This document shows, piece after piece, positions 1-64,000 of a stretch of 64,000 nucleotides of DNA. The notes beneath the pieces are model-generated. The model was not told the origin of the DNA and ran no database searches. It worked only from the letters and a program-made list of their open reading frames with translations. This DNA comes from Pelagerythrobacter marinus (GTDB lineage: Bacteria > Pseudomonadota > Alphaproteobacteria > Sphingomonadales > Sphingomonadaceae): positions 1 through 64,000 of the forward strand of contig NZ_WTYO01000001.1 of assembly GCF_009827515.1 (NCBI RefSeq), read 5' to 3'. Each line of letters opens with the position of its first letter. Position 1 is the stretch's first letter. Both the position numbers and the translations under genes were made by a program.

Positions 1-2
1 AC

Positions 3-425
3 GCGCCCTTGTCTCCATCAAGGCGAGCGCTGCCTTCGAGAGCCAGCTTCCCAATGTGCTACGGAACCGAGCTCACCAGCAACGCCGTGCTGGCATGGTG
101 CGGCGAGATCGGCGTCGAGTGGCATTATATCGCGCCCGGAAGGCCGATGCAGAATGGCTATGTCGAGAGCTTCAACGGTCGCATGCGGGACGAACTGCTC
201 AACGAGACGCTGTTCTTGAGCATGGCCCATGCCCGTGTCGAGATCGCCGCCTGGGTGGACGATTACAACCGGGAGCGACCGCACTCATCGCTTGGCTACG
301 CAACACCGGCGGCGTTCGCCGCCGAACTGGATAAGCAATGGCCTGCTTCACTACGCCCTACGGGCTCCGCTACGCAGCCCATTGCTTCAACCGCGCTCAT
401 GCGCGAAACAACCGCCCGGCTCTAA
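3..425 (+). pseudogene. IS3-family transposase OrfB, C-terminal remnant
   Basis: This is the tail of a DDE integrase-type transposase of the IS3 family, the protein that cuts and joins insertion-sequence ends. The frame is open from the window edge to a TAA at 423-425. Recognisable blocks are [20 protein letters not shown], then [19 protein letters not shown], which carries the catalytic glutamate, then a C-terminal block around [14 protein letters not shown]. The usual S-D-N-G-T-E block with the second catalytic aspartate reads M-C-Y-G-T-E here, and the residues before it do not match the family, so a substitution or frameshift has destroyed the active site. The 5' part lies outside the window. 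It is followed by other gene fragments, so it is a dead copy. Confidence 0.85.
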
Positions 426-472
426 TCCCAGCTGGGGGAAAGCTGGGGGTCACGTCACAGGCTCTCAAGGCG

Positions 473-718
473 AACTACATGCTGGTTAGATCCGCCAGTG
501 TGCACGGTGTATACTGGAGCTTCGACCGCGCGCCGGAAGCGATCCGCACCATACAGCAGAAACTTGTCGAGCAATGCTCCCGAGGTGAAATTCGCCCCTT
601 GATCCGGGATTTGTATCCAATGGAAGATCTCGTGGCAGCTATGGAATCGCTGCGCTCACGGCGAACAGTAGGCAAAGTGATAATTGCCACGTCAGGCCCG
701 CACCAAAGGCAAGGATGA
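473..718 (+). pseudogene. Zinc-type quinone oxidoreductase, C-terminal fragment
   Basis: Roughly 81 codons match the end of NADPH:quinone oxidoreductases of the medium-chain dehydrogenase superfamily. Visible are N-Y-M-L-V-R-S-A-S-V-H-G-V-Y-W (the family often has LLVKN-SVHGVYWG), a GEIRPLI block, and a terminal R-R-T-V-G-K-V-I-I. The stop is at 716-718. The Rossmann domain and the catalytic half are missing; the sequence just before position 473 is transposase-derived or unrelated, so an IS insertion probably cut the gene. No start codon or ribosome site belongs to this piece, and it is unlikely to be expressed as a functional enzyme. Confidence 0.7.
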
Positions 719-1059
719 ACTTGGCGTCAATTATCTGAAGCACAATGCGATCGCCGGTCGCCGATTCCTTTTAGTCCGTCTTTGTCGCCCATCTGGACCA
801 ATCGGTCCGGTGGCACCTGGTCGGAGAGACTGTGCAGGTCATGGGGTTGGCAGGCCGCGTTATCGTGCGGCATGCCGGCGGAATAGCCGCCGACCTCCCG
901 GTTCGCGAAGGGTACCGTCAGCCGGTCTCTGACAGAGCCCACTTAACAGGGTCGGTCGGCGCTTGTCCCATCCGCGAACTACCGCCCCCGCCCGTGTAGA
1001 CGTCGGCTTTGTTGCGGCCGCTCGGAGATTATGAAGCGGTTGTTGGGGGGAGGCTGGAG
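719..1059. other. Gene-free stretch between two pseudogenes
   Basis: I see no coding sequence I can recognise here. Short open frames exist on both strands but none has a ribosome site or familiar motif. The end of the stretch (about 1009-1059) may still be part of the IS21-type element, because a GGCTGGAG sequence that would serve the following istB start lies just before 1060. Confidence 0.5.
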
Positions 1060-1845
1060 ATGGCGCCGATCGATCATGACGCGGTTTTAGCGATGCTCGA
1101 CCGGCTCAAGCTTACTGCGATCCGCGACCAGCTTAATACGCTACTGGACGAAGCCGCCCGCTCGGAAATGACCTTGCGCGAGTCTCTGACCTTCTTCGTC
1201 TAGCACGAGATTGCCTCGCTTGACGAGCAGCGTATCACCATGGCCAGCAAAATCGCCCAGTTCCCATTCGTGCATGAGCTCGACGGCTTCGAGTTTGATG
1301 CCTAAGCTTCGTCGGATCCCGGCCAGATACGGGCACTGGCGACCTGCCGGTGGATCACGCATGGCGACCCGACGCTACTGCTGTGCCCGCCGGGAACCGG
1401 CAAAGCATACCTCGCGGTCGCATTGGACCCGGGAAGCCAGTCGGCAGAACTACTCGGCCCAGTTCGTTACCGCAGCAACTTGGTGGCGATGCTGGTCAAG
1501 GCGCATGACGAGGGCCTGTTTGACGAGCAACTGACCTAGTTCAACCACCCTAAGTTGCAGGTCGTCGACTAATTGGGCTATCTGCCGTTCGAGGCCACGC
1601 CGCCCATCTGTTCTTCCACCTGTCTCACGGCGCTACGAAAAAGGCTCGATCCTGATCACTTCAAACTGATTGGTGGGCGAATGGGCTGCGTCTTCGGCGA
1701 TCCTGTCGCTGCCTCGGCAATGCTCGACAGACTGGTGCACCGTTCCACAGTCATTACCATCCGCAGTGACAGCTATGGGCTTCGCTCAGAACCAGCAACG
1801 CAACTGCTCCACGAAAGGGGGGCAGTTCTTCACTTCGTCCACGGG
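1060..1845 (+). pseudogene. istB: IS21-family IstB helper ATPase, heavily decayed
   Basis: IstB is the AAA+ ATPase that assists the IstA transposase of IS21 elements. The whole protein can be followed in one frame from ATG 1060 to about 1600 and then, after a frameshift near 1610, in another frame to about 1845. Landmarks in order: LDRLKLTAIRDQLNTLLDEA, FPFVHELDGFEF, the Walker A region C-P-P-G-T-G-K-A-Y (normally GPPGVGKTH), SNLVAMLVKAHDEG, VVD-stop-LGYLPFEA (the Walker B region), and finally VFGDPVAASAMLDRL and STVITIRSDSY. In-frame stops interrupt it at 1201, 1303, 1537 and 1570. No intact istA is present in the window. The number of lesions suggests an old, inactive copy. Confidence 0.9.
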
Positions 1846-2218
1846 GGCAAATCCTTAGTTCGTTTGACACCTCCTGCATCACTGTCTTCTCATCCATCAT
1901 CGCAACGTCTGTGCTTTGCCCATGAAGGGTAATTAAGGACTTCAGCCCCAGCGAATGCGGGAGTTTTCAACGGAATACGGGCTCTTAGCGGGCATCGATC
2001 TTGGCTAGTTTCCCGGAAGTAAAGATGCTTTCTCGAGTCCCTAAGAAGGCATCAAACCAGTACATTAAGCGCCATTTGCGGGCCTTTTGAGGGCTTTTTG
2101 GCCAGAGCGAATTTACTAAGTCTCTGAAACTAAAATGGAAAAAAGAACGAATTTGATGCCTCTTCTGGCACCATTTTCTCATTCAGCAATGTACGCAGAA
2201 GGTTCGCAAGAGGCCGGC
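1846..2218. other. AT-richer non-coding stretch
   Basis: No gene is recognisable. From about 1985 to 2200 the sequence is visibly less GC-rich than the rest of the window, with A-tracts near 2130-2150. A 65-codon minus-strand open frame (1985-2182) has no recognisable motif and no ribosome site. The stretch looks like foreign or decayed DNA belonging to the mobile-element region. Confidence 0.5.
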
Positions 2219-2221
2219 TAG

Positions 2222-2317
2222 ACGCCGGCGCAGATCGAGAAGATGACGAGCGGCAACGTGATCCGTGTCCTCCGCGCGGCGGAGGGGGCGGGGCAGGAGG
2301 GAAGATTATCGCCATGA
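2222..2317 (+). pseudogene. C-terminal stub of a probable membrane dipeptidase (peptidase M19)
   Basis: Immediately after an in-frame TAG (2219-2221) 31 codons are open and end with TGA 2315-2317, which overlaps the ATG of the Lrp gene by the common ATGA arrangement. The translation begins TPAQIEKMTSGNVIRVLRAA, which resembles the end of renal-dipeptidase-type enzymes (EDIEKIxGGNxLRVLR). The body of the gene is absent and is replaced by the decayed mobile-element region. The ATGA overlap suggests the lost gene once formed an operon with the Lrp regulator. Assignment to M19 rests on a short motif and is moderate. Confidence 0.5.
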
Positions 2318-2790
2318 CGGCGCCCGGCGGCGATAGTCTCGACCGTTACGAGAAGAAGATCCTGCGGATCCTGCAGGAGGACGTCTCGCTCTCGACCGCC
2401 GCGGTGGCCGAGCGGGTCGGCCTGTCGGTCTCGCCCTGCTGGCGCCGGATCGACCGGCTGGAGCGCGACGGGTTCATCACCCGCAAGGTCGCGCTGGTCG
2501 ATCGGCGCAAGGTCGGGCTCAACGCGCATATCTTCGCCCAGGTCAAGCTCAACGCCCACGGGCGGGCGAACCTCGACGAGTTCGCCGAGGCGATCCGAAG
2601 CTTTCCCGAAGTGCTCGAATGCTATGTCCTGATGGGCAACGTCGATTTCCTGCTGCGGATCGTCGCCCCCGACATCGAGGCTTACGAGGCGTTCTTCTTC
2701 AACCGCCTCTCGCAAGTGCCCGGGGTGCAGGAAGTCCACTCGACCGTCGCCCTGTCGGAGATCAAGACGACGACCGCGCTGCCGCTCTAG
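2314..2790 (+). CDS. Lrp/AsnC-family transcriptional regulator
   Basis: A 158-residue regulator of the leucine-responsive family, which senses amino acids and controls their metabolism. Residues 8-60 form the winged helix-turn-helix (YEKKILRILQEDVSLSTAAV through SVSPCWRRIDRLERDG), and residues 75-150 form the RAM/ACT-like effector domain, with the typical FPEVLECYVLMGNVDFLLR and a C-terminal TTTALPL. Length is normal for the family. The start ATG overlaps the stop of a dipeptidase remnant. The next gene on the same strand is an amino-acid dehydrogenase 151 bases away, so this protein probably controls that gene; no operator was identified with confidence. Confidence 0.92.
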   Translation: MTAPGGDSLDRYEKKILRILQEDVSLSTAAVAERVGLSVSPCWRRIDRLERDGFITRKVALVDRRKVGLNAHIFAQVKLNAHGRANLDEFAEAIRSFPEVLECYVLMGNVDFLLRIVAPDIEAYEAFFFNRLSQVPGVQEVHSTVALSEIKTTTALPL

Positions 2791-2941
2791 CGCCCGGCCG
2801 TGAATGCCCTGGGGGCAAGATCGACCCGGTTTTGCGCCGGAATCGAAAATACTTTTCTCTCACGCGGTACTTTCGCGCCAATCAGACAGGAAATTTCGCG
2901 CAAGCTGGGGCAGATGCTGCCCGGCAGACAGGAGTTTCCCG

Positions 2942-4009
2942 ATGAGCGAGCAGACCCAATCCACCGCCGGCGTGCCCGAGGCCGTCCATCTCGTGAAAGA
3001 CGAGGCGAGCGGCCTCGACGGCGTGATCGTTCTCCATTCCACCGTGCTCGGCCCGGCGGCCGGCGGGTGCCGCGCATGGCGTTACCCCGACAGCCGGGCG
3101 ATGACGCGCGACGCGCTGCGCCTGGCGGAAGGGATGGCGTTCAAGAACGCGATGGCGGACCTGCCGCTGGGCGGAGGGAAGTCGGTCATCAACCTGCCCG
3201 CCGAACCGTTCGACCGGCGCGCCCTGTTCGCGGCGTTCGGCCGCGCGGTCGCCGATCTCGGCGGTTCGTACGTGACGGCGGAGGATGTCGGCACGGGGGT
3301 CGAGGACATGGAGGCCGTGCGCCGGCAGACGCGCCACGTGGCCGGCCTGACCCAGCAGGAAGGGCGGCCCGGCGGCGACCCTTCGCCGTGGACCGCGCTG
3401 GGCGTGTTCCTCTCGATGCAGGAGGCGGTGCGCCGCGCGTTCGGCGGCGACCTGTCCGGGGTCACGGTCGCGGTCCAGGGGCTGGGCCATACCGGCGCGG
3501 CGCTGTGCCGGCTCCTGCACGAGGCCGGGGCCCGGCTGATCGTGGCGGAGACGCGTTCCGACGTCGCGGCGCAGATCGCCTGCCGATACGGGGCGGAAAT
3601 CGCCAGCCCGCGCGCGATCCTTTCCGCCAGGGCCGATGTCTTCGCCCCCTGCGCGATGGGCGGCGTGCTCGACGGCGCGGGGGTGGGGCGGCTGCGGGCG
3701 CGGGTCGTCTGCGGCTCGGCCAACAACGTCCTGGCGCGCGCGGAAGACGGCGATGCGCTGGCGCGCCGCGGCGTGCTCTATGCGCCCGACTACGTCGTCA
3801 ACGCCGGGGGCATCGTCAACGTCTGCGCCGAATACCTGGGGTGGGACAGCGCGCAGGCCGAGCGGCGGGTGCGCGAGACGGGGCAGCGCCTTGCCGCGGT
3901 GCTCGACCACGCGCAGGAGCACGGGCTGGCCCCGCATCGCGCGGCGGACCTGCTGGCGCGCCGGCGGCTGGAGCGGCGCGCGGGCGATGCCCGGCCGGTC
4001 GCCGCCTGA
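2942..4009 (+). CDS. Glu/Leu/Phe/Val dehydrogenase family amino-acid dehydrogenase
   Basis: A 355-residue NAD-dependent enzyme that oxidatively deaminates a hydrophobic amino acid to the 2-oxoacid plus ammonia. The N-terminal substrate domain shows LGPAAGGCRAWRY, then the two lysines expected in leucine dehydrogenases, K68 (GMAFKNA) and K80 (PLGGGK). TAEDVGTG and a Rossmann motif VQGLGHTG follow. The C-terminal part has YAPDYVVNAGGIVN, also typical. I chose ATG 2942 because AGGAG stands just upstream; an in-frame start at 2804 would add residues unlike the family. With the Lrp gene upstream it suggests a branched-chain or aromatic amino-acid catabolic unit. The exact substrate cannot be read from the sequence. 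Confidence 0.9.
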   Translation: MSEQTQSTAGVPEAVHLVKDEASGLDGVIVLHSTVLGPAAGGCRAWRYPDSRAMTRDALRLAEGMAFKNAMADLPLGGGKSVINLPAEPFDRRALFAAFGRAVADLGGSYVTAEDVGTGVEDMEAVRRQTRHVAGLTQQEGRPGGDPSPWTALGVFLSMQEAVRRAFGGDLSGVTVAVQGLGHTGAALCRLLHEAGARLIVAETRSDVAAQIACRYGAEIASPRAILSARADVFAPCAMGGVLDGAGVGRLRARVVCGSANNVLARAEDGDALARRGVLYAPDYVVNAGGIVNVCAEYLGWDSAQAERRVRETGQRLAAVLDHAQEHGLAPHRAADLLARRRLERRAGDARPVAA

Positions 4010-4022
4010 CCGCGCGCGACGC

Positions 4023-4322
4023 ATGGTCCTCGAATGCCCGGCCGATACCGCGCTGCTGGCGCGGGTCGTCGACATCCATGCCCGTCTCGGCTTCGCTCCG
4101 GCGGCGATGACGGTCGCGGTGGAGGGCGCGCGAATGCGCGTGACGATCGACACCGCCGCGCTCACCGCGCACGAGGCCGGGCGGCTGGCCGCGCTGACCG
4201 GGCGGATCGTCGGGATGACCGTGCGGACGGGCAGGCCGGAAACGGGGCCGGACGCGGGGGCGGGGGCGGGGGTGGGGGCGGGCGACGCCGCGCGCTGCCC
4301 GGGCCTGGCCGCAAGCGGCTGA
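4023..4322 (+). CDS. Small protein of unknown function, possibly ACT-like
   Basis: A 99-residue open frame 13 bases after the amino-acid dehydrogenase and likely in the same operon. The first 65 residues alternate hydrophobic strands and helices (L-L-A-R-V-V-D-I-H-A-R-L-G-F-A-P, then R-M-R-V-T-I-D-T-A-A-L) in a way that resembles small ACT-type modules, which bind amino acids. The last 30 residues are a low-complexity Gly/Ala/Pro tail coded by a GC-rich repeat (GGGGGC-type units around 4255-4280). I do not recognise the family; the ACT suggestion comes from pattern and neighbours only. Confidence 0.5.
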   Translation: MVLECPADTALLARVVDIHARLGFAPAAMTVAVEGARMRVTIDTAALTAHEAGRLAALTGRIVGMTVRTGRPETGPDAGAGAGVGAGDAARCPGLAASG

Positions 4323-4332
4323 CGCGAGGCGG

Positions 4333-4368
4333 GAAACGGGGCGGCCGCCGCGGCGCCCGCCCCTTCCG
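4333..4368. terminator. Possible bidirectional terminator hairpin
   Basis: GGGGCGG (4339-4345) pairs with CCGCCCC (4358-4364), and the flanking GGAA/TTCC can extend the stem. It lies between convergent genes (end at 4322, end at 4397). There is no strong T tract on either side, so this is a weak call. Confidence 0.35.
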
Positions 4369-4396
4369 TGCCGTTGCCCTTGTTCTCCCGTCGGCC

Positions 4397-5263
4397 CTAT
4401 CCGGCCGGCGCGAGGGTTCCGAACTTGCCCGCGTTGAATGCGGCGATCGCCTCGCGGATCTCCCCCTCGGTGTTCATCACGAAGGGGCCATGGCCGACGA
4501 CCGGTTCGTCGATCGGTTCGCCGGTCATGACCAGCACGATACTGTCGCCGTCGGCGGCGATGCGGGCCGCGTCGCCGCTGCGCGAGAGGCGCGCGATCTC
4601 GGCCTCGCCCACGCCCTCGCCATCGATCGTGACATGGCCGGAAAGGACCGCGATCATCGTCGTGTGCCCATCGGGCAGGGGCAGGGTGGCCGTGGCGCCC
4701 GCGTCGAGCCGCACGTCCCACAGGTTGATCGGGGTGAAGGTCTGCGCCGGTCCCTCGACCTCGCCGAAGGCGCCGGCGATGATCCGCGCGCGGCCGCCGT
4801 CGAACGCGACTTCGGGGATCGTGTCGCGCGTGATCGCCTGGTACCGCGCGGGCACCAGCTTGTCCTTCGCCGGCAGGTTGACCCACAGCTGCACCATGCG
4901 GAACGGCCCGCCGGTCTTCGAATAGCCGGGGGAATGGAACTCTTCGTGCAGCACGCCCGAACCGGCCGTCATCCACTGCACCTCGCCCGCGCCGATCGTG
5001 CCGCCGCCGCCGGTGGAATCGCGGTGGCTGACTTCGCCGTCATAGACGATGGTCACCGTCTCGAACCCCTTGTGCGGATGCTGGCCCACGCCGCGCGGGC
5101 GGCCCTCGACCGGCTCGAAGTTCCACGGCCCGGCATAGTCGAACAGGAGGAACGGGCTGATCGCGGCCGTATCGCCGTGATAGCTGAACAGCGAGCGGAC
5201 CGGGAAACCGTCGCCGACCCAGTGGGCGCTGTCGTTGCGCAGGATCGTATCGAGTGTCTTCAT
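4397..5263 (-). CDS. Pirin family protein
   Basis: A 288-residue bicupin of the pirin family. The N-terminal cupin carries the metal-binding pattern GVGQHPHKGFETVTIVYDGE and HRDSTGGGGTIGAGEVQWMT, followed by GSGVLHEEFHSPG, whose histidines and glutamate coordinate iron. The second cupin (about 150-285) is the usual divergent one. Many bacterial pirins have quercetin dioxygenase activity or respond to redox; the exact role here is unknown. It is transcribed divergently from an HxlR-type redox regulator 88 bases away, a common arrangement in which the regulator controls the neighbour. The start at 5263 was chosen because MKTLDTILR is the family-like N-terminus. Confidence 0.93.
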   Translation of the reverse strand: MKTLDTILRNDSAHWVGDGFPVRSLFSYHGDTAAISPFLLFDYAGPWNFEPVEGRPRGVGQHPHKGFETVTIVYDGEVSHRDSTGGGGTIGAGEVQWMTAGSGVLHEEFHSPGYSKTGGPFRMVQLWVNLPAKDKLVPARYQAITRDTIPEVAFDGGRARIIAGAFGEVEGPAQTFTPINLWDVRLDAGATATLPLPDGHTTMIAVLSGHVTIDGEGVGEAEIARLSRSGDAARIAADGDSIVLVMTGEPIDEPVVGHGPFVMNTEGEIREAIAAFNAGKFGTLAPAG

Positions 5264-5351
5264 GTCACTGCCTTTCACAAGGGGGCGTATTGGTCGGCCC
5301 CGCCCCGGGGGCATTGCCTTCGTCCTGCAGGCAAGATAGAGCTGCACTGAC

Positions 5352-5771
5352 ATGGCAACAAGTACGGTCCCGATGGATACTGAACCCGCCCGCGGCGAAA
5401 CCGGCTCCGGCGCGCCGGCCGACGGCTGGCGCTGCCCGGCGGAACGGACGCTGGAATTCCTGGCGGGCAAGTGGCGGCCGATGGTCATCTTCTGGCTGCT
5501 CGACGGGCCGCTGCGCTTCAACGCCTTGCAGCGCAGGCTGGGCGGGATCACCCATCGCACGCTGTCGAAGACGCTGAAGGAAATGGAGCGCGACGGGCTG
5601 GTCGCGCGCCGCGACTACGGCGAGATTCCCCCGCGGGTGGACTATTCGCTCACCGCCAGGGGGCGCAGCCTGCGGCCGGTGCTCGACGCCATGGCCGAAT
5701 GGGCCGCCGACCGGCACGAAGCGGACGAAACGACCTCCGCGCCCGCCCCCGCCCCGGGCCCGCACGCCTGA
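5352..5771 (+). CDS. HxlR-family transcriptional regulator
   Basis: A 139-residue winged-helix regulator. The core runs CPAERTLEFLAGKWRPMVIF, then LRFNALQRRLGGITHRTLSK, then LVARRDYGEIPPRVDYSLT, which is the complete HxlR pattern. The cysteine at about residue 28, just before the first helix, is in the position used as the redox or electrophile sensor in HypR-type members of this family. The C-terminus is a Pro/Ala tail. It is divergent from the pirin gene, so it probably acts on the shared 88-base intergenic region in response to electrophile or disulfide stress; that regulatory link is inference. Confidence 0.92.
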   Translation: MATSTVPMDTEPARGETGSGAPADGWRCPAERTLEFLAGKWRPMVIFWLLDGPLRFNALQRRLGGITHRTLSKTLKEMERDGLVARRDYGEIPPRVDYSLTARGRSLRPVLDAMAEWAADRHEADETTSAPAPAPGPHA

Positions 5772-5794
5772 CCGAACCAGGCGGCGAGGGCGCG

Positions 5795-6412
5795 TCAGCC
5801 CGCCGCGTCCCCGGCCATCCACCGGTCCCACCCGAACATCGCCGCGCGCGCGACGGCCCGCAGGGTCGCCCGGTCGGCGCCGTCGCGCGCGAGCAGCGAC
5901 ATCCCGTTCTGCACGCTGAGGTAGTAGGCCGCTGCCGCCTCGACCGGGAAAGCGGGTGGCAGGGCGCCTTCACGCACCGCGCGGGCGAAGCGATCGGCCA
6001 GCGTGCGGAGGTTGTCCCGCCGCCGGCGGCGCAAATCCTCGTGGGCCGCGCTCGCGCCGTCCACTTCGTGCTGCGCGCCGAGGACGACCAGGCACCCGGG
6101 CGGAACGCCGGGGGCGGTGTAGGCATCGGCAGTGGCGAGCAGGAAACGCGCGATCGCGGCGTGGATATCGGCGTTCTCCTCCAGCGCTTCCCAGATGCCG
6201 CCGCCGCGGGTGCGGGTATAGCGGTCCACCGCCTCGCGGAACAGGCTCTCCTTGCTGCCGAAGGCGGCATAGAGGCTGGGCGCGCCGATCCCCATCGCCG
6301 CGGTCAGGTCGGCCACCGAGGTGCCGTCGTACGTCTTGCGCCAGAACAGCTCCATCGCCCGTTCCAGCGCCGCCTCGCGGTCGAACCCGCGCGGCCGGCC
6401 GCGCTCGCCCAT
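5795..6412 (-). CDS. TetR/AcrR-family transcriptional regulator
   Basis: A 205-residue repressor. Residues 10-55 form the TetR DNA-binding domain (ALERAMELFWRKTYDGTSVA then MGIGAPSLYAAFGSKESLF). The C-terminal half has the layout of the TetR_C_16/AefR-like ligand domain with C-L-V-V-L-G-A-Q-H and LADRFARAVREG. Length is normal. A GGAGGC ribosome site lies about 10 bases ahead of the start. It diverges from an SDR gene, and a perfect 6-4-6 palindrome sits between them (6432-6447), the probable operator controlling both genes. Confidence 0.93.
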   Translation of the reverse strand: MGERGRPRGFDREAALERAMELFWRKTYDGTSVADLTAAMGIGAPSLYAAFGSKESLFREAVDRYTRTRGGGIWEALEENADIHAAIARFLLATADAYTAPGVPPGCLVVLGAQHEVDGASAAHEDLRRRRRDNLRTLADRFARAVREGALPPAFPVEAAAAYYLSVQNGMSLLARDGADRATLRAVARAAMFGWDRWMAGDAAG

Positions 6413-6431
6413 GTGCCGCTGCCTCCTTTTT

Positions 6432-6447
6432 TATAGCGTCTGCTATA
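6432..6447. promoter_or_regulatory. Probable TetR-family operator
   Basis: TATAGC-GTCT-GCTATA is a perfect inverted repeat with six-base arms, inside an AT-rich island of the 102-base gap between divergent tetR-like and SDR genes. It begins 20 bases ahead of the repressor start, overlapping the region where its promoter should lie. Confidence 0.65.
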
Positions 6448-6514
6448 TAATAATTGACCCGGCGCGCCAAGCGGCACATATTTGTATCGAGCATTACAGA
6501 TATGGAGATTCGCG

Positions 6515-7258
<744 letters not shown>

Positions 7259-7413
7259 CGCCCGCCGCCCGCCGCCCGCCGCGGCGGAACCATGTTGCCG
7301 CGCGCCGGTTGGGCAGCGGGGCCGCATTTGGTGAACTTTGCGGGAACCATGCGGCGAACCGGGCATTACACGGGACGGACGGAGGGAAGATGTCAGTTCA
7401 TGGAGGTAATCCC

Positions 7414-7563
7414 ATGTCGAGCTATTCCTTCCGCAGCAGCCGTCCCGACGGGTGGGTCCAGCCCCGCCCGCACCGCGACGCCTCGCTGCGATACATGACC
7501 CACGGGCCGATCCAGCCGATGGAGGAGCCCGGATTCTTCGCCCGCCTGTTCGGGCTTCGCTGA
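7414..7563 (+). CDS. Small conserved-looking protein of unknown function
   Basis: A 49-residue protein beginning MSSYSFRSSRPDGW and ending FFARLFGLR. GGAGG at 7402-7406 is ideally placed for ATG 7414, which is why I prefer it over the in-frame ATG at 7390. The middle, R-Y-M-T-H-G-P-I-Q-P-M, is rich in aromatic and proline residues. No membrane segment or signal peptide is seen. It stands alone with its own terminator 18 bases after the stop, so it is probably a separately transcribed small gene. I recall similar short proteins in sphingomonads but know no function. Confidence 0.7.
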   Translation: MSSYSFRSSRPDGWVQPRPHRDASLRYMTHGPIQPMEEPGFFARLFGLR

Positions 7564-7580
7564 CTTACCGCAAACGCGAA

Positions 7581-7615
7581 GGGGGCCGACCGCCACCGGC
7601 AGCCGGCCCCCTTTT
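7581..7615 (+). terminator. Rho-independent terminator
   Basis: GGGGGCCG (7581-7588) pairs with CGGCCCCC (7604-7611) and is followed by TTTT. It ends the small-protein gene at 7414-7563 and faces the convergent symporter gene. Confidence 0.75.
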
Positions 7616-7647
7616 CACGTCCGCGGCCCGCGCCGCGACCGGGCCGG

Positions 7648-9186
7648 TCAGTACTCTTCCGGCTCCTCCGGCGTTTCGCGGCGGAAATCGCGCCCTGCGT
7701 TGCGTTCCCCGCGCGCGAGCTTGAAGACCACGCCCGACAGCAGCGTCAGCGCGAGCAGGTTGGGCAGGACCATCGTCGCGTTCGAGATGTCGCCCAGCCG
7801 CCAGACCAGCTGCGAAGGCTGGGTCGCGCCGATGAAGATGGCCACGCACCAGATCACGCGCCAGCCGATGTGCAGCGCCTTCTCCCCGCCGCGGGTCGAG
7901 CCCGGGAACCGGTCGTAGATGAAGGTGATCGCGCGCTCGCCGTAATACGACCAGGTCAGCAGGGTCGTGAAGACGAACAGGATCAGCGCCGTGCTGGCCA
8001 CCAGCGTGCCCAGCGGGATCGAGGCGATTTCGAACGGGAAGGCCGCGGCGAAGGCGCCCGAGGTGGTGACGAAGCCCGACATGGCCGTCGTCCCCAGGTC
8101 CGACTGCCAGACGTGATCGACCGGCTGGCCCTGGTAGGTGAAGTCGCCCTGGACGGTCAGGATCACCAGCGCCGTCATCGTGCAGATCACGATCGTGTCG
8201 ATGAACGTGCCCAGCATGGCCATGCGGCCCTGCTGTTCCGGGTCGTCGGTCTGGGCCACGGCGTGGGCGATCGGGGTCGAGCCCTGGCCCGCCTCGTTCG
8301 AGAACAGCCCGCGGGCCACGCCGGCGCGGATCGCCAGGATGATCGCGGCCCCGGCGAAACCGCCGCTGGCGCTCTGGAAATTGAACGCGCCGGCGAAGAT
8401 CCGGCCGAACGTCTCGGGCAGGTCGCCGAAGTTCAGGATCAGCGCGGTGATCGCCATGACCAGGTAGGTGGCGGCCATGAAGGGCACGATCTTTTCCGCC
8501 ACGCTGCCGATCGACTTGATGCCGCCGATGATCACCACGAACACCGCGATCGCGACGATCAGGCCGCCCAGCCAGCGTTCGAAGCCGAACAGTTCGTTGA
8601 GGCCGCTGGCGACCTCGTTCGCCTGGATCGAGTTGCCCGTCACCAGCGCAGAGAACAGCGTGCCGAGGCAGAAGACGATCGCCAGCCAGGTCCACTTGGG
8701 GCCGAGGCCGAGCATGATGTAGCTCATCGGGCCGCCGCGCTGGACCCCGTCGGACGTCGTCTCGCGGTAACGGATGGCGAGGCTGCCCTCGGCGAAGGCG
8801 AGCGCCATGCCGAACAGCGCCGTGACCCACATCCAGAACACCGCGCCCGGCCCGCCGAGCGCGATCGCGGTGGCGACGCCGGCCAGGTTGCCGGTGCCGA
8901 CCTGGCCCGAAAGCGCGGTGGAAAGCGCGGCGAAGGGGCTGATCTCGCCCGAACCGGACCCCTTGCGGCCAGCAAAAAGGCCGCGAATCGCGGCCCCCAG
9001 CTTGACGATCGGATAGAAACGCAGGCCGACCATGATCCACAGGCCGATGCCCAGCAGGATCACGGCCAGCGGCGGGATGGGAATCAGCTGTTCCCCGTTC
9101 CACGTGCCGCCCCAGATGAAGTCGGAAACATTGGTGACCGGTTGCACCAGTCGTTCGCCCAGCGTGGATGCCTGGCCCGTTGCCAT
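7648..9186 (-). CDS. Amino-acid:Na+ symporter, AGCS family
   Basis: A 512-residue inner-membrane transporter of the alanine/glycine:cation symporter family, normally with 10-12 membrane helices and 450-550 residues. The family signature is present around GQVGTGNLAGVATAIALGGP and GAVFWMWVTALFGMA; further on are RAGVARGLFSNEAGQGSTP and F-A-A-A-F-P-F-E-I, also characteristic. Substrate is probably alanine or glycine with sodium. ATG 9186 (MATGQASTLGE) is used because upstream extensions do not resemble the family. The gene is monocistronic and convergent with the small-protein gene at 7414. Confidence 0.93.
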   Translation of the reverse strand: MATGQASTLGERLVQPVTNVSDFIWGGTWNGEQLIPIPPLAVILLGIGLWIMVGLRFYPIVKLGAAIRGLFAGRKGSGSGEISPFAALSTALSGQVGTGNLAGVATAIALGGPGAVFWMWVTALFGMALAFAEGSLAIRYRETTSDGVQRGGPMSYIMLGLGPKWTWLAIVFCLGTLFSALVTGNSIQANEVASGLNELFGFERWLGGLIVAIAVFVVIIGGIKSIGSVAEKIVPFMAATYLVMAITALILNFGDLPETFGRIFAGAFNFQSASGGFAGAAIILAIRAGVARGLFSNEAGQGSTPIAHAVAQTDDPEQQGRMAMLGTFIDTIVICTMTALVILTVQGDFTYQGQPVDHVWQSDLGTTAMSGFVTTSGAFAAAFPFEIASIPLGTLVASTALILFVFTTLLTWSYYGERAITFIYDRFPGSTRGGEKALHIGWRVIWCVAIFIGATQPSQLVWRLGDISNATMVLPNLLALTLLSGVVFKLARGERNAGRDFRRETPEEPEEY

Positions 9187-9446
9187 TCGCGATATTCCCC
9201 CTAGATCCGTCAACTTGGAATAACCGGGCACGCTAGTAGCGCGCGGCACGCAAGACCAGCCCCAAGTTTCGTTTGCAACCGCCCGCGCGCATTTTCCTGT
9301 GCCTTGCTTTTGCCCGGCGCGCGGCCTAAATGCGGCGATGCTTTCCGACATCGGAGCCCACGACAGCCCCTCCCGGACTTGAACCGGGGCGGCGATGGCC
9401 CCATCCCGGAAGGCACGACAGGTTTTGCAACGGGATACGAGCACAG

Positions 9447-9641
9447 ATGGCCAAGACGACCCCCGGTGAATTCATCCGCCAGGTCCGCAGCGAAGGCAGC
9501 AAGGTCGTGTGGCCGACTCGCGAGGAGACGGTCCGCACCGCGATCTTCGTGGGCATCATGGTCGTGCTCCTGTCGCTCTTCTTCCTCGGGATCGATTCGG
9601 CTTTCGGCGCAGTCGTGCGCTGGCTGCTGACGCTGGCTTGA
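9447..9641 (+). CDS. secE: Preprotein translocase subunit SecE
   Basis: A 64-residue short-form SecE, the clamp subunit of the SecYEG protein-export channel. The amphipathic helix G-E-F-I-R-Q-V-R-S-E-G-S-K-V-V-W-P-T-R is the conserved SecE signature, followed by one membrane helix (residues 31-58) and a short tail. It is followed by nusG after 70 bases, the classical bacterial order, and then by rplK and rplA, so it is the head of the transcription/translation operon. Confidence 0.96.
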   Translation: MAKTTPGEFIRQVRSEGSKVVWPTREETVRTAIFVGIMVVLLSLFFLGIDSAFGAVVRWLLTLA

Positions 9642-9646
9642 TACCG

Positions 9647-9680
9647 GGACCTGATACTGGGGCCGACACGGACCTGATAC
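9647..9680 (+). repeat. Short direct repeat between secE and nusG
   Basis: GGACCTGATAC occurs at 9647-9657 and again at 9670-9680, and a third TGATAC overlaps the secE stop codon at 9639. The copies are 13 and 23 bases apart. No function can be assigned. Confidence 0.6.
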
Positions 9681-9711
9681 GGGCACAACACGACTGGACT
9701 TAAGGATCACA

Positions 9712-10248
9712 ATGGCTCGCTGGTACATCATTCACGCCTATTCCGGCTTCGAGAACAAGGTGCGCGATGCGATCATCGCCGAGGCCGAGCGGCTGGGCCT
9801 GTCCGAGGCGGTCGAGGAAGTGCAGGTCCCGACCGAGACGGTGACCGAGCTGAAGCGCGGCAAGAAGGTCCAGGTCGAACGCAAGTTCATGCCCGGCTAC
9901 GTCCTCGCCAAGCTGAAGATGACCGACGATGTCTATCACCTGGTCAAGAACACCCCGAAGGTGACCGGATTCCTCGGCTCGAACAACAAGCCGCAGCCGA
10001 TTTCGGAGAAAGAGGCCGCGCGCTATTTCGGCGGGGTCGAGGAAGCCAAGTCCGCGCCCAAGCGCGACATCAGCGTCGATTACGAGATCGGCGACCAGGT
10101 CAAGGTGCTCGACGGCCCCTTCGCCAGCTTCAACGGCGTGGTGGAAGAGCTCGATTTCGACAAGCAGAAGGTCAAGGTCAGCGTCTCGATCTTCGGCCGC
10201 GCCACTCCGGTGGAACTCGATTTCGAACAGGTCGAACTGGTCAAGTGA
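9712..10248 (+). CDS. nusG: Transcription termination/antitermination protein NusG
   Basis: A 178-residue elongation factor that binds RNA polymerase and couples it to Rho or the ribosome. The NGN domain (about 1-120) starts W-Y-I-I-H-A-Y-S-G-F-E and includes the loop V-T-E-L-K-R-G-K-K-V-Q-V-E-R-K-F-M-P-G-Y. The KOW domain (about 125-178) has the usual VKVLDGPFASFNGVVEELD. Length is normal. AAGGAT lies a few bases ahead of the start. It sits between secE and rplK as in most bacteria. Confidence 0.97.
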   Translation: MARWYIIHAYSGFENKVRDAIIAEAERLGLSEAVEEVQVPTETVTELKRGKKVQVERKFMPGYVLAKLKMTDDVYHLVKNTPKVTGFLGSNNKPQPISEKEAARYFGGVEEAKSAPKRDISVDYEIGDQVKVLDGPFASFNGVVEELDFDKQKVKVSVSIFGRATPVELDFEQVELVK

Positions 10249-10290
10249 CCGGGCGCGGGGCTGCCCCCGCGCCGGCCATGCATCGATGAG

Positions 10291-10319
10291 TTGAATTTCG
10301 AAGCGTTTGCGCCTATCGG
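10291..10319 (+). promoter_or_regulatory. Candidate promoter ahead of rplK
   Basis: TTGAAT (10291-10296) and TATCGG (10314-10319) are 17 bases apart within the 218-base gap between nusG and rplK. The -10 element is a weak match. The long leader that follows would be suitable for L1 autoregulation, but I cannot define the binding structure by eye. Confidence 0.35.
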
Positions 10320-10466
10320 CGCGCCTTCCCGCCCGTCCCGATTCCCCGGGGCAGGGGGAAATCCGTGCGGAAGGCCTGCATTTTCCAGCAAGCTGGGCAG
10401 GCTGTCTGACCGCTTACCATGAGCTTCGGCCCCGGGCCGGGGCGACAGTGAGAAAGGAGGCCATAC

Positions 10467-10898
10467 GTGGCCAAGAAAATCGACGGCTATATCAAGCTGC
10501 AGGTGCCGGCTGGCGTTGCCAACCCCAGCCCGCCGATCGGCCCCGCGCTGGGTCAGCGCGGCGTCAACATCATGGAATTCTGCAAGGCGTTCAACGCCGC
10601 GACGCAGGATCTCGAAAAGAACATGCCGATCCCGACCATCATCACGGTCTATGCGGATCGCTCGTTCAGCTTCGTCACCAAGACTCCGCCCGCCAGCTTC
10701 CTGATCAAGCGCGCGGCCAAGCTCAAGTCGGGTTCGAAGGAGCCGGGCAAGGTCTCGGCCGGCACGATCAAGCGCTCGCAGCTGGCGGAGATCGCCGAAA
10801 CGAAGATGAAGGACCTGAACGCGAACGACATCGATCAGGCGACCAAGATCATCGAAGGCTCCGCGCGTTCGATGGGCCTCGAAGTGGTGGAGGGCTGA
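10467..10898 (+). CDS. rplK: 50S ribosomal protein L11
   Basis: A 143-residue protein of the GTPase-associated centre of the large ribosomal subunit. It shows the N-terminal domain [21 protein letters not shown] with [12 protein letters not shown], and the RNA-binding C-terminal domain ending [10 protein letters not shown]. The start is a GTG (10467) with a very strong GAAAGGAGG ribosome site. It is followed after four bases by rplA. Confidence 0.97.
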
Positions 10899-10902
10899 TC
10901 CG

Positions 10903-11598
10903 ATGGCAAAGCTGACCAAGAAGCAGAAGACGCTGGCCGAACTCGATTCGGAAAAGCTCTACGGCGTCGACGAGGCGCTGGCCACGCTGCGCCAGTTCGC
11001 CAGCAAGAAGTTCGACGAAACGGTCGAAGTCGCGATGAACCTGGGTGTCGATCCGCGCCACGCGGACCAGATGGTGCGCGGCATGGTCTCGCTGCCTTCG
11101 GGCACGGGCAAGGACGTCAAGGTCGCGGTCTTCGCGCGCGGCGACAATGCCGAGAAGGCGACCGCCGCCGGGGCCGACAAGGTCGGTGCCGAGGACCTGA
11201 TGGAAGACATGCAGAACGGCAACCTCGACTATGACCGCGTGATCGCCACGCCGGACATGATGGGCGTCGTCGGCCGTCTCGGCAAGATCCTGGGCCCCAA
11301 GGGCCTGATGCCGAACCCGAAGCTGGGCACCGTCACCCCGAACGTGGAACAGGCCGTGAAGGACGCCAAGGGCGGCCAGGTCGAATTCCGCGTCGAGAAG
11401 CAGGGCATCATCCATAGCGGCATCGGCAAGCTGTCGTTCAACGACGAGGACCTGAAGAAGAACTTCAAGGCGCTGACCGACGCGGTCGTGAAGGCCAAGC
11501 CGAGCGGCGCCAAGGGCAAGTACGTGCGCAAGGTCTCGCTGACCAGCACGATGGGCCCGGGCCTCAAGCTCGACCTGGGCGAAGTCGAAGGCGCCTGA
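10903..11598 (+). CDS. rplA: 50S ribosomal protein L1
   Basis: A 231-residue protein of the L1 stalk of the ribosome and, in other bacteria, the translational repressor of the L11-L1 operon. The signature region [18 protein letters not shown] is intact, together with [10 protein letters not shown] and the C-terminal [17 protein letters not shown]. Length is usual. It is the last gene of the block before a strong terminator. Confidence 0.97.
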
Positions 11599-11621
11599 TC
11601 CTTCGCACTGCCACGCAAAAG

Positions 11622-11655
11622 GGGCCGGGAAGAGGATATCTTCCCGGCCCTTTTT
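11622..11655 (+). terminator. Strong rho-independent terminator after rplA
   Basis: A perfect 12-base stem, GGGCCGGGAAGA (11622-11633) with TCTTCCCGGCCC (11639-11650), a five-base loop and then TTTTT. It ends the secE-nusG-rplK-rplA unit, so rplJL and rpoB are not co-transcribed here. Confidence 0.92.
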
Positions 11656-11766
11656 CGTTCGGGCGGGGCCGTTCGCGTTCGCGCCGGGCGCCGCCCGGCC
11701 GGCCGGGGCGGAAAGATTGCCCCGCTCGCGCGTTGCCCGGGGGAAGAGCTTTCAAGGAGCAAACCC

Positions 11767-11946
11767 ATGGGTAATTTCTGGGCCGTTGCCCTCGTCGCGG
11801 GCCCGATCCTTCTCCTCGCCGTGGCGATCTACGTCTGGGCGCGGAACCGCCAGGCGAGCCGCGGCACGGTCGCCCGGTCCGAACGCGGCGCGCGCGAACT
11901 GCGCGACGACCTGGAGGACAAGCAGGACCGGACGGTCGATCTCTAG
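11767..11946 (+). CDS. Small single-pass membrane protein
   Basis: A 59-residue protein with one predicted membrane helix (residues 4-25, [18 protein letters not shown]) followed by a charged cytoplasmic tail rich in Arg, Glu and Asp. An AAGGAG ribosome site ends six bases upstream. It follows the rplA terminator and stands alone, so it has its own promoter somewhere in 11656-11750. The type of protein is common in sphingomonads but I know no function. Confidence 0.7.
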
Positions 11947-11982
11947 CCGCGGCGCCGACGCCCGGCCCCGGGCAGGCGCGCG

Positions 11983-12894
11983 CTAGCGCTTGAGCAGGCG
12001 CCGCGCGCCCGACAGCGCGCCGCTGCGCCGGGCGAGCGCCCTGGCCCGCGCGACCGAGCCGTCGAACGCCTCGAGCGCGCCCAGCAGCAGGCGGTTGGAA
12101 GCCTGCCGGCGCAGGAGCAGGAAGCTCGCGGCTTCCACCGAGGCAGTGCCGAACAGCGCCTTGTGCGCGCCTTCCCCCTCGGTGAAATCGAAATAGGCGA
12201 AGCGTTCCTCGGCGAAGAGCCGTTCGAGCGCGGCGAGCTGCAGCACGGTGCCGGGCGAAAGCGGCGCGTCGGCCGGGTCGTAGCCGAGCCAGGCATAGAC
12301 CAGCGTGCGCCCCTCGACCGGCAGGCACAGGTAGCTCGACGGGCGGCCGGCGCGATGGAGCAGGAAGCAGCGCAGCCGGTCCTCGCCCGCCGCGGCGCGC
12401 AGCGCGGCCAGGCGATCGGCATCTTCGGGCAGCCCGGCGTCGAGATGGCGGCCCTGGTACGTCTTGCGCGAGAGCGGCAGCGCGGCGGCGATGAACCGGT
12501 CGAACCCGTCGGCCCCGCGATATTCGCGCAGGTCCAGCGTGCCGCCGTCGTCCGCCGCGAACTTGCGCAGCTTGCGCCGCAGGGTGGAACGCGTCTTGCC
12601 CGAGAAACGGGCCATGTAGTGATCGAACCCGCCCTCCATCGCGATGTAGTGCCGCCGGTAATGCTGCACGCCGCCCGGGATCATGTCGCCATGGGCCGCG
12701 ATCGTGCCCGCGACCGTCGCCGCCGGGGCCGAGAGGACGCGGTAGCCGTCGGCGTCGTCCGCCAGCGGGGGCAGGGGCGCCGCCTCGCCCGCGACGAGCT
12801 GGTCCAGTCGGTGGCCGACCACCATCAGCCGCCGCGGCACGGCCAGCAGCTGGCGCGAACCGACGACGAAGCGCACCGGGGTCTCGCGCAGCAT
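11983..12894 (-). CDS. GNAT-family N-acetyltransferase of the BioF2/CelD type
   Basis: A 303-residue protein with the Acetyltransf_6 (CelD/BcsL-like) layout. A basic segment F-S-G-K-T-R-S-T-L-R-R-K-L-R-K-F (about 95-115) precedes the acyltransferase core, with RPSSYLCLPVEGRTLVYAWL, and ends in YFDFTEGEGAHKALFGT and a basic tail. Members of this family are often encoded with polysaccharide genes. Its ATG overlaps the TGA of the upstream deacetylase gene by one base (TGATG), so the two are translationally coupled, suggesting that the pair modifies a surface polysaccharide or peptidoglycan. Substrate is unknown. Confidence 0.8.
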   Translation of the reverse strand: MLRETPVRFVVGSRQLLAVPRRLMVVGHRLDQLVAGEAAPLPPLADDADGYRVLSAPAATVAGTIAAHGDMIPGGVQHYRRHYIAMEGGFDHYMARFSGKTRSTLRRKLRKFAADDGGTLDLREYRGADGFDRFIAAALPLSRKTYQGRHLDAGLPEDADRLAALRAAAGEDRLRCFLLHRAGRPSSYLCLPVEGRTLVYAWLGYDPADAPLSPGTVLQLAALERLFAEERFAYFDFTEGEGAHKALFGTASVEAASFLLLRRQASNRLLLGALEAFDGSVARARALARRSGALSGARRLLKR

Positions 12895-13853
12895 CAGCGC
12901 GCGCCGTAAAGCCGGTTGGACACGAACTGTTCGGCCAGGCGCAGCCCCTCGCGCAGCCCGGCCGCGGGCAGGACGGGGCGCGGTTCCTGACGGGAGGAGG
13001 GGCGCGGCGGGTGGCTGGCGTAAGTGCCGCTTTCGACCCCCTCCATCGCGGCGATCCCGCGGCACAGGCGTTCGAAACGGTGGCGCACGACCCGGTTGAC
13101 CCGCGCCCGCGCGCGGCACAGCAACTCGAAACTGTGCGAGACCATGGTGAAGCTCGACAGGCCGTGGTCGCGCGCGTGGCGGATCGCGGCGAGCATCTCG
13201 CGCGCGGAGATCGCGGTCACCTGGGCATGGCGCAGGCCGCCGCCGAACGTGCGGATGCAACCCACCGGAACTTCCGTCACCCCGCAATGGCGCACCGGGC
13301 GGCGATCGTCGCGGCCGAGCGAGATCCGGCAGGCCCCGCCCGCGATCCCGGGCGTGTGGCTGCTGTCGTAGTGCAGGCCAAGGTGGGCAAGCGCGCGCAG
13401 GGTATCGTCGTTGGCGCCGTAATTGCCGGCGCGAAAGGCGACCGGCGCCGGCGCTCCCGCGGCGACCAGCACGCCGCGCGCCCAGTCGAGGATCGCGCAT
13501 TGCCGTTCGAACGGGAAATCGGCGATGTTCTGCCCGGTCGCGCCGAAGCGATTGTTCGCGCCCGCGAGCGCGAGCCATTCGGTGTGGCAGTGGAGCTGGA
13601 CCTCGTGCCCGGCCGCGACGATCGGGCCGACGATGTCGGATATCGCCTCCTGCCCCCAGAGGAGCGCGGGCATCGGGTCGACGAAGAACACCCCCTTCAG
13701 CCCGTGGCGGTCCATCAGGGCCATCTTGTAGAACAGGCCGGCCGGGCCCGAGGGCGTTTCGCAGGCGATCGAGCGCGCGAAGTTCTCCGCCCGCCCGCGC
13801 GCGGCCAGGCTGGCGGCATATTCGGTGTCGATCGTGATGAAAACCGCGGTCAT
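12894..13853 (-). CDS. Polysaccharide deacetylase family protein
   Basis: A 319-residue protein of the carbohydrate esterase 4/NodB-like fold. The N-terminus starts T-A-V-F-I-T-I-D-T-E-Y with the motif-1 aspartates, then G-H-E-V-Q-L-H-C-H-T-E-W carrying the metal-binding histidines, then VAFRAGNYGANDDTLRALA, a typical motif 3/4 region. No signal peptide is visible, so it may act in the cytoplasm on a lipid-linked precursor. It is translationally coupled to the GNAT gene. A CtrA-like sequence lies about 25 bases upstream (13876-13892). Acting as a deacetylase is a family-level inference. Confidence 0.83.
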   Translation of the reverse strand: MTAVFITIDTEYAASLAARGRAENFARSIACETPSGPAGLFYKMALMDRHGLKGVFFVDPMPALLWGQEAISDIVGPIVAAGHEVQLHCHTEWLALAGANNRFGATGQNIADFPFERQCAILDWARGVLVAAGAPAPVAFRAGNYGANDDTLRALAHLGLHYDSSHTPGIAGGACRISLGRDDRRPVRHCGVTEVPVGCIRTFGGGLRHAQVTAISAREMLAAIRHARDHGLSSFTMVSHSFELLCRARARVNRVVRHRFERLCRGIAAMEGVESGTYASHPPRPSSRQEPRPVLPAAGLREGLRLAEQFVSNRLYGAR

Positions 13854-13875
13854 GCGCGGCGCAATAGGGGATCGG

Positions 13876-13892
13876 GGTTAAAACGCGGTTAG
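13876..13892 (-). promoter_or_regulatory. Candidate CtrA-binding site
   Basis: On the minus strand the sequence reads CTAA-CCGCGTT-TTAACC, one base off the alphaproteobacterial CtrA consensus TTAA-N7-TTAAC. It overlaps the stop codon of the cinA-like gene and stands about 23 bases ahead of the deacetylase start. Confidence 0.4.
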
Positions 13893-14644
13893 ATGCCGCC
13901 CGGGGTGAAATCGAAGCCCAGTTCGCCCAGCCCTTCGCACAGCGTGTGCAGGCAGCTTTGCAGCGCGTCGGCGTCGGTCGAACGGATCACGAAGTTCGCC
14001 CCGACCCGCCCTTCGCGAAAGAAGGGGTAGCTGCCGATCTGGCAGTTCTCGTGCGCCTTCTCGACCTCGCGCAGAAGCACGGCGACTTCGCTTTCGGGGA
14101 TATAGCCGCCGACCGTCTCGCTCAGCAGCGGGGCCCCGCCTTCCAGCGTCCCGGTCAGCGAATCGAGCATCTGCGCGGCGATGTGCGGCACGCCCGCCAT
14201 CATGCGGATATTGCCGATCGCGATGCCCGGCGCGCCCGACATGCGGTTGGGGATCAGCTCCGCCCCTTCGGGCACCCGCGCCATGCGCAGCCGCCCTTCG
14301 GTCAGCCCGCCCTTGTCGGCGTAATAGCGTTCGAGGATCGCGCGCGCCTGGGGGTGGATCACGACCGGCACGCCCAGCGCGGCGGCGATCGCATCGACGG
14401 TGATGTCGTCGTGCGTCGGGCCGATCCCGCCGGTGGTGAACAGGTAATCGTTCGCCGTGCGCAGGGCATCGACCGCCTCGACGATCCGTTCGATCACGTC
14501 GGGCACGACGCGCACCTCGGCCAGACGAATGCCCTGGACCTGCAGCCACGAGGCGACTTGCGCGATATTGCGGTCGTGGGTGCGGCCCGAGAGGATCTCG
14601 TCGCCGATCACGACCAGCCCGGCGGTATAGATGCGCTCGCTCAT
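13889..14644 (-). CDS. Competence/damage-inducible CinA-like molybdopterin-binding protein
   Basis: A 251-residue protein of the MoCF/CinA N-terminal family, whose members bind a nucleotide or molybdopterin-like ligand and include ADP-ribose pyrophosphatases. It begins YTAGLVVIGDEILSGRTHDR and has the motif D-Y-L-F-T-T-G-G-I-G-P-T-H-D-D-I-T. The nicotinamide-nucleotide amidase domain of full-length CinA is absent, giving the short form common in alphaproteobacteria. The start at 14644 follows the family N-terminus; a 31-residue extension upstream would be arginine-rich and unlike the family. Confidence 0.88.
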   Translation of the reverse strand: MSERIYTAGLVVIGDEILSGRTHDRNIAQVASWLQVQGIRLAEVRVVPDVIERIVEAVDALRTANDYLFTTGGIGPTHDDITVDAIAAALGVPVVIHPQARAILERYYADKGGLTEGRLRMARVPEGAELIPNRMSGAPGIAIGNIRMMAGVPHIAAQMLDSLTGTLEGGAPLLSETVGGYIPESEVAVLLREVEKAHENCQIGSYPFFREGRVGANFVIRSTDADALQSCLHTLCEGLGELGFDFTPGGI

Positions 14645-14702
14645 GGCCCGCGGGGGTATTCGATTGCCCGTCGCTGTGCCAGCCCCAAGGGCACCGCGCG
14701 GC

Positions 14703-16217
14703 CTATTCGGCCGCCTCCAGCTGCCGTTCGCGCGCACCGGCCAGGTCGTCCCCCGCGCGGCCGAAGGCGATGATCCCGTCGTCCACCGGGTCCTGCGCCA
14801 TGCGCTTGCGGTCGGTGACGTATTCCTGGTTCAGCCGCCACGGATAGGCGACCGCGTTGCGCGGCATGATGTGTTTCGAACGCTGGATATAGCCGGAAGA
14901 GAAATCGAAGATGTCGTCTTCCTCCAGCGCGGCCTCGTCCGCGGCGGTCAGCACCGGCACCGCGACATCGGCCCCGCGCCGCTCCATCTCGTTCAGCAGG
15001 CGGCAGACATATTCGGAATTGAGGTCCGCCCGCAGCGTCCAGCTGGCGTTGAGATAACCGAACACCACCGCCAGGTTGGGCAGGTTCGAGAACATGCATC
15101 CCTTGTAATAGAACCGCTGCGCGAAATCGACCGGCGCGCCGTCCTGGCTGAAGGCGATCTTGCCCGCGATCGCCAGGCGCAGGCCGGTCGCGGTCACGAC
15201 CACGTCGGCCGGCAGGACTTCGCCGTCTTCCAGTTCCACCCCGCCTTTCACGAAGCGCGCGATGCGGCCCGTCCGGATCGCCGCATCGCCGCGCTTCATC
15301 GCTTCGAACAGGTCGTTGTCGGGCACCAGGCACAGCCGCTGGTCCCACGGATTATAGGGCGGGGTGAAGTCGGCGGGGTCGTAGGGCGCATCGCCGAAGA
15401 CCTTGTCGATCCGCTTGTGCAGGAACTGCTTGACCTTCTCGGGCCGCGTGCGCGCGCGGCGAAAGCCGATGTCCTGCATCTTGATGTTCTTCCACCGCGT
15501 GATGCGATAGGCCAGCTCTTCGGGCAGGATTCTGCGAAGGAAATTGGCGACCGCGTCCTTCGCCGGGCGCGAGAACATCCAGGTCGGCGTGCGCTGCAGC
15601 ATCGTGACGTGCCCCGCGCGCTTCGCCATCGCCGGGACCAGCGTGACCGCGGTCGCGCCCGATCCGATCACGACCACGCGCTTGCCATCGTAATCGAGAT
15701 CGTCGGGCCAGAACTGGGGATGGACCACCCGGCCCTCGAACTCGCCGAAATCGAACCCGGGATCGTAAGGCTGGTCGTAATCGTAATAGCCCGAACCGAG
15801 GTAGAGGAAGCGCGCCGTCATCCGCGTGGTCGTGCCGTCGTCGAGCGCGATCTCGACGTGCCAGCGCGCCTCGTCCCCGCGCCAGTCGGCGGCGACGACG
15901 CGGTGGCCGAAGCGGATGTGTTCGCGAATGCCGCGCTCGTCCACGATCCGGTTCAGGTAATCGAGGATCGCCGGGGCATCGGCGATCGATTTCTCGTGCT
16001 TCCACGGTTCGAAGTTGAAGCCCAGCGTGTGCATGTCGCTGTCGGAGCGGATGCCGGGGTAGCGGAACAGGTCCCAGGTGCCGCCGAGGTTCGCGCGCCG
16101 CTCGACGATCGCGTAGCTGCGCTGCGGACAGTGCATTTCCAGGTGCGCGGCCATGCCGATGCCGGAGATTCCGGCACCGACGATCAGGACCTCGTGGTCC
16201 GGCGGTGTTGCTAGCAT
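14703..16217 (-). CDS. Flavin-containing monooxygenase, Baeyer-Villiger type
   Basis: A 504-residue FAD/NADPH enzyme that inserts oxygen into ketones or other carbonyl compounds. The FAD motif GAGISG is at 14-19, NADPH motif GSGATA in the middle, and between them the Baeyer-Villiger fingerprint F-E-G-R-V-V-H-P-Q-F-W-P, matching FxGxxxHxxxW. F-R-Y-P-G-I-R-S-D-S-D is also typical. No transmembrane segment. ATG 16217 is preceded by GAGAGAGG; an in-frame ATG at 16283 would add a basic extension. It is monocistronic and divergent from the TonB receptor gene at 16328. Substrate cannot be told from sequence. Confidence 0.9.
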   Translation of the reverse strand: MLATPPDHEVLIVGAGISGIGMAAHLEMHCPQRSYAIVERRANLGGTWDLFRYPGIRSDSDMHTLGFNFEPWKHEKSIADAPAILDYLNRIVDERGIREHIRFGHRVVAADWRGDEARWHVEIALDDGTTTRMTARFLYLGSGYYDYDQPYDPGFDFGEFEGRVVHPQFWPDDLDYDGKRVVVIGSGATAVTLVPAMAKRAGHVTMLQRTPTWMFSRPAKDAVANFLRRILPEELAYRITRWKNIKMQDIGFRRARTRPEKVKQFLHKRIDKVFGDAPYDPADFTPPYNPWDQRLCLVPDNDLFEAMKRGDAAIRTGRIARFVKGGVELEDGEVLPADVVVTATGLRLAIAGKIAFSQDGAPVDFAQRFYYKGCMFSNLPNLAVVFGYLNASWTLRADLNSEYVCRLLNEMERRGADVAVPVLTAADEAALEEDDIFDFSSGYIQRSKHIMPRNAVAYPWRLNQEYVTDRKRMAQDPVDDGIIAFGRAGDDLAGARERQLEAAE

Positions 16218-16327
16218 GGCATCCTCTCTCCTCTTGACGCGAACGTAAATCATCCCGTCGCGATTGGCGAGTCCCGATGGCAATTTGAAACTGACTGGGC
16301 CCGCGCGATCGGCTAGGGGCCCGCCCC

Positions 16328-18418
16328 ATGCCCGTTACCGTTCCCTTTCGCACCGCCGCGCTCGCCGCCCTCTGTTCGCTCCCCGTCGCCTGGCCCGCGT
16401 CCGCGCAGGAGGCGCCCGATCCGCAAGAGGCCGAATCCGTGCCCGCTGCGTCGGATGGGACCGGGCCGGATGAACGGGCAAGGCGGCGCGAGATCGTGGT
16501 CCACGGCTTCGGCCTCGATCCCACGCCCGCCGCGCCGGCCTACGACAGCCTGGAAATCGGCCGCGCGCAGATCCTCGCCGCGCCTTCGGGCCGGATCGAG
16601 GACGTGCTGGGCGCGGTCGCCGGCTTCCAGCAGTATCGCCGGTCGGACAGCCGCTCCTCCAACCCCTCTGCCCAGGGGGTGACCTTGCGCGCGCTGGGCG
16701 GCAACGCGACCAGCCGCGCGCTCGTCACGCTCGACGGGGTGCCGATGGCCGATCCGTTCTTCGGCTATATCCCGCTCAGCGCGATCGCGCCGGACCGCCT
16801 CGGCGCGGTGCGCGTCGCGCGCGGCGGCGGGTCCGGCCCGTTCGGCGCGGGCGCGCTGGCCGGGCGGATCGCGCTCGAAAGCGCCGACCCGCGCGCGCTC
16901 GCGCCGCTATCCGCCTCGCTGCTCGCCAACGATCGCGGGGAGACGGAGGCGAGCCTTGGCCTCGCGCGCGAACTGGGCGCGGGCTTCGTCGTCGCCGATG
17001 CGCGGTGGGACCGGGGCAAGGGGTTCTACACCACGCCTGCCGACCAGCGCGTTCCCGCCACCGCGCGCGCAGCGTTCGATTCGTGGTCCGCCGCGCTGCG
17101 CGGTGGGGCGCCGCTGGGCGAGGCGGTCGAGCTGCAGGCGCGGATGCTGGTCTTCCGCGACGATCGCACATTGCGCTTCGACGGGGCCGATTCCTCGAGC
17201 GAGGGGCAGGATGCGAGCCTGCGGATCGTGGGCCGGGGGGCCTGGCAGTTCGAGGCGCTCGGCTATGTCCAGGCGCGCAATTTCTCCAACGTCGTGATCA
17301 GCTCCAGCCGCTTCACCCGCGTGCTGGACCAGCGCAACACCCCGTCCACCGGCCTCGGCGGCAAGTTCGAACTGCGCCCGCCGATGGGGCGGGACCATGT
17401 CCTGCGGCTGGGGCTCGACTATCGCCGCGCCTCGGGCGAGTTGCAGGAAGAAGCCTATAGCGCCTTCTCCGGCGCGCTGACCGAACGGCGCCGCGCGGGC
17501 GGGACCAACAGCGATCTCGGCCTGTTCGCGGAAAACGACTGGACCGCGGCCCCCGGCCTCGTGCTGACCGGCGGCCTTCGGCTCGACCGGACGACGGTGT
17601 CCGACGGGTTCTACCGCGCGCGCGACGCGGCCGGCGCGGTCGTGGCGGAAACGATCGCGCCCGACCGCGCGGACTGGACCCTGGGCTGGCGCGCCGGCGC
17701 GACCTATGCCGCCGATCCGCGCCTGCGCCTGCGCGCGGCGGCCTATACCGGCCTGCGCCAGCCGACGCTGAACGAGCTTTACCGCCCCTTCGTCGTCTTC
17801 CCGGTGGTGACCCAGGCCAATGCCGCGCTCGACAACGAGCGGCTGGAGGGCTTCGAGGCGGGGATCGACCTGGCCCCGGCCGAAGGGATCGAGATCGCGC
17901 TGACCGCCTTCGACAACCGGGTCGAAGGGGCGATCGCCAATGTCACCCTGGCCCCCAACCTGCGCCAGCGGCGCAACCTGCCCGCGATCGAGGCGCGCGG
18001 GGTCGAAGGCGCCCTGGCGGTCACGCGCGGCGACCTGCGGCTCGACGCGACGGTCGCCTATACCGATGCCGCAGTCGAAGGGCGCGGCCCCTCGGCCGAT
18101 CTCGACGGCAATCGCCCGGCGCAGACCCCGCGCTGGGCCGCCGGCGCCTCGCTCGCCTGGACCCCCGCGCCCGGCTGGGTCCTCGGCGCCTCGCTGCGCC
18201 ATGTCGGCGCGCAGTTCGAAGACGACCGCGAGAGCGAGGTCCTGCCCGCGGCGACCACGCTCGGCGCCTATGCCCAAGTGCCGCTGACCGGGCGCCTCGC
18301 GCTGGTCCTGCGGGGCGAGAACCTGACGGACGAGACGGTGGTGACGCGCAGCTCGGGCGGCAATATCGACCTCGGCGCGCCGCGCACGCTGTGGGCGGGC
18401 CTGCGCTGGGGTTACTGA
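16328..18418 (+). CDS. TonB-dependent outer-membrane receptor
   Basis: A 696-residue receptor that imports a ligand through the outer membrane using the TonB-ExbBD energy system. A signal peptide ends near A-W-P-A-S-A-Q (residue 26). The plug domain includes PSGRIEDVLGAVAGFQQYR, TLRALGGNATSRALVTLDG and V-R-V-A-R-G-G-G-S-G-P-F-G-A-G, and the barrel ends with an aromatic pair, R-W-G-Y. Length is typical. No ligand-specific motif was recognised. Its end overlaps by seven bases the end of the convergent acyltransferase gene. Confidence 0.92.
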   Translation: MPVTVPFRTAALAALCSLPVAWPASAQEAPDPQEAESVPAASDGTGPDERARRREIVVHGFGLDPTPAAPAYDSLEIGRAQILAAPSGRIEDVLGAVAGFQQYRRSDSRSSNPSAQGVTLRALGGNATSRALVTLDGVPMADPFFGYIPLSAIAPDRLGAVRVARGGGSGPFGAGALAGRIALESADPRALAPLSASLLANDRGETEASLGLARELGAGFVVADARWDRGKGFYTTPADQRVPATARAAFDSWSAALRGGAPLGEAVELQARMLVFRDDRTLRFDGADSSSEGQDASLRIVGRGAWQFEALGYVQARNFSNVVISSSRFTRVLDQRNTPSTGLGGKFELRPPMGRDHVLRLGLDYRRASGELQEEAYSAFSGALTERRRAGGTNSDLGLFAENDWTAAPGLVLTGGLRLDRTTVSDGFYRARDAAGAVVAETIAPDRADWTLGWRAGATYAADPRLRLRAAAYTGLRQPTLNELYRPFVVFPVVTQANAALDNERLEGFEAGIDLAPAEGIEIALTAFDNRVEGAIANVTLAPNLRQRRNLPAIEARGVEGALAVTRGDLRLDATVAYTDAAVEGRGPSADLDGNRPAQTPRWAAGASLAWTPAPGWVLGASLRHVGAQFEDDRESEVLPAATTLGAYAQVPLTGRLALVLRGENLTDETVVTRSSGGNIDLGAPRTLWAGLRWGY

Positions 18419-19455
18419 CCGGCGGCGAGCGGGCGCTGTTCGGCAAGGCCCATCGACACCAGCAGCGGCTCTTCCCCCTGCCGCGCCTTGAACGCGGCCT
18501 TGTCGCCCATGCCGCGCCAGCCGGCGAGCACCAGCGACTGCGCCACCGCGCCGCCCAGCGTCGCGCCCGGGCCGGTGACGATGAACACGTCGGGCGCGAA
18601 TTCGCGCGCGGCGACGGTAATCGCGCGGGTGAAGTCGTAACTGCGCGTGACCTGGTGGCCCAGGGTATAGTCGCGCAGCGCCCCCGCATCGGTCGCGCCG
18701 GGCCACCAGATCGCCCCGCGCCCGTCGATCATCGGCAGGGCGGGCTGGGCGAACAGGCCGGGGCCCAGCGCCGCGCGCCCGCGCGCCGCCACCGGTTCCT
18801 GCAAGGCGGTGTGGAAGGCCGCGTGATTGCCCAGCCGCATCGGGAAACGCCCGTCGACCGGCTCGACCGCGCGTTCGAACGCTTCCAGCCCGGCGGCGTT
18901 GCCGGCCAGGACCAGCATTCCGCCCAGATCGATCGACAGCGCCAGTGTGTGGCCCGCGCGTGCGTCGATCTCCGCCACCATGGCCAGCAATTGCGCCTTG
19001 CGCGCCGGGTCGGGCCGCCAGTCCTCGCCCAGGAAGGGGTGGACCAGCTGGCCGCCGATCAGCGCCTCCTGCATCAGCGTGCCCATCGTGTTGGCGATGG
19101 CGAAACCGTCTTCGGGCGATGTCGCCCCGGCGCAGGCGAGCGCCGAATACCAGCCCATCGAATTGCCGGTGACGGCGACGATCTCCACCCGGTCGCGGTC
19201 GATCGCGAGGAAATCGCCCAGCGTCGCGGCGTAGATCAGGGCGGAGGCATTGTCGCCGCGGGTATGGCGCGCGAGGCTGAACCGCTCCGCCCCGTCGAGC
19301 GCGCTCAGGCTGTCCTGCCCGGCCGCCTCGCGCTGCGCGTCGAAGGCCGCCAGCAGGCGGGCATCGGGGAAATCGCGGGCGAGATAGCCCAGCTCCGCCT
19401 TGTTGTAGGTGCCGCGGCCCGGGCACACGACCACGGCGGTCCTGCGCCGGCTCAT
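18412..19455 (-). CDS. FabD-like acyltransferase domain protein
   Basis: A 347-residue protein resembling malonyl-CoA:ACP transacylases. It begins V-V-V-C-P-G-R-G-T-Y-N-K, has the nucleophile elbow VTGNSMGWYSALACAG with serine in G-N-S-M-G, and N-H-A-A-F-H-T with a histidine in the position of the catalytic pair. The usual GQGSQ opening of FabD is replaced by CPGRGTY. Its ATG overlaps the stop of the 2-oxoacid dehydrogenase E1 gene by four bases, so the two are co-translated. This suggests that the acyl group formed or processed by E1 is loaded onto a carrier protein; no carrier protein gene is nearby. Confidence 0.8.
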   Translation of the reverse strand: MSRRRTAVVVCPGRGTYNKAELGYLARDFPDARLLAAFDAQREAAGQDSLSALDGAERFSLARHTRGDNASALIYAATLGDFLAIDRDRVEIVAVTGNSMGWYSALACAGATSPEDGFAIANTMGTLMQEALIGGQLVHPFLGEDWRPDPARKAQLLAMVAEIDARAGHTLALSIDLGGMLVLAGNAAGLEAFERAVEPVDGRFPMRLGNHAAFHTALQEPVAARGRAALGPGLFAQPALPMIDGRGAIWWPGATDAGALRDYTLGHQVTRSYDFTRAITVAAREFAPDVFIVTGPGATLGGAVAQSLVLAGWRGMGDKAAFKARQGEEPLLVSMGLAEQRPLAAGQ

Positions 19456-21641
19456 GCCGCGTCCCCCGCCAGCGCCCGCGCCGCGGCGACGATCCCCTCC
19501 ACGCCCGGCATCGTCGCGGCATAGGCCGGGCCGGTGGGGATGAAGCTGTCCTCCGCACAATAGCGCGCATGCGGCCTGCCGCCGCGTTCGGCCATCAGCG
19601 CCATCAGCGCTTCGGCCAGGCCGCCGGTGCGCCGCGTCTCGTCCACCACCAGGACCCGCGCGGCATCGCCGATCGCGTCGATCAGGGCATCGGCGGGCAG
19701 GGGATTGAGCCAGTGCAGGTCGATCACCCGGCTCGCGATTCCCGCCTCCGCCAGCCGCTTCTGCGCCTGGAGCGAAAGATGCAGGCCGTTGGCATAGCTG
19801 ACGATGGCGAGATCGCGCCCGTCGCCGTGGGTGGTCACTTCGCCCAGCGCGATCCGTTCGTCCGGGGCGGGATAGCGGCGCAGCCACAGGCCGTCGCCCG
19901 GCTCGTGCAGGTCGCGCATCGGGTAGAGCGCGATCGGTTCGAGGAACACGACCAGCCGCTGTTCCTCCCGCGCCAGCCGCACGCATTCGCGCAGCAGCCT
20001 GGCCGCGTCGGCCCCGTTGGAGGGGCAGCACAGGATCACGCCCGGCACGTCGCGCAGCGCGGCGAAGGAATTGTCATTGTGGAAGTGCCCGCCGAACCCC
20101 TTCTGATACCCGAGGCCGGCGATCCGCACGACCATCGGGTTGGTGTATTGCCCGTTGGAGAAGAACGGCAGCGTCGCCCCTTCGCCGCGGATCTGGTCTT
20201 CGGCGTTGTGGTAATAGGCGAGGAACTGGATTTCCGGGATCGGCAGGAAGCCGTTGTGCGCCATCCCGAGGCCGAGGCCGAGGATCGACTGTTCATCGAG
20301 CAGGGTATCGATCACCCGCGCCCGGCCGAAACGCTGGCCCAGTTTCTGCGTCACGCCATAGACGCCGCCCTTGGCGCAGATGTCTTCCCCCATCAGCGCG
20401 ATCTCGCGGTGTTCCAGCATCAGGTCGGTCAGTGCCCAGTTGATCAGGCGGCTCATGATCTGGGGGCTTTCCATCGCCTTCAGGTCGGCCCCGAAGGCGT
20501 CCGCGCGCGCTTCGGCCGAAGGGCCGTTGCCCGGCGCATGGGCGCGCGCGGGCGGGACCAGGCTGGCCATGACCTCGCCCGCCGTTTCCAGCCGCGGGCG
20601 GGTGACCGCCTCGGCCCGCACGCGCTCGACCCGTTCCAGCGTCTGCTCGTAGATCGCCAGCGCCTCGGCCGGGGACAGGGCGCCCGCCGCGTCCAGCAGG
20701 CGGACCGAATGGAGCAGCGGGTCGTTCGCCTCTTCCGCCTCCACCTCGTGCCGGGCCATGTAGGTCGTCGGCATGTCGGCCCCGGCATGGCCGTGGAGGC
20801 GCACCGTGCGCACGTGGAGAAAGGCCGGCTTGCGCCGCGTGCGGACATGTTCCGCCGCCGCGCGGGCGGTGGCATATGTGTCGTAGATGTCCAGCCCGTC
20901 GCAGGCGAAATAGCCGAGGCCGGGGCGGTTCGCGAAACTGGCGGCGATCCAGCCCGCCGGGGTCCTGGTCGAAATGCCGATCCCGTTATCCTCGCACACC
21001 CACAGCAGCGGCATCGGCACGTTCTGGAACGCGGTCCAGCAACTGGTGTTGATTGCCCCCTGCGCGGTCGAGTGGTTGGCGCTGGCATCGCCGAAACTGC
21101 ACATGACGATGCCGTCGTCGGGCAGGGCCTGGTGCTCGGGCCTTACGCGGCGGGCCGGGCCGATCGAATAGGCCGCGCCGACCGCCTTGGGCAGGTGGCT
21201 GGCGATGGTCGACGTCTGCGGCGGGATATTGAGCGCCTTCGAGCCCAGGACCTTGTGCCGCCCGCCCGAGATCGGGTCTTCGCGCGAACAGGCGAAGCTC
21301 AGCAGCATGTCCCAGAGGATCGACTGGCCGGGCACCTGGTTGGCGCGCTCTATCTGGAACGCGGCATCGCGGTAATGGAGGAAGGCCATGTCGCTCGGCC
21401 GCAGCGCGGCGGCGACCGCCGCCATCCCCTCGTGGCCGGAAGAACCGATGGTGTAGAACCCTTCGCCCGCCGCCTGCATCCGCCGGCTGACGATATCGAG
21501 CGCGCGCGTCAGGCACCCCGAACGATAGAGCTGCACCGCCGCCTGCGGCTCCAGCGGCCCGCCCGGCGCCCGCCCCTGCGGAAGGTCCCCCGCGGCCACC
21601 CGGCGCAGGAAGTTCTCATGCACGATCGAAGCGCGATCCAT
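19452..21641 (-). CDS. Fused alpha/beta 2-oxoacid dehydrogenase E1, thiamine-diphosphate dependent
   Basis: A 729-residue protein joining both E1 subunits. The alpha half (1-360) has I-G-S-S-G-H-E-G-M and the thiamine-diphosphate motif starting G-D-A-S-A-N-H-S and ending W-V-C-E-D-N-G-I-G-I-S-T. The beta half (about 420-729) has LMGEDICAKGGVYGVTQKL, R-V-I-D-T-L-L-D-E-Q-S-I, and a C-terminal transketolase domain with V-L-V-V-D-E-T-R-R-T-G-G. It decarboxylates a 2-oxoacid such as a branched-chain one. No E2 or E3 gene is present nearby; instead the next gene is an acyltransferase. MDRASIVHENF is taken as the start. It could work as a stand-alone decarboxylase or borrow a distant E2. Confidence 0.88.
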   Translation of the reverse strand: MDRASIVHENFLRRVAAGDLPQGRAPGGPLEPQAAVQLYRSGCLTRALDIVSRRMQAAGEGFYTIGSSGHEGMAAVAAALRPSDMAFLHYRDAAFQIERANQVPGQSILWDMLLSFACSREDPISGGRHKVLGSKALNIPPQTSTIASHLPKAVGAAYSIGPARRVRPEHQALPDDGIVMCSFGDASANHSTAQGAINTSCWTAFQNVPMPLLWVCEDNGIGISTRTPAGWIAASFANRPGLGYFACDGLDIYDTYATARAAAEHVRTRRKPAFLHVRTVRLHGHAGADMPTTYMARHEVEAEEANDPLLHSVRLLDAAGALSPAEALAIYEQTLERVERVRAEAVTRPRLETAGEVMASLVPPARAHAPGNGPSAEARADAFGADLKAMESPQIMSRLINWALTDLMLEHREIALMGEDICAKGGVYGVTQKLGQRFGRARVIDTLLDEQSILGLGLGMAHNGFLPIPEIQFLAYYHNAEDQIRGEGATLPFFSNGQYTNPMVVRIAGLGYQKGFGGHFHNDNSFAALRDVPGVILCCPSNGADAARLLRECVRLAREEQRLVVFLEPIALYPMRDLHEPGDGLWLRRYPAPDERIALGEVTTHGDGRDLAIVSYANGLHLSLQAQKRLAEAGIASRVIDLHWLNPLPADALIDAIGDAARVLVVDETRRTGGLAEALMALMAERGGRPHARYCAEDSFIPTGPAYAATMPGVEGIVAAARALAGDAA

Positions 21642-21667
21642 GGCCGCGGTGCTAGCCCCTTTGCCGC

Positions 21668-21701
21668 AAAAGAAAAGGGGGCGTGAAGGCGTGTCGCCCC
21701 C
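21668..21701 (-). terminator. Rho-independent terminator after the DUF4038 gene
   Basis: On the minus strand GGGGGCG pairs with CGCCCCC through an 11-base loop and is followed by TTTTCTTTT. It separates the DUF4038 gene from the E1 gene whose start is 27 bases further on. Confidence 0.8.
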
Positions 21702-21718
21702 GGTGCCGGCGCTAGCGC

Positions 21719-21772
21719 GGGGCGGCCCGGGGCGGCCCGGGGCGGCCCGGGGCGGGGGGGGGCTAGGGCGAT
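21719..21772. repeat. Perfect GC tandem repeat, 10-base unit
   Basis: The unit GGGGCGGCCC is repeated four times and ends in a run of G (about eight) on the plus strand. It overlaps the stop codon region of the DUF4038 gene (stop at 21763). It consists only of G and C, has potential for four-stranded DNA and slippage. Confidence 0.85.
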
Positions 21773-23160
21773 CCCTCTCGCTCGGTCTCGGCTTCGAGAA
21801 CCAGGACCCAGTCCTCCCCTTCGCCGCTCGACGGCGGCACGAACCCCTGGATGCCCTGGCTCTGTTCGGTGCGGAACGGGTACTTCGCGCCATAGCGCGG
21901 ATCGAACCAGGTCTGCGTGTGCATGCCGCCTTCCAGTTCGCCGAGGTCGAGGGTGAACGGTTCGCCCCGGGGCGAATAGACGATGATCCTCGACCCGTCG
22001 GCTGCGCGTGCAGCGCGCAGCTTGGCAGGGCCATGCATCGGGCCGTCCAGGATCAGGTCCTGTCGCGGCTCGAGCAGGTGAAACCGGTGTTCTTCCATGA
22101 AGCGGCGGAGCAGGCCCATCTGGCGCGCGCCGGGGTCTTCGATCGCATCGTGCCAGGGCCGGTTCGCGCCGATCGCGGGTTCGCGGCCCGGGGCCCACAT
22201 CTGCCAGACGTTGTTGTTGCCGTAGGTATGTCCGGCCGCGCCAGCCATCACCGACCACCACGCCGCCTGTCGCACGTCGTCGTCGTCGAACCGCAGCCGC
22301 GGGTCATGGCCCCGGTTGTAGAAGCCCACCGGGATACCTTCGTAACGGGGCTCTCCGTCGATGACCGGGCGCCTCGGGCGCAGCGCCAGGTCGTTTTCGA
22401 CGTAGAGGCCCGTATCGAGATCGCGCGCCGCGTGCGAGGATTGGTTCATGTAGAAATCCAGCCACGGGGCATTGCCCACCTGGGCCGACGACAGGCCGGG
22501 ACCGCGCGGATGGAACGTGACGAGGTTCCGTCCGCCGTCGCCCTCGGCAATACCTTTCGCCATGGCATCGATGATCGAACGCTCGTTGGCGGATCGCACG
22601 TTCGAATCCCCGCCCAGTATCCAGATGATGCCCGCGTCGCGGTATCGCCGGCCGAGGAAGCGCCCGTAGGCCCGGGCGTTCTCGGGCGTGAAAATCTGCG
22701 AATCGCCATCGCGCCAGTAACGGCCCCACGATGGCAGGAGGCCGACCGTCAGCCCCAGGGCATTGGCCCGCGCGATGACGTGGTCGACATGGGCGAAGTA
22801 GGCCTCGTTCGGGGTCGCCGGGTCGCGGTTCAGCAGCGGCAGCTCGCCATAGGCGTTCGGCTCGTCCAGCCCCCTCAGTTCGGCCAGGGCCACCGCCTGG
22901 ATGACGTTGAAGCCCTTGTCGGCGCGATCGCGAAGATAGCGTTCGGCCTCTTCGCGGGTAAGCCGATGGAACAGGGCCCAGGCCGTGTCGCCGAGGTAGA
23001 AGAACGGCTTGCCGTCTTCGGTCTGCAGATGGCGCTGGTCCGGCGCGATCTCGATCCGGCCCTGGGCCTGGGCCTCCGGCCCCGGATGCAGCGCGGCCAG
23101 CGCCGCCGCGACGAGCCCCGATCGCAGTGAAAGCAGCTTCGACAAGTCGTTCCTCCCCAT
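21763..23160 (-). CDS. DUF4038 apiosidase-like glycoside hydrolase, exported
   Basis: A 465-residue protein with a signal peptide (residues 1-33, ending A-Q-A-Q-G). The TIM barrel of the DUF4038/apiosidase-like family follows: FFYLGDTAWALFHRLTREEA, G-F-N-V-I-Q-A-V-A-L, L-G-L-T-V-G-L-L-P-S-W-G, W-I-L-G-G-D-S-N, V-I-D-G-E-P-R-Y-E-G with the likely catalytic glutamate, and HTYGNNNVWQMWAPG. A C-terminal beta domain of the putative collagen-binding type closes the protein. Such enzymes act on plant or microbial polysaccharide side chains in the periplasm or outside. ATG 23160 has GGGGAGG overlapping the start region. No sugar-uptake neighbours identify its substrate. Confidence 0.85.
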   Translation of the reverse strand: MGRNDLSKLLSLRSGLVAAALAALHPGPEAQAQGRIEIAPDQRHLQTEDGKPFFYLGDTAWALFHRLTREEAERYLRDRADKGFNVIQAVALAELRGLDEPNAYGELPLLNRDPATPNEAYFAHVDHVIARANALGLTVGLLPSWGRYWRDGDSQIFTPENARAYGRFLGRRYRDAGIIWILGGDSNVRSANERSIIDAMAKGIAEGDGGRNLVTFHPRGPGLSSAQVGNAPWLDFYMNQSSHAARDLDTGLYVENDLALRPRRPVIDGEPRYEGIPVGFYNRGHDPRLRFDDDDVRQAAWWSVMAGAAGHTYGNNNVWQMWAPGREPAIGANRPWHDAIEDPGARQMGLLRRFMEEHRFHLLEPRQDLILDGPMHGPAKLRAARAADGSRIIVYSPRGEPFTLDLGELEGGMHTQTWFDPRYGAKYPFRTEQSQGIQGFVPPSSGEGEDWVLVLEAETEREGSP

Positions 23161-23473
23161 TTTTCGCGAAAGGTAACCGGTGTCATCACCTATGTCCAGA
23201 TCGCTGCCCATCGCCGGCGACGACCCGGCGGGCGGCGGGCGCGCAAACCGCTTTCCTACAGGGCCGCGCGCTTGCTAGCCCTTGTGCAATCGGTCTTTCG
23301 CATCGTTGGCTATCCGCTTTGTCTTCCGCCCGGCCCGAAAGGTCACAGGCGGGCCGCCGGCTCCGGTCCGGGGGCGATTGAAAGGTCACATCGGCTCGTG
23401 CCGGGGCTGCGTAACCTGCGGGAAAGGCGAGGCTTTTCCCGCAAGGTCACGCTTTCGATACGTGCGTTATGCG
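23161..23473. other. 313-base gap with three AAGGTCAC repeats and a hairpin
   Basis: No coding sequence is evident. AAGGTCAC occurs at 23339-23346, 23382-23389 and 23443-23450 in the same orientation. Between the last two, GCGGGAAA (23418-23425) pairs with TTTCCCGC (23435-23442). The region is upstream of the DUF4038 gene and downstream of the copper operon, both read on the minus strand. The repeats may be an operator for the former; the hairpin lacks a T tract. Confidence 0.55.
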
Positions 23474-24832
23474 TCACGCGCTGGCGACCCTTCGCTTCCC
23501 GCGCCAGGCGGTCGCCGCGCGGTCGAGTATCAGGACCGCCACGAGCGAGAGGGCGAACAGCGGCAGGAGGATCGCGAGGGCGATCACCAGTGCCCGCAGG
23601 CCCCAGCCGGCGCGGTGTTCGACCCGTGGCGGCGCGGCGAGCTGGCCGCGCGGGCGGCGCTTCCACCACATCCACGCGCCGAGCAGGCTGACCGCGATCA
23701 GCGCGATCGCCGTCGCCAGCCCGATCAGCTGGTTGGGAAGGCCGAACAGCTGTCCTTCGTGCCAGGCGATGCCATAGCTGACCGCGCGGTCGATCGGGTG
23801 CTTGTCGGCAAAGCCGCGACGCCCGGTCTCCGCCCCGGTCGCGGGATCGTAAGTCACCGTCAGCGCGCGCGGCCGGTTCTGCGTCATCGAAGTGGCCGTC
23901 CACTCGTTGCCGGTCGGCGGGCCGAAGGCCTGCGGCGCATGGGGCGGCAGGACGAGAGCGGGGAAGGCCAGCCGCTCCTCCCGGGCCCGCGCGACGAAGG
24001 CGGAGAGGGGCAGGGTGCCCCCGGGCGCGGCCCCCGTCGCCGCGGGCACCTTCGCCGCGGGCACCTTCGCCGCGGGCGCCGCGGGGCCGTGGGCATGGTC
24101 GTGAGCCTGGGCGGGGGCGGCCCCGCTGCCGATCTTCCACTCCTGCGGCCCTTCGACCACGCCCAGTTCGGCCCGCGCCCACTTGAACGCGCTGCCCCAG
24201 ACCCCGGCCCAGGGCAGCCCGCTGGCGAGCATGACCAGCACCAGCCCCGCGATCCAGAAGCCGGTCACCCGGTGGATGTCGTGCAGCAAGGGCCGCCCGC
24301 GCAGCGAGAGCCGGGGCCACAGCGTGCCCGCCGCGCGGAAGGGGCGCGGCCACCACAGGTACAGGCCGCTGACGATCAGCACGATCGTCCAGCTCGCCGC
24401 CAGTTCGACCAGCCGGTCGCCCCAGGTGCCCATCAGCAGCGAGCCGTGCAGCCGTGCCACGGTGGGCGAGATGCGCCCCTCCGGCGCCAGCGTGCCGAGC
24501 ACGTCGCCGGCAGGGGACACGAAGACCTCCGCCGCTTCGCCGGAGGGGAGGGCGAGCCTGACCATCGCCGCGTCGCCGGCCCGTTCGGGCAGGCGATAGT
24601 GGACGAAGCGGCTTCCCGGGTGCGCGGCGAGCGCGGCGGCGAGCTGCGCGTCGGGCGAGACCGGCGCCCCACCGGCCGGGCCGTGATAGGCCCGTTCCTC
24701 CCACCGGTCGATCTGGGGCTTGAACAGGTAGATCGCGCCCGTGACCGAGAGGAGGAGGACGAAGGGCAGGACGAGCAGGCCGGCATAGAAATGCCATCGC
24801 CATACCCTGCGATAGAGCGCCGGATCGGCCAT
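23474..24832 (-). CDS. PepSY-associated membrane protein
   Basis: A 452-residue inner-membrane protein of the PepSY_TM family, which often accompanies iron or copper receptors and may act as a ferric/cupric reductase-like partner. Four long membrane helices are visible (about 12-34, 140-160, 195-215, 370-395) and another near 425-450. Histidines sit at or near helix ends (W-R-W-H-F, R-L-H-G-S, L-L-H-D-I-H-R-V-T-G) as expected. An insert near residues 240-265 contains H-D-H-A-H and then a repeated A-K-V-P-A coded by a 15-base tandem repeat. It is the last gene of the copper-type operon, 14 bases after the receptor. Confidence 0.87.
   Translation of the reverse strand: MADPALYRRVWRWHFYAGLLVLPFVLLLSVTGAIYLFKPQIDRWEERAYHGPAGGAPVSPDAQLAAALAAHPGSRFVHYRLPERAGDAAMVRLALPSGEAAEVFVSPAGDVLGTLAPEGRISPTVARLHGSLLMGTWGDRLVELAASWTIVLIVSGLYLWWPRPFRAAGTLWPRLSLRGRPLLHDIHRVTGFWIAGLVLVMLASGLPWAGVWGSAFKWARAELGVVEGPQEWKIGSGAAPAQAHDHAHGPAAPAAKVPAAKVPAATGAAPGGTLPLSAFVARAREERLAFPALVLPPHAPQAFGPPTGNEWTATSMTQNRPRALTVTYDPATGAETGRRGFADKHPIDRAVSYGIAWHEGQLFGLPNQLIGLATAIALIAVSLLGAWMWWKRRPRGQLAAPPRVEHRAGWGLRALVIALAILLPLFALSLVAVLILDRAATAWRGKRRVASA
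24039..24086 (-). repeat. 15-base in-frame tandem repeat in the PepSY gene
   Basis: GCCGCGGGCACCTTC (plus-strand reading) is present twice exactly (24039-24053, 24054-24068), followed by partial copies to 24086. In the protein it encodes the repeated A-K-V-P-A just after the histidine-rich stretch. It keeps the frame, so copy number could vary without loss of the protein. Confidence 0.8.
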
Positions 24833-24846
24833 CGTCGCCTCCCCCC

Positions 24847-26865
24847 CTAGAACCGCGCGCGAAGGCCGCCGAAGACGGCGCGCCGCTCGACCGGGTAGAA
24901 GATGGCGGACGTGGGCGTCGCGGTGATCGCCGCGCTGATGTCGCCCACCGCGGCCTCGCCCAGCAGGTTGCGCGCATCGAGGAACAGGTCGATCCCCTCG
25001 GCCACGGTCGCGCCCGCGGTCAGGCCGACGAGGGCGTAGCCGTCCACTCGCAGGCTGTTGGCATAGTCGGCCCAGGCCCCGCGCGGGACCCATTCGACGC
25101 TGGGGGCCAGGTGCAGGGCATCGGTGCCGAGGCGCAGCTCCGCGCGGTAGAGGTGCTCGGGCACGACAGGCAGGCGGTTGTCGCCGTACTGGGCGTCGTC
25201 GATGAAGCGGAAATCGCTGTACTGGTAGATCTGCCGCAGCCGGGCCCAGGGCGCGAGATCGAGCGACAGCGCCGCCTCGATCCCCTGGTGCCGCGTCTCG
25301 CCCGCGTTGAAGGTGGCGGCGGGGATGTCGGGCCCGATGTCGAACTGCAGCAGCTCGCCCTTCAGATCGGCGCGGTAGGCACTGAGATCCCACTGCACGA
25401 TCCCGCGCCGGCCGCGCGTGCCGGCCTCCAGCGTCCAGGCGCGCTGCGGGTCGAGATCGACGAAGCCGGCGATCTGGGCCAGTTCGATGAAGCCGGGAAA
25501 CTCGACCGAGCGGCTGTAGTTGGCGAAGACCTGGACGCCCGGCGCCGGCTCGTAGAGCAGGCCGAAGCGGGGGGAGAACGCGTCGTAGTCCGCCCGCCCG
25601 GTGACATCGACCGCGCCGCCCATGAAGGCGTTGTAGCGCAAGTGCTGCCGGCGGTAGCCGTCGGCATAGACCCCGCCGGCGATCAGTTGCAGCGCGTCGA
25701 GCGGGCGATAGCGGACTTCGCCGTAGACGCTGGCGCTGCGCGCGTCCTGGTCGGCATCGAAGGTCAGATCGCCGCGCTCGCCCTCGAGATTGACGAAGCG
25801 CTTGGACCGGGTGTCGCCGAAACGCGCCTCCCCGCCCAGGGTCAGGGCGAAGCGGCCGGCCGCGTAGTCGAAGCGCGCATAGACTCCCCGGTCGAGCGAT
25901 TCCTGGTCCACGATCTGGAAGATCGGGTGGTAGAGCGACTTGGCATTCACGAACACGCCGGCATCGACCTGTCCCCGGTCGAGGCGCAGGCGGGTGCGGT
26001 TCTGCAGACGCAGCGAATCGATGTCGCGCGCCATGTCGCCGGCGAAGTTGCCCGTCTCCGGCGCCGTGCGCACCGTTTCGAGGTCCAGCGCGCCGGGCAG
26101 TTCCTGGTTGATGTTGTTGACGCTGGCGTAGAAGCGCGTCTCCACCCGCTCGGCCAGGTCGATCCCGGCATTGCCGTGGAAGCGGAACGATCGGCGCGCG
26201 GCATGGTCGCGGTCGCCGTCCGACCGGTCGAAGGCGATCGCCGCCCAGGCATCGCCCGCCCCGGCCTCGAGCCCGGCGGAGGCGAGCGCGCGTAGGGTGT
26301 CGAAGCTGCCGGCATCGGCGCGCAGGTAGAGGCCGCCGGCCGTCTCGCCGGTCGGCGTCACCCCGTTGATGGCGCCGCCCAGCGTGCCCGAGCCGAAGCG
26401 CAGCGCATTCGCCCCGCGATAGACCTCAAGGTGGTCGAAGAAGATCGGGTCCAGTTCCTGGAAATCGCCGTTGTCGTCGGCGAGGTTGATCGGCACCCCG
26501 TCCTGCAACAGCGTGATCCCGCGCATGTGGTACCCGCGCGAGAGGCCGGAACCGCGGATCGAGATGCGCACTTCCTGGCCGTAGCGCGGCTGGAGATAGA
26601 CGCCGGGCGAGAAGGCGAGAACGTCGCGCAGCGAGACGGGCGACTTGTCGGCGTAATCCTCGTGCGTGACGACGTCGGTGCCCCCGGGCGTGGCGTCGGC
26701 GCGGTCCTGCGCCGCGTCGGCCGCGCGAGCGCCGGTGACGATGATCGTGCGGCCCTCGGCCCCCCCGGCGCCTTCCGCGGTCGCGGTTTCGGTGGCGGTT
26801 TCGGCGTGGGCGGGCAGGGCGAAGCAGGCGAGCGATGCCGCGAGGGCAATGCGTGAAATGGTCAT
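24847..26865 (-). CDS. TonB-dependent receptor, probably for a metal complex
   Basis: A 672-residue outer-membrane receptor. Signal peptide residues 1-21 (ending P-A-H-A-E). The plug contains DVLAFSPGVYLQPRYGQEVR, I-S-I-R-G-S-G-L-S-R-G-Y-H and LEVYRGANALRFGSGTLGGA, and the barrel ends in a terminal phenylalanine (L-R-A-R-F). It resembles FecA/FepA-like receptors. It lies between SCO and PepSY genes, so copper or a copper/iron chelate is the likely ligand; this is inferred from the neighbours only. Confidence 0.88.
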   Translation of the reverse strand: MTISRIALAASLACFALPAHAETATETATAEGAGGAEGRTIIVTGARAADAAQDRADATPGGTDVVTHEDYADKSPVSLRDVLAFSPGVYLQPRYGQEVRISIRGSGLSRGYHMRGITLLQDGVPINLADDNGDFQELDPIFFDHLEVYRGANALRFGSGTLGGAINGVTPTGETAGGLYLRADAGSFDTLRALASAGLEAGAGDAWAAIAFDRSDGDRDHAARRSFRFHGNAGIDLAERVETRFYASVNNINQELPGALDLETVRTAPETGNFAGDMARDIDSLRLQNRTRLRLDRGQVDAGVFVNAKSLYHPIFQIVDQESLDRGVYARFDYAAGRFALTLGGEARFGDTRSKRFVNLEGERGDLTFDADQDARSASVYGEVRYRPLDALQLIAGGVYADGYRRQHLRYNAFMGGAVDVTGRADYDAFSPRFGLLYEPAPGVQVFANYSRSVEFPGFIELAQIAGFVDLDPQRAWTLEAGTRGRRGIVQWDLSAYRADLKGELLQFDIGPDIPAATFNAGETRHQGIEAALSLDLAPWARLRQIYQYSDFRFIDDAQYGDNRLPVVPEHLYRAELRLGTDALHLAPSVEWVPRGAWADYANSLRVDGYALVGLTAGATVAEGIDLFLDARNLLGEAAVGDISAAITATPTSAIFYPVERRAVFGGLRARF

Positions 26866-26898
26866 GGTTCGGCTATCCTGGAAGAAAGGGAGCGAGGA

Positions 26899-27516
26899 TC
26901 AGGCGACGAGCCGCTCGAGCTTGGCGAGCGCGCTGTCGGCGTCCTCGTGATGGTCGATGATCGATTGCAGGCGGCCGTCGCGGTCCATCAGGAAGACCGA
27001 GGCCGAGTGATCGACGGTATAGCCGCCGCCATCGATCGGCACCTGCTCGTAGAACACGTGGTAGGCCTGCGTGATCGCCTCGACCTGCTCCGGCGTGCCC
27101 GTCAGGCCCATGATGGGCGTGTCGAACAGCGCGACGTAGTTGCCGATGTCCTCCGGCCGGTCGATCTCCGGGTCGACCGAGACGAAGACGATCTCGAACT
27201 CGTCGCCCTCGTCCCCCATCCGCTCGCGGAGCCGGGCCAGCCGGGCGAGGGTCGTCGGGCAGACGTCCGGGCAGCGGGTGAAACCGAAGAAGATCGCGAA
27301 GGGCCTGCCGGCCAGCGTCCGCTCGGTCACGGTCGAACCGTCGGCGGCGGTCAGCGTGAACGGCCCGCCGACGCTGTCGGCGAAGTCGCTCGTTGGGCCC
27401 TCGGGCCGGTTGGTCGCTGCATAGAGGGCGATGCCGGCGGCTGCGAACACCGCCAGCCAGAGCGCGCGGCGCAGGTGCTTCAGCCAGCCGCGGGGCTGCG
27501 CGGGGCGGTCAGTCAT
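26899..27516 (-). CDS. SCO1/SenC family copper protein
   Basis: A 205-residue protein anchored by one N-terminal helix (about 17-35) with a thioredoxin-like domain. It has the copper-binding CxxxC motif in FGFTRCPDVCPTTLARL and the distal histidine in Y-T-V-D-H-S-A-S-V-F-L. SCO proteins deliver copper to, or reduce the CuA site of, cytochrome oxidase. Its start overlaps the PCuAC gene end by eight bases. A second SCO gene is at 58011. Confidence 0.92.
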   Translation of the reverse strand: MTDRPAQPRGWLKHLRRALWLAVFAAAGIALYAATNRPEGPTSDFADSVGGPFTLTAADGSTVTERTLAGRPFAIFFGFTRCPDVCPTTLARLARLRERMGDEGDEFEIVFVSVDPEIDRPEDIGNYVALFDTPIMGLTGTPEQVEAITQAYHVFYEQVPIDGGGYTVDHSASVFLMDRDGRLQSIIDHHEDADSALAKLERLVA

Positions 27517-28072
27517 CGTGCGCCTCCCCCGGCCCCTCGGCCCCGATCGGGCGGACGTCGAGCGCGACCGTGACCGCGTCCGCGCGCTCGAATGTCAGCG
27601 TCAGGGGCACTTCGGCCCCCTGCCGCAGCGGCTCGCGCAGGCCCATCAGCATGATGTGATAGCCGCCGGGTTCCAGCGTTACCGTGCCGCCCACGGGGAT
27701 CGGCAGCCCGCCGGCGATCTCGCGCATCCGCATGACGCCGCCGGCCATGTCGACGCTGTGCACCTGGACATCCTCGGCGACGGGGGTGCTGCCGCCCAGC
27801 AGGCGGTCGGGCTCCGCGCCGCGGTTGTCCAGCGTCAGGAAGGCGCCGCCCGCGTCCTGTCCGGGCGCGGTCTCGCGCGACCAGGCGGCCTGCACGGCCA
27901 CGACGGCCGCGCCCGGTGCCTCGCCCGGCGGTTCGTCGGCAGGGTCCGCGCCGCAGCCGGCGAGCGGGATCGAAAGGGCAAGGAGGGCGGCTGCCGCCCA
28001 GTGGGTACGAACGGGCCCGGCACGGCCGGATACCCGATGCCGCCCGCGCAGGCGGCCAATATGCTTGGTCAT
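27509..28072 (-). CDS. PCu(A)C copper chaperone lipoprotein
   Basis: A 187-residue periplasmic copper(I) chaperone. The basic N-terminus is followed by a hydrophobic stretch and lipobox I-P-L-A-G-C, so it is probably lipid anchored. The copper site H-x10-M ... H-x-M is present: V-H-S-V-D-M-A-G-G-V-M-R-M and, later, G-G-Y-H-I-M-L-M-G-L. It is co-encoded with SCO, its known partner in CuA-site assembly. A C-terminal tail ends E-A-H-D-D. The start at 28072 (MTKHIG) precedes the signal sequence by an unusually long basic stretch of some 27 residues; an internal start is possible. Confidence 0.92.
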   Translation of the reverse strand: MTKHIGRLRGRHRVSGRAGPVRTHWAAAALLALSIPLAGCGADPADEPPGEAPGAAVVAVQAAWSRETAPGQDAGGAFLTLDNRGAEPDRLLGGSTPVAEDVQVHSVDMAGGVMRMREIAGGLPIPVGGTVTLEPGGYHIMLMGLREPLRQGAEVPLTLTFERADAVTVALDVRPIGAEGPGEAHDD

Positions 28073-28147
28073 GTCACTATTGCTCCGCACAGCCCGGCCA
28101 TGCGCCTCGCGCGCGGCCGGATCGCCAGGAAGGATCGGTTCAGATCG

Positions 28148-28552
28148 TCAGGCGGCTGCCGGGGGCGCGCGCAGCGGCGGGCGGAGATAGGGAATGCGCG
28201 CGAGCGGCGCGCCGGTGCGCGGCGCGAGGCCGAGCACGAGGATGAAGGCGAAGGCGGCGGCGAGCAGGACCGGGTCCGCGCCGCCGAGCGCCGCCTTGGA
28301 AAGCCCGGTGAAGGCGCAGTGATCGCCGGCCCCGGCGTCGTCCGCGTGGCCCTGTCCCGCGCCCGGCACGACGATGTCCACCGTCTGGCCCTGGTCCAGC
28401 CCGCCGGTGCAGATCGTGACGGTCAGCACCCGGTCGGGCGCGGCGGAGACCATCATCCCGGCGGGAACGGCGATCTTGAAGCAGAACGCGGCGACGAGCA
28501 GCACGATCGCCAGGCGGCGATGCCGTCGAATCAAGGCGCGCAACTGCGTCAT
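28148..28552 (-). CDS. DUF2946-like small membrane protein
   Basis: A 134-residue protein with an N-terminal hydrophobic helix (about 13-36, with C-F), a periplasmic loop that holds G-D-H-C-A-F-T-G-L, and a second helix (about 94-112). It matches the layout of DUF2946-type proteins, which are commonly the first gene in front of copper-related TonB receptors and PepSY genes. It is the promoter-proximal gene of the copper-type operon. The family assignment rests on size, helices and place more than on a strong motif. Confidence 0.65.
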   Translation of the reverse strand: MTQLRALIRRHRRLAIVLLVAAFCFKIAVPAGMMVSAAPDRVLTVTICTGGLDQGQTVDIVVPGAGQGHADDAGAGDHCAFTGLSKAALGGADPVLLAAAFAFILVLGLAPRTGAPLARIPYLRPPLRAPPAAA

Positions 28553-28830
28553 CGACCGCGCCCCTTATCGCCCCCGCCCGCGCTTGTCATCCACCCAGCC
28601 GGCGCGCCCGCCCCGGCCGGTCAACTGGCCCTGTTCGTATCGGTCCTCGGACGGGCCGACCCCGGCGCCGCGCCCCTGGTTCGCGTTCGGTCTGGCCGGT
28701 CCAGCGTTCAGGGTGGTGGCCCGGTGCCCGGTGCCCGGTCCCCAGTGCCCGCTGCCTGGGGCCGAAGGCGAGAACCAGCATGCCGGCCCGGGAGCCGCGG
28801 CCGGCACGCTGGACGCTTGCGGAAGGGTTT

Positions 28831-29301
28831 CTAGCGTTGGTGGCGCCGCTCTTCCGCGCGCTTTCGGAATGCGGCGAGTTCCTCGCGATCGACCACGCCG
28901 TCGCGGTTGCCGTCGGCCATGTCGAACACGCGCGCTCGGCCATGAACGAATTCATGGCGTTCGACCTTGCCGATGCCATCCTCGTCCATCGCGTCGATCA
29001 ACTGCCTGATCCGTTCGCCCGACCGGCGGCGGAGCAGCCCGCGGCGACCGCGGTCGCTGCTGTCGAGGGCGCCGTCGCGGTTCCTGTCGAGCCGGTCAAA
29101 CAGCCGGGCCTTGCCGGCAGTGAACTCCTCCCGCGTGACGCGGCCGTCGCCGTTGGCATCGGCGCGCAGCAGCAATTGCGCGGGGTCGCGCGACTGCGCC
29201 TCGGCGGCGGGGGCGAGGGCCATTGCGCTGCCGGCCAGCACGACGGGCCACACAGTGCGTTCCATCGTGCTTCGTCCTGTCATCGTGCTAAGTCCTTTCA
29301 T
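28831..29301 (-). CDS. Exported EF-hand calcium-binding protein
   Basis: A 156-residue protein with a signal peptide (ending A-A-E-A-Q). Four EF-hand-like loops follow: D-A-N-G-D-G-R-V-T-R-E-E (canonical), D-R-N-R-D-G-A-L-D-S-S-D (position 12 altered), D-E-D-G-I-G-K-V-E-R-H-E (position 5 is isoleucine, so weaker) and D-G-N-R-D-G-V-V-D-R-E-E. Three ATG codons stand in frame at 29301, 29283 and 29265 within an 18-base imperfect duplication; all give the same signal peptide core, and the first has GGGAGAG upstream. Function is unknown; it may be a periplasmic calcium sensor or buffer. Confidence 0.85.
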   Translation of the reverse strand: MKGLSTMTGRSTMERTVWPVVLAGSAMALAPAAEAQSRDPAQLLLRADANGDGRVTREEFTAGKARLFDRLDRNRDGALDSSDRGRRGLLRRRSGERIRQLIDAMDEDGIGKVERHEFVHGRARVFDMADGNRDGVVDREELAAFRKRAEERRHQR

Positions 29302-29399
29302 CACGTCTCTCCCTTCCGATCGGGCCGTGGACGATTGGGGGGCGGTTCCGCTGCCTTTCCGCGGGTGTCGCGGCTGCACGCGCTGGATGCCGGCCATTG

Positions 29400-30059
29400 T
29401 CAGGCGCCCGCCGGCTCGTGCCGGGCATAGTCGGCGAGCTGGCTGTCCAGCGCTGCGCGAAACGCCGGCCGCCCCTCGCACCGCGCGAGATAGGGCCCGA
29501 GCACGGGATCGGCCGAGCACAAGTCGGTATGGCCCGCCAGCCGCAGGACGCTCGCCATCAGGATATCCGCCGCGCTGAAGCGATCGACGAGATACGCGCG
29601 CCCTTCCAGCCGCCCCGCCACCACCGCCAGCCGGTCGCGAACCGTCTCGACCAGGCCGGGGCGGCGCGCCGGTGCCCAGCTTTCCGCGCCGTGCAGCATG
29701 TCGAGGGCAAAGAGCGCGTCCAGCGGCGGCTCGAGGGTATTGAGGGCGGCATGCATCCACACGACGACCTCGCGCCGCGGGGCCGTCTCCGTCGGCATGA
29801 GGGCTTCGCTCTCTTCGGCGACGAGCTGGACGATCGCACCCGATTCGAACAGGGCCGTCCCGTCGATAATCGCGGCGGGAACCATGCCGAACGGCTGCTT
29901 GCGCAGGTAGGCCGGGGCCTTGCGTTCCGATGGGTCAACCAGGTCGACTTCGTAAGGCAGGCCCGCCTCTTCCGGGGCCCAGCGCACGCGCAGGTCGCGC
30001 ACGATCCCGCGCGCGAACGGGGGCACCTGGCGAAAGCCGGTTACGGTGAATTCGGTCAT
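29400..30059 (-). CDS. Glutathione S-transferase family protein
   Basis: A 219-residue two-domain protein. The thioredoxin-like N-terminal domain has V-R-W-A-P-E-E-A-G-L-P-Y-E, the cis-proline F-G-M-V-P-A and the glutathione gamma-glutamyl contact L-F-E-S-G-A-I-V. The all-helical C-terminal domain contains F-S-A-A-D-I-L-M-A-S, the conserved N-capping motif. Length is typical. It diverges from the HTH protein gene at 30252. Substrate is unknown. Confidence 0.92.
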   Translation of the reverse strand: MTEFTVTGFRQVPPFARGIVRDLRVRWAPEEAGLPYEVDLVDPSERKAPAYLRKQPFGMVPAAIIDGTALFESGAIVQLVAEESEALMPTETAPRREVVVWMHAALNTLEPPLDALFALDMLHGAESWAPARRPGLVETVRDRLAVVAGRLEGRAYLVDRFSAADILMASVLRLAGHTDLCSADPVLGPYLARCEGRPAFRAALDSQLADYARHEPAGA

Positions 30060-30251
30060 CGTGGTTCTCCTGTCGGTTATCCGGCGGGCGCGTGCGGGCA
30101 TCGACCGGCAGCGGCGCGAGGGGGCCGCGCATTCGCGGCGCTTGCGCTTTTCCCCCTGCCTGCCGACACTGCCGCGATCGGCATGCCTTGGCCTCGCTCG
30201 GGCTAACCGGCGGAGCGCCGGGCCGAGAGTGACAAGTGTGACGGGATTAGG

Positions 30252-31475
30252 ATGGACTCGCAGATCGCCGCTGCCGCGCGCTCCTTGGGGGAAGGGGACC
30301 CGCTCTCCGCGCTGAAGCGCGTGAGCCTGCGCGGCGATCCGCCCGCGCTGGCCCTGCGGGGGATGGGCATGGCGCAGCTCGGCGACCTTGCCCGGGCGCG
30401 CGCGCTGTTGCGCAAGGCGGGGCGCGCCTTCGGATCGCGGGAAGCGGTCGCGCAGGCCCGGTGCGCCGTGGCCGAGGCCGAGATCGCGCTCGTCTCGCGC
30501 GATCTTGCCGGCCCGGCGGATCGGCTGGCCCGGGCCAGGGCGACGCTCGAATCGCGCGGCGACACGCGTAATGCCGCCCACGCCGGGGCGCTTGCCGCCC
30601 GCCGCCTGCTGCTGATCGGCCGGATCGGGCAGGCGGAGCAGGCTATCGACGGCGTCGATCCCGGCTGCCTGCCCGCCGTCTCCCGCGTCGGGTACTGGCT
30701 GGTGAGGGCAGGCATCGCGATGCGGCGGATACGTGCGGCGCCCGCGCGCGAGGCGCTGGACGAGGCCGATCGCATCGCCCGCCACCTCGCGATTCCCGCG
30801 CTCCAGGCGGAAGTCGACCGGGCGCGCGATGCCTTCGGGCAACCGGCCGCCTGCAGGATCGCGCGCGATCGGCGGCACCCCCTCGCGCTGGCCGAAGTGG
30901 AGGCGCTGTTCGGTTCCGGCGCGGTGGTGGTGGTCGATGCCTGTCGCCATGCCGTCCGCGGTGGGGCGACCGTCGTGCCCCTGGCGAGCCGGCCGGTGCT
31001 TTTTGCCCTGGTGCGCGCGCTGGCGGAGGCCTGGCCGGCCGATGTCTCGCGCGAAGATCTGCTGCTGCGCGCCTGTCGTGCGCGCCACGCCGACGAGAGC
31101 CACCGCGCGCGGTTGAGGGTCGAAGTGGGTCGCTTGCGGCGCGCGCTGGGCGATCTGGCGGACGTGGGGGCGACGGCGCGCGGGTTCGCCCTTGCACCGC
31201 GGGGCGGGCGGGAGCCGGTGGTCCTCGCGCCGCTGCGCGAACACCGGCACGGCGATGTCCTGGCCCTGCTGGCCGACGGGGAAGCCTGGTCCAGCTCCGC
31301 CCTCGCGCTCGCGCTGGGCGTCAGCGCCCGCACGGTCCAGCGCGCGCTGGAAAGGCTCGCGCACGACGGCGAGGCGGAACCGTTCGGGCGCGGGCGCGGC
31401 CGCCGCTGGGTCATCCGCAAGGCGCCCGGTTTCCCGACAGGCTTGTTACTCCCGGGTTCGCTGGGGCTGGGCTAG
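30252..31475 (+). CDS. HTH protein with N-terminal helical repeats
   Basis: A 407-residue probable regulator. The first 190 residues are arginine/alanine-rich helices with TPR-like periodicity (A-Q-L-G-D-L-A-R-A-R-A-L-L). The middle resembles an OmpR/BTAD-like winged segment (R-P-V-L-F-A-L-V-R-A-L-A, then SHRARLRVEVGRLRRALG). The C-terminal part has a further helix-turn-helix, LGVSARTVQRALERLAHDG, followed by a basic wing. It diverges from the GST gene and is followed by a propeller protein after 10 bases, so it may control both. I do not know a characterised homologue. Confidence 0.75.
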   Translation: MDSQIAAAARSLGEGDPLSALKRVSLRGDPPALALRGMGMAQLGDLARARALLRKAGRAFGSREAVAQARCAVAEAEIALVSRDLAGPADRLARARATLESRGDTRNAAHAGALAARRLLLIGRIGQAEQAIDGVDPGCLPAVSRVGYWLVRAGIAMRRIRAAPAREALDEADRIARHLAIPALQAEVDRARDAFGQPAACRIARDRRHPLALAEVEALFGSGAVVVVDACRHAVRGGATVVPLASRPVLFALVRALAEAWPADVSREDLLLRACRARHADESHRARLRVEVGRLRRALGDLADVGATARGFALAPRGGREPVVLAPLREHRHGDVLALLADGEAWSSSALALALGVSARTVQRALERLAHDGEAEPFGRGRGRRWVIRKAPGFPTGLLLPGSLGLG

Positions 31476-31485
31476 GCAGTCGGGC

Positions 31486-32154
31486 ATGACACAGAGCAAG
31501 GCAGATATCGTCGGCCATTACGGCCCCTTTCCCGGCGCGGACAATGTCGCCGGGGTCGCATTCGACGGCACGCGCGTCTGGTTCGCATCGGCGCAGGGCC
31601 TGCGGGCCTTCGACCCGGAAACCGGCGAGATCGGGGCGGAGCTGCCCAAGCTCGCCGACGCGGGAACGACGTTCGACGGCACTTACCTGTACCAGATCGC
31701 CGAGCTGACGATCCGCAAGATCGACCCGTCCAGCGGGGAGATCGTGCGCGAGATTCCCACCCCCGGCGACGACGGCGCCTCGGGCCTCGCCTGGGCCGAA
31801 GGCTCGCTGTGGGTCGGCAAGCACCGCGGGAAGAAGATCCACCGGGTCGATCCCGACACCGGCGAAATCCTCGGCACGATCGAATCGGATCGCTTCGTGA
31901 CCGGGGTCTGCTGGGTCGGCGCGGAGCTCTGGCACGGCACCTGGCAGGACGAACGGAGCGACCTGCGGCGCGTCGATCCACGCTCCGGCGCGGTGCTCGA
32001 ATGCCTGGAGATGCCGCGCGGCGCCGTCGTCTCCGGGCTCGATTCCGATGGCGAAGGCCGCTTTTTCTGCGGCGGCGGCCCCGAAGGGGGCGTGCGGGCC
32101 GTCCGTCTCCCGCGCGCGCAGCCGGGGGACCGGGGGGCGGCCGCGACGTCCTGA
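31486..32154 (+). CDS. Beta-propeller protein (glutaminyl cyclase-like/Vgb-like)
   Basis: A 222-residue protein composed of repeated blades: GVAFDGTRVWFASAQGLRAF, TTFDGTYLYQIAELTIRKID, S-G-L-A-W-A-E-G-S-L-W-V-G, GVCWVGAELWHGTWQDERSD. The D-P-x-T-G-E repeats at blade ends (D-P-E-T-G-E-I, D-P-D-T-G-E-I) are typical of streptogramin-lyase-like and glutamine-cyclotransferase-like propellers. No signal peptide is seen, so it is likely cytoplasmic. It follows the HTH gene by 10 bases. Its activity is unknown. Confidence 0.72.
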   Translation: MTQSKADIVGHYGPFPGADNVAGVAFDGTRVWFASAQGLRAFDPETGEIGAELPKLADAGTTFDGTYLYQIAELTIRKIDPSSGEIVREIPTPGDDGASGLAWAEGSLWVGKHRGKKIHRVDPDTGEILGTIESDRFVTGVCWVGAELWHGTWQDERSDLRRVDPRSGAVLECLEMPRGAVVSGLDSDGEGRFFCGGGPEGGVRAVRLPRAQPGDRGAAATS

Positions 32155-32259
32155 TATTCGCCGCCCGCGGCCGGTTCACGATTTTGCAACCGAACAGCCG
32201 CGGGCGCGTCACACGGCGGACCTAGCTGCCCATCCCGAACGCAACATTCGGGAGCCGCC

Positions 32260-34587
32260 ATGAACATTCGTTATGCAAGCGCACGCGCCATTTTCCTGTC
32301 CACCGCCCTGGCCGCCGTCCCCGCCATGGCCGAGGAAGCCGGGGGTCAGGCCGGCAGCGACGGGGCCGCGCAGGCGGGCAACCAGATCGTCGTCACCGCG
32401 CAGAAGATCGAACAGCGCGCGCAGGACGTGCCGATCACCATTTCCGCGCTGCGCGGCGACCGGATCGAGGAACTGGGCGTCGGCGATCTCGACGAGCTGT
32501 CGAACTACATCCCCGGCCTCAACGTGCAGGAGCAGAGCGCGAACAACCCGGGCATCGTGATCCGCGGAGTCACCTCCGATTCCGGTTCCGCCCAGCAGGG
32601 GCCGCGCGTCACGCTCTATTACAACGGCGTCGATATCTCGCGCTCGCGCGGGAGCTATCAGTCGATCTACGACCTCGACCGGGTCGAGGTGATCAAGGGC
32701 CCGCAGGCCACGCTGTTCGGCACCGCATCGGCGGTGGGCGCGATCAGCATCGTGCCCGCGCGGCCCGAGCCGGGCCTGTCGGCCGAGCTGACCGGCGGTT
32801 ACGGCAATTACGACTATACCCTGCTCACCGGCTACCTGAACGCGGGCAGCGACCAGGTGGCGGGCCGCATCGCCTTCGAATGGAAGCGGCGCGATGGCTA
32901 TGTCGAGAACCTCAGCGCCTCGCAGGAGGACGAGCTCTACGCGCTCGACAACCTCGGCCTGCGCGGCTCGCTGCGTGTGCGGCCCAGGCCGGATTTCACG
33001 ATCGACCTGGTCGGCACCTTCGATCGCCAGCGCAACGGCGGCACGCCGTTCATCTCGGGCAATTTCCCGACCGAGGCGGGGCCGGCCGACCCCTTCGGCC
33101 CGGCCAACCTCGGTGGATCGCCGTTCTCGCGCGAGGTGCTGGGCAAGGACCAGCTGGGCCTCGACCGCGAAATCTACGACCTGAACCTGACGGCCGAATA
33201 CCGGTTCGCCGACGACTGGGCCTTCACCACGGTCAACGGATACCGCGAGTTCGACAGCCTCGAGACGTTCGATGCCGACGGTTCGGCGGCCTGGTTCCTC
33301 GAATTCGCCGAGATCGCCGAGGGGTGGCAGTTCAGCCACGAAGGCCGCTTCTCCTATTCGGGCATGGACCTGCGCGGATCGTTCGGCTGGAACGTCTTTA
33401 CCGAAGACGGGCGGCAGAACGTCCCCTTCTCGTCGGAGGAAGGGATCTTCCTGCAATGCGCCGCCGGGGTCGTGCCCGACATCGCCTGCGTCGGCCCCGA
33501 TGGCACCGTGCCGGCCGAACAGGTGACCGGCCTGCTCACCGGCGGGCAGGTCGCCCGGCTGCCCTACCAGTCGGTGTTCGAGAACCAGGGACAGAACGAC
33601 AGCTATTCCGTCTTTGCCGATGCCACCTGGATCGCGACCCGCGCGCTCGAGCTGACCGCCGGCGTGCGCTTGCTGTGGGAAGACCGCGAATCGGGCTATT
33701 TCGCCGAGGTCGCTCCCTCGGTCCTGACCGGCGGGCCGTCGCTGATCCCCGGCCAGACCGACACCAACGGGCGGACCTTCACGGCCCGCGAGGACTTCTT
33801 CGACGTTCTCCCGCGTTTCAACGCGCTCTATCGCGCGAGCCCGGATCTCAACTTCTACGCCACCGTCTCGAAGGGGCGCCGTTCCGCGGTCGTGCAACTG
33901 GGCGCGACGCGCGACGAGAACGGGATAGCGGTGCCCAATTACCAGCTCGTGCCCGAAGAAGTCGTGTGGAACTACGAGCTGGGCGCGAAGCTGAGCAGGG
34001 GCCCGGTCTCGGCCTCGCTCGGTGCCTATTACCTTGACTATTCCGGCTTCCAGGTCAGCGTGATCCAGGATGACGGCACGACCCGCACCGAAAGCGCCGG
34101 ATCGGCTTCGAACCTCGGGATCGAGGCGGAGCTGGCCGTCCAGGCGGCACCGTGGCTGAGCCTGTTTGCCAACGGCGCCTATATCGACGCCAAGGTGGAC
34201 GAAGACTCGGCGCTGGCGGACGCCTATTCGGGCGCGCGCTTTCGCCTCCAGCCCAAGTGGCAGGCCGCGGCCGGCTTCACGGTCGACGCGCCGATCGGCG
34301 AGGGGATGCGGTTCTTCGCAACGCCCAGCGTGACCCATCGCAGCAGGATTTATTTCGAGCTGCCGAACAACCCGGTCACATCGCAAGGGTCGGTCACCCT
34401 GCTGAATGCCCGTGCGGGCATTGCCTTTGCCGAGGACCGGTTCGAGATCGCGGGCTTCATCCGCAACGCGACAGACGAGGATTACCTGCTCGACGCCGGC
34501 AATACCGGCGGGGCCTTCGGCTACCCGACGTTCATTCCGGCCGAGCCGCGCTTCTACGGCATCGAGCTGACCGCGCGACTTTTCTGA
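32260..34587 (+). CDS. TonB-dependent receptor
   Basis: A 775-residue receptor with a 24-residue signal peptide (ending A-M-A-E). The TonB box region N-Q-I-V-V-T-A-Q-K precedes a plug with DLDELSNYIPGLNVQEQSAN, N-P-G-I-V-I-R-G-V-T, and RVEVIKGPQATLFGTASAVG. The barrel ends I-E-L-T-A-R-L-F. This is the sphingomonad iron-complex outer-membrane receptor type. It precedes a PhoD phosphatase by 14 bases, which suggests uptake of an organophosphate or a phosphorus-containing ligand. The 105-base upstream gap shows no clear Fur box. Confidence 0.92.
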   Translation: MNIRYASARAIFLSTALAAVPAMAEEAGGQAGSDGAAQAGNQIVVTAQKIEQRAQDVPITISALRGDRIEELGVGDLDELSNYIPGLNVQEQSANNPGIVIRGVTSDSGSAQQGPRVTLYYNGVDISRSRGSYQSIYDLDRVEVIKGPQATLFGTASAVGAISIVPARPEPGLSAELTGGYGNYDYTLLTGYLNAGSDQVAGRIAFEWKRRDGYVENLSASQEDELYALDNLGLRGSLRVRPRPDFTIDLVGTFDRQRNGGTPFISGNFPTEAGPADPFGPANLGGSPFSREVLGKDQLGLDREIYDLNLTAEYRFADDWAFTTVNGYREFDSLETFDADGSAAWFLEFAEIAEGWQFSHEGRFSYSGMDLRGSFGWNVFTEDGRQNVPFSSEEGIFLQCAAGVVPDIACVGPDGTVPAEQVTGLLTGGQVARLPYQSVFENQGQNDSYSVFADATWIATRALELTAGVRLLWEDRESGYFAEVAPSVLTGGPSLIPGQTDTNGRTFTAREDFFDVLPRFNALYRASPDLNFYATVSKGRRSAVVQLGATRDENGIAVPNYQLVPEEVVWNYELGAKLSRGPVSASLGAYYLDYSGFQVSVIQDDGTTRTESAGSASNLGIEAELAVQAAPWLSLFANGAYIDAKVDEDSALADAYSGARFRLQPKWQAAAGFTVDAPIGEGMRFFATPSVTHRSRIYFELPNNPVTSQGSVTLLNARAGIAFAEDRFEIAGFIRNATDEDYLLDAGNTGGAFGYPTFIPAEPRFYGIELTARLF

Positions 34588-34601
34588 GGGGAGGCTGAGC
34601 C

Positions 34602-36260
34602 ATGTCGATCGATCGCCGCACTGTCCTGAGGCTGCTGGGCGCGGGCAGCGCGCTGACCCTGCCGTCCGCGACCATCGCGCGCCAGGCGCCTGCCCGGGTG
34701 CGTTTCGCGCACGGGGTCGCGAGCGGCGACCCGGCGCAGGACGGCGCGGTGATCTGGACCCGCGCGACGGCGGAGGAAGGCTTCGCCGGCGACATCGCCT
34801 TGCGCTGGCACGTTGAGACTGCGCCTGATGCTTCCCCCGTCGCCGGCGGCGAGGTCTGGGCGCGGGCCGCGGCCGACCATACGGCGAAAGTGGAGGTCGC
34901 TTCGCTGCGACCCGGGGCGGAGTACCATTACTGGTTCGAGGCGGCCGACGGGACGCGCTCGCCGACGGGGCGCTTCCGCACCCTGCCGGCGGGCGCGGTG
35001 GACCAGGTGGTCCTCGCGGTCGCCTCGTGCCAGCTCTATCCCGGCGGACTGTTCAACGCCTATGCCGACATGGCGGCGCTGCCCCGGCTCGATGCGGTCG
35101 TGCACCTGGGCGATTACATCTACGAATACGGCGAAGCGGGCTACGGCGCCGAGATCGGCGAGCGGCTGGGGCGCCTGCCCGACCCCCCGCACGAGATCGT
35201 GACCCTGGCCGACTATCGCCGGCGCCACGCCCAGGTGAAATCGGACCCCGATCTCCAGGCCGCCCATGCGCGCGCCGCCTTCATCTGCGTGTGGGACGAT
35301 CACGAGGTCACCAACGACGGATGGATCGGCGGCGCGCAGAACCACCAGCCGGAGACGGAGGGCGACTGGGCCGGGCGCAAGGCGGTGGCCATGCAGGCCT
35401 ATTTCGAATGGATGCCCATTCGCGATCCCGATCCGCTCCGCGCGCACGAGGCGATCTTCCGCAGCTTCGAATTCGGCGATCTCGCCACCCTGGCGATGGT
35501 CGAGACCCGGTTGCTCGCGCGCGACAGGCAGGTCACGCCCAAGGGGGAACTGCCTCAGGCCGACCGAGTCGAGGCCGTGCTGGCCGAACGCGACCGCCCC
35601 GAACGCGAGCTGCTGGGTCGCGGGCAGAGCGAGTGGCTGGAAGGCGTCCTCGCCGCCTCGGTCGATGCCGGCAAGCCGTGGCAGGTGATCGGCAATCAGG
35701 TGGTGATGGCGCGGGTCGCCGGGCCGGATCTGGAGGCGAGCCTGGGGGCCGAGGCCTATGCCGCCATGCGGGCCCGGATGCCGGAACAGTTTCGCGCGCG
35801 GATCGACGAGGCGCTGGCCGGCTATCGCGCCGGGGTGCCGTTCAACCTCGACAGCTGGGATGGCTACCCCCATGCGCGCGAGCGGCTCTACGACCTCTTC
35901 GCCCGGGCCGGGGCACGGCCGCTCGTCCTGTCGGGCGACAGCCATGCCGCCTGGAGCAACAACCTGCACGATACCGCCGGCCGGCTGACGGGGATCGAGG
36001 TCGGCTGCACGGCGATCTCCAGCCCGTCCTACGGATCGATCCTGCCCGGGATCGGCCGCGCACTGGCCGCGGCGAACGAGGAAGTCGTCTTCTGCGACCA
36101 GGACAACAAGGGCTATGCCCTCGTCACCCTGACGCCGGACGCGATGCGGGCTGAGCACGTCGCCGTCTCCACCGTGCTGGAGCGGCCTTTCGACCGGCGC
36201 ATCACCGCCCGCCACCACGCCAGCGCGAAAGGCGGCCCGCTGCGACATGTGAACGCCTGA
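34602..36260 (+). CDS. phoD: PhoD-family alkaline phosphatase/phosphodiesterase
   Basis: A 552-residue exported phosphatase that releases phosphate from mono- or diesters. A twin-arginine type signal is likely (S-I-D-R-R-T-V-L-R-L-L-G). After the N-terminal beta domain (H-G-V-A-S-G-D-P) the metal-binding motifs are L-D-A-V-V-H-L-G-D-Y-I-Y-E, V-W-D-D-H-E-V-T-N-D, N-Q-V-V-M and V-L-S-G-D-S-H-A-A-W. All are intact. It is likely transcribed with the TonB receptor. Confidence 0.93.
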   Translation: MSIDRRTVLRLLGAGSALTLPSATIARQAPARVRFAHGVASGDPAQDGAVIWTRATAEEGFAGDIALRWHVETAPDASPVAGGEVWARAAADHTAKVEVASLRPGAEYHYWFEAADGTRSPTGRFRTLPAGAVDQVVLAVASCQLYPGGLFNAYADMAALPRLDAVVHLGDYIYEYGEAGYGAEIGERLGRLPDPPHEIVTLADYRRRHAQVKSDPDLQAAHARAAFICVWDDHEVTNDGWIGGAQNHQPETEGDWAGRKAVAMQAYFEWMPIRDPDPLRAHEAIFRSFEFGDLATLAMVETRLLARDRQVTPKGELPQADRVEAVLAERDRPERELLGRGQSEWLEGVLAASVDAGKPWQVIGNQVVMARVAGPDLEASLGAEAYAAMRARMPEQFRARIDEALAGYRAGVPFNLDSWDGYPHARERLYDLFARAGARPLVLSGDSHAAWSNNLHDTAGRLTGIEVGCTAISSPSYGSILPGIGRALAAANEEVVFCDQDNKGYALVTLTPDAMRAEHVAVSTVLERPFDRRITARHHASAKGGPLRHVNA

Positions 36261-36327
36261 CCCCCTGCCCGCTGGCGGTCCGCGCCGAAACCGCCGATAG
36301 AGGGGGGTGCGGCGAAGGAAGGCGAGC

Positions 36328-37368
36328 GTGGATCGGGGCGATAGCGGCAGATCGTGGCATGGGGCGGGCCCCCGGCGGCGCGACGTCATCGCTGCGGCTG
36401 CCGCAGTGAGCCTCGCGACCGGCGCGGTCGCACGTCTTTCGGCCGCGGGCCGGCCGGCAATGAAAACCGGCGTCAACATGATCGAGACGGCGTCCGCGCA
36501 CTTCGGAAGCGGGGCCGCCCGGGCCAGTTTCGAACGCCTCGCCCGGGCGGGCGCGCGCGTGGTCGCGCTGGTGCCATTCTTCTGGCAGTCGCATCCCGGT
36601 GATCCGGCGCTGGTGCGCGGCAGCGCGCTGCCGGCCGAACGCCTGCGGCTCGGCATGGCCGAGGCCGCGCGCGTCGGGCTGGAGATCGTGGTCAAGCCGC
36701 ATGTCTGGGTTCCCGGGAACTGGGCCGGGAGCATCGCATTCGATCGCGAAGAGGCCTGGCGCCAATGGTTCGCGGCCTATGAACGCGCGCTGCTGGACTG
36801 CGCCGATACCGCGCGTGAGGGTGGGGCGCAGGTGCTGAGCGTTGGGACGGAGCTGGCGCAGACGAGCGCGCGCGCCGAATGGCACGACATGATCGCGCGC
36901 GTGCGCGAGGCGTTTCCGGGCCGGCTGACGTATGTCGCGCACAACGCACAGGAGGCGCAGCGGATCGGGTTCTGGGACCGGCTCGATATCGTCGCGCTCT
37001 CGGCCTATCCCGCACTCGGCCGGCCGACGCAGCGGCAGGCTTGGCGCCGGGCGATGACGGCGCAGGTCGGCGCATTGCGCTCGCTTGCAGAGCGCCATGG
37101 GAAGGCGGCCTGGCTGGGCGAGATCGGCCTGCGTTCTGCCGAGGGGGCGACCGCCAGGCCCTGGGAAAGCGCCGAAGAGCGCGCGGCAGCGCCGGACCCG
37201 GCCCTGCAGCGCGACGTCCTGCGCCTGTGGCTGGACGTGGCGCGCGGAGGCGGCATCGAGACGGCGCTGGTCTGGCGCTGGCTGAGCGATCCGGCGGGCG
37301 GCGGCCCAGCCGATACCGATTTCACGATCCAGAACAAGCCGGCGCAGGGCCTTCTCGCCGGCAGATAG
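36328..37368 (+). CDS. Exported glycoside hydrolase, GH113-like TIM barrel
   Basis: A 346-residue protein with a Tat-like signal (G-P-R-R-R-D-V-I-A-A-A-A-A-V) and a TIM barrel. The conserved points are T-G-V-N-M-I, I-V-V-K-P-H-V-W-V, the probable acid/base in V-L-S-V-G-T-E-L, L-S-A-Y-P, the probable nucleophile in W-L-G-E-I-G-L-R, and V-W-R-W-L. This matches GH113 and related beta-mannanase-like enzymes. GTG 36328 is preferred because AAGGAAGG precedes it; GTG 36307 is the alternative. It ends three bases from the convergent exopolysaccharide operon, where it could trim the polymer as BcsZ does for cellulose. Confidence 0.78.
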   Translation: MDRGDSGRSWHGAGPRRRDVIAAAAAVSLATGAVARLSAAGRPAMKTGVNMIETASAHFGSGAARASFERLARAGARVVALVPFFWQSHPGDPALVRGSALPAERLRLGMAEAARVGLEIVVKPHVWVPGNWAGSIAFDREEAWRQWFAAYERALLDCADTAREGGAQVLSVGTELAQTSARAEWHDMIARVREAFPGRLTYVAHNAQEAQRIGFWDRLDIVALSAYPALGRPTQRQAWRRAMTAQVGALRSLAERHGKAAWLGEIGLRSAEGATARPWESAEERAAAPDPALQRDVLRLWLDVARGGGIETALVWRWLSDPAGGGPADTDFTIQNKPAQGLLAGR

Positions 37369-37371
37369 CGG

Positions 37372-38178
37372 TCAGAAGGAAATCCACACCCCGCCGAAGA
37401 AACCGCGCTCGCGCAGTGCGTTCTCGCCTGCGATCGTGCCCAGCAGGCCTGCCTGCAGCGCGACCGCGGGGGCGACATCGACGACGCCGGAAAGCTGGAG
37501 GTTGTGATAGCGGTATTCGTCGAAGATGCCCCGGCCCGCGCCGTCGCTGATCGTGTTGAGCGACTGCACCATCAGCAGGACGTTCGGTCGCGGGCGATAG
37601 CCCAGCGTCAGGTCGGCGTGGAACTCGTTCGGCGGATCGCCGTCGCGCAGGCGATAGCTGGCCTGCCCGTCGATGAAGCCGCTGTCCTGCCCCAAGCGGA
37701 GATTGTGAAAGCCGCGCAGGCGCAGGTCGTACTCGGTATCGGTGCTGCCGACCTGGGCCAGCTTGTCGTCGCGCGAGACACCCGGGATGCGCACGGTTGT
37801 TTCCAGCGCCAACCAGCCCTCTCCGCTGTCGGCGAAGCGGTACCGGCCGCCGATGTCGGTATAGCCCAGCCCGCTGTCGTCCTCCCCGCCTTCGACCGAG
37901 ACGTCGCGCAGGCTCGGCTTGAAGATGAGCGTGAGATCGGGGGCGATCTCGTACTCGGCCAGCAGGTAGAGCTCGACCTTCTGGTAATCGGCGATGTCGA
38001 TGTTCTCGCCGTCCGCGTCGAAGCCGCGCGCGCTGCTGGAATAGTAGAACGTGGCGATGACCTGCCCCTTGTCCGCCTGCTCCGCCGCCGGGGGCGGAAG
38101 GTCCTGCGCGGCCGCGGCCGGGGCGAGGGCGAACATGCCGGCGAAGGCGATGGCGAAGGCGTTGGATCTACCGGTCAT
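37372..38178 (-). CDS. Putative outer-membrane beta-barrel protein of the exopolysaccharide operon
   Basis: A 268-residue protein with a signal peptide (ending A-A-A-A-Q-D). The rest alternates polar and hydrophobic residues as in barrel strands, with conserved-looking segments D-L-T-L-I-F-K-P-S-L-R-D-V, G-L-G-Y-T-D-I-G-G-R-Y-R, T-V-R-I-P-G-V-S, and a terminal phenylalanine (G-V-W-I-S-F), the usual outer-membrane insertion signal. It resembles the transporter/phenol-degradation MetA type barrels. It overlaps the response regulator gene by four bases and is the last gene of the operon, so it could be the outer-membrane exit channel. Confidence 0.72.
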   Translation of the reverse strand: MTGRSNAFAIAFAGMFALAPAAAAQDLPPPAAEQADKGQVIATFYYSSSARGFDADGENIDIADYQKVELYLLAEYEIAPDLTLIFKPSLRDVSVEGGEDDSGLGYTDIGGRYRFADSGEGWLALETTVRIPGVSRDDKLAQVGSTDTEYDLRLRGFHNLRLGQDSGFIDGQASYRLRDGDPPNEFHADLTLGYRPRPNVLLMVQSLNTISDGAGRGIFDEYRYHNLQLSGVVDVAPAVALQAGLLGTIAGENALRERGFFGGVWISF

Positions 38179-39146
38179 TGTCGCTCCAGGAGTGCTTGTC
38201 GGGTCGTATCGACGAGGGCGTCTGCGGTCAGCGCCAGTTCGTGCGGCCCGGCCCAGGCCGCTTTCGCCCAAAGCGTGACATGTTCGGACTCGATCGAGTT
38301 GCCGTGGGCGATCTGCGCTTCTTCAACCGCCGCGCAGGCCCGGCGGTTCCATGCTTCCAGCGCCTGCGCCTGCGGGGCGCCGGGGTGGATCAGCATGAAG
38401 GAGCCGGGCCCGTTCGCGACCACCAGCATGTTCAGCGGGGCGGGGATGGCCTGGAACCGCCGGGCCAGATCCTGCGACAGGCGTCGTGCTGCCGCCTCTC
38501 CGTGGAGCGCGGCGTAAGCTTCGAAGTCGACGACCTGGAGCAGGCCGATCGCCGCCGGGCGATCCTGCGCCCGGCAGTCGGAGATGACGAGGTCGAGGAT
38601 CCGGCGCTTGAGCAGCTCGGTCTGCGGATCGATCAGGCTCATGCCCGCCTGGCCCTGGCGCAAGGCCGCGTTCTGAACCTTCAGGTCCTCCTCCCGCAGC
38701 GCCCGGCGCTCGCGTTCGCGCTGGATCCGCAGGAGCGTGCGCACGCGCGCCAGCAGCCTGATCTCGTCGATCGGCTTGGTCAGGAAATCGTCCGCCCCGG
38801 CCATGTAGGCCTGGTTGAGCAGCTCGGTATCGTTGGTCGCCGTCAGCATCAGGATCGGCAGGTAGCGCGTGCGCGGCGAGAGGCGCATCCGCGCGCAGAC
38901 TTCCAGCCCGTCGATATCGGGCATCATGATGTCGAGGATGACGAGGCTGTAGTCCACCTCGCCGCCAACCACCTGCAGATCGCTCTCCCCCGCCTCCGGA
39001 ACGCCGCACTTGCGCAGCGCCTCGTGCCCGCCGCGGGCAATGTCGATGTCGTGGAAATTGCCCTTCGCCAGCAGCGATTTCGTGATCAGTGCGCTTTCGG
39101 GAACGTCGTCCACGACCAGAATTCGCGATCGCCCGTTCTGCGTCAT
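38175..39146 (-). CDS. Response regulator with a degenerate GGDEF domain
   Basis: A 323-residue PleD-like protein. The receiver domain (1-140) has acidic residues D13/D14, the phosphoacceptor D72 (V-I-L-D-I-M-M-P), T102 and K124 (L-T-K-P). A coiled coil of about 25 residues links it to a second domain that starts [11 protein letters not shown] (compare DPLTGLPNRR in GGDEF domains). The place of the RxGGDEF signature reads N-G-P-G-S-F around residues 245-250, so no cyclase activity is expected. It may bind GTP or c-di-GMP or simply dimerise. It is four-base overlapped on both sides inside the glycosyltransferase operon. Confidence 0.85.
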
Positions 39147-40606
39147 GGCCCGACCTCGTCGTTCATCTCGTACACGCGCCAGCGGTCTCCGTCGTAGGTC
39201 AGCCGGTATCCCGCCGCACCGTTATCATAGAGTGTAGGGAATATCCGGCCAACGCGGTCGCTGCCGAGGCCCGACGCGCTGTTGCGGACGACAAGGACCT
39301 GCGCCTCGGTCCGGTTGCGCAGCGAGGCAAGGCGGAATGCCTCGGTTCCGCTGCTGCGGATTCCCCGCGCATCGCCGCGCAGGGCGATGACCGCCGGGAC
39401 GGCCTCCGCATCGAACAGGACATCGTCCTTGCCTGCCAGGGCACGGGCCAGTTCCGCCACTTCGGGATCGCCGTAGCCGGCCGGCCGGTCCGCTATCGCC
39501 GCCTTCCAGCGCTGGTTCTCGGGTGCCCGGTCGGCAAGGACCAGGATCGACCCGCCGAGCAGGCCGGCGGAAAGCAGGTTCAGCTCGACCCGGTCGAGGC
39601 GGCCCGCCGGCCAGCGGGCGACGCAGGCCGCGGCGCCGGTGATCGCCAGACTGGCGGCCAGCGCGGCCGACGGGAGCAGGCCGAAGGCCAGCGCCAGAAC
39701 CATGCTCGCCAAAAGCGTGGCGACTATCGCGAGGACGGCGTAGCGCAAGGGCGCGCGGCCGCGTGCGGCGAAGAAGAATGCCATCAGCACCGGGCCGACC
39801 GCGAAGACCCCGATGATCGAAAGGGCGAAAGGTCGCCAGCCGGAGCTTTCGCCCCCGGGCAGGCGCGCGCCCAGGCCCGCCGCCTCGCGGCTGATCGTGT
39901 CGACGAACGCGGCCGGGTTCCCCAGGAAGACCCAGTTGACGTACATGAAGGCGAGAAGGCTGAAGGCCACCGGAAACAGCAGCATCAGGTACATCGGGGC
40001 GGGCGCGTTGCGCAAGCGGTCGGCAGGCATGACCAGCGCCAGGAAGGGCAGGCTGGCGAAGACGAGCAGAAGCCCGAAGGGGTGGGCGAACGCCATCAGC
40101 GCCAGCCCCAGCGACACCAGCATCAGGTCGTTGACGCGTTCGCCGCGGCGCAGGCTGAACGTCCCGAGCGCGGTCAGCCACAGCCCCCAGTGTATCGCCA
40201 TGAACCCGGCCCCTTCGGTCGCGGCGCGCAGGAACACGGGGTTGAGGCCCAGCGCGGCGCTCGCCGCGGCTGCTTCGGCAAGCGACAGGCCATTGGCCCG
40301 AAAGGCGGCGAACCAGGCGACGACGAGCAGCCCCGCCATGGCCGCGCTCAGCGTCGCCAAGCCCGCCGTTCCCGCCTGGGGGAAGAGATAGCTGACGGCG
40401 ATCGCAGCGATATAGGGCAGGGGCGGGAAAGCCGTGACGACGTTCTCGAAACGGATCATGCCCCCCAGGCTCAACAGCGTGCGCCCGTGCAGGTCGAGGT
40501 TGCTCGCCGAGACGTAGCCGCGGGCGTGGAGGACCAGCGCGAAGGCCAGGACCGCCGCGGCCAGGGCCAGCGGGACCAGGTAGGGGGCCGCCCTGCGCGC
40601 CGTCAT
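39143..40606 (-). CDS. Polytopic membrane protein, possible GT-C-type glycosyltransferase
   Basis: A 487-residue inner-membrane protein with about ten hydrophobic helices in the first 340 residues and a soluble C-terminal domain of about 130 residues. The segment after the first helix ([12 protein letters not shown]) and P-P-L-P-Y in the second suggest a dolichol-phosphate-sugar type (GT-C) transferase, but the acidic pair expected in the first loop is not obvious. The gene has ATGA overlaps with its neighbours. It may assist polymer assembly or membrane passage. I do not recognise a named family. Confidence 0.7.
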
Positions 40607-42488
40607 CCGGCGAGCTGCCCGCCTGCGCCTTGCTGACTTCCGATGCCGTGTGCTTCGACAGGCCGTGTTCGGTCTTTTCCCAATAGAACGGCTTGGTGAT
40701 CAGCTGCCACGCGCCTTTCCATGCCGCCACAGACATCAGCACCCAGTACCAGATCACCGTGAGGCTGTAGGGCGCGAGCGAGAGCCAATTCCGCCGGAAG
40801 GGCGCCAGCATCATCACGAAGATGAACAGCCCGTTCCCGGCCAGAAGGTTGAACAGCGACAGGTAGAGCAGGACTGGGGGGAAGAGCGGGTCGAACACGC
40901 CCGTTTCGGTCACCAGCCAGAGCGCGAAGATCAGCCAGAACAGCGGGTTCAGCAGGCCCGACAGCATCGTGCCGCCGATGAAGAAAACGAAGCCCAAAAC
41001 GCCCAGCGGGCCGATCGTCTTCACCAGGTGCAGCGGCCGGCGCGTGTGCACGAGGAAAGTCTGCATATAGCCCTTGATCCAGCGCGAGCGCTGCCGGATC
41101 CAGTTGCTCTGCGAGACATTGGCTTCCTCGAACGTGGTCGAGGCGGCAAGCCGCACTTCGTATCCCTTCTGCGTCAGCCGGATGCCCAGGTCGGCATCCT
41201 CCGTCACATTGAAAGGGTCCCAGGCGCGCAATTCGCGCAGCACGTCCATCTTGAAGTGGTTCGACGTCCCGCCGAGCGGGATCGGCACCTTGAGTTTTTC
41301 CAGCCCGGGCAGCATGAGATCGAACCACAGCGAATAGTCGAGCGTGAACAACCGCGTGAGCCAGTTCTCGTCGCGATTGAAATAGTTCAGCCGGCACTGG
41401 ACGCAGGCGACGTTCTCGGGCGCGCGATCGAAGGTGACGACCACTTTCTTCAGCTGGTCCGGCTCGGGCTTGTCCTCGGCATCGTAGATGACGAGATATT
41501 CTCCGCGCGCGAACTGCAGCGCGTAATTGCACGCCTTGGGCTTGGTCTGCGGCTGCGAGGGCGGGACGAGGATGATCTCGAAGATGTCCTCCAGCCCTAG
41601 CGCCGTCGCCGCGTCGATCGTCAGCCGGTCGCCTTCCTCCAGCACGATCTTGATGTCGAGCCGGCTGGTCGGATAGTCGAGTTCGCGCAGCGCGTTGGCG
41701 AGGATCGGCAGGACGTCCGGCTCGCGGAACATCGGCACCAGCACGGTGTAGATCGGCAGGTCCTCGTCGCGAAGCAGTCTGACCGCGGCGTCGAGCTGGC
41801 GTTCGCTCGCGTGCTGGTTCTTGCCGCCATACCAGATCAGCACGCTCTTGAAGACGAAGTTGCCGAGGTAGAACAGCGTCATCACCAGGTTGATCGCGAT
41901 CAGCGTGGCGATCGGCGCCAGCGCCAGCCCGGCCGCGATCGCGGTCACCAGCCCCCAGGCGACGACCAGTTGGACCGGAGTGAAGGCCGTTTGCGCCGAC
42001 ATCACGGGATCGTGGTTCGCGAGGTCGAACACCGCCGCATCGAGATAGCGGTCTGAAAAGACCTTCTGCACCGCGCGCTGGATGTCTTTCTTGGGGGCGA
42101 TCCCGATCCTGACGCCGCTGCCCCACTTGCGCCGGGCATAGAGAACGACATCGGGCCCGGGGCGCGCGGTCACGATCGTCACCACCCCGCCGGTTTCGCG
42201 CCAGGGCACGGTCAGCTCGCGCATGTAGCGGGCGACCTCCCCTTCCTCCAGCAGCGCGGGGTCGGGCGGCTCCTTCTCCAGGTCCACCTGCTCGACGCCG
42301 AAGCGCTCGGCCAGCGCGGCGTAGTATTCGTCGGCCTCGATCCAGTTCCTGGTCAACATGACATCGACCAGGTTCGAACCCCACTGCGCCGCCAGCTCGC
42401 TGGCCTCGTTCAGTTGCCGCGGCGTGACGAGGTTGCGCTCGGCGAGGTAGTCGCCGGTCCAGCTGTCGGCCGAGACGAACCGGGCCAC
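40603..42488 (-). CDS. NfrB-like family-2 glycosyltransferase with N-terminal GspE-N domain
   Basis: About 628 residues. Residues 10-150 resemble the GspE-N/MshEN domain ([19 protein letters not shown]), which binds c-di-GMP in some proteins. Two helices follow (173-215), then a processive GT2 domain with D-A-E-D (336-339), T-E-D-A-D-L (429-434) and Q-R-S-R-W (466-470), and further helices. No PilZ domain is present. The start is GTG 42488, two bases after bcsB-like stop. Its frame has no stop near 40603 and stays open to 39225; adding one base in the C run at 40618-40620 restores the ATGA overlap used by the other genes. Probably a frameshift or sequencing error. Confidence 0.82.
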
Positions 42489-42490
42489 CG

Positions 42491-44398
42491 TCAGCCCTTG
42501 GCCTTGTTCGACGCAATCACCCGGCGCAGCAGGTAGACGAAGCCGAGCGTCAGCAGGACCCAGCCGAAGCCGATCAACCATAGGCGGTAGCGCTGGAGGA
42601 ACTGGGCGAAGGAGCTTTCATCGGGGTAGCGGATGTCGATCAGCCGCTCGCGCGCGTCGTGGAACGCGAACGCGATCTGGTCGCCGGCGAGGAAGGCGGC
42701 ATTGCCATATCCAAGCACCGGCGGTTCCTCACTGGCGCCGAGCGCGGCGAAGTCGGCGCCGGGGCGTATCCACAGGACCGGGCGGCCACCCTGTTCCAGA
42801 ATCTGCACCGTGGTCAGGTTCTCGATCGCCTCGCGGTCGAGGATGGTCCGGCCGTCCTCGCCCGCGATGGCGATCGCGCCCCGGTCGAACCGCACGATTG
42901 GCTCGGTGCCTGCAGGGGCCTGCGCGCCGACATAGACCACCGGCCCCGCGTCGGGGATGGCGTCGTAGGAAACGCCGACCGCGCCTTCGCCGCTGACGAG
43001 CGGACCCAGCAGTGCGGCCGCCGGACCGAGGGCGGCGGCATCGGGCATGACCAGCGTGAACCCGTCATTCAGAGCGGATGGCAGGTCGGAGAAATCGTCC
43101 GGCGCTTCCGCGGGGCCGAGTTCGATTCGGCTCGAAGGCAGGAGTTGCGCCGGGTATCCCTGCGGCGCGTACTTGCAGTCGCCGCTCGCGGTCTGCCGGA
43201 CGACGCTGACATCCAGGCTGTTCTGCGTGTTCGCCAGGCCATCGGGCAGGTCGACCGCGATCTGCGTCCGGCCGTCTTCCTCCGCCTCGGCGCTGGCGAG
43301 CAGGACGCCGTTGAACAGCACCGTGATGACCGGCGGCGAGGCGCCGCCGTCCTCGGCCACGGCGACGTCGAGCACGAGGCCGGTCATGCGCTGTCCGGCC
43401 GGAATGGCCGAGGCGGGAATGGCCACGTTCCACTCGCCCCGATCGGAAATGGCCTGCACCGAAGTGTCGGCGCCGAGGTCGGCGATCGTCAGGCCGCGCG
43501 CTGCGCTGCGGGCATCGCGCCCTGCAGCGGCGAGGCTGGGCGCGGCGGCGACGGCTTTCCAGTCGCTGCGCAACAGGCGGGCTCCGGCGACCGGGTCCTC
43601 TCCGCCCAGGTCGAGCGCCGGCCGTCCTCCGTCCATTCGCACCGCCATTGCCGGCGCCGCCGGCCCGGCGAAGCCGACGCGCGCGACCTGCCAGCCGTTC
43701 CCCTGCGTGCCCCCGCGCGGCGGCGATCCGGCAAGGCGCGCATCGCCGCCGCCGAGCATCAGCGTGAGGGCGGCGGCGGCCTGGCGGGCGCTGGCCCCGT
43801 CGGGCAGCGACAGGTCGAGCGCGGCAGGCATGGCCGCCGCCAGCGTGGAGACGCGCCGCAGGCTGTCGCCGTCGAACCGGGCTTGCAGCCCGCCGTCGCC
43901 GGCAAAGGCGAGATAGGCGCCGGAAAGGCGCTGGTCGACGCAGCGATCCTCGGTAATCGCGCCCGAGTAGATGATCCGCGCCGCGAGGTAGCCCCGGTCC
44001 GCGAGCGCGGGATCGACCGGGATGTCGATCATCCCCTGCGACGGGCCTTGCGGCAGGGCGGCAGTATACTGGGTGCGTCCGCCGATCTCGATCGCCACCG
44101 ATCGCCGGCTGCCGAAAGCGGAATCGGCGCGATAGGGCAGGACCAGCCGCAGCTCTTCCACTTCCGCGCCTGCGGGTACCGGGAAATAGAGGTCGCGCGC
44201 GCCCGAAAGGCCGGCGATTTCGAAGCCGCTTTCGAAACCGAGTTCGCGCAGCGTGATCGTGCGCGCGACGGACGGGGCCGGCTCGTCGGTGGCGGCCGCC
44301 ACAGTCGGGGCGATTGGCGCCCCGACTTGTGCCGACGCCGCGGCCGACGCCGCCATGGCGGTTGCCGCGACGGCCCCCAGGAATGCGTGTCTCGTCAT
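42491..44398 (-). CDS. BcsB-like cellulose synthase regulatory subunit family protein
   Basis: A 635-residue protein with a signal peptide (ending S-A-Q-V-G), two carbohydrate-binding/flavodoxin-like repeats typical of BcsB and one C-terminal membrane helix (about 608-628), followed by a basic tail. Recognisable positions are FPVPAGAEVEELRLVLPYRA, V-L-F-N-G-V-L-L-A-S, and a C-K-Y-A-P segment near the second repeat. In BcsAB, this subunit guides the chain through the periplasm and is required by the synthase. It is the first gene of the operon and diverges from a hybrid kinase 227 bases away. Confidence 0.82.
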   Translation of the reverse strand: MTRHAFLGAVAATAMAASAAASAQVGAPIAPTVAAATDEPAPSVARTITLRELGFESGFEIAGLSGARDLYFPVPAGAEVEELRLVLPYRADSAFGSRRSVAIEIGGRTQYTAALPQGPSQGMIDIPVDPALADRGYLAARIIYSGAITEDRCVDQRLSGAYLAFAGDGGLQARFDGDSLRRVSTLAAAMPAALDLSLPDGASARQAAAALTLMLGGGDARLAGSPPRGGTQGNGWQVARVGFAGPAAPAMAVRMDGGRPALDLGGEDPVAGARLLRSDWKAVAAAPSLAAAGRDARSAARGLTIADLGADTSVQAISDRGEWNVAIPASAIPAGQRMTGLVLDVAVAEDGGASPPVITVLFNGVLLASAEAEEDGRTQIAVDLPDGLANTQNSLDVSVVRQTASGDCKYAPQGYPAQLLPSSRIELGPAEAPDDFSDLPSALNDGFTLVMPDAAALGPAAALLGPLVSGEGAVGVSYDAIPDAGPVVYVGAQAPAGTEPIVRFDRGAIAIAGEDGRTILDREAIENLTTVQILEQGGRPVLWIRPGADFAALGASEEPPVLGYGNAAFLAGDQIAFAFHDARERLIDIRYPDESSFAQFLQRYRLWLIGFGWVLLTLGFVYLLRRVIASNKAKG

Positions 44399-44625
44399 GG
44401 AAATGCCCTGGCTCGCTTTGCATCCTGCCGGCGCTGGCCGGCGTCGTTCACGCGACAGAAGCGCAAAACTATCGGCCAAATTCAAGCCGGTGGGGCGAAC
44501 TTTCCGCAGGTGCGCGACGTGCAGTGTATAACGCGCGAGGGGCGGGATTGTGCCCGGATCGGCTTTCTTGCATACCCGTCGGGCAGCCCCCGTCGCACGA
44601 CACGTTGAGCAGGGTTATCATCGCT

Positions 44626-47028
44626 ATGGACGTTCTCTCGGTCCTGCTGGGCCTCGTTCTGGGGATGGTCGTCATGGGTGCGGTGGCGGCCGTCTGGCTG
44701 CGTTCGCGCGCCGCTGCGGACCGGGCGCGGGAGGACGCGCCGCCTTCCGCCGTCGCCTCGGCCATGCCGAGCCCCGCGGTCGAAGACGGGATCTTCGCCG
44801 GCCTGGCCGATGCCGTGCCCGACATGGTCGTCGTCGTCGGCCCCGACCGGGTCCGCCGCTATATCAGCCCCGCGTGCCAGTGGCTTCTTGGGTATCGGCC
44901 GGAGGAGATGATCGGCCAGTCGCCGATCAACGGCATCCATCCCGACGATCGCGCCGCGACGATGGAAGCAAGCGAGAAGCTGCTCCAGGGCAAAGTGCCG
45001 AGCGTGCTTTCGACTTATCGCCATCGCCATGCCGACGGGCACTACGTCTGGCTGGAAGCGAACTTCACCGCCCGCCACACGGACGCGGGCGAACTGCGCG
45101 ATTTCGTCGGCGTCGTGCGCGACATCGGCGCGCGGCGGCGCGACAAGCTGCGCGATACGGAGCGCAACGCCCAGCTGCGCGAGAACAACCGGCTGCTGCA
45201 GATGGCGGAGAAGATCGCCAATATCGGCCACTGGCGCGTCGACGTGCAGGAAGGGACGCTGATCTGGTCGGACCAGGTCTATCGCATCCATGGAATGCCC
45301 GACGATTTCGTCCCTAACGTCGAGCAGGGGATCGACTTCTATCACGAAGAAGACCGGCCGATGGTGACCGAGATGGTCGAGAAGGCCTTTGCCGAAGGGA
45401 AGGATTTCCAGTTCCGCGCGCGCATCGTGCGTCCCGATGGGGAGATCCGCCACGTGGCCAGCGTCGGCCATGCCGAAACCTCGCCCACGGGCGAAGTCAT
45501 CACCGTCTTCGGCGTGTTCAAGGACATTACCCAGACCGTGATGGCGGAGGAACGCCTGCGCCGGTCGCGCGACGAGGCGGAGCGTGCATCGCAGGCCAAG
45601 GCGCACTTCCTCGCCAACATGAGCCACGAGATCCGCACCCCGATGAACGGGGTGATCGGCTTTGCCGATCTCCTGCTCGAAAGCGACCTCGCCGACGAGC
45701 ACCGCGAATATGTCCGCATGATCTCGGATTCGGGCAAGGCGATGCTGCGCCTGCTCAACGAATTGCTCGACCTTTCCAAGATCGAGGCGGGGCGGATGCA
45801 GCTGTCGCGCGAATCGGTCGATTTCGGGCACCTCGTGCGCAGCAGCGTGCGCCTGTTCGAACCCAATGCCCGGGCCAAGGGCCTGGCGCTCGAAACCGAC
45901 ATCGCGCCCGACCTGCCCGAAGGGGTGGGCGACAAGCTGCGCGTGCGGCAGATCATTCTCAACCTCGTCGGCAACGCGATCAAGTTCACCGAAAGCGGGT
46001 CGGTCCGGATCGAGGCGTGCGAGGAAGACGGCGTGGTCGTCATCCGGGTGATCGACACCGGGCCGGGGATCGCGCAGGATAAGCTGGCCTATATCTTCGA
46101 GGAGTTCACGCAGCTCGATGGACAGGCGCCGGGCACGGCGGCCGGCACCGGAACCGGGCTGGGCCTCGCCATCGCGCGCCAGCTGGCCGAGCTGATGGAC
46201 GGTGAACTGGTCGCCCGCAGCGCGCTCGGCCGCGGCTCGACGTTCGAACTGCGCCTTCCGCTCGTCAGGTGCGACGCGGGCGTCGCGCCCGAGCCGGCGG
46301 CGAAGGACGCGGCCTCCTTCCGGCGGACGCTGGCCGGCCGCCGGGTGCTTCTGGCCGAAGACGCGGAGATCAACCGCAAGCTGGTGATCGCCATGCTCGC
46401 GCGCCTCGGCGTCGCGGTCGAGGTTGCCGAGGACGGGAAGGAGGCGGTCGAGCAGGTCGAGGGGGCGAAGGCCCGCGGGCAGCTGTTCGATGCGGTGCTG
46501 ATGGACATGCAGATGCCCGGGATGGACGGGCTCGAGGCGACGCGCCTGCTGCGCGCGCGCGGCGTCTCAGGGGAGGAACTGCCGATCATCGCGATCACCG
46601 CCAATGCCTATGCCGACGACGTGGAACAGTGCCTCGAGGCCGGGATGCAGGACCACCTGGCCAAGCCGATCTCGATCGAGCGGCTCGGCCGGTCGCTCGA
46701 AAAATGGCTGGTGCGCGACGACGGCGCGTCCGCGCCCGGCGAGAATGGCGAAGGGCAGGACATCGACGATGCCCGCCGGATGTACGAGCGGCGCAAGGCG
46801 GACTTGCGGGCCTTGGTCGAATCGCTCGACGAAGGGCGCCTGGCCGATAGCGAGCAGGGCCGCGAACTGCGCGAGCAGCTGCATGTCATGGCCGGGGTGG
46901 CGGCCCATTTCGGAGACGGCGAACTGGGCGATCTCGCCCGGCGGATCGATCGCAACCTCAAGGACGGGACCGACCGCGAAAGGCTGGCGCGGGACCTCGC
47001 CGACCTGCGCGGCCGGCTAGCGCGCTAG
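44626..47028 (+). CDS. Hybrid sensor histidine kinase, PAS-PAS-HK-REC-Hpt
   Basis: An 800-residue kinase. One N-terminal helix (4-25) is followed by two PAS domains (about 55-170 and 195-305), the dimerisation helix with phosphorylated H334 (F-L-A-N-M-S-H-E-I-R-T-P), and an ATPase domain with N450 and D-T-G-P-G (477-481). A receiver domain has D627 and K680, and a C-terminal Hpt-like segment has H753 (L-H-V-M-A-G-V-A-A-H-F-G). It is divergent from the exopolysaccharide operon, whose fourth gene is a response regulator, so H334 to D627 to H753 to that regulator is a plausible relay. The signal sensed is unknown. ATG 44626 was chosen because the membrane helix starts there. Confidence 0.93.
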   Translation: MDVLSVLLGLVLGMVVMGAVAAVWLRSRAAADRAREDAPPSAVASAMPSPAVEDGIFAGLADAVPDMVVVVGPDRVRRYISPACQWLLGYRPEEMIGQSPINGIHPDDRAATMEASEKLLQGKVPSVLSTYRHRHADGHYVWLEANFTARHTDAGELRDFVGVVRDIGARRRDKLRDTERNAQLRENNRLLQMAEKIANIGHWRVDVQEGTLIWSDQVYRIHGMPDDFVPNVEQGIDFYHEEDRPMVTEMVEKAFAEGKDFQFRARIVRPDGEIRHVASVGHAETSPTGEVITVFGVFKDITQTVMAEERLRRSRDEAERASQAKAHFLANMSHEIRTPMNGVIGFADLLLESDLADEHREYVRMISDSGKAMLRLLNELLDLSKIEAGRMQLSRESVDFGHLVRSSVRLFEPNARAKGLALETDIAPDLPEGVGDKLRVRQIILNLVGNAIKFTESGSVRIEACEEDGVVVIRVIDTGPGIAQDKLAYIFEEFTQLDGQAPGTAAGTGTGLGLAIARQLAELMDGELVARSALGRGSTFELRLPLVRCDAGVAPEPAAKDAASFRRTLAGRRVLLAEDAEINRKLVIAMLARLGVAVEVAEDGKEAVEQVEGAKARGQLFDAVLMDMQMPGMDGLEATRLLRARGVSGEELPIIAITANAYADDVEQCLEAGMQDHLAKPISIERLGRSLEKWLVRDDGASAPGENGEGQDIDDARRMYERRKADLRALVESLDEGRLADSEQGRELREQLHVMAGVAAHFGDGELGDLARRIDRNLKDGTDRERLARDLADLRGRLAR

Positions 47029-47090
47029 GCGCGCCCGCGTCCGCGGCGGTCCGCGCCGGGACGAAAGATGCGCCCGCGGCGCGGCCAGAG

Positions 47091-47104
47091 TTAACCGCGG
47101 TTAA
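47091..47104. promoter_or_regulatory. 14-base perfect palindrome, CtrA-like
   Basis: TTAACCGCGGTTAA is a perfect palindrome 25 bases ahead of the small gene at 47129 that leads into the methyl-accepting protein. The TTAACC half-sites resemble CtrA boxes, but the spacer is six rather than seven. Confidence 0.5.
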
Positions 47105-47128
47105 ACCATATCGCCGCAAGGGGCGGGC

Positions 47129-47449
47129 ATGATCCGATCGCGCCCTCTTCCTGCCGGTGCCGTGCCGCGCATCCTTTCTGTCGTGACGATGCCGGTGTGG
47201 ATCCCGGTCGTCGTTCTCGCGGTGATCCTCGCCCCGCCCGCCGAAGGGGAGATGCTGCTCGTTCCCCTGACCGAGGAGGGCTCGCGCTCGCTGGTCGCGG
47301 CGCTCGGCGATCGCTCGACCCGCCTGATCGCCGCCGGGCCGATTCCCGGCTCGCTCGTGCTGCGCGGTCCGCGCGGCTCGATCTGGGACCGCGTGGGCGG
47401 CAAGGGCGTGCTCGTCCTCGGCGTCCCGGACATGGGGTGTTCGGCATGA
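47129..47449 (+). CDS. Small membrane-anchored protein of unknown function
   Basis: A 106-residue protein with one helix (about 15-36, ending L-A-P-P-A-E-G) and a C-terminal globular part, M-L-L-V-P-L-T-E-E-G-S-R-S-L. Its TGA overlaps the ATG of the methyl-accepting protein (ATGA at 47446-47449), which strongly favours a real gene co-translated with it. The region after the helix may reach into the periplasm. I recognise no family; it might modulate the receptor. Confidence 0.6.
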   Translation: MIRSRPLPAGAVPRILSVVTMPVWIPVVVLAVILAPPAEGEMLLVPLTEEGSRSLVAALGDRSTRLIAAGPIPGSLVLRGPRGSIWDRVGGKGVLVLGVPDMGCSA

Positions 47450-48945
47450 GCGCGGTGGTGACGGAGGAGCTGCGCACGCTGCGCGAACGCGGGGTGCGGT
47501 GGCTGACGCTGGCCGGGTGGGCGGCGAGCTTCGCGTTCCTGCTCGTGGCGCTGTGGTCGGGCGACTATGCATGGCAGGCGCTGCTGGCGAGCGCTCTCGT
47601 CAACGTACCGACCAGCATCCTCGCGCTGCAGCGCCGCTCCGACGCCGTGGCCCGGCTCGCGGTGGGCCTGATGGCCGCTTCGCAACCGGCCCTGCTGCTC
47701 TACGCCACGCGCGGGTCGGAATGGCAGATCGACATGCACATGTACTTCTTCGTCGCGCTGGCGAGCCTGACCGTGCTGTGCGACTTGCGGCCGATCATGG
47801 CCGCCGCGGCGGCGATCGCGCTGCATCACCTCCTCCTGGCGATGATCGCGCCCGCCTGGGTCTTTTCCGGCGGGGGCGGCATTCCGCGCGTGCTCGTCCA
47901 CGCGCTCGCGGTCGTCCTCCAGGCCGCCATCCTCGGCGCGATCGCGCGCAGCCTGACCCGCACGCTCGTGCAGTCGGCGCTCGCGCGCGGGAAGGCGCAG
48001 GAAGCGCTGGAGGCGAGCCGCAGCGAACGCGCGCGGCGCGAGGCGCTCGAACGCGCGCAGGCGGAAGGGCGGCGCGCGGAACTGGCCGAGATCGGGCAGG
48101 CGTTCGAGGATACCGTCTCGCGCGTGACGGCGGCGGTGGCGACGACCGCCGGCGTGCTCGACGAGACGACGAAGGAACTGGACCGGGTCGCGCGCGACAC
48201 CGGCAGCGGCGCCGACGGGGCGGCGCAGGCGGCCGCGGCGGCCTCCAGGGCGGTGGCCTTCGTCGCCGACCACATCGCGGACCTTTCGTCCTCGATCGCC
48301 AGCATCGCGGTCACCGCCTCGCAGCAGGACACCCTCGCCAACGAGGCGCAGGGGCAGTCGCAGTCCGGCGGGCACTCGGTCACCCGGCTCGCCGAGTACT
48401 CTGCCGATATCGGCGACGTCACCCGCGCGATCACCGAAGTTGCCGACCAGACCAACATGCTGGCCCTGAACGCCACGATCGAGGCCGTGCGCGGCGGCGA
48501 GAGCGGGCGCGGGTTCGCCGTCGTGGCGCAGGAAGTGAAGACCCTGGCGCGCCAGGCGGCGGACGCGACCGGCGAGATCGAGGCCCTGCTCAACCGTCTC
48601 CGCGACGGGTCGCACGACGCGGCAAGCCACTTCTCGCAGATCAGCCTCTCGGTGCGCGAACTGGCCGCCGCCGCGACCGCGATCAGCCACGACGTCGACC
48701 GGCAGCGGGTGCTTTCGGCCGATATCGAGGTCAACGCCCGCCAGGCGGCGGCGGAGACCGGGCAGATGGCGGCGCGAAGCGACGAGCTGGCCCGCAGCGC
48801 CCGGCTGACGGAGCGGCTTTCGACCGATCTCAAGTCGGCCTCCGCCACGCTGGTCCGCAATGTCGGCGAGCTCGACCGGTCGGCGAGGGACTTCCTCCAG
48901 CGCCTCGACCGCGCAGCGAGCGACCACCGCCCGGCAAGCGCCTGA
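47446..48945 (+). CDS. Methyl-accepting chemotaxis protein with a multi-helix N-terminal domain
   Basis: A 499-residue receptor. Instead of a periplasmic ligand domain, the first 165 residues form about five or six membrane helices with conserved-looking histidines H98 (M-H-M-Y-F-F) and H127-H128 (L-H-H-L-L). No HAMP domain is evident; a charged coiled coil follows (about 180-225), then the signalling domain with the hairpin tip T-N-M-L-A-L-N-A-T-I-E-A and G-R-G-F-A-V-V-A-Q-E-V. It probably reads a membrane-soluble or redox signal. No che genes are in the window. Confidence 0.88.
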   Translation: MSAVVTEELRTLRERGVRWLTLAGWAASFAFLLVALWSGDYAWQALLASALVNVPTSILALQRRSDAVARLAVGLMAASQPALLLYATRGSEWQIDMHMYFFVALASLTVLCDLRPIMAAAAAIALHHLLLAMIAPAWVFSGGGGIPRVLVHALAVVLQAAILGAIARSLTRTLVQSALARGKAQEALEASRSERARREALERAQAEGRRAELAEIGQAFEDTVSRVTAAVATTAGVLDETTKELDRVARDTGSGADGAAQAAAAASRAVAFVADHIADLSSSIASIAVTASQQDTLANEAQGQSQSGGHSVTRLAEYSADIGDVTRAITEVADQTNMLALNATIEAVRGGESGRGFAVVAQEVKTLARQAADATGEIEALLNRLRDGSHDAASHFSQISLSVRELAAAATAISHDVDRQRVLSADIEVNARQAAAETGQMAARSDELARSARLTERLSTDLKSASATLVRNVGELDRSARDFLQRLDRAASDHRPASA

Positions 48946-48985
48946 AGCGACGGGAGCCGCGACGAGGGGGGAAGGGCCGGCCCGG

Positions 48986-49077
48986 TGGCGGAGACGGAGG
49001 GATTCGAACCCTCGATACCCGTTACCAGGTATGGCTCCTTAGCAGGGAGCTGGTTTCAGCCACTCACCCACGTCTCC
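48986..49077 (-). tRNA. tRNA-Ser (GCT anticodon)
   Basis: The acceptor stem GGAGACG/CGTCTCC, the anticodon loop C-T-G-C-T-A-A, a long variable arm typical of serine tRNAs, the T arm GAGGG-TTCGAAT-CCCTC, and an encoded 3' CCA are all visible on the minus strand. The anticodon GCT reads AGC/AGT serine codons. Confidence 0.97.
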
Positions 49078-49306
49078 GCATGCCCGGGGGCCGTGCGAGG
49101 GGCGCGCTATAACGGCCCGGGCCTGCCCCTGCAAGCCGCCTGTCGCGGCGCGTGGCCGCGGGGCGTGCGAAGGCCCGTTCCGACTCGTTTCGCCGTGTTT
49201 TCGATTCGCTTCGTCGCCGGTTCATTGCCGCTTCAGCCGCGAAGGATTCTGTTCGCGCGTGGACAGGTCCGCGTCGCGGGCCCGCATTTCGAGCCAGGAG
49301 GGGCCC

Positions 49307-50158
49307 ATGCAGATCATCGCCACAATCCGCGGCACGTTCGCGGCGCTGGCCGGGGCCGCCGCACTTGCCGCGGCGCCGCTCGGCGCGCAGACGATCGAGA
49401 CGTTCGATCCCGATACCGCCATCGACGGGGACCTGATGGAACGGCCCGGCGACCAGCCGGTCTATGCCGAACCGCAGCCCACGCCCGATACGGCCGCGAC
49501 CGGGCCCGGCGACGACGCGGTTACCTATTCGCCGACCCCGCCGGCCGATGCGCCGGTGGCCCCGGCATGGTCGGACCCGTCGGCCGCCACCGCCCCCGCC
49601 GCCGCAACGGCCCCGGGCATCGGCCCTGTGTCCCCGGCGGCCCGGGCCGGAAGCCCGCATGTCGCCGCCGCCAGCGACACCTACAAGGAAGACGACCTGA
49701 TCGGCGCGGCCGAAGGGGTCTTCGGCAAGGGGGCCGAGGGCGTGGCGCGGATGATCGAGGACCTGCTGGAGAAGCAGGGCGAACCCAATGCCTATATCGT
49801 CGGGCGCGAGGCCGGCGGAGCCTTCGTGGTCGGCGCGCGCTACGGCTCGGGCACGCTCTACCACAAGGTCGAGGGCCAGCGCCCGGTCTACTGGACCGGC
49901 CCGTCGATCGGGTTCGACGTGGGCGCCAACGCGGGCAATACCTTCGTCCTCGTCTACAACCTCTACGACAGCGAGGAGCTCTACGAACGCTACCCCGCGG
50001 GCGAGGGGCAGGCCTACGTCGTCGGCGGCCTCACCGCCTCCTACCTGCGCAAGGGCGACGTCGTGCTGATCCCGATCCGCGTCGGCGCCGGGCTGCGGCT
50101 GGGGGTCAACGCCGGGTACATGAAGTTCTCCAAGAAGCAGCGCTGGTTGCCCTTCTAG
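49307..50158 (+). CDS. eipA: EipA-family (DUF1134) periplasmic protein
   Basis: A 283-residue protein with a signal peptide (ending P-L-G-A-Q-T) and a Pro/Ala-rich, probably disordered segment (about 45-125). The DUF1134 fold follows from E-D-D-L-I-G-A-A-E-G-V-F-G-K, with YIVGREAGGAFVVGARYGSG, G-P-S-I-G-F-D-V-G-A-N-A and V-G-A-G-L-R-L-G-V-N-A-G-Y. In Brucella, EipA is a periplasmic envelope-integrity protein whose gene is under CtrA control. AGGAGGGG precedes ATG 49307. No clear CtrA box was seen in the 229-base upstream gap. Confidence 0.9.
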   Translation: MQIIATIRGTFAALAGAAALAAAPLGAQTIETFDPDTAIDGDLMERPGDQPVYAEPQPTPDTAATGPGDDAVTYSPTPPADAPVAPAWSDPSAATAPAAATAPGIGPVSPAARAGSPHVAAASDTYKEDDLIGAAEGVFGKGAEGVARMIEDLLEKQGEPNAYIVGREAGGAFVVGARYGSGTLYHKVEGQRPVYWTGPSIGFDVGANAGNTFVLVYNLYDSEELYERYPAGEGQAYVVGGLTASYLRKGDVVLIPIRVGAGLRLGVNAGYMKFSKKQRWLPF

Positions 50159-50248
50159 GCGCGCGATTAGAAAATCTGCGCCGTTCCCCCGGGGCCGTAG
50201 CGGGATTTCCTGTTGCGGCCCCGCGCGCGTCTGGGCATGGCGCTGGCC

Positions 50249-51424
50249 ATGCTCGACAGACTCGAACCCCAATCGCCCGACGCGCTGCTCGCGCTGATCA
50301 AGCTCTATGCCGACGACGAGCGGAGCGACAAGATCGACCTCGGCGTGGGCGTCTATCGCACCGGGCAGGGCGACACCCCGGTCTTCGCCGCGATCAAGCA
50401 GGCCGAGGCGCGCCTGGTCGAGGAGCAGGATTCGAAGTCCTACCTCGGCCCCGAAGGCGACATGGGCTTCGTCCACGCGCTGATGCCCTATGCCTTCGGC
50501 AAGGATGCGGCGATGGGCGGCCGCCTGGCCGGGATGCAGACCCCGGGCGGCACCGGCGGCGTGCGGCTGGCCGTGGCGCTGGCGCGCCGCGCGGGCGTGG
50601 GCCGGGTCCACCTGGGCACGCCCTCGTGGCCCAACCACGCGCAGATCCTGGCCGACGTCGGGGTCGAGACCGCGACGTTCCCCCATGCCCGGGCCGACGG
50701 CACGGCCGATGCCGACGCCCTGCTGGCGGTGATCCGCGGGGCGAAGGCGGGCGATGCCGTGCTGGTCCACGGCTGCTGCCACAATCCGACCGGGATCGAC
50801 TATTCGCCCGAGGAATGGGACGCGATCGCCAAGGCGTTCGCCGAGGGCGCGGCGCTGCCGATCCTCGATCTCGCCTACCAGGGGCTGGGGCAGGGGATCG
50901 AGGAAGACGCCTATGGCCTGCGCCGGGTGCTCGCCGCCGTGCCCGAGGCGCTGGTCGCCTATAGCTGCGACAAGAACTTCGGCATGTACCGCGACCGGGT
51001 CGGCGCGCTTTACGTCCTCGCCGCCGATGCGGGGCAGCTCCCGGCGATCCAGTCGAACCTCAACGCGCTCGCGCGCGCTTCGTGGTCGATGCCGCCCGAT
51101 CATGGCGGCGCTGCGGTGCGCGTGGTCCTGCGCGACGACGGGCTGACCCGGCTGTGGCTGGACGAGCTGGAAACGATGCGCGCGCGGATGCGCGAAGTGC
51201 GCGAATCGCTCGCCGCCGCCGGCACCGCCGGTTCGGTGGACCTCGCCCCGCTGGCGCACCAGAACGGCCTGTTCTCCACCCTCCCGGTGACGAAGGAGCA
51301 GGTCGAGCGGCTGCGGAAAGAGCACGCGATCTACATGGCCGGATCGGGCCGGATCAACGTCGCCGGCCTGCACCAGGGCAATATCGACAAGTTCGTGAAG
51401 GCCCTGGCCGACGTGACCGGCTGA
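50249..51424 (+). CDS. Aromatic/aspartate aminotransferase, class I
   Basis: A 391-residue PLP enzyme of the AspC/TyrB group, which transfers an amino group between aspartate or aromatic amino acids and 2-oxoglutarate. Markers: K-I-D-L-G-V-G-V-Y, P-G-G-T-G-G, S-W-P-N-H with W127, C-H-N-P-T-G-I-D, D-L-A-Y-Q-G with D207/Y210, and the PLP lysine K242 in S-C-D-K-N-F-G-M-Y-R. Family members commonly have S-C-S-K-N-F-G-L-Y. ATG 50249 (MLDRLEP) is preferred; ATG 50237 would add four residues. Confidence 0.93.
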   Translation: MLDRLEPQSPDALLALIKLYADDERSDKIDLGVGVYRTGQGDTPVFAAIKQAEARLVEEQDSKSYLGPEGDMGFVHALMPYAFGKDAAMGGRLAGMQTPGGTGGVRLAVALARRAGVGRVHLGTPSWPNHAQILADVGVETATFPHARADGTADADALLAVIRGAKAGDAVLVHGCCHNPTGIDYSPEEWDAIAKAFAEGAALPILDLAYQGLGQGIEEDAYGLRRVLAAVPEALVAYSCDKNFGMYRDRVGALYVLAADAGQLPAIQSNLNALARASWSMPPDHGGAAVRVVLRDDGLTRLWLDELETMRARMREVRESLAAAGTAGSVDLAPLAHQNGLFSTLPVTKEQVERLRKEHAIYMAGSGRINVAGLHQGNIDKFVKALADVTG

Positions 51425-51504
51425 CGCGGCGGCGCGCGCCGCCCGCCGGCCGTTACGCTCGACGCGGCACTTGAACGCGTGACCTTTCGCGCGCGGGCGG
51501 GCCG

Positions 51505-51990
51505 TCACGACGGTTCGGCCCGCGCCCGATCGAGCCGGGCGAGCAGCCGCAAAAGCGCGGTATTGTCGGGTTTCCGCATCACCCCGACGAACCGCCCGCG
51601 ATAGATCCGCACTTGCCACAGGCCGGTGCCGACGCGCCAGCCGAGTTCTTCGTTCGTGACCTTTCGCGGCCTCTTTCCGGGCGCCGCGGGCGGGTGTGAC
51701 TTTCCGCGCGCCTGCGCCCCCGCCGGCCTGCCCAGCGCCGCATCCCACGCGCGGGCAAAGCTTTCGGCACAGGGCCGCTCGCGCAGTCGATAGGCGGTTT
51801 CGCGCGCCATCGAAACGCGCCGGGCCGCCTCGGTAACCGAGCGGGTTTCCGCCAGGAATCCGATGAAACGCGCCTGCCGCTCGGGCGTCCAGCCATCGGC
51901 GCGCTGGCGCGTGGGCACCGCGTGGAACAGCGGAATGCGCCCGCGCGGGCGAACCCAGCGGCGCGGCGGGGAAGGGAAATAACGCTTCAT
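51505..51990 (-). CDS. Helix-turn-helix protein of unknown function
   Basis: A 161-residue basic protein. Residues 34-75 form a helix-turn-helix: WTPERQARFIGFLAETRSVT-EAARRVSMARETAYRLR, similar to terminase-small-subunit-like or resolvase-like HTHs of sphingomonads. The rest is Arg/Pro-rich with W-Q-V-R-I-Y-R-G-R-F-V-G-V near the end. No phage or mobile gene is nearby. It may be a regulator; no target is evident. Confidence 0.68.
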   Translation of the reverse strand: MKRYFPSPPRRWVRPRGRIPLFHAVPTRQRADGWTPERQARFIGFLAETRSVTEAARRVSMARETAYRLRERPCAESFARAWDAALGRPAGAQARGKSHPPAAPGKRPRKVTNEELGWRVGTGLWQVRIYRGRFVGVMRKPDNTALLRLLARLDRARAEPS

Positions 51991-52127
51991 CCCGCAGGAT
52001 AAGGCACAGGCGCCCGCCTGTAGGAAAGTGTTTTCGCGCCTCGACCGCAACCTCGACCGCGAGGCAGGGCGCGACACCGATGGCGGCGGACGACGCGGCC
52101 CCCTGCCGCGCCGCCCACCGTCAGCCA

Positions 52128-54497
52128 TCAGAAGCTGTGCCGCAGCCCCAGCACGACGCTGCGCCCGCGCAGCGGCGACTGGTCCTTGACGAACGAGGTG
52201 TGCACGTAGGCAAGCTGGTTCGTCAGGTTGGTGCCGCGGGCATAGACTTCCAGATCGCCGCCGCCCGGAATTTCGAAGCGATAGGCGAACGTGGCGTTGA
52301 GCATGCCGTAGCCATCGGTCGGCGTTTCGTAGAGCGCGACCTTGTCCTGCGCGAACGTGTGGTAATACTCGATATCGGCGCTGAGCGGGCCGCCCGCGAG
52401 GTCGAGCCGCGCGCCCAGCCGGCCCGGGGGGATGCGGGGCAGGTTGTCGCCCGACGCGTCGAGATCGACGTCCACTTCCTCGCTCGTCAGGTCGGTGCCG
52501 ACATAGTCGCCGAACACGGTGACGCGCACTTCGGGCGAGAAGGCATAGCTGACCTGCCCGTCGATCCCGGTGAAGCTGGCATCGGACGCGGTGTAGAGCA
52601 GGTAGTGGTGCGGGACGCCGGTTTCGGTCTCGGTCTCCACCAGCCGGGCGAAGATGTAATCGTCCACGTCCTGGTGGAACAGGCCCACTTCGAATTCCAG
52701 CGGGCCGCCCGCCTTGCGGAAGGTGAGGTTGACCGTCTTCGCGGTTTCCATGACGTCGGTGCGCGATTCGGGGAAATACATCGACGCGCGCGAACTTTGC
52801 GCCAGGCCCACCTCGTAGCTGTTGGTCGCGAGGTTGTTGCCATAGGCATAGAGCTCGCGGACATTGGGCGCGCGTTCGGTGCGGGCCAGCGACAGCGCCG
52901 CGGAATAGCCGTTCGCGATGTTCCACGTCGCCCCGATCGAGGCCGAGAACGGGTTGTGCTGCGAATCCGGGCTGTCCTCGTGATAGGCCTCGATCCGGCG
53001 TTCGCGCATGACGTTTTTCCAGTCGGGCCCGTAAAGGGGCTCGAAAATGCGGTCAAAGATCGCTTCACGCTCCGGGTCGACCCAGAAGTAAAGTTCCGGC
53101 GTCGGAAGCGTTATCTCGCGCCAGTCCTTGCGCGCTGCCAGTTCGATGTCGACCGGGCCGAAGGATCGCCTTTCGACAAGAAACAGTCCGATATTCTCGG
53201 TGACGTATTCGAACGGTGGCAGAAAGCCGATTGCCAGGGCGTCGTCGGGCCCCGGTCCGACCTGGTGAAGGTCGCTGACGTTGAGACCGGAGAAAGTTCC
53301 GTCGGTATATTGCAGGCCCAGCGTGCCGGTGAAACCGAACAGTGGCTTGTGCGTCAGCTCGATCCGGCCATCCCAGACCTCGTTCGTGTAGCGGCTGAAC
53401 AGAGCAGGCCCGTCGATCTCCGAATGGACATAATCGGTGTAGGAACCGCGCAGGCGGATATTGGCGATGCCGGGCAGCAGGTCGGCGAAATCGCCGCGCA
53501 GGTCCACGCGCTCGCTTTTCAGGTCGATATAGGCGGTGTGGTCGTCGGGCGAGCCGAACGGATCGCCGTAGCCGCCGTGCGCGGCGCAGTGCAGGTCGCG
53601 GCCGTGGGTATGGCACACGCCGTTCAGATGGCTGTGTCCCGGCAGGCCGTATTCGGCCTCGTTGCGGGTGTAGGACGCACCGATATAGCCGCTGTCGGTG
53701 ATCCACGAGGCACCGAAGGCATAGCTCGAACTTTCGCCGAAGGAATCGCGCAGCCTGTCGGTTCCGAAGGCGTCGGGCACCTCGTAGTTCTCGCGGTCGG
53801 AATAGGAGCCTTCGGCGTGGAAGGCGATCGGGCCGATGGCCGCCGTGACGCGCCCGGCGGTGGTCATTTCCTGGTCGCCGGTGCCGTAACGCAATTCGTA
53901 CGCGCCGTCGACGCCGCCTTCGGGCAGGGCCTTGGGCACTTTGCCGTCGATCAGGTTGATCGCGCCGTTGACTGCGCCGCCGCCGTAACGGATCGCGGCG
54001 GGGCCGCGCTGGATCTCGATCGCGTCGAGCAGCAGGGGATCGGTCACGATCGCATGGTCGGGGGAGACGGAGGCGACGTCGAACAGGTCGGCCCCGTCGG
54101 TCAGAATCGCGATCCGCGGCATCGTCTGCCCGCGAATGACGGGGCGCGAGGCGCCGGCGCCGAAATTGTCCATGTGCACGCCCGGCAACCCGTCCAGCGT
54201 TTCGCCCAGCGTGCCGCGCCGGCGGTGGGCCAGTTCGTCGCCCGACAGGACCTGGACCGGCAGCGGCTGGGTCGCCTGGTCGCTGCCCAGCGAACGGCCA
54301 GTGACGACGATATCGGCGCGCGCGGTGCGGGCCTCGGCGGTTCCGGTGGCCGTTTCTTCAGCCGTTTCTTCAGCCGTATCCGCGTCCGCATCTTCGGTCG
54401 TGTCCGCGGCCAGGGCGCTCGCCGGGGCAAGCAGCGCGATCGCGGCGGCCGTGGCCAGCCAGCGCCCGCGTGCGGGGGAGGAAATCGGGAATGTCAT
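52128..54497 (-). CDS. znuD: ZnuD-type TonB-dependent zinc receptor
   Basis: A 789-residue receptor. Signal peptide to about residue 31 (ending A-L-A-A-D). The plug has D-E-L-A-H-R-R-R-G-T-L-G, G-V-H-M-D-N-F-G-A-G-A-S-R-P-V-I-R and Y-G-G-G-A-V-N-G. A long loop is rich in histidine and cysteine: G-H-S-H-L-N-G-V-C-H-T-H-G-R-D-L-H-C-A-A-H, as in zinc/heme receptor ZnuD. The barrel ends with a phenylalanine (L-R-H-S-F). A palindromic operator candidate lies 76 bases ahead (54573-54589), so zinc-dependent repression by Zur is likely. N-terminal repeat A-E-E-T coded by a 9-12 base repeat is present near residue 45. Confidence 0.88.
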   Translation of the reverse strand: MTFPISSPARGRWLATAAAIALLAPASALAADTTEDADADTAEETAEETATGTAEARTARADIVVTGRSLGSDQATQPLPVQVLSGDELAHRRRGTLGETLDGLPGVHMDNFGAGASRPVIRGQTMPRIAILTDGADLFDVASVSPDHAIVTDPLLLDAIEIQRGPAAIRYGGGAVNGAINLIDGKVPKALPEGGVDGAYELRYGTGDQEMTTAGRVTAAIGPIAFHAEGSYSDRENYEVPDAFGTDRLRDSFGESSSYAFGASWITDSGYIGASYTRNEAEYGLPGHSHLNGVCHTHGRDLHCAAHGGYGDPFGSPDDHTAYIDLKSERVDLRGDFADLLPGIANIRLRGSYTDYVHSEIDGPALFSRYTNEVWDGRIELTHKPLFGFTGTLGLQYTDGTFSGLNVSDLHQVGPGPDDALAIGFLPPFEYVTENIGLFLVERRSFGPVDIELAARKDWREITLPTPELYFWVDPEREAIFDRIFEPLYGPDWKNVMRERRIEAYHEDSPDSQHNPFSASIGATWNIANGYSAALSLARTERAPNVRELYAYGNNLATNSYEVGLAQSSRASMYFPESRTDVMETAKTVNLTFRKAGGPLEFEVGLFHQDVDDYIFARLVETETETGVPHHYLLYTASDASFTGIDGQVSYAFSPEVRVTVFGDYVGTDLTSEEVDVDLDASGDNLPRIPPGRLGARLDLAGGPLSADIEYYHTFAQDKVALYETPTDGYGMLNATFAYRFEIPGGGDLEVYARGTNLTNQLAYVHTSFVKDQSPLRGRSVVLGLRHSF

Positions 54498-54572
54498 GCT
54501 GTCGGTAACCCCTTGTCCGTTGGAAGGCCGCGCGGCGAACGCGCGTTGCGGCCTGCGCGGGCCCGATAGGAA

Positions 54573-54589
54573 ATGATATACTGTATCGT
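54573..54589. promoter_or_regulatory. Candidate Zur operator
   Basis: ATGATATA-C-TGTATCGT is an inverted repeat around a central C with six of eight positions paired, in an otherwise GC-rich region 76 bases ahead of the zinc-receptor gene. It resembles Fur/Zur-type boxes with GATA...TATC cores. Confidence 0.5.
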
Positions 54590-54706
54590 CAAGCGAAGTC
54601 GGTCCGGGGGGCGACGCGACCGGACGCGACCCCGCGAGGCCGCGCCCGCGGCCGGTGCGGAGGGGGCGGGTGCGGGGAAGCCGGGTTCGGAGAAGTTCGT
54701 GGCGCG

Positions 54707-55324
54707 CTAGCGCTGGAGGCTCTGCATCCGCTTGAGATAGCGCGCGAGCACGTCGATCTCGAGGTTGACCTGGTCCCCTTCGGCAAGCGCGCCGAGCGTG
54801 GTCACTTCGGCCGTGTGCGGAATCACGTTGAGCAGGAAATCGCAGGCCCCGTCGTCGCGGTCGCGCACGTCATTGACGGTCAGCGAGACGCCGTCGACGG
54901 TGATCGATCCCTTGGGCGCGACGAAGGGCGCGAAGGCGGCGCTGGTGCGGATCGCGATCAGCGTCGATCCGCCTTCGGGGCGGGCGAGCCGGACTTCGCC
55001 GACGGTGTCGACGTGTCCGGTGACGATGTGGCCGCCCAGCTCGTCACCCAGCCGCAGCGCGGTTTCCAGGTTGAGGCGGCGGCCCTTGCTCCACATGCCG
55101 CGCACCGTGCGCGAGACGGTTTCGCCCGAAACGTCCACCGCGAACCAGGCCTTGCCCGGCTCGCCCCCGCGCTCGACAACCGTCAGGCAGACGCCCGAAC
55201 AGGCGATCGATGCCCCGATCGCGATCTGCGCCGGGTCGTAGGGGCAGGCCACTTTCAGCCGCAGGTCGCCGCCCTCGCGGACATCCTCGATCGTGCCGAT
55301 GGCGCTGACTATACCGGTGAACAT
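54707..55324 (-). CDS. ribE: Riboflavin synthase, alpha subunit
   Basis: A 205-residue enzyme that dismutates two lumazines to riboflavin. It begins M-F-T-G-I-V-S-A-I-G, the universal start, and has two similar halves (lumazine-binding folds): S-I-A-C-S-G-V-C-L-T-V and G-S-I-T-V-D-G-V-S-L-T-V-N, with G-G-H-I-V-T-G-H-V-D-T-V-G. Length is standard. It follows ribD by five bases on the minus strand. Confidence 0.96.
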   Translation of the reverse strand: MFTGIVSAIGTIEDVREGGDLRLKVACPYDPAQIAIGASIACSGVCLTVVERGGEPGKAWFAVDVSGETVSRTVRGMWSKGRRLNLETALRLGDELGGHIVTGHVDTVGEVRLARPEGGSTLIAIRTSAAFAPFVAPKGSITVDGVSLTVNDVRDRDDGACDFLLNVIPHTAEVTTLGALAEGDQVNLEIDVLARYLKRMQSLQR

Positions 55325-55329
55325 TGTCG

Positions 55330-56337
55330 CTAATCCCCGTCTTGCGGCTGGCCTTGCCCTTGCCGCCGATAGGCTTCGAACGTGTCGCTGCCAAGCTGCC
55401 GGCGTTCGGCGAGGCGCCAGCGGCCGTGCGCGGCGGCGAGCGAGGAGAGGCCGATGTCGCCGATCGCCCCCGCGCCCCCGCCGATGACGATCGGTGCGCG
55501 GTAGAGCTCGATCCGGTCGACCAGGTCGGCGGCGAGGAAGGCCGCCGCGGCCCCGGCCCCGCCTTCGACGTAGAGGTACTGCACCGCCTCCAGCCCCGCG
55601 ATCGCCGCGGGCGCGGGCAGGGTCTCGACCCCCGGCGCGGCGATACTGCGCGAGAGGACGAGGCGGCGCGGGCTGCGCGCTTCCAGCCCCGGCAGGCGCA
55701 CGTCGAGCCGCGGGGCGTCGGCGCGCCAGGTCCCGCCGCCGACCAGGATCGCGTCGGCCATCGCGCGGCGCGAATGGACATGGGCGCGCGCGGCCGGCCC
55801 GGTGATCCAGCGGCTCTCCCCGCCGGCGGTGGCGATCGCCCCGTCGAGCGAGGTGGCGAGCTTGAGGGTGACGTGCGGGCGGCCGCGCTCGGCCTGCACG
55901 AGATAGCCGGCGAGGCTCGCGCGCGAGGCCGGGCAATCGTGCAGGGCGACCGCGATCCCGGCCGCGCCGAGCCGCTCGATCCCGCGCCCGCGCGTGCGCT
56001 CGTCCGGGTCGCGCTGGCCCACCACGACCCGCGCGGGCCGCGCCTCGACCAGCAGGTCCGAACAGGCCGGACCGCGCCCGGCGCGATGGGCACAGGGTTC
56101 CAGCGTGACATAGACGCTCGCCCCGCGCGCGGCCTCGCCCGCCTCGGCCAGCGCCACCGCCTCGGCATGGGGGCGGCCGCCGGCGCGGGTCCAGCCGCGC
56201 CCGACGACGATCCCGTCGCGCACGACCAGGCACCCGACTGCCGGGTTGGGCCGGCTCAGCGGGCGGCCGCGCGCGGCCAGCCGGGCGGCCGCCGCCAGCC
56301 AGCGGGCGTCGTCCGCCCGCACGGCCCGCTCGGGCAC
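55330..56337 (-). CDS. ribD: Bifunctional riboflavin deaminase/reductase RibD
   Basis: About 335 residues. The N-terminal deaminase domain carries the zinc site in R-P-H-A-E-A-V-A-L and E-P-C-A-H-R-A-G-R-G-P-A-C. The C-terminal reductase domain has L-K-L-A-T-S-L-D-G-A-I-A and AMADAILVGGGTWRADAPRL. It performs steps two and three of riboflavin synthesis. The start is uncertain: GTG 56337 lies seven bases after the preceding stop with AAGG upstream and is my choice; TTG 56364 and GTG 56322 are alternatives. It is the second gene of a run that ends in ribE. No FMN riboswitch was seen. Confidence 0.93.
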   Translation of the reverse strand: MPERAVRADDARWLAAAARLAARGRPLSRPNPAVGCLVVRDGIVVGRGWTRAGGRPHAEAVALAEAGEAARGASVYVTLEPCAHRAGRGPACSDLLVEARPARVVVGQRDPDERTRGRGIERLGAAGIAVALHDCPASRASLAGYLVQAERGRPHVTLKLATSLDGAIATAGGESRWITGPAARAHVHSRRAMADAILVGGGTWRADAPRLDVRLPGLEARSPRRLVLSRSIAAPGVETLPAPAAIAGLEAVQYLYVEGGAGAAAAFLAADLVDRIELYRAPIVIGGGAGAIGDIGLSSLAAAHGRWRLAERRQLGSDTFEAYRRQGQGQPQDGD

Positions 56338-56344
56338 GCCGGCC

Positions 56345-56794
56345 TTATTCGGCGCGTTCGGCAATCGAATCGCCGGCCATCGCCGCGCGGCGGGCGGCCT
56401 CGGCCGCTTCCTCGCGCGCGCGTTCCTCGGCGGCCTCGCGCTCGATCCGCTCGACGTCCATCCCCGCCGCGCGGCCGAACGTGCGGTAGATCTCGCGCCG
56501 CAGCTCCTCGCGCTCGGCCCGCTCGGCCGCCAGCGCCTCCTGCCGTTCCTGGTTGGCGCGGTTGGAGGCGGCGATCTCCTCGTCGGTGCGCCCCGGCGCG
56601 AAAGTGGTGATGTACGTGACCTCGGGCCGTTCGGGCGGCAGGTAGTACCGTTCCTGCATCACCCAGAACAGCAGGCTGCCGGTCATCAGCATCGACAGGC
56701 CGAGGATCGGCCAGCGATAGGGCTGCGGACGGCGAATATAGGCCCAGAAGTCGCCGACGCCTTCGGCGGGATTGAGGCGGCTGATAAGTCGCAT
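56345..56794 (-). CDS. Membrane-anchored coiled-coil protein of unknown function
   Basis: A 149-residue protein with one membrane helix (about 27-46, W-P-I-L-G-L-S-M-L-M-T-G-S-L-L-F-W-V) and a long alpha-helical, Glu/Arg/Ala-rich tail (about 70-149) likely to be a coiled coil. Similar proteins are found next to riboflavin or tRNA genes in sphingomonads, from memory. No function is known. It is probably co-transcribed with ribD. Confidence 0.72.
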   Translation of the reverse strand: MRLISRLNPAEGVGDFWAYIRRPQPYRWPILGLSMLMTGSLLFWVMQERYYLPPERPEVTYITTFAPGRTDEEIAASNRANQERQEALAAERAEREELRREIYRTFGRAAGMDVERIEREAAEERAREEAAEAARRAAMAGDSIAERAE

Positions 56795-56857
56795 GGCGCC
56801 AAGATAGGCGTTCGCCGGCCCGAGTGCCAGTGCCGCGATCGCGCGCGCCGCGATCGG

Positions 56858-57583
56858 TCAGCCGAACGGGGCGTAGAGCGTGCGGCCGCGGTCCTTCAGC
56901 CAGCGGTCGGCGGCGGCGAGATCGCCGTCGTAGATCCGTTCGAGCGCCGCCTTGAACGCCGGCCCGTGGTCGAAATGGAGCAAGTGGGCGACTTCGTGCG
57001 CGACGACCGAGCGGCGCACCGCGTCGGGCGCCATGACCAGCCGCCAGTTGATCCGCACCGTCCCGTCGCTGGCGCAGCTGCCCCAGCGACGCCGCGCGCG
57101 CGACAGGCGCAGCGCGGGCCGCGGCAGACCGGCGGCGGCGGCAAAATCGGCCAGGTCCGCCGCCATCAGGCGCAGGCCTTCTCCCTCCAGCCAGCGGGCG
57201 AGGCGCGCGGCGAGGTGCCGCTGCGGCCCGCCGACGGCGATCGTCTCGTCGACGAGATGCGGCCCGCGCGGGCCCTCGGCCGACCAGGCGATCGCCAGCG
57301 CCCGCCCGCGGTAGGGCAGGCGGCCGCCGGGGCGCGGCGGATCGGGGGCGGGGACCTTGGCCAGTTGCGCCGCCAGCCATTCGGCGCGCGAGCGGGCGAA
57401 AGCCAGCGCCTCGGCCGTCCGGCCCCAGCGCGGCAGGGTGACGCGCACCGCGTCGCCCGCGGGCGCGAGGCGCAGCGTCATGCGCCGGGCGCGCGGGTGG
57501 CGCACGACGATCACCGGCAGGCGCCGCTGGCCCAGCGCGATCTCGGGCGCCTCGCGCGGTTCGCGGCGGAGCCAGTCGATCAC
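56858..57583 (-). CDS. M48/YgjP-like metalloprotease family protein (DUF45)
   Basis: A 241-residue protein of the UTP pyrophosphatase/YgjP-like group. The zinc motif H-E-V-A-H-L-L-H-F-D-H-G-P-A-F, preceded by W-G-S-C-A-S-D-G-T-V-R-I-N-W-R-L-V, is complete. YgjP was shown in some work to hydrolyse UTP rather than proteins, so the substrate is uncertain. The start is GTG 57583, overlapping the UPF0260 stop by four bases (GTGA). Confidence 0.87.
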   Translation of the reverse strand: MIDWLRREPREAPEIALGQRRLPVIVVRHPRARRMTLRLAPAGDAVRVTLPRWGRTAEALAFARSRAEWLAAQLAKVPAPDPPRPGGRLPYRGRALAIAWSAEGPRGPHLVDETIAVGGPQRHLAARLARWLEGEGLRLMAADLADFAAAAGLPRPALRLSRARRRWGSCASDGTVRINWRLVMAPDAVRRSVVAHEVAHLLHFDHGPAFKAALERIYDGDLAAADRWLKDRGRTLYAPFG

Positions 57584-58023
57584 GGCGCGTCCCAGTCCAC
57601 GATATGGTGTTCGAGCGGCCCGGCCTCGCGCTCGCTGATGACCCGCCCGGCGACCGAGGCCCCGGCGCGGTGCACCGCCTCGCGGTCGCCGGTCAGCAGG
57701 TGGTGCCATTCGGGCAGCGGCCGGCCCGCCGCCCGGCGGCGGTAGGCGCAGGTTTCGGGCAGCCATTCGACCTCGTCCACGATCTTCAGCGTCAGGCGCA
57801 GGCAATCGGGCACGTAGGCCTTGCGATGGCGATAGTCGCTGCAGCGCGCGGTATCGGTGTCGAGCAGCTTGCAGGCGACATTGGTATCGGCGATCTCGCC
57901 GCTGTCGGCATCCTCGATCTTGTGCAGGCAGCAGCGGCCGCAGCCGTCGCACAGGCTTTCCCACTCCTCGCGCGAGAGATCCGCCAGTGGCAGTTCCCAG
58001 AAACGGTCCCTCAGCGCACCCAC
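57580..58023 (-). CDS. UPF0260 (YcgN-type) cysteine-cluster protein
   Basis: A small protein with the YcgN cysteine pattern: C-D-G-C-G-R-C-C-L-H-K, V-A-C-K-L-L-D, R-C-S-D-Y, V-P-D-C and E-T-C-A-Y-R. It may bind an iron-sulfur cluster or zinc. GTG 58023 gives 147 residues; but the family N-terminus, MRxRFWE, would start at a CTG (58014-58012) that overlaps the SCO stop (CTGA). CTG could be the true start. It is followed by the M48-like gene with a GTGA overlap. Confidence 0.85.
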   Translation of the reverse strand: MGALRDRFWELPLADLSREEWESLCDGCGRCCLHKIEDADSGEIADTNVACKLLDTDTARCSDYRHRKAYVPDCLRLTLKIVDEVEWLPETCAYRRRAAGRPLPEWHHLLTGDREAVHRAGASVAGRVISEREAGPLEHHIVDWDAP

Positions 58024-58634
58024 CGGTCCAGTTCCGCGGCAATCGCATCCGCGCCTTCCGATGTCGGCAGGATCGCCACCGGCGCGCCGTCGGGGGCGAA
58101 GAGATAGGCGATGTTCGAATGATTCATGTCGTAGGCGCCGCCTTCGCCTTCGCGCCCGCGCGAGAAATAGACGCCGAAGGCCTTGGCGGTCTGCGCGATC
58201 TCGTCCTCGCTGCCGGTCAGCGCGACCAGCCGCGGGTGGAAGTTGGAAGCGAACTGGGCCAGCGTGTCGGGCGTGTCGCGCGCCGGGTCGATCGTGATGA
58301 AGATCGGCTGGACCCCGGCCCCGCGCTGCGGGTTGGCGTCTTCGAACTGCATCAGCCCCTGCGACAGGCGCTGGACATCGGTGGGGCAGATGTCGGGGCA
58401 GTAGGTATAGCCGAAATAGACGATCCGCCACTGCCCGTCGTAATCCGCCCAGCGATGGACCGCGCCGTCCTGTCCGGTGAGCGCGAAAGGCCCGCCGATC
58501 GCCGCGCCGTGGAGCGGGGCCGATTCGAGCGTGGGCTGGCTGTCGCAGGCGGTCAGCGCGAGCGCCCCGGCAAGGGCGAGGGCCGCGCGGCGGAGGGAGG
58601 GCATGATGGGGAGAGGCATGGCGCGCCGCTTCAT
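58011..58634 (-). CDS. SCO1/SenC family copper lipoprotein
   Basis: A 207-residue protein with a lipobox L-A-L-T-A-C-D-S, so lipid anchored in the periplasm, unlike the helix-anchored paralogue at 26899. The copper motif is F-G-Y-T-Y-C-P-D-I-C-P-T-D and the distal histidine is in D-M-N-H-S-N-I-A-Y-L. It supports cytochrome oxidase CuA assembly. It overlaps the UPF0260 gene. In-frame ATGs at 58634, 58619 and 58604 are possible starts; all keep the signal sequence. Confidence 0.92.
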   Translation of the reverse strand: MKRRAMPLPIMPSLRRAALALAGALALTACDSQPTLESAPLHGAAIGGPFALTGQDGAVHRWADYDGQWRIVYFGYTYCPDICPTDVQRLSQGLMQFEDANPQRGAGVQPIFITIDPARDTPDTLAQFASNFHPRLVALTGSEDEIAQTAKAFGVYFSRGREGEGGAYDMNHSNIAYLFAPDGAPVAILPTSEGADAIAAELDRWVR

Positions 58635-58740
58635 GCTCTGCTAATCGCCGTTCGGCAAGGGGGCGCCATGCCCCCGGATCGCGGCCCCGCCCAGACGTGG
58701 CGGCCCGCACGGACGAAACGCGATGAAAGGTAGGACAGGC

Positions 58741-59358
58741 ATGGCCCGCGCCCTCTTGCGCAAGGCGATCGCGACCACCGGCCTCGCGGCCGCGCTCTTC
58801 ACGGCGCCCGCCGCGGCCCAGATGATGTCGGAAGGCTACGAGTTCCTGAAGGCCGTGCGCGACCGCGACGGGACCGCGGTGACCGAGGCGCTGAGCCAGC
58901 CCGGATCGGTCGTCGTCAACGCGCGCGACATCACCAGCGGCGAAAGCGCGCTGCATATCGTGACCGAGCGGCGCGACGCGGTGTGGATCCGGTTCCTGAC
59001 GCAGAAAGGCGCCAATCCGAACGTGCGCGACAAGCGCGGCAACAGCCCGCTCTCGCTCGCGGTCAGTCTCGGTTTCGTCGAAGGGGCGAAGGAACTGATC
59101 GAGGCCGGCGCGCGGGTCGACGAGACCAACGCCACCGGCGAGACGCCGCTGATCGTGGCGATCCACCGGCGCGACACGGCGATGGTCGAAACCCTGCTGG
59201 AAAACGGCGCGAGCCCCGATCGGACCGACAATTCCGGCCGCTCCGCGCGAGACTATGCCGCGATGCCCGGCACCGACCCGCGGATCGCGAAGGCGATCGC
59301 CGATGCCGATGCCCGTCGCGGCGACGACGGCGGTGCCACCTACGGGCCGCGGTTCTGA
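58741..59358 (+). CDS. Exported ankyrin-repeat protein
   Basis: A 205-residue protein with a signal peptide (ending A-A-A-Q-M) and about four ankyrin repeats between 45 and 190, for example G-E-S-A-L-H-I-V-T-E-R-R, G-N-S-P-L-S-L-A-V-S-L-G-F and G-E-T-P-L-I-V-A-I-H-R-R. It acts as a periplasmic protein-binding scaffold; no partner is evident. AGGA lies upstream of ATG 58741. It is 10 bases ahead of the COQ9-like gene. Confidence 0.87.
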   Translation: MARALLRKAIATTGLAAALFTAPAAAQMMSEGYEFLKAVRDRDGTAVTEALSQPGSVVVNARDITSGESALHIVTERRDAVWIRFLTQKGANPNVRDKRGNSPLSLAVSLGFVEGAKELIEAGARVDETNATGETPLIVAIHRRDTAMVETLLENGASPDRTDNSGRSARDYAAMPGTDPRIAKAIADADARRGDDGGATYGPRF

Positions 59359-59368
59359 GGCGCGCGCG

Positions 59369-60046
59369 ATGACCGGCCCGACGCCCCCGCTGCCCGAAGA
59401 CCCGACGCTGGACGAGCTGCGCCTCGCGCTGGCCCCGGCCGTGGCCGACGCGGTCGTGTTCGATGGCTGGAGCGAGGCGGCGGTGCGCGCCGCGGCGGAG
59501 ATCGAGGGGGTGGACCCGGACGTGGCCGCGCTCGCCTATCCCGGCGGGGCGATGGACATGATCGCGGCGTGGATCGGATCGGTGGACCTGGCGATGATCG
59601 CCGCGCTGCCCGCCGAACGCCTCGCCGAAATGAAGATCCGCGACCGGATCGCCGGCCTCGTGCTCGCCCGGCTCGACGCGATGCGCGGGCGGGAAGAGGC
59701 GCTGCGCCGCGCGCTGGCGGTGCTGGCGATGCCGCAGAACGCGGCCCGCGCGCTGCAGCTCGGCTGGCGCACGGCGGACATCATGTGGCGCCGCGCGGGC
59801 GACACCGCGACCGATTACAACCACTATACCAAGCGCACGATGCTGGGCGCGATCTACGGCGCGACGCTGAGCGTCTTCGTCGACGACGAGAGCGAGGGCA
59901 AGCGCGAGACGCGCGCCTTCCTCGATCGCCGGATCGCCGGGATCATGCGGTTCGAAAAGGCCAAGGCCCGCCTGCTGGGCGGGGGCGAGCGCGATGGGTT
60001 CAACGTCGCCCGCTTCCTCGGCCGCCTGCGTTACCCGGCGCGTTGA
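59369..60046 (+). CDS. COQ9 family protein
   Basis: A 225-residue protein of the COQ9/TetR-fold family required for ubiquinone synthesis in mitochondria and alphaproteobacteria. Helical pattern with I-R-D-R-I-A-G-L-V-L-A-R-L-D and the signature W-R-T-A-D-I-M-W-R-R-A-G-D-T-A-T-D-Y-N-H-Y-T-K-R. ubi genes are not in the window. It precedes feoA by 55 bases. Confidence 0.92.
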   Translation: MTGPTPPLPEDPTLDELRLALAPAVADAVVFDGWSEAAVRAAAEIEGVDPDVAALAYPGGAMDMIAAWIGSVDLAMIAALPAERLAEMKIRDRIAGLVLARLDAMRGREEALRRALAVLAMPQNAARALQLGWRTADIMWRRAGDTATDYNHYTKRTMLGAIYGATLSVFVDDESEGKRETRAFLDRRIAGIMRFEKAKARLLGGGERDGFNVARFLGRLRYPAR

Positions 60047-60054
60047 CCGCCCTA

Positions 60055-60071
60055 TTGATAATGCGTTGCAA
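60055..60071. promoter_or_regulatory. Weak Fur-box candidate ahead of feoA
   Basis: TTGATAATGCGTTGCAA lies 31 bases ahead of feoA; the TTG/CAA ends pair and it has TGATAAT, as in iron boxes. The match is partial; iron repression is expected for feoAB in other bacteria. Confidence 0.3.
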
Positions 60072-60101
60072 AGTGCGCCTGCATCCCATAGCGCGCGCAG
60101 C

Positions 60102-60341
60102 ATGACGCTCGACCAGCTCGATCGCGGCCAGCGTGCGACCGTCGTCGCGGTGGACTGGGCCAGCCTCGCCCCCGAGGATGCCAAGCGCCTGCGGGCCATG
60201 GGCCTCGACGAAGGGGCCAGCGTGTCGCTGGCCCATCGCGGGATGTTCGGCGGGGCCGATCCGCTGGCGGTGACGGTCGGCCGGATGACGGTCGCCCTGC
60301 GCCGCGCCCATGCCGCCGCGATGCAGGTGGAACGGGCATGA
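60102..60341 (+). CDS. feoA: Ferrous iron transport protein A
   Basis: A 79-residue SH3-like protein that assists FeoB. It begins L-D-Q-L-D-R-G-Q-R-A-T-V-V and has R-L-R-A-M-G-L-D-E-G-A-S-V and the closing G-R-M-T-V-A-L-R-R-A-H-A. The stop overlaps the feoB start by four bases (ATGA). Confidence 0.92.
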   Translation: MTLDQLDRGQRATVVAVDWASLAPEDAKRLRAMGLDEGASVSLAHRGMFGGADPLAVTVGRMTVALRRAHAAAMQVERA

Positions 60342-62203
60342 GCCGCCAGCGCACGGCCGCGCTGGTCGGCAATCCCAACGCGGGCAAGAGCGCGCTGTTC
60401 AACGCGCTGACCGGCGCGCGCCAGAAGATCGCCAACTATCCGGGCGTGACCGTGGAGCGCAAGGCGGGGCGGCTGATCCTGCCCTCGGGCGAGCCGGTCG
60501 AACTGATCGACCTGCCCGGTTCCTATTCGTTCGACGCCGCCAGCCCCGACGAGGAAGTGACGCGCAAGGTCGTCCACGGCGAGTTCGAGGGGGAGGCCCT
60601 GCCCGAAGTCCTCGTGCTCGTGCTCGACGCGGCCAACCTCGAACAGCACCTCGTCTTCGCGCAGGAAGTGATCGCGCTCGACCGGCCGACGGTCGTGGCG
60701 CTGAACATGGTCGATCTCGCCGAACGCGACGGGCTGACGCTCGACCCCGCGGCCCTGTCCCAGGCGCTGGGCGTACCGGTGATCCCCACGGTCGCCGTGC
60801 GCCGCCGCGGGCTGGACGAACTGGCCGCGGCGATCGCGCGCGCCGGCGATCGCGGGGCCGATGAGGGCGGGGCCGGCGAAGCTGCCCGCGCCCGGCAGGA
60901 CATGACCCTGCCCGAAAGGCGCCTGGCCGCGCGGCACATGGCGCGTGCGGCGGTGCGTTCCGAAACCGCCCGGCGCCGGCTCCACGCCGGGCTCGACAAG
61001 GTCCTGCTCCATCCCTGGCTCGGCGTGCCGATCCTCTTCGCGCTGCTGTTCGTCATGTTCCAGGCCGTCTTCGCCTGGGCGACGCCCTTCGCCGACGGGC
61101 TGGAAGCCGGCGTGGCCGCGGTTTCCGAATGGGTCGTCGCCGCTTTCCCGGGCGGTTTCCTGCGCGACCTGGTGACAGAGGGGGTGCTGGCCGGGGTCGG
61201 TTCGGTGGTCGTCTTCCTGCCGCAGATCGTGATCCTCTTCGCCTTCATCCTGGTGATGGAGGCGAGCGGCTACATGGCGCGGGCGGCCTATATCATGGAC
61301 CGGCTGATGGCCCGCGTGGGCCTGTCGGGCAAGAGCTTCATCCCCCTGCTGTCGAGCTTCGCCTGCGCGATTCCGGGGATCATGGCGACGCGCAGCATCG
61401 CCGATCCGCAAGACCGGCTGACGACGATCCTCGTCGCCCCGCTGATGACCTGTTCGGCGCGCCTGCCGGTCTATGCCCTGATCATCGCGGCGGTCATCCC
61501 CAACACCACGGTCGGGCCGGGCGTGGGGCTGCAGGGCCTCGTGCTCTTCGCGCTCTACGTCGCCGGGATCTTCGGCGCGATGGCGGCTGCCCTCCTGCTG
61601 CGCCGCACGGTGGCGCAGGGCGCGGCGAGCGGCTTCATCATGGAAATGCCGCGTTACCAGATGCCGCGCCTGCGCGATCTGGCGATCGGGCTGTGGCAAC
61701 GCGCCTGGGTGTTCCTGCGGCGGGCCGGCACGATCATCTTCGTCGCCACGATCGCGCTGTGGGTCCTGCTGACGTTCCCCAAGGCCGACCCGGGCGAAAG
61801 CCAGGTGGAGGCATCGTTCGCGGGCACGATCGCGACCGGGGTCCACGCCGTGGTCGAGCCGATCGGCTTCAACCGCGAGATGGCGCTGGCGCTGGTGCCG
61901 GCGATGGCCGCGCGCGAAGTGGCGGTCTCCTCGCTCGCGACGACATATGCGGTGGCCTCCGAAGACGAGGAGCAGACCGCGATGGCGCTGGAGGAGGAAG
62001 TGGCCGCGCGCTGGAGCCTGCCGACCGCGCTCGCCTTCCTCGCCTGGTTCGTCTTCGCGCCGCAGTGCCTTTCGACCATCGCGGTCGCCCGGCGCGAGAC
62101 GAACGGCTGGAAATGGCCGATGTTCATGGTCGGCTACCTCTTCGCGCTCGCTTACGTCTTCGCCGGGGCGACTTACTGGATCGCGGTCGCCGCCGGGCTC
62201 TAG
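60338..62203 (+). CDS. feoB: Ferrous iron transporter FeoB
   Basis: A 621-residue G-protein-coupled inner-membrane Fe2+ transporter. G1 G-N-P-N-A-G-K-S (11-18), the switch region N-Y-P-G-V-T-V-E, G3 D-L-P-G-S-Y-S, G4 N-M-V-D form the GTPase. The membrane domain shows two Gate-type segments: I-P-L-L-S-S-F-A-C-A-I-P-G-I-M-A-T-R, and E-M-A-L-A-L-V-P-A-M-A-A-R-E-V. It is of the shorter type usual in alphaproteobacteria. No feoC was found. Confidence 0.96.
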   Translation: MSRQRTAALVGNPNAGKSALFNALTGARQKIANYPGVTVERKAGRLILPSGEPVELIDLPGSYSFDAASPDEEVTRKVVHGEFEGEALPEVLVLVLDAANLEQHLVFAQEVIALDRPTVVALNMVDLAERDGLTLDPAALSQALGVPVIPTVAVRRRGLDELAAAIARAGDRGADEGGAGEAARARQDMTLPERRLAARHMARAAVRSETARRRLHAGLDKVLLHPWLGVPILFALLFVMFQAVFAWATPFADGLEAGVAAVSEWVVAAFPGGFLRDLVTEGVLAGVGSVVVFLPQIVILFAFILVMEASGYMARAAYIMDRLMARVGLSGKSFIPLLSSFACAIPGIMATRSIADPQDRLTTILVAPLMTCSARLPVYALIIAAVIPNTTVGPGVGLQGLVLFALYVAGIFGAMAAALLLRRTVAQGAASGFIMEMPRYQMPRLRDLAIGLWQRAWVFLRRAGTIIFVATIALWVLLTFPKADPGESQVEASFAGTIATGVHAVVEPIGFNREMALALVPAMAAREVAVSSLATTYAVASEDEEQTAMALEEEVAARWSLPTALAFLAWFVFAPQCLSTIAVARRETNGWKWPMFMVGYLFALAYVFAGATYWIAVAAGL

Positions 62204-62242
62204 GCCGGTTGTCGCCGCCCCGCACGACGCGGCCCAGGTTCC

Positions 62243-63055
62243 TCAGGAGCTGGGCCGGTTCGGGTCGCCGGGCGGGCGCGAGGTCGGGTGCGAGCTCGAC
62301 AGCCCGCCGTCCACGGCCAGCGCCTGCCCGTTGACGTAGCTGGCCTCGTCCGAAAGCAGGAACAGCGCGGCCGCCGCGATCTCTTCCGGCTCGCCCCCGC
62401 GCAGCAGCGGGTTGAGCTGCCCGATGCGCCCTTCCTTCCCCGCCGCGCGCGCGCTGTCGTAGAGCGGGCGGGTCATGCCGGTCTCGGTCAGGCCGGGAAG
62501 GACCGCGTTGATCCGCACCCCGGTGCCGGCGAGCTGCTGCGCCGCCGTCTGCACCAGGTTGATCACCCCGGCCTTGCTCGCCGAATACTGTGCCGGCCCG
62601 GCGCCCGACCGCAGGCCCGCGACCGACGCGGTGCAGGCAATCGCGCCCCCGCCGGCGCCGCGGATCGCGGGGGCGGCGTGCTTCACCGCCAGGAACGGGC
62701 CGATCAGGTTGACGCGCAGCACCTCGGCCCAGTCGTCGGGCGATGCATCGAAGAACCCGCCGCGTACGCCGCCGGTGATCCCGGCATTGGCGAAGAACAG
62801 GTGCAGCGCGCCGAACTCGGCCCCGGCGGCGGCGACCAGCGCCGCAATGTCGTCCTCGCTGCCGGCGTCGCCCGTTCTGGCCACGGCCCGCCCGCCGCCG
62901 GCGCGCACCGCCTCGGCCGTTTCGTGAACGCCCTCGGCCCGATCGAAGGCGACGACGCGCGCGCCCTCGCGGGCGAAGAGCAGCGCGCTCGCCCGGCCAA
63001 TGCCCGAGGCCGCGCCGGTGACCACCGCGACCTTGCCTTCCAGCCGGCCGCTCAT
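62243..63055 (-). CDS. SDR-family NAD(P)-dependent oxidoreductase
   Basis: A 270-residue short-chain dehydrogenase with [16 protein letters not shown], the catalytic region A-C-T-A-S-V-A-G and Y-S-A-S-K, and [10 protein letters not shown]. The C-terminal tail is rich in Pro/Ser. It overlaps the next SDR gene upstream (63052) by four bases, so it is the second gene of a pair. Substrate unknown; the pair with a thioesterase points to acyl-CoA or steroid-like degradation. Confidence 0.93.
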
Positions 63056-63816
63056 ATCGTCGCCCCCCCGTCGACCACGATCATCTGGCCGGTGGTCCAG
63101 CGCGCGGCGGGGGCGGCGAGGTAGACCGCGGCCCCGGCGATGTCGCGCGGCTCGCCGATCCGGCGCATGGGCAGGCGCGCCTCGGTCGCGGCCAGGGCCT
63201 TGGGATTTTCCCACAGCGCGCGGGCGAAGTCGGTCTTCACCAGCCCCGGGGCGATCGCGTTGACGCGAATGCCATGCTCGCCGTTCTCGACCGCGTAGTT
63301 GCGGACGAGCTGGAAGTCCGCCGCCTTGGACACGTTGTAGGCGCCGATCGTCGGCGATCCGCGCAGCCCCCCGATCGAACTGATCACGATCACCGCACCG
63401 TCGCCCTTCGCCCGCATGTCGGGCAGGGCGAGCTGGATCAGCCAGTGGTTCGACAGGATATTGTTGTCGAGCACCTTGCGGAACTGTTCGTCGTCGATCG
63501 CGTCGAGCGAACCGTAGTGCGGGTTGCTCGCCGCGTTGCACACCAGGATATCGACCGGGCCGAGGCGTTCGCGCGTGCGGGCGAACAGGTCTTCCAGCTG
63601 GGCCTTGTCCGAAATGCTCGCGGCGAGCGCCAGCGCGGTCCCCGCGCCGTGCTGCGCGTCGATGGCCGCGGCCACTTCGTCGCAGCTTTCCTGGTTGCGG
63701 CTGGAGATCACGACTTTCGCGCCGTGGGCGGCCAGTTCCTCGGCAATGGCGCGGCCGATCCCGCGGCTCGATCCGGTGATGACGGCGACTTTGCCGGTAA
63801 GGTCGAATAGCGACAT
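63052..63816 (-). CDS. SDR-family NAD(P)-dependent oxidoreductase
   Basis: A 254-residue short-chain dehydrogenase: [22 protein letters not shown] and Y-N-V-S-K, with a C-terminal [11 protein letters not shown]. It resembles DHRS4-like 3-oxoacyl/carbonyl reductases. It overlaps the following SDR gene and follows the thioesterase gene by 52 bases. Confidence 0.94.
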
Positions 63817-63868
63817 CGCGGTTCCTCTCTTCGCTTCCTGTCTCGTGTGGCCCGCCGGGTGCGCCCGG

Positions 63869-64000
63869 TCAGGCAGGCGGCGGCGCGCCCGCTTCCTGCT
63901 GCGCGAGGCGTTCGAGCGCCTCGCCTTGCGGGCGCATCAGGTTTTCCTGCTGCGCGGTGGCGATCATCCGCCCGTCCTCGGCATAGAAATGCCCCCGGCT
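63869..64000 (-). CDS. Acyl-CoA thioesterase II (TesB-like), C-terminal part
   Basis: The last 43 codons of a minus-strand gene that continues past the window end. The translation G-H-F-Y-A-E-D-G-R-M-I-A-T-A-Q-Q-E-N-L matches the closing strands of hotdog-fold TesB-type thioesterases (usually G-R-L-V-A-S-x-A-Q-E-G-L-I-R). Since the rest is missing, identification is moderate. It heads the unit with the two SDR genes. Confidence 0.6.
   Translation of the reverse strand, partial: SRGHFYAEDGRMIATAQQENLMRPQGEALERLAQQEAGAPPPA

Follow-up and report, generated by a model that had tools for sequence, protein, structure and literature searches.

In the 64,000-nucleotide stretch of Pelagerythrobacter marinus DNA analyzed here (the window), the gene of a fused, ThDP-dependent E1 overlaps that of an acyltransferase (AT). 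Together they probably constitute a bacterial version of the glutaryl-CoA-making step, with an unusual acyl-transfer partner, because the lysine-breakdown operons of relatives often carry the pair at the place where that enzyme belongs. The initial annotation had singled out a fused E1 that lacks adjacent E2 and E3 genes and is overlapped by an acyltransferase gene with a G-N-S-M-G motif, in a neighbour order unlike that of PDH/BCKDH clusters. The arrangement is real and conserved, and the neighbour order is indeed unlike those clusters; a reading of the genes called at 12-32 kb of the window showed no E2 or E3 gene. Coordinates are collected in Table 1.

Table 1. Positions in the window of the E1-AT pair and of AT residues discussed in the text.
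Feature	Position	Strand	Remarks
Fused ThDP-dependent E1 (alpha+beta)	19452..21641	-	729 aa, ATG start
FabD-fold acyltransferase (AT), partner of E1	18412..19455	-	347 aa
Overlap of E1 stop and AT start	19452..19455	-	ATGA, 4 bp
AT Ser99 codon, in G-N-S-M-G	19159..19161	-	aligned to FabD Ser92; Ser in 87/87 rows
AT Met124 codon	19084..19086	-	position of FabD Arg117; Met in 87/87 rows
AT His215 codon	18811..18813	-	aligned to FabD His201; His in 87/87 rows

Pfam domains PF00676 (E1_dh, residues 41-350), PF02779 (398-571) and PF02780 (600-705) mark the E1 as an alpha-beta fusion; the E1_dh, Transket_pyr and Transketolase_C matches score 95.1, 73.4 and 61.9 bits, each above its cut-off. The scores against NCBIfam equivalogs for PDH E1 lie well below the cut-offs (126 vs 454 and 101.6 vs 411.35 bits). 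In an alignment of 93 rows (92 distinct sequences), G184-D185 of the ThDP/Mg motif is retained and the E-N-N of Thermus E1b (1UM9) becomes E-D-N, with Asp218 in 93 of 93 rows; to judge from the sequence, this Asp, which replaces the first Asn, could still bind metal. His89, His129, Lys130, His478 and Arg485 are likewise invariant in all 93 rows, AT being present or absent, and His89 and His478 stand opposite a Tyr and a Phe, respectively, of Thermus E1b. The tree places the window E1, with starred support, in a set of 23 rows with the E1s of Sphingomonas Root710 (78% identical to it), Sphingomonas SRS2 and Tropicimonas, in all three of which the gene order is GcdH-E1-AT (GcdH being glutaryl-CoA dehydrogenase).

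The AlphaFold model of AT (mean pLDDT 94.3) has the FabD fold: the best structural match is FabD 3k89 (Z 34.5, rmsd 2.7, 300 residues aligned), with several FabD entries within Z 1 of the top. Judged by an alignment of 87 rows (85 distinct; one doublet pairs the window with a stretch of the genome it comes from), the Ser-His dyad is retained, the G-N-S-M-G motif beginning at G97. The residue that is Met in AT is, in FabD, the Arg that binds the malonyl carboxylate, according to the available part of PMC4207774. AT scores 43.1 bits against an NCBIfam FabD cut-off of 260.9, and 12.7 against 32.7 for PF00698. In plasmid records it is nevertheless called 'ACP S-malonyltransferase' (3 of 3), an annotation that is probably wrong; the E1 appears there as 'thiamine pyrophosphate-dependent enzyme' or 'alpha-ketoacid dehydrogenase subunit alpha/beta' in four of five cases and is unannotated in the fifth. 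No relatives of AT were found in viral contigs.

The pair is not confined to the window. A tblastn search places AT immediately 3' of E1 at 76 of 80 loci (the best 80 of 341 relatives), which rules out chance or artefact as its origin. The two genes overlap to some extent in 58 of the 76 paired relatives and by exactly 4 bp in 43; the 4-bp overlap suggests translational coupling. Across the window's family (149 genomes), AT is present in 23 of 25 genomes with E1 and in none of the 124 without it. E1 itself is patchily distributed, occurring in only three of the 190 genomes of a class sample, the window's genome among them.

What surrounds the pair in relatives bears on its substrate. (Neighbouring ORFs of at least 80 aa were clustered and the 40 most recurrent families inspected by eye; gene names not backed here by a domain or structure search were likewise assigned by eye. 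GcdH was called at tblastn scores of at least 330 bits, and the counts of GcdH, AASADH and other genes depend on the bit thresholds chosen.) In the best 80 of the 341, GcdH lies directly 5' of E1 and in the same orientation at 40 loci; at 40 it was not found in the available DNA, 24 of the 80 lacking full flanks. Near E1 in the same set are genes for aminoadipate-semialdehyde dehydrogenase (AASADH; 17/80), a saccharopine dehydrogenase-like protein (SDH; 11/80) and an AspAT-like protein (8/80), and at least one of GcdH, AASADH and SDH is present at 48 of these 80 loci. In four alphaproteobacterial operons the order is aminotransferase, GcdH, E1, AT, AASADH, SDH-like; gammaproteobacterial and Sphingomonas loci have GcdH-E1-AT; L070 has SDH-AASADH-aminotransferase-E1-AT; and in L048 AASADH/SDH is divergent. 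In a phylum sample drawn evenly, GcdH lies within about 9 kb of E1 at 15 of 29 E1 loci.

The identities of these neighbours were examined individually. The GcdH of L068 scores 625 bits against 3GNC and 623 against 1SIR, both glutaryl-CoA dehydrogenases, and DSGYRS is present in 40 of 40 E1-linked GcdH sequences. The AASADH of L045 exceeds the NCBIfam cut-off for L-piperidine-6-carboxylate dehydrogenase (815.6 vs 730), and in both L045 and L070 the SDH-like gene has the two saccharopine-dehydrogenase Pfam domains above cut-off. (Bacterial saccharopine genes were reportedly the subject of work by Neshich in 2013.) The genomic context thus points to glutaryl-CoA and to lysine/2-oxoadipate breakdown, not to branched-chain metabolism. 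Of the 40 neighbour families that recur most, inspected by eye, none looks like a branched-chain family, a carrier protein, an E2 or an E3; the initial annotation had expected E2 and E3 to be absent, but its proposal that the pair primes a carrier protein with a branched acyl group finds no counterpart in these neighbourhoods.

The window's own genome is less explicit. It has two GcdH genes, both away from the E1-AT pair, no AASADH match at E <= 1e-130 and no SDH-like match at E <= 1e-30; no GcdH was found within the fetched Erythrobacteraceae loci. At the same thresholds AASADH occurs in 4 of 25 family genomes with E1 vs 15 of 124 without, and SDH-like genes in three of 149, none of them with E1. 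GcdH is present in 22 of 25 genomes with E1 (three lack it) vs 91 of 124 without, so that family-wide the two genes show no clear association. Family-wide co-occurrence with GcdH, which is common, or with AASADH, which is unassociated, fails as proof of a lysine role, and the argument for lysine is one from linkage only. Tryptophan/kynurenine was considered as another source of 2-oxoadipate and set aside: 3-hydroxyanthranilate dioxygenase is absent from the window's genome and present in three of the 149 family genomes, one of them with E1.

Not every E1 has its AT. Seven E1 loci in hand lack it. L062, which coincides with the E1 locus of G330, is cut at a contig end, and its lack of AT is uninformative. 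A search of five whole AT-less genomes for AT elsewhere (leaving out the Nonomuraea record of more than 8 Mb, and with Legionella adelaidensis represented by a 451-kb record only) yielded nothing above the FabD level, the FabD-level matches being 29-31% identical in three genomes and absent from two. In the evenly drawn phylum sample AT is absent at 13 of 29 E1 loci. Its absence from some loci and genomes implies that E1 chemistry can proceed without it. In L090 and L091, where AT is absent locally and genome-wide above the FabD level, GcdH and E1 are adjacent, and the Legionella adelaidensis record has the order E1-GcdH and no AT; AT would thus be helpful rather than essential. At another AT-less locus, L160, sucB/lpd-like genes lie about 5 kb away on the opposite strand.

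In the scheme that we propose, E1 would decarboxylate 2-oxoadipate on its ThDP, and glutaryl would leave E1 as it reductively acylates a lipoyl arm on loan from the E2 of a housekeeping 2-oxoacid dehydrogenase (lipoyl or biotinyl domains at eight places in the window's genome are possible donors, none of which stands out). Human E1a, with its borrowed E2o, is an animal precedent. The Ser-His dyad of AT may then take glutaryl from the lipoyl arm on to its serine and pass it to CoA, in place of the missing E2 catalytic core, and the glutaryl-CoA would go on to glutaryl-CoA dehydrogenase. That this family of E1s acts on 2-oxoadipate seems to us quite probable, and that the window's copy does so is somewhat favoured; granted that activity, the case for AT as the glutaryl transferase to CoA is evenly balanced. 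The scheme as a whole, with E1 acting on 2-oxoadipate, a borrowed lipoyl arm and AT handing glutaryl to CoA, is tentative, and we would put it a little short of an even bet. Its substrate, lipoyl donor and CoA acceptor, and an identical role for the window's copy, we infer. That AT is a dedicated glutaryltransferase ('E2a') replacing the acyl-transfer half of E2, with glutaryl reaching CoA either directly from E1 or by way of a borrowed lipoyl arm, is possible but doubtful.

The main alternative is that E1 makes glutaryl-CoA with a borrowed E2, as animals do, and that AT is an editing thioesterase, clearing lipoyl arms or CoA of acyl groups that are wrong or have stalled. AT is dispensable, as L090 and L091 attest, the checked E1 residues are identical with and without it, it lacks FabD's carboxylate-binding Arg, and trans-AT polyketide synthases offer known examples of hydrolases with the FabD fold. 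Restriction of AT to genomes with E1 and the 4-bp overlap suit a committed partner at least equally, however, and the present evidence does not discriminate between hydrolysis and transfer; we judge the thioesterase rather unlikely. It is also unlikely, if not greatly so, that in the Erythrobacteraceae the pair has been co-opted for another 2-oxo acid and that only relatives use it for lysine. This would fit the lack of AASADH and SDH-like matches in the window's genome at the thresholds used and of GcdH in the fetched Erythrobacteraceae loci, but every checked E1 residue is common to the window E1 and the GcdH-linked E1s, the window E1 is 78% identical to that of Root710, and two GcdH genes have been kept.

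Direct capture of the acyl group by AT, or by another oxidant, without any lipoyl arm, is most improbable. The 40 most recurrent neighbour families (ORFs of at least 80 aa) include no lipoyl gene and AT does lie directly 3' of E1 at nearly all of the best 80 loci, but acyl formation requires an oxidant and no redox cofactor is known for the FabD fold; moreover, there are eight lipoyl/biotinyl domain places from which to borrow, and E1s persist without AT. Loading of glutaryl by AT on to an acyl carrier protein, for pimelate/biotin synthesis for example, which adapts the proposal of the initial annotation, is very unlikely. The FabD fold and the kinship with ACP transferases speak for it, as does the Agrobacterium route by which glutaryl-CoA linked to lysine degradation serves pimeloyl-ACP formation by way of BioZ, but in that route, as presented in the accessible portion of PMC7645780, the BioZ substrate is glutaryl-CoA and not glutaryl-ACP, and the 40 most recurrent neighbour families contain nothing resembling an ACP or biotin gene; GcdH, AASADH and SDH recur instead.

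The E1-AT pair, read as the glutaryl-CoA-forming step, supplies a candidate gene with which Alpha- and Gammaproteobacteria, many being marine, could turn 2-oxoadipate into glutaryl-CoA. If AT does replace the E2 core, this would be a new way of building a 2-oxoacid dehydrogenase, and the question of the missing glutaryltransferase would become testable in a simple bacterium. Titles and abstract openings, with subscription journals mostly outside the coverage, yielded no literature on this pair or on such a bacterial E1 for 2-oxoadipate; what could be seen of PMC9873259 deals with 3-oxoadipate, another subject.

Among known systems, the PDH/BCKDH E1s (1UM9, 1IK6, 1DTW) have the domains of the window E1 in identical order, and the His residues of its G-H and F-H-N stretches align with His of 1UM9; it differs from them in its fused alpha and beta parts, in having no E2/E3 seen nearby and in its sub-cut-off NCBIfam scores. 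Human DHTKD1 is an OGDH-type E1, whereas the window E1 is an alpha-beta fusion of the PDH/BCKDH type. The two are alike in the reaction, known for DHTKD1 (E1a, with borrowed E2o/E3) and proposed here, of 2-oxoadipate to glutaryl-CoA without a dedicated lipoyl E2, and in a pathway position between aminoadipate and GCDH; in the available part of the same source (PMC8146983), human E1a works with borrowed E2o, the glutaryltransferase gene is described as not known, and a FabD-fold partner, which the window E1 has, is not mentioned. AT resembles FabD (1MLA, 3K89) in predicted fold and Ser-His dyad, and differs in the replacement of Arg117 by Met, Gln11 by Arg and His91 by Asn wherever a row covers the position. 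MdcH (malonate decarboxylase epsilon) is its top NCBIfam match, yet at 50 bits against a cut-off of 297.9, and inspection by eye of the 40 neighbour families that recur most showed none that is mdc-like. Pseudomonas putida HglS (DUF1338) also acts on 2-oxoadipate in lysine breakdown, according to the part of PMC7286885 at hand; it is an Fe(II) oxygenase that yields 2-hydroxyglutarate, whereas the product proposed for the E1-AT pair is glutaryl-CoA.

The fused ThDP-dependent 2-oxoacid decarboxylating protein (E1) and the acyltransferase encoded directly after it (AT) are set out in the table; the stop of E1 and the start of AT overlap by 4 bp. None of the NCBIfam and Pfam families matched by AT is matched above its cut-off, and the predicted structure of AT (pLDDT 94.3) has the FabD fold (Z 34.5 and rmsd 2.7 over 300 residues against the FabD structure 3k89). 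Short GC-rich direct repeats (CCGGGCCGCC) lie at 21715-21760 of the window, between the start of E1 and the gene upstream of it.

The E1 and AT genes of the window
Gene	Position	Strand	Product
E1	19452-21641	-	729 aa; one chain made up of an E1 alpha domain and two E1 beta domains
AT	18412-19455	-	347 aa; contains G-N-S-M-G

Genome contigs were scanned for E1 relatives, and the best 80 of 341 were used. AT lies immediately downstream of E1 in 76 of these 80; of the other four, L062 is on a contig that breaks off within E1. An overlap between the two genes is seen in 58 of the 76 pairs, and its length is exactly 4 bp in 43. The window's family was sampled with 149 genomes: 25 have E1 and 23 have AT, all of these 23 E1-positive, so that in this sample AT is dependent on E1. 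(The two with E1 and no AT are G237 and G330, and the E1 of G330 is truncated at a contig end.) E1 is found in 29 of 398 genomes drawn evenly from the phylum and AT adjoins it in 16 of the 29, so E1 is not strictly dependent on AT. The loci L037, L040, L044, L090 and L091, which have no AT, are nested in the E1 tree within AT-bearing groups (L040 and L091 with AT-bearing L048), a pattern that reads as several losses of AT. The two outermost, long-branched rows, Legionella and Nonomuraea, are of unsure placement, and neither has AT at the locus. Whole-genome searches of five members lacking AT gave no sign of it elsewhere beyond FabD-like matches.

What surrounds the pair in relatives points to breakdown of lysine by way of glutaryl-CoA. 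At 40 of the best 80 loci of 341, the gene immediately upstream of E1, in the same direction, encodes glutaryl-CoA dehydrogenase (GcdH). All 40 proteins carry DSGYRS, a motif whose arginine binds the carboxylate of the glutaryl group; one sampled GcdH scores 625 bits against 3GNC and 623 against 1SIR, solved glutaryl-CoA dehydrogenases that are bacterial and human, respectively. An aldehyde dehydrogenase of aminoadipate-semialdehyde type (AASADH) occurs at 17 of the 80 loci (the one examined exceeds the NCBIfam cut-off for L-piperidine-6-carboxylate dehydrogenase), a saccharopine-dehydrogenase-like gene (SDH) at 11 (two examined with Pfam) and an aspartate-aminotransferase-like gene (AspAT) at eight. 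L026, L029, L031 and L045 have AspAT, GcdH, E1, AT, AASADH and SDH in a single row. Other orders are found at L070, L048 and Legionella L102 (E1 then GcdH, without AT), so the association is not based on one inherited operon. In the even phylum sample, GcdH lies within about 9 kb of E1 at 15 of 29 loci, directly upstream in 10 of those; on an arithmetic estimate only, chance would place one gene within 10 kb of another in <1% of 3-4 Mb genomes. At the AT-less loci L154, L155, L156, L157 and L161, GcdH is 3-8 kb upstream of E1. The intervening stretch at L154 and L155 holds genes of the same direction that, judged by eye, resemble GNAT acetyltransferases and glutathione S-transferases. Conversion of 2-oxoadipate to glutaryl-CoA is the pathway step without a gene in the operon rows, and E1 would start it.

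His89, His129, Lys130, His478 and Arg485 of E1 are invariant in 93/93 rows (92 distinct), AT present or absent. Aligned with Thermus E1b (structure 1UM9), His89 stands opposite Tyr and His478 opposite Phe; the His129-Lys130 loop adjoins an alignment gap, making its pairing uncertain. From the alignment we infer that a more basic pocket would suit a dicarboxylic substrate. The ThDP metal motif is E-D-N, as against E-N-N in 1UM9, with Asp218 replacing the first Asn in 93/93 rows.

Ser99 and His215 of AT align with FabD Ser92 and His201 and are kept in 87/87 rows (85 distinct). FabD Arg117 forms a salt bridge to the malonyl carboxylate (PMC4207774). That position is Met in 87/87 AT rows; FabD Gln11 is replaced by Arg in the 86/86 rows covering it and His91 by Asn in 87/87. 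A malonyltransferase role for AT was rejected because the defining arginine is replaced.

In the mechanism that we propose, E1 would decarboxylate 2-oxoadipate, the acyl group would pass to a borrowed lipoyl arm and AT would hand glutaryl to CoA. Lipoyl borrowing has precedent, since human 2-oxoadipate dehydrogenase E1 (DHTKD1, E1a) borrows E2 and E3 of OGDH and is not known to have a glutaryltransferase of its own (PMC8146983). Lipoyl or biotinyl domains occur at eight places in the window's genome, some of them in what look like the E2s belonging to other complexes. One locus of this genome (L114:7609-9807; G000:C8, about 257.6-259.8 kb) has a 79-aa stand-alone lipoyl-type protein (PF00364 match), after which come an E1 alpha gene and an E1 beta gene, not fused. 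No E2 catalytic gene was seen by eye within the 16 kb read there; acyl-CoA-dehydrogenase-like and CoA-transferase-like genes are in the neighbourhood. The set is perhaps another E2-less 2-oxoacid dehydrogenase, and the 79-aa protein might lend its lipoyl arm to the window's E1. The main difficulty for the proposed mechanism is the lineages that lack AT: either the transfer can be made by some other enzyme, for instance the E2 core, or AT only edits. By sequence, AT could be a transferase or a thioesterase.

In the branch to which the window belongs, GcdH is missing from the locus; the window's genome has two GcdH genes elsewhere. One GcdH (L092:6206-9047; G000:C8, about 90-93 kb) is in a row with maleylacetoacetate isomerase-like and fumarylacetoacetase-like genes (by eye). 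At the thresholds used, this genome yielded no AASADH, SDH or kynurenine-route dioxygenase. The window's E1 is 78% identical to that of Sphingomonas Root710, which sits in a GcdH-E1-AT row. With those enzymes not found and GcdH unlinked, the evidence for the proposed function of E1 in this organism is homology, together with the identical residues at the positions checked. In the family, neither GcdH (22/25 genomes with E1, 91/124 without) nor AASADH (4/25 and 15/124) is clearly associated with E1. Three E1-AT genomes, G256 (L096), G298 (L095) and G328 (L099), have no GcdH at E <= 1e-120; glutaryl-CoA, if made there, must go elsewhere.

A literature search found no description of the E1-AT pair, and we know of no complex with an AT-like partner. 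The window's pair is no PDH or BCKDH cluster: its E1 scores below the cut-offs, and no E2 or E3 gene was encountered between 12 and 32 kb of the window. The E1-AT system would, we think, work like DHTKD1-E2o (E2o being the OGDH complex E2), from which it differs in having an E1 of PDH/BCKDH type and, in AT, an added partner.
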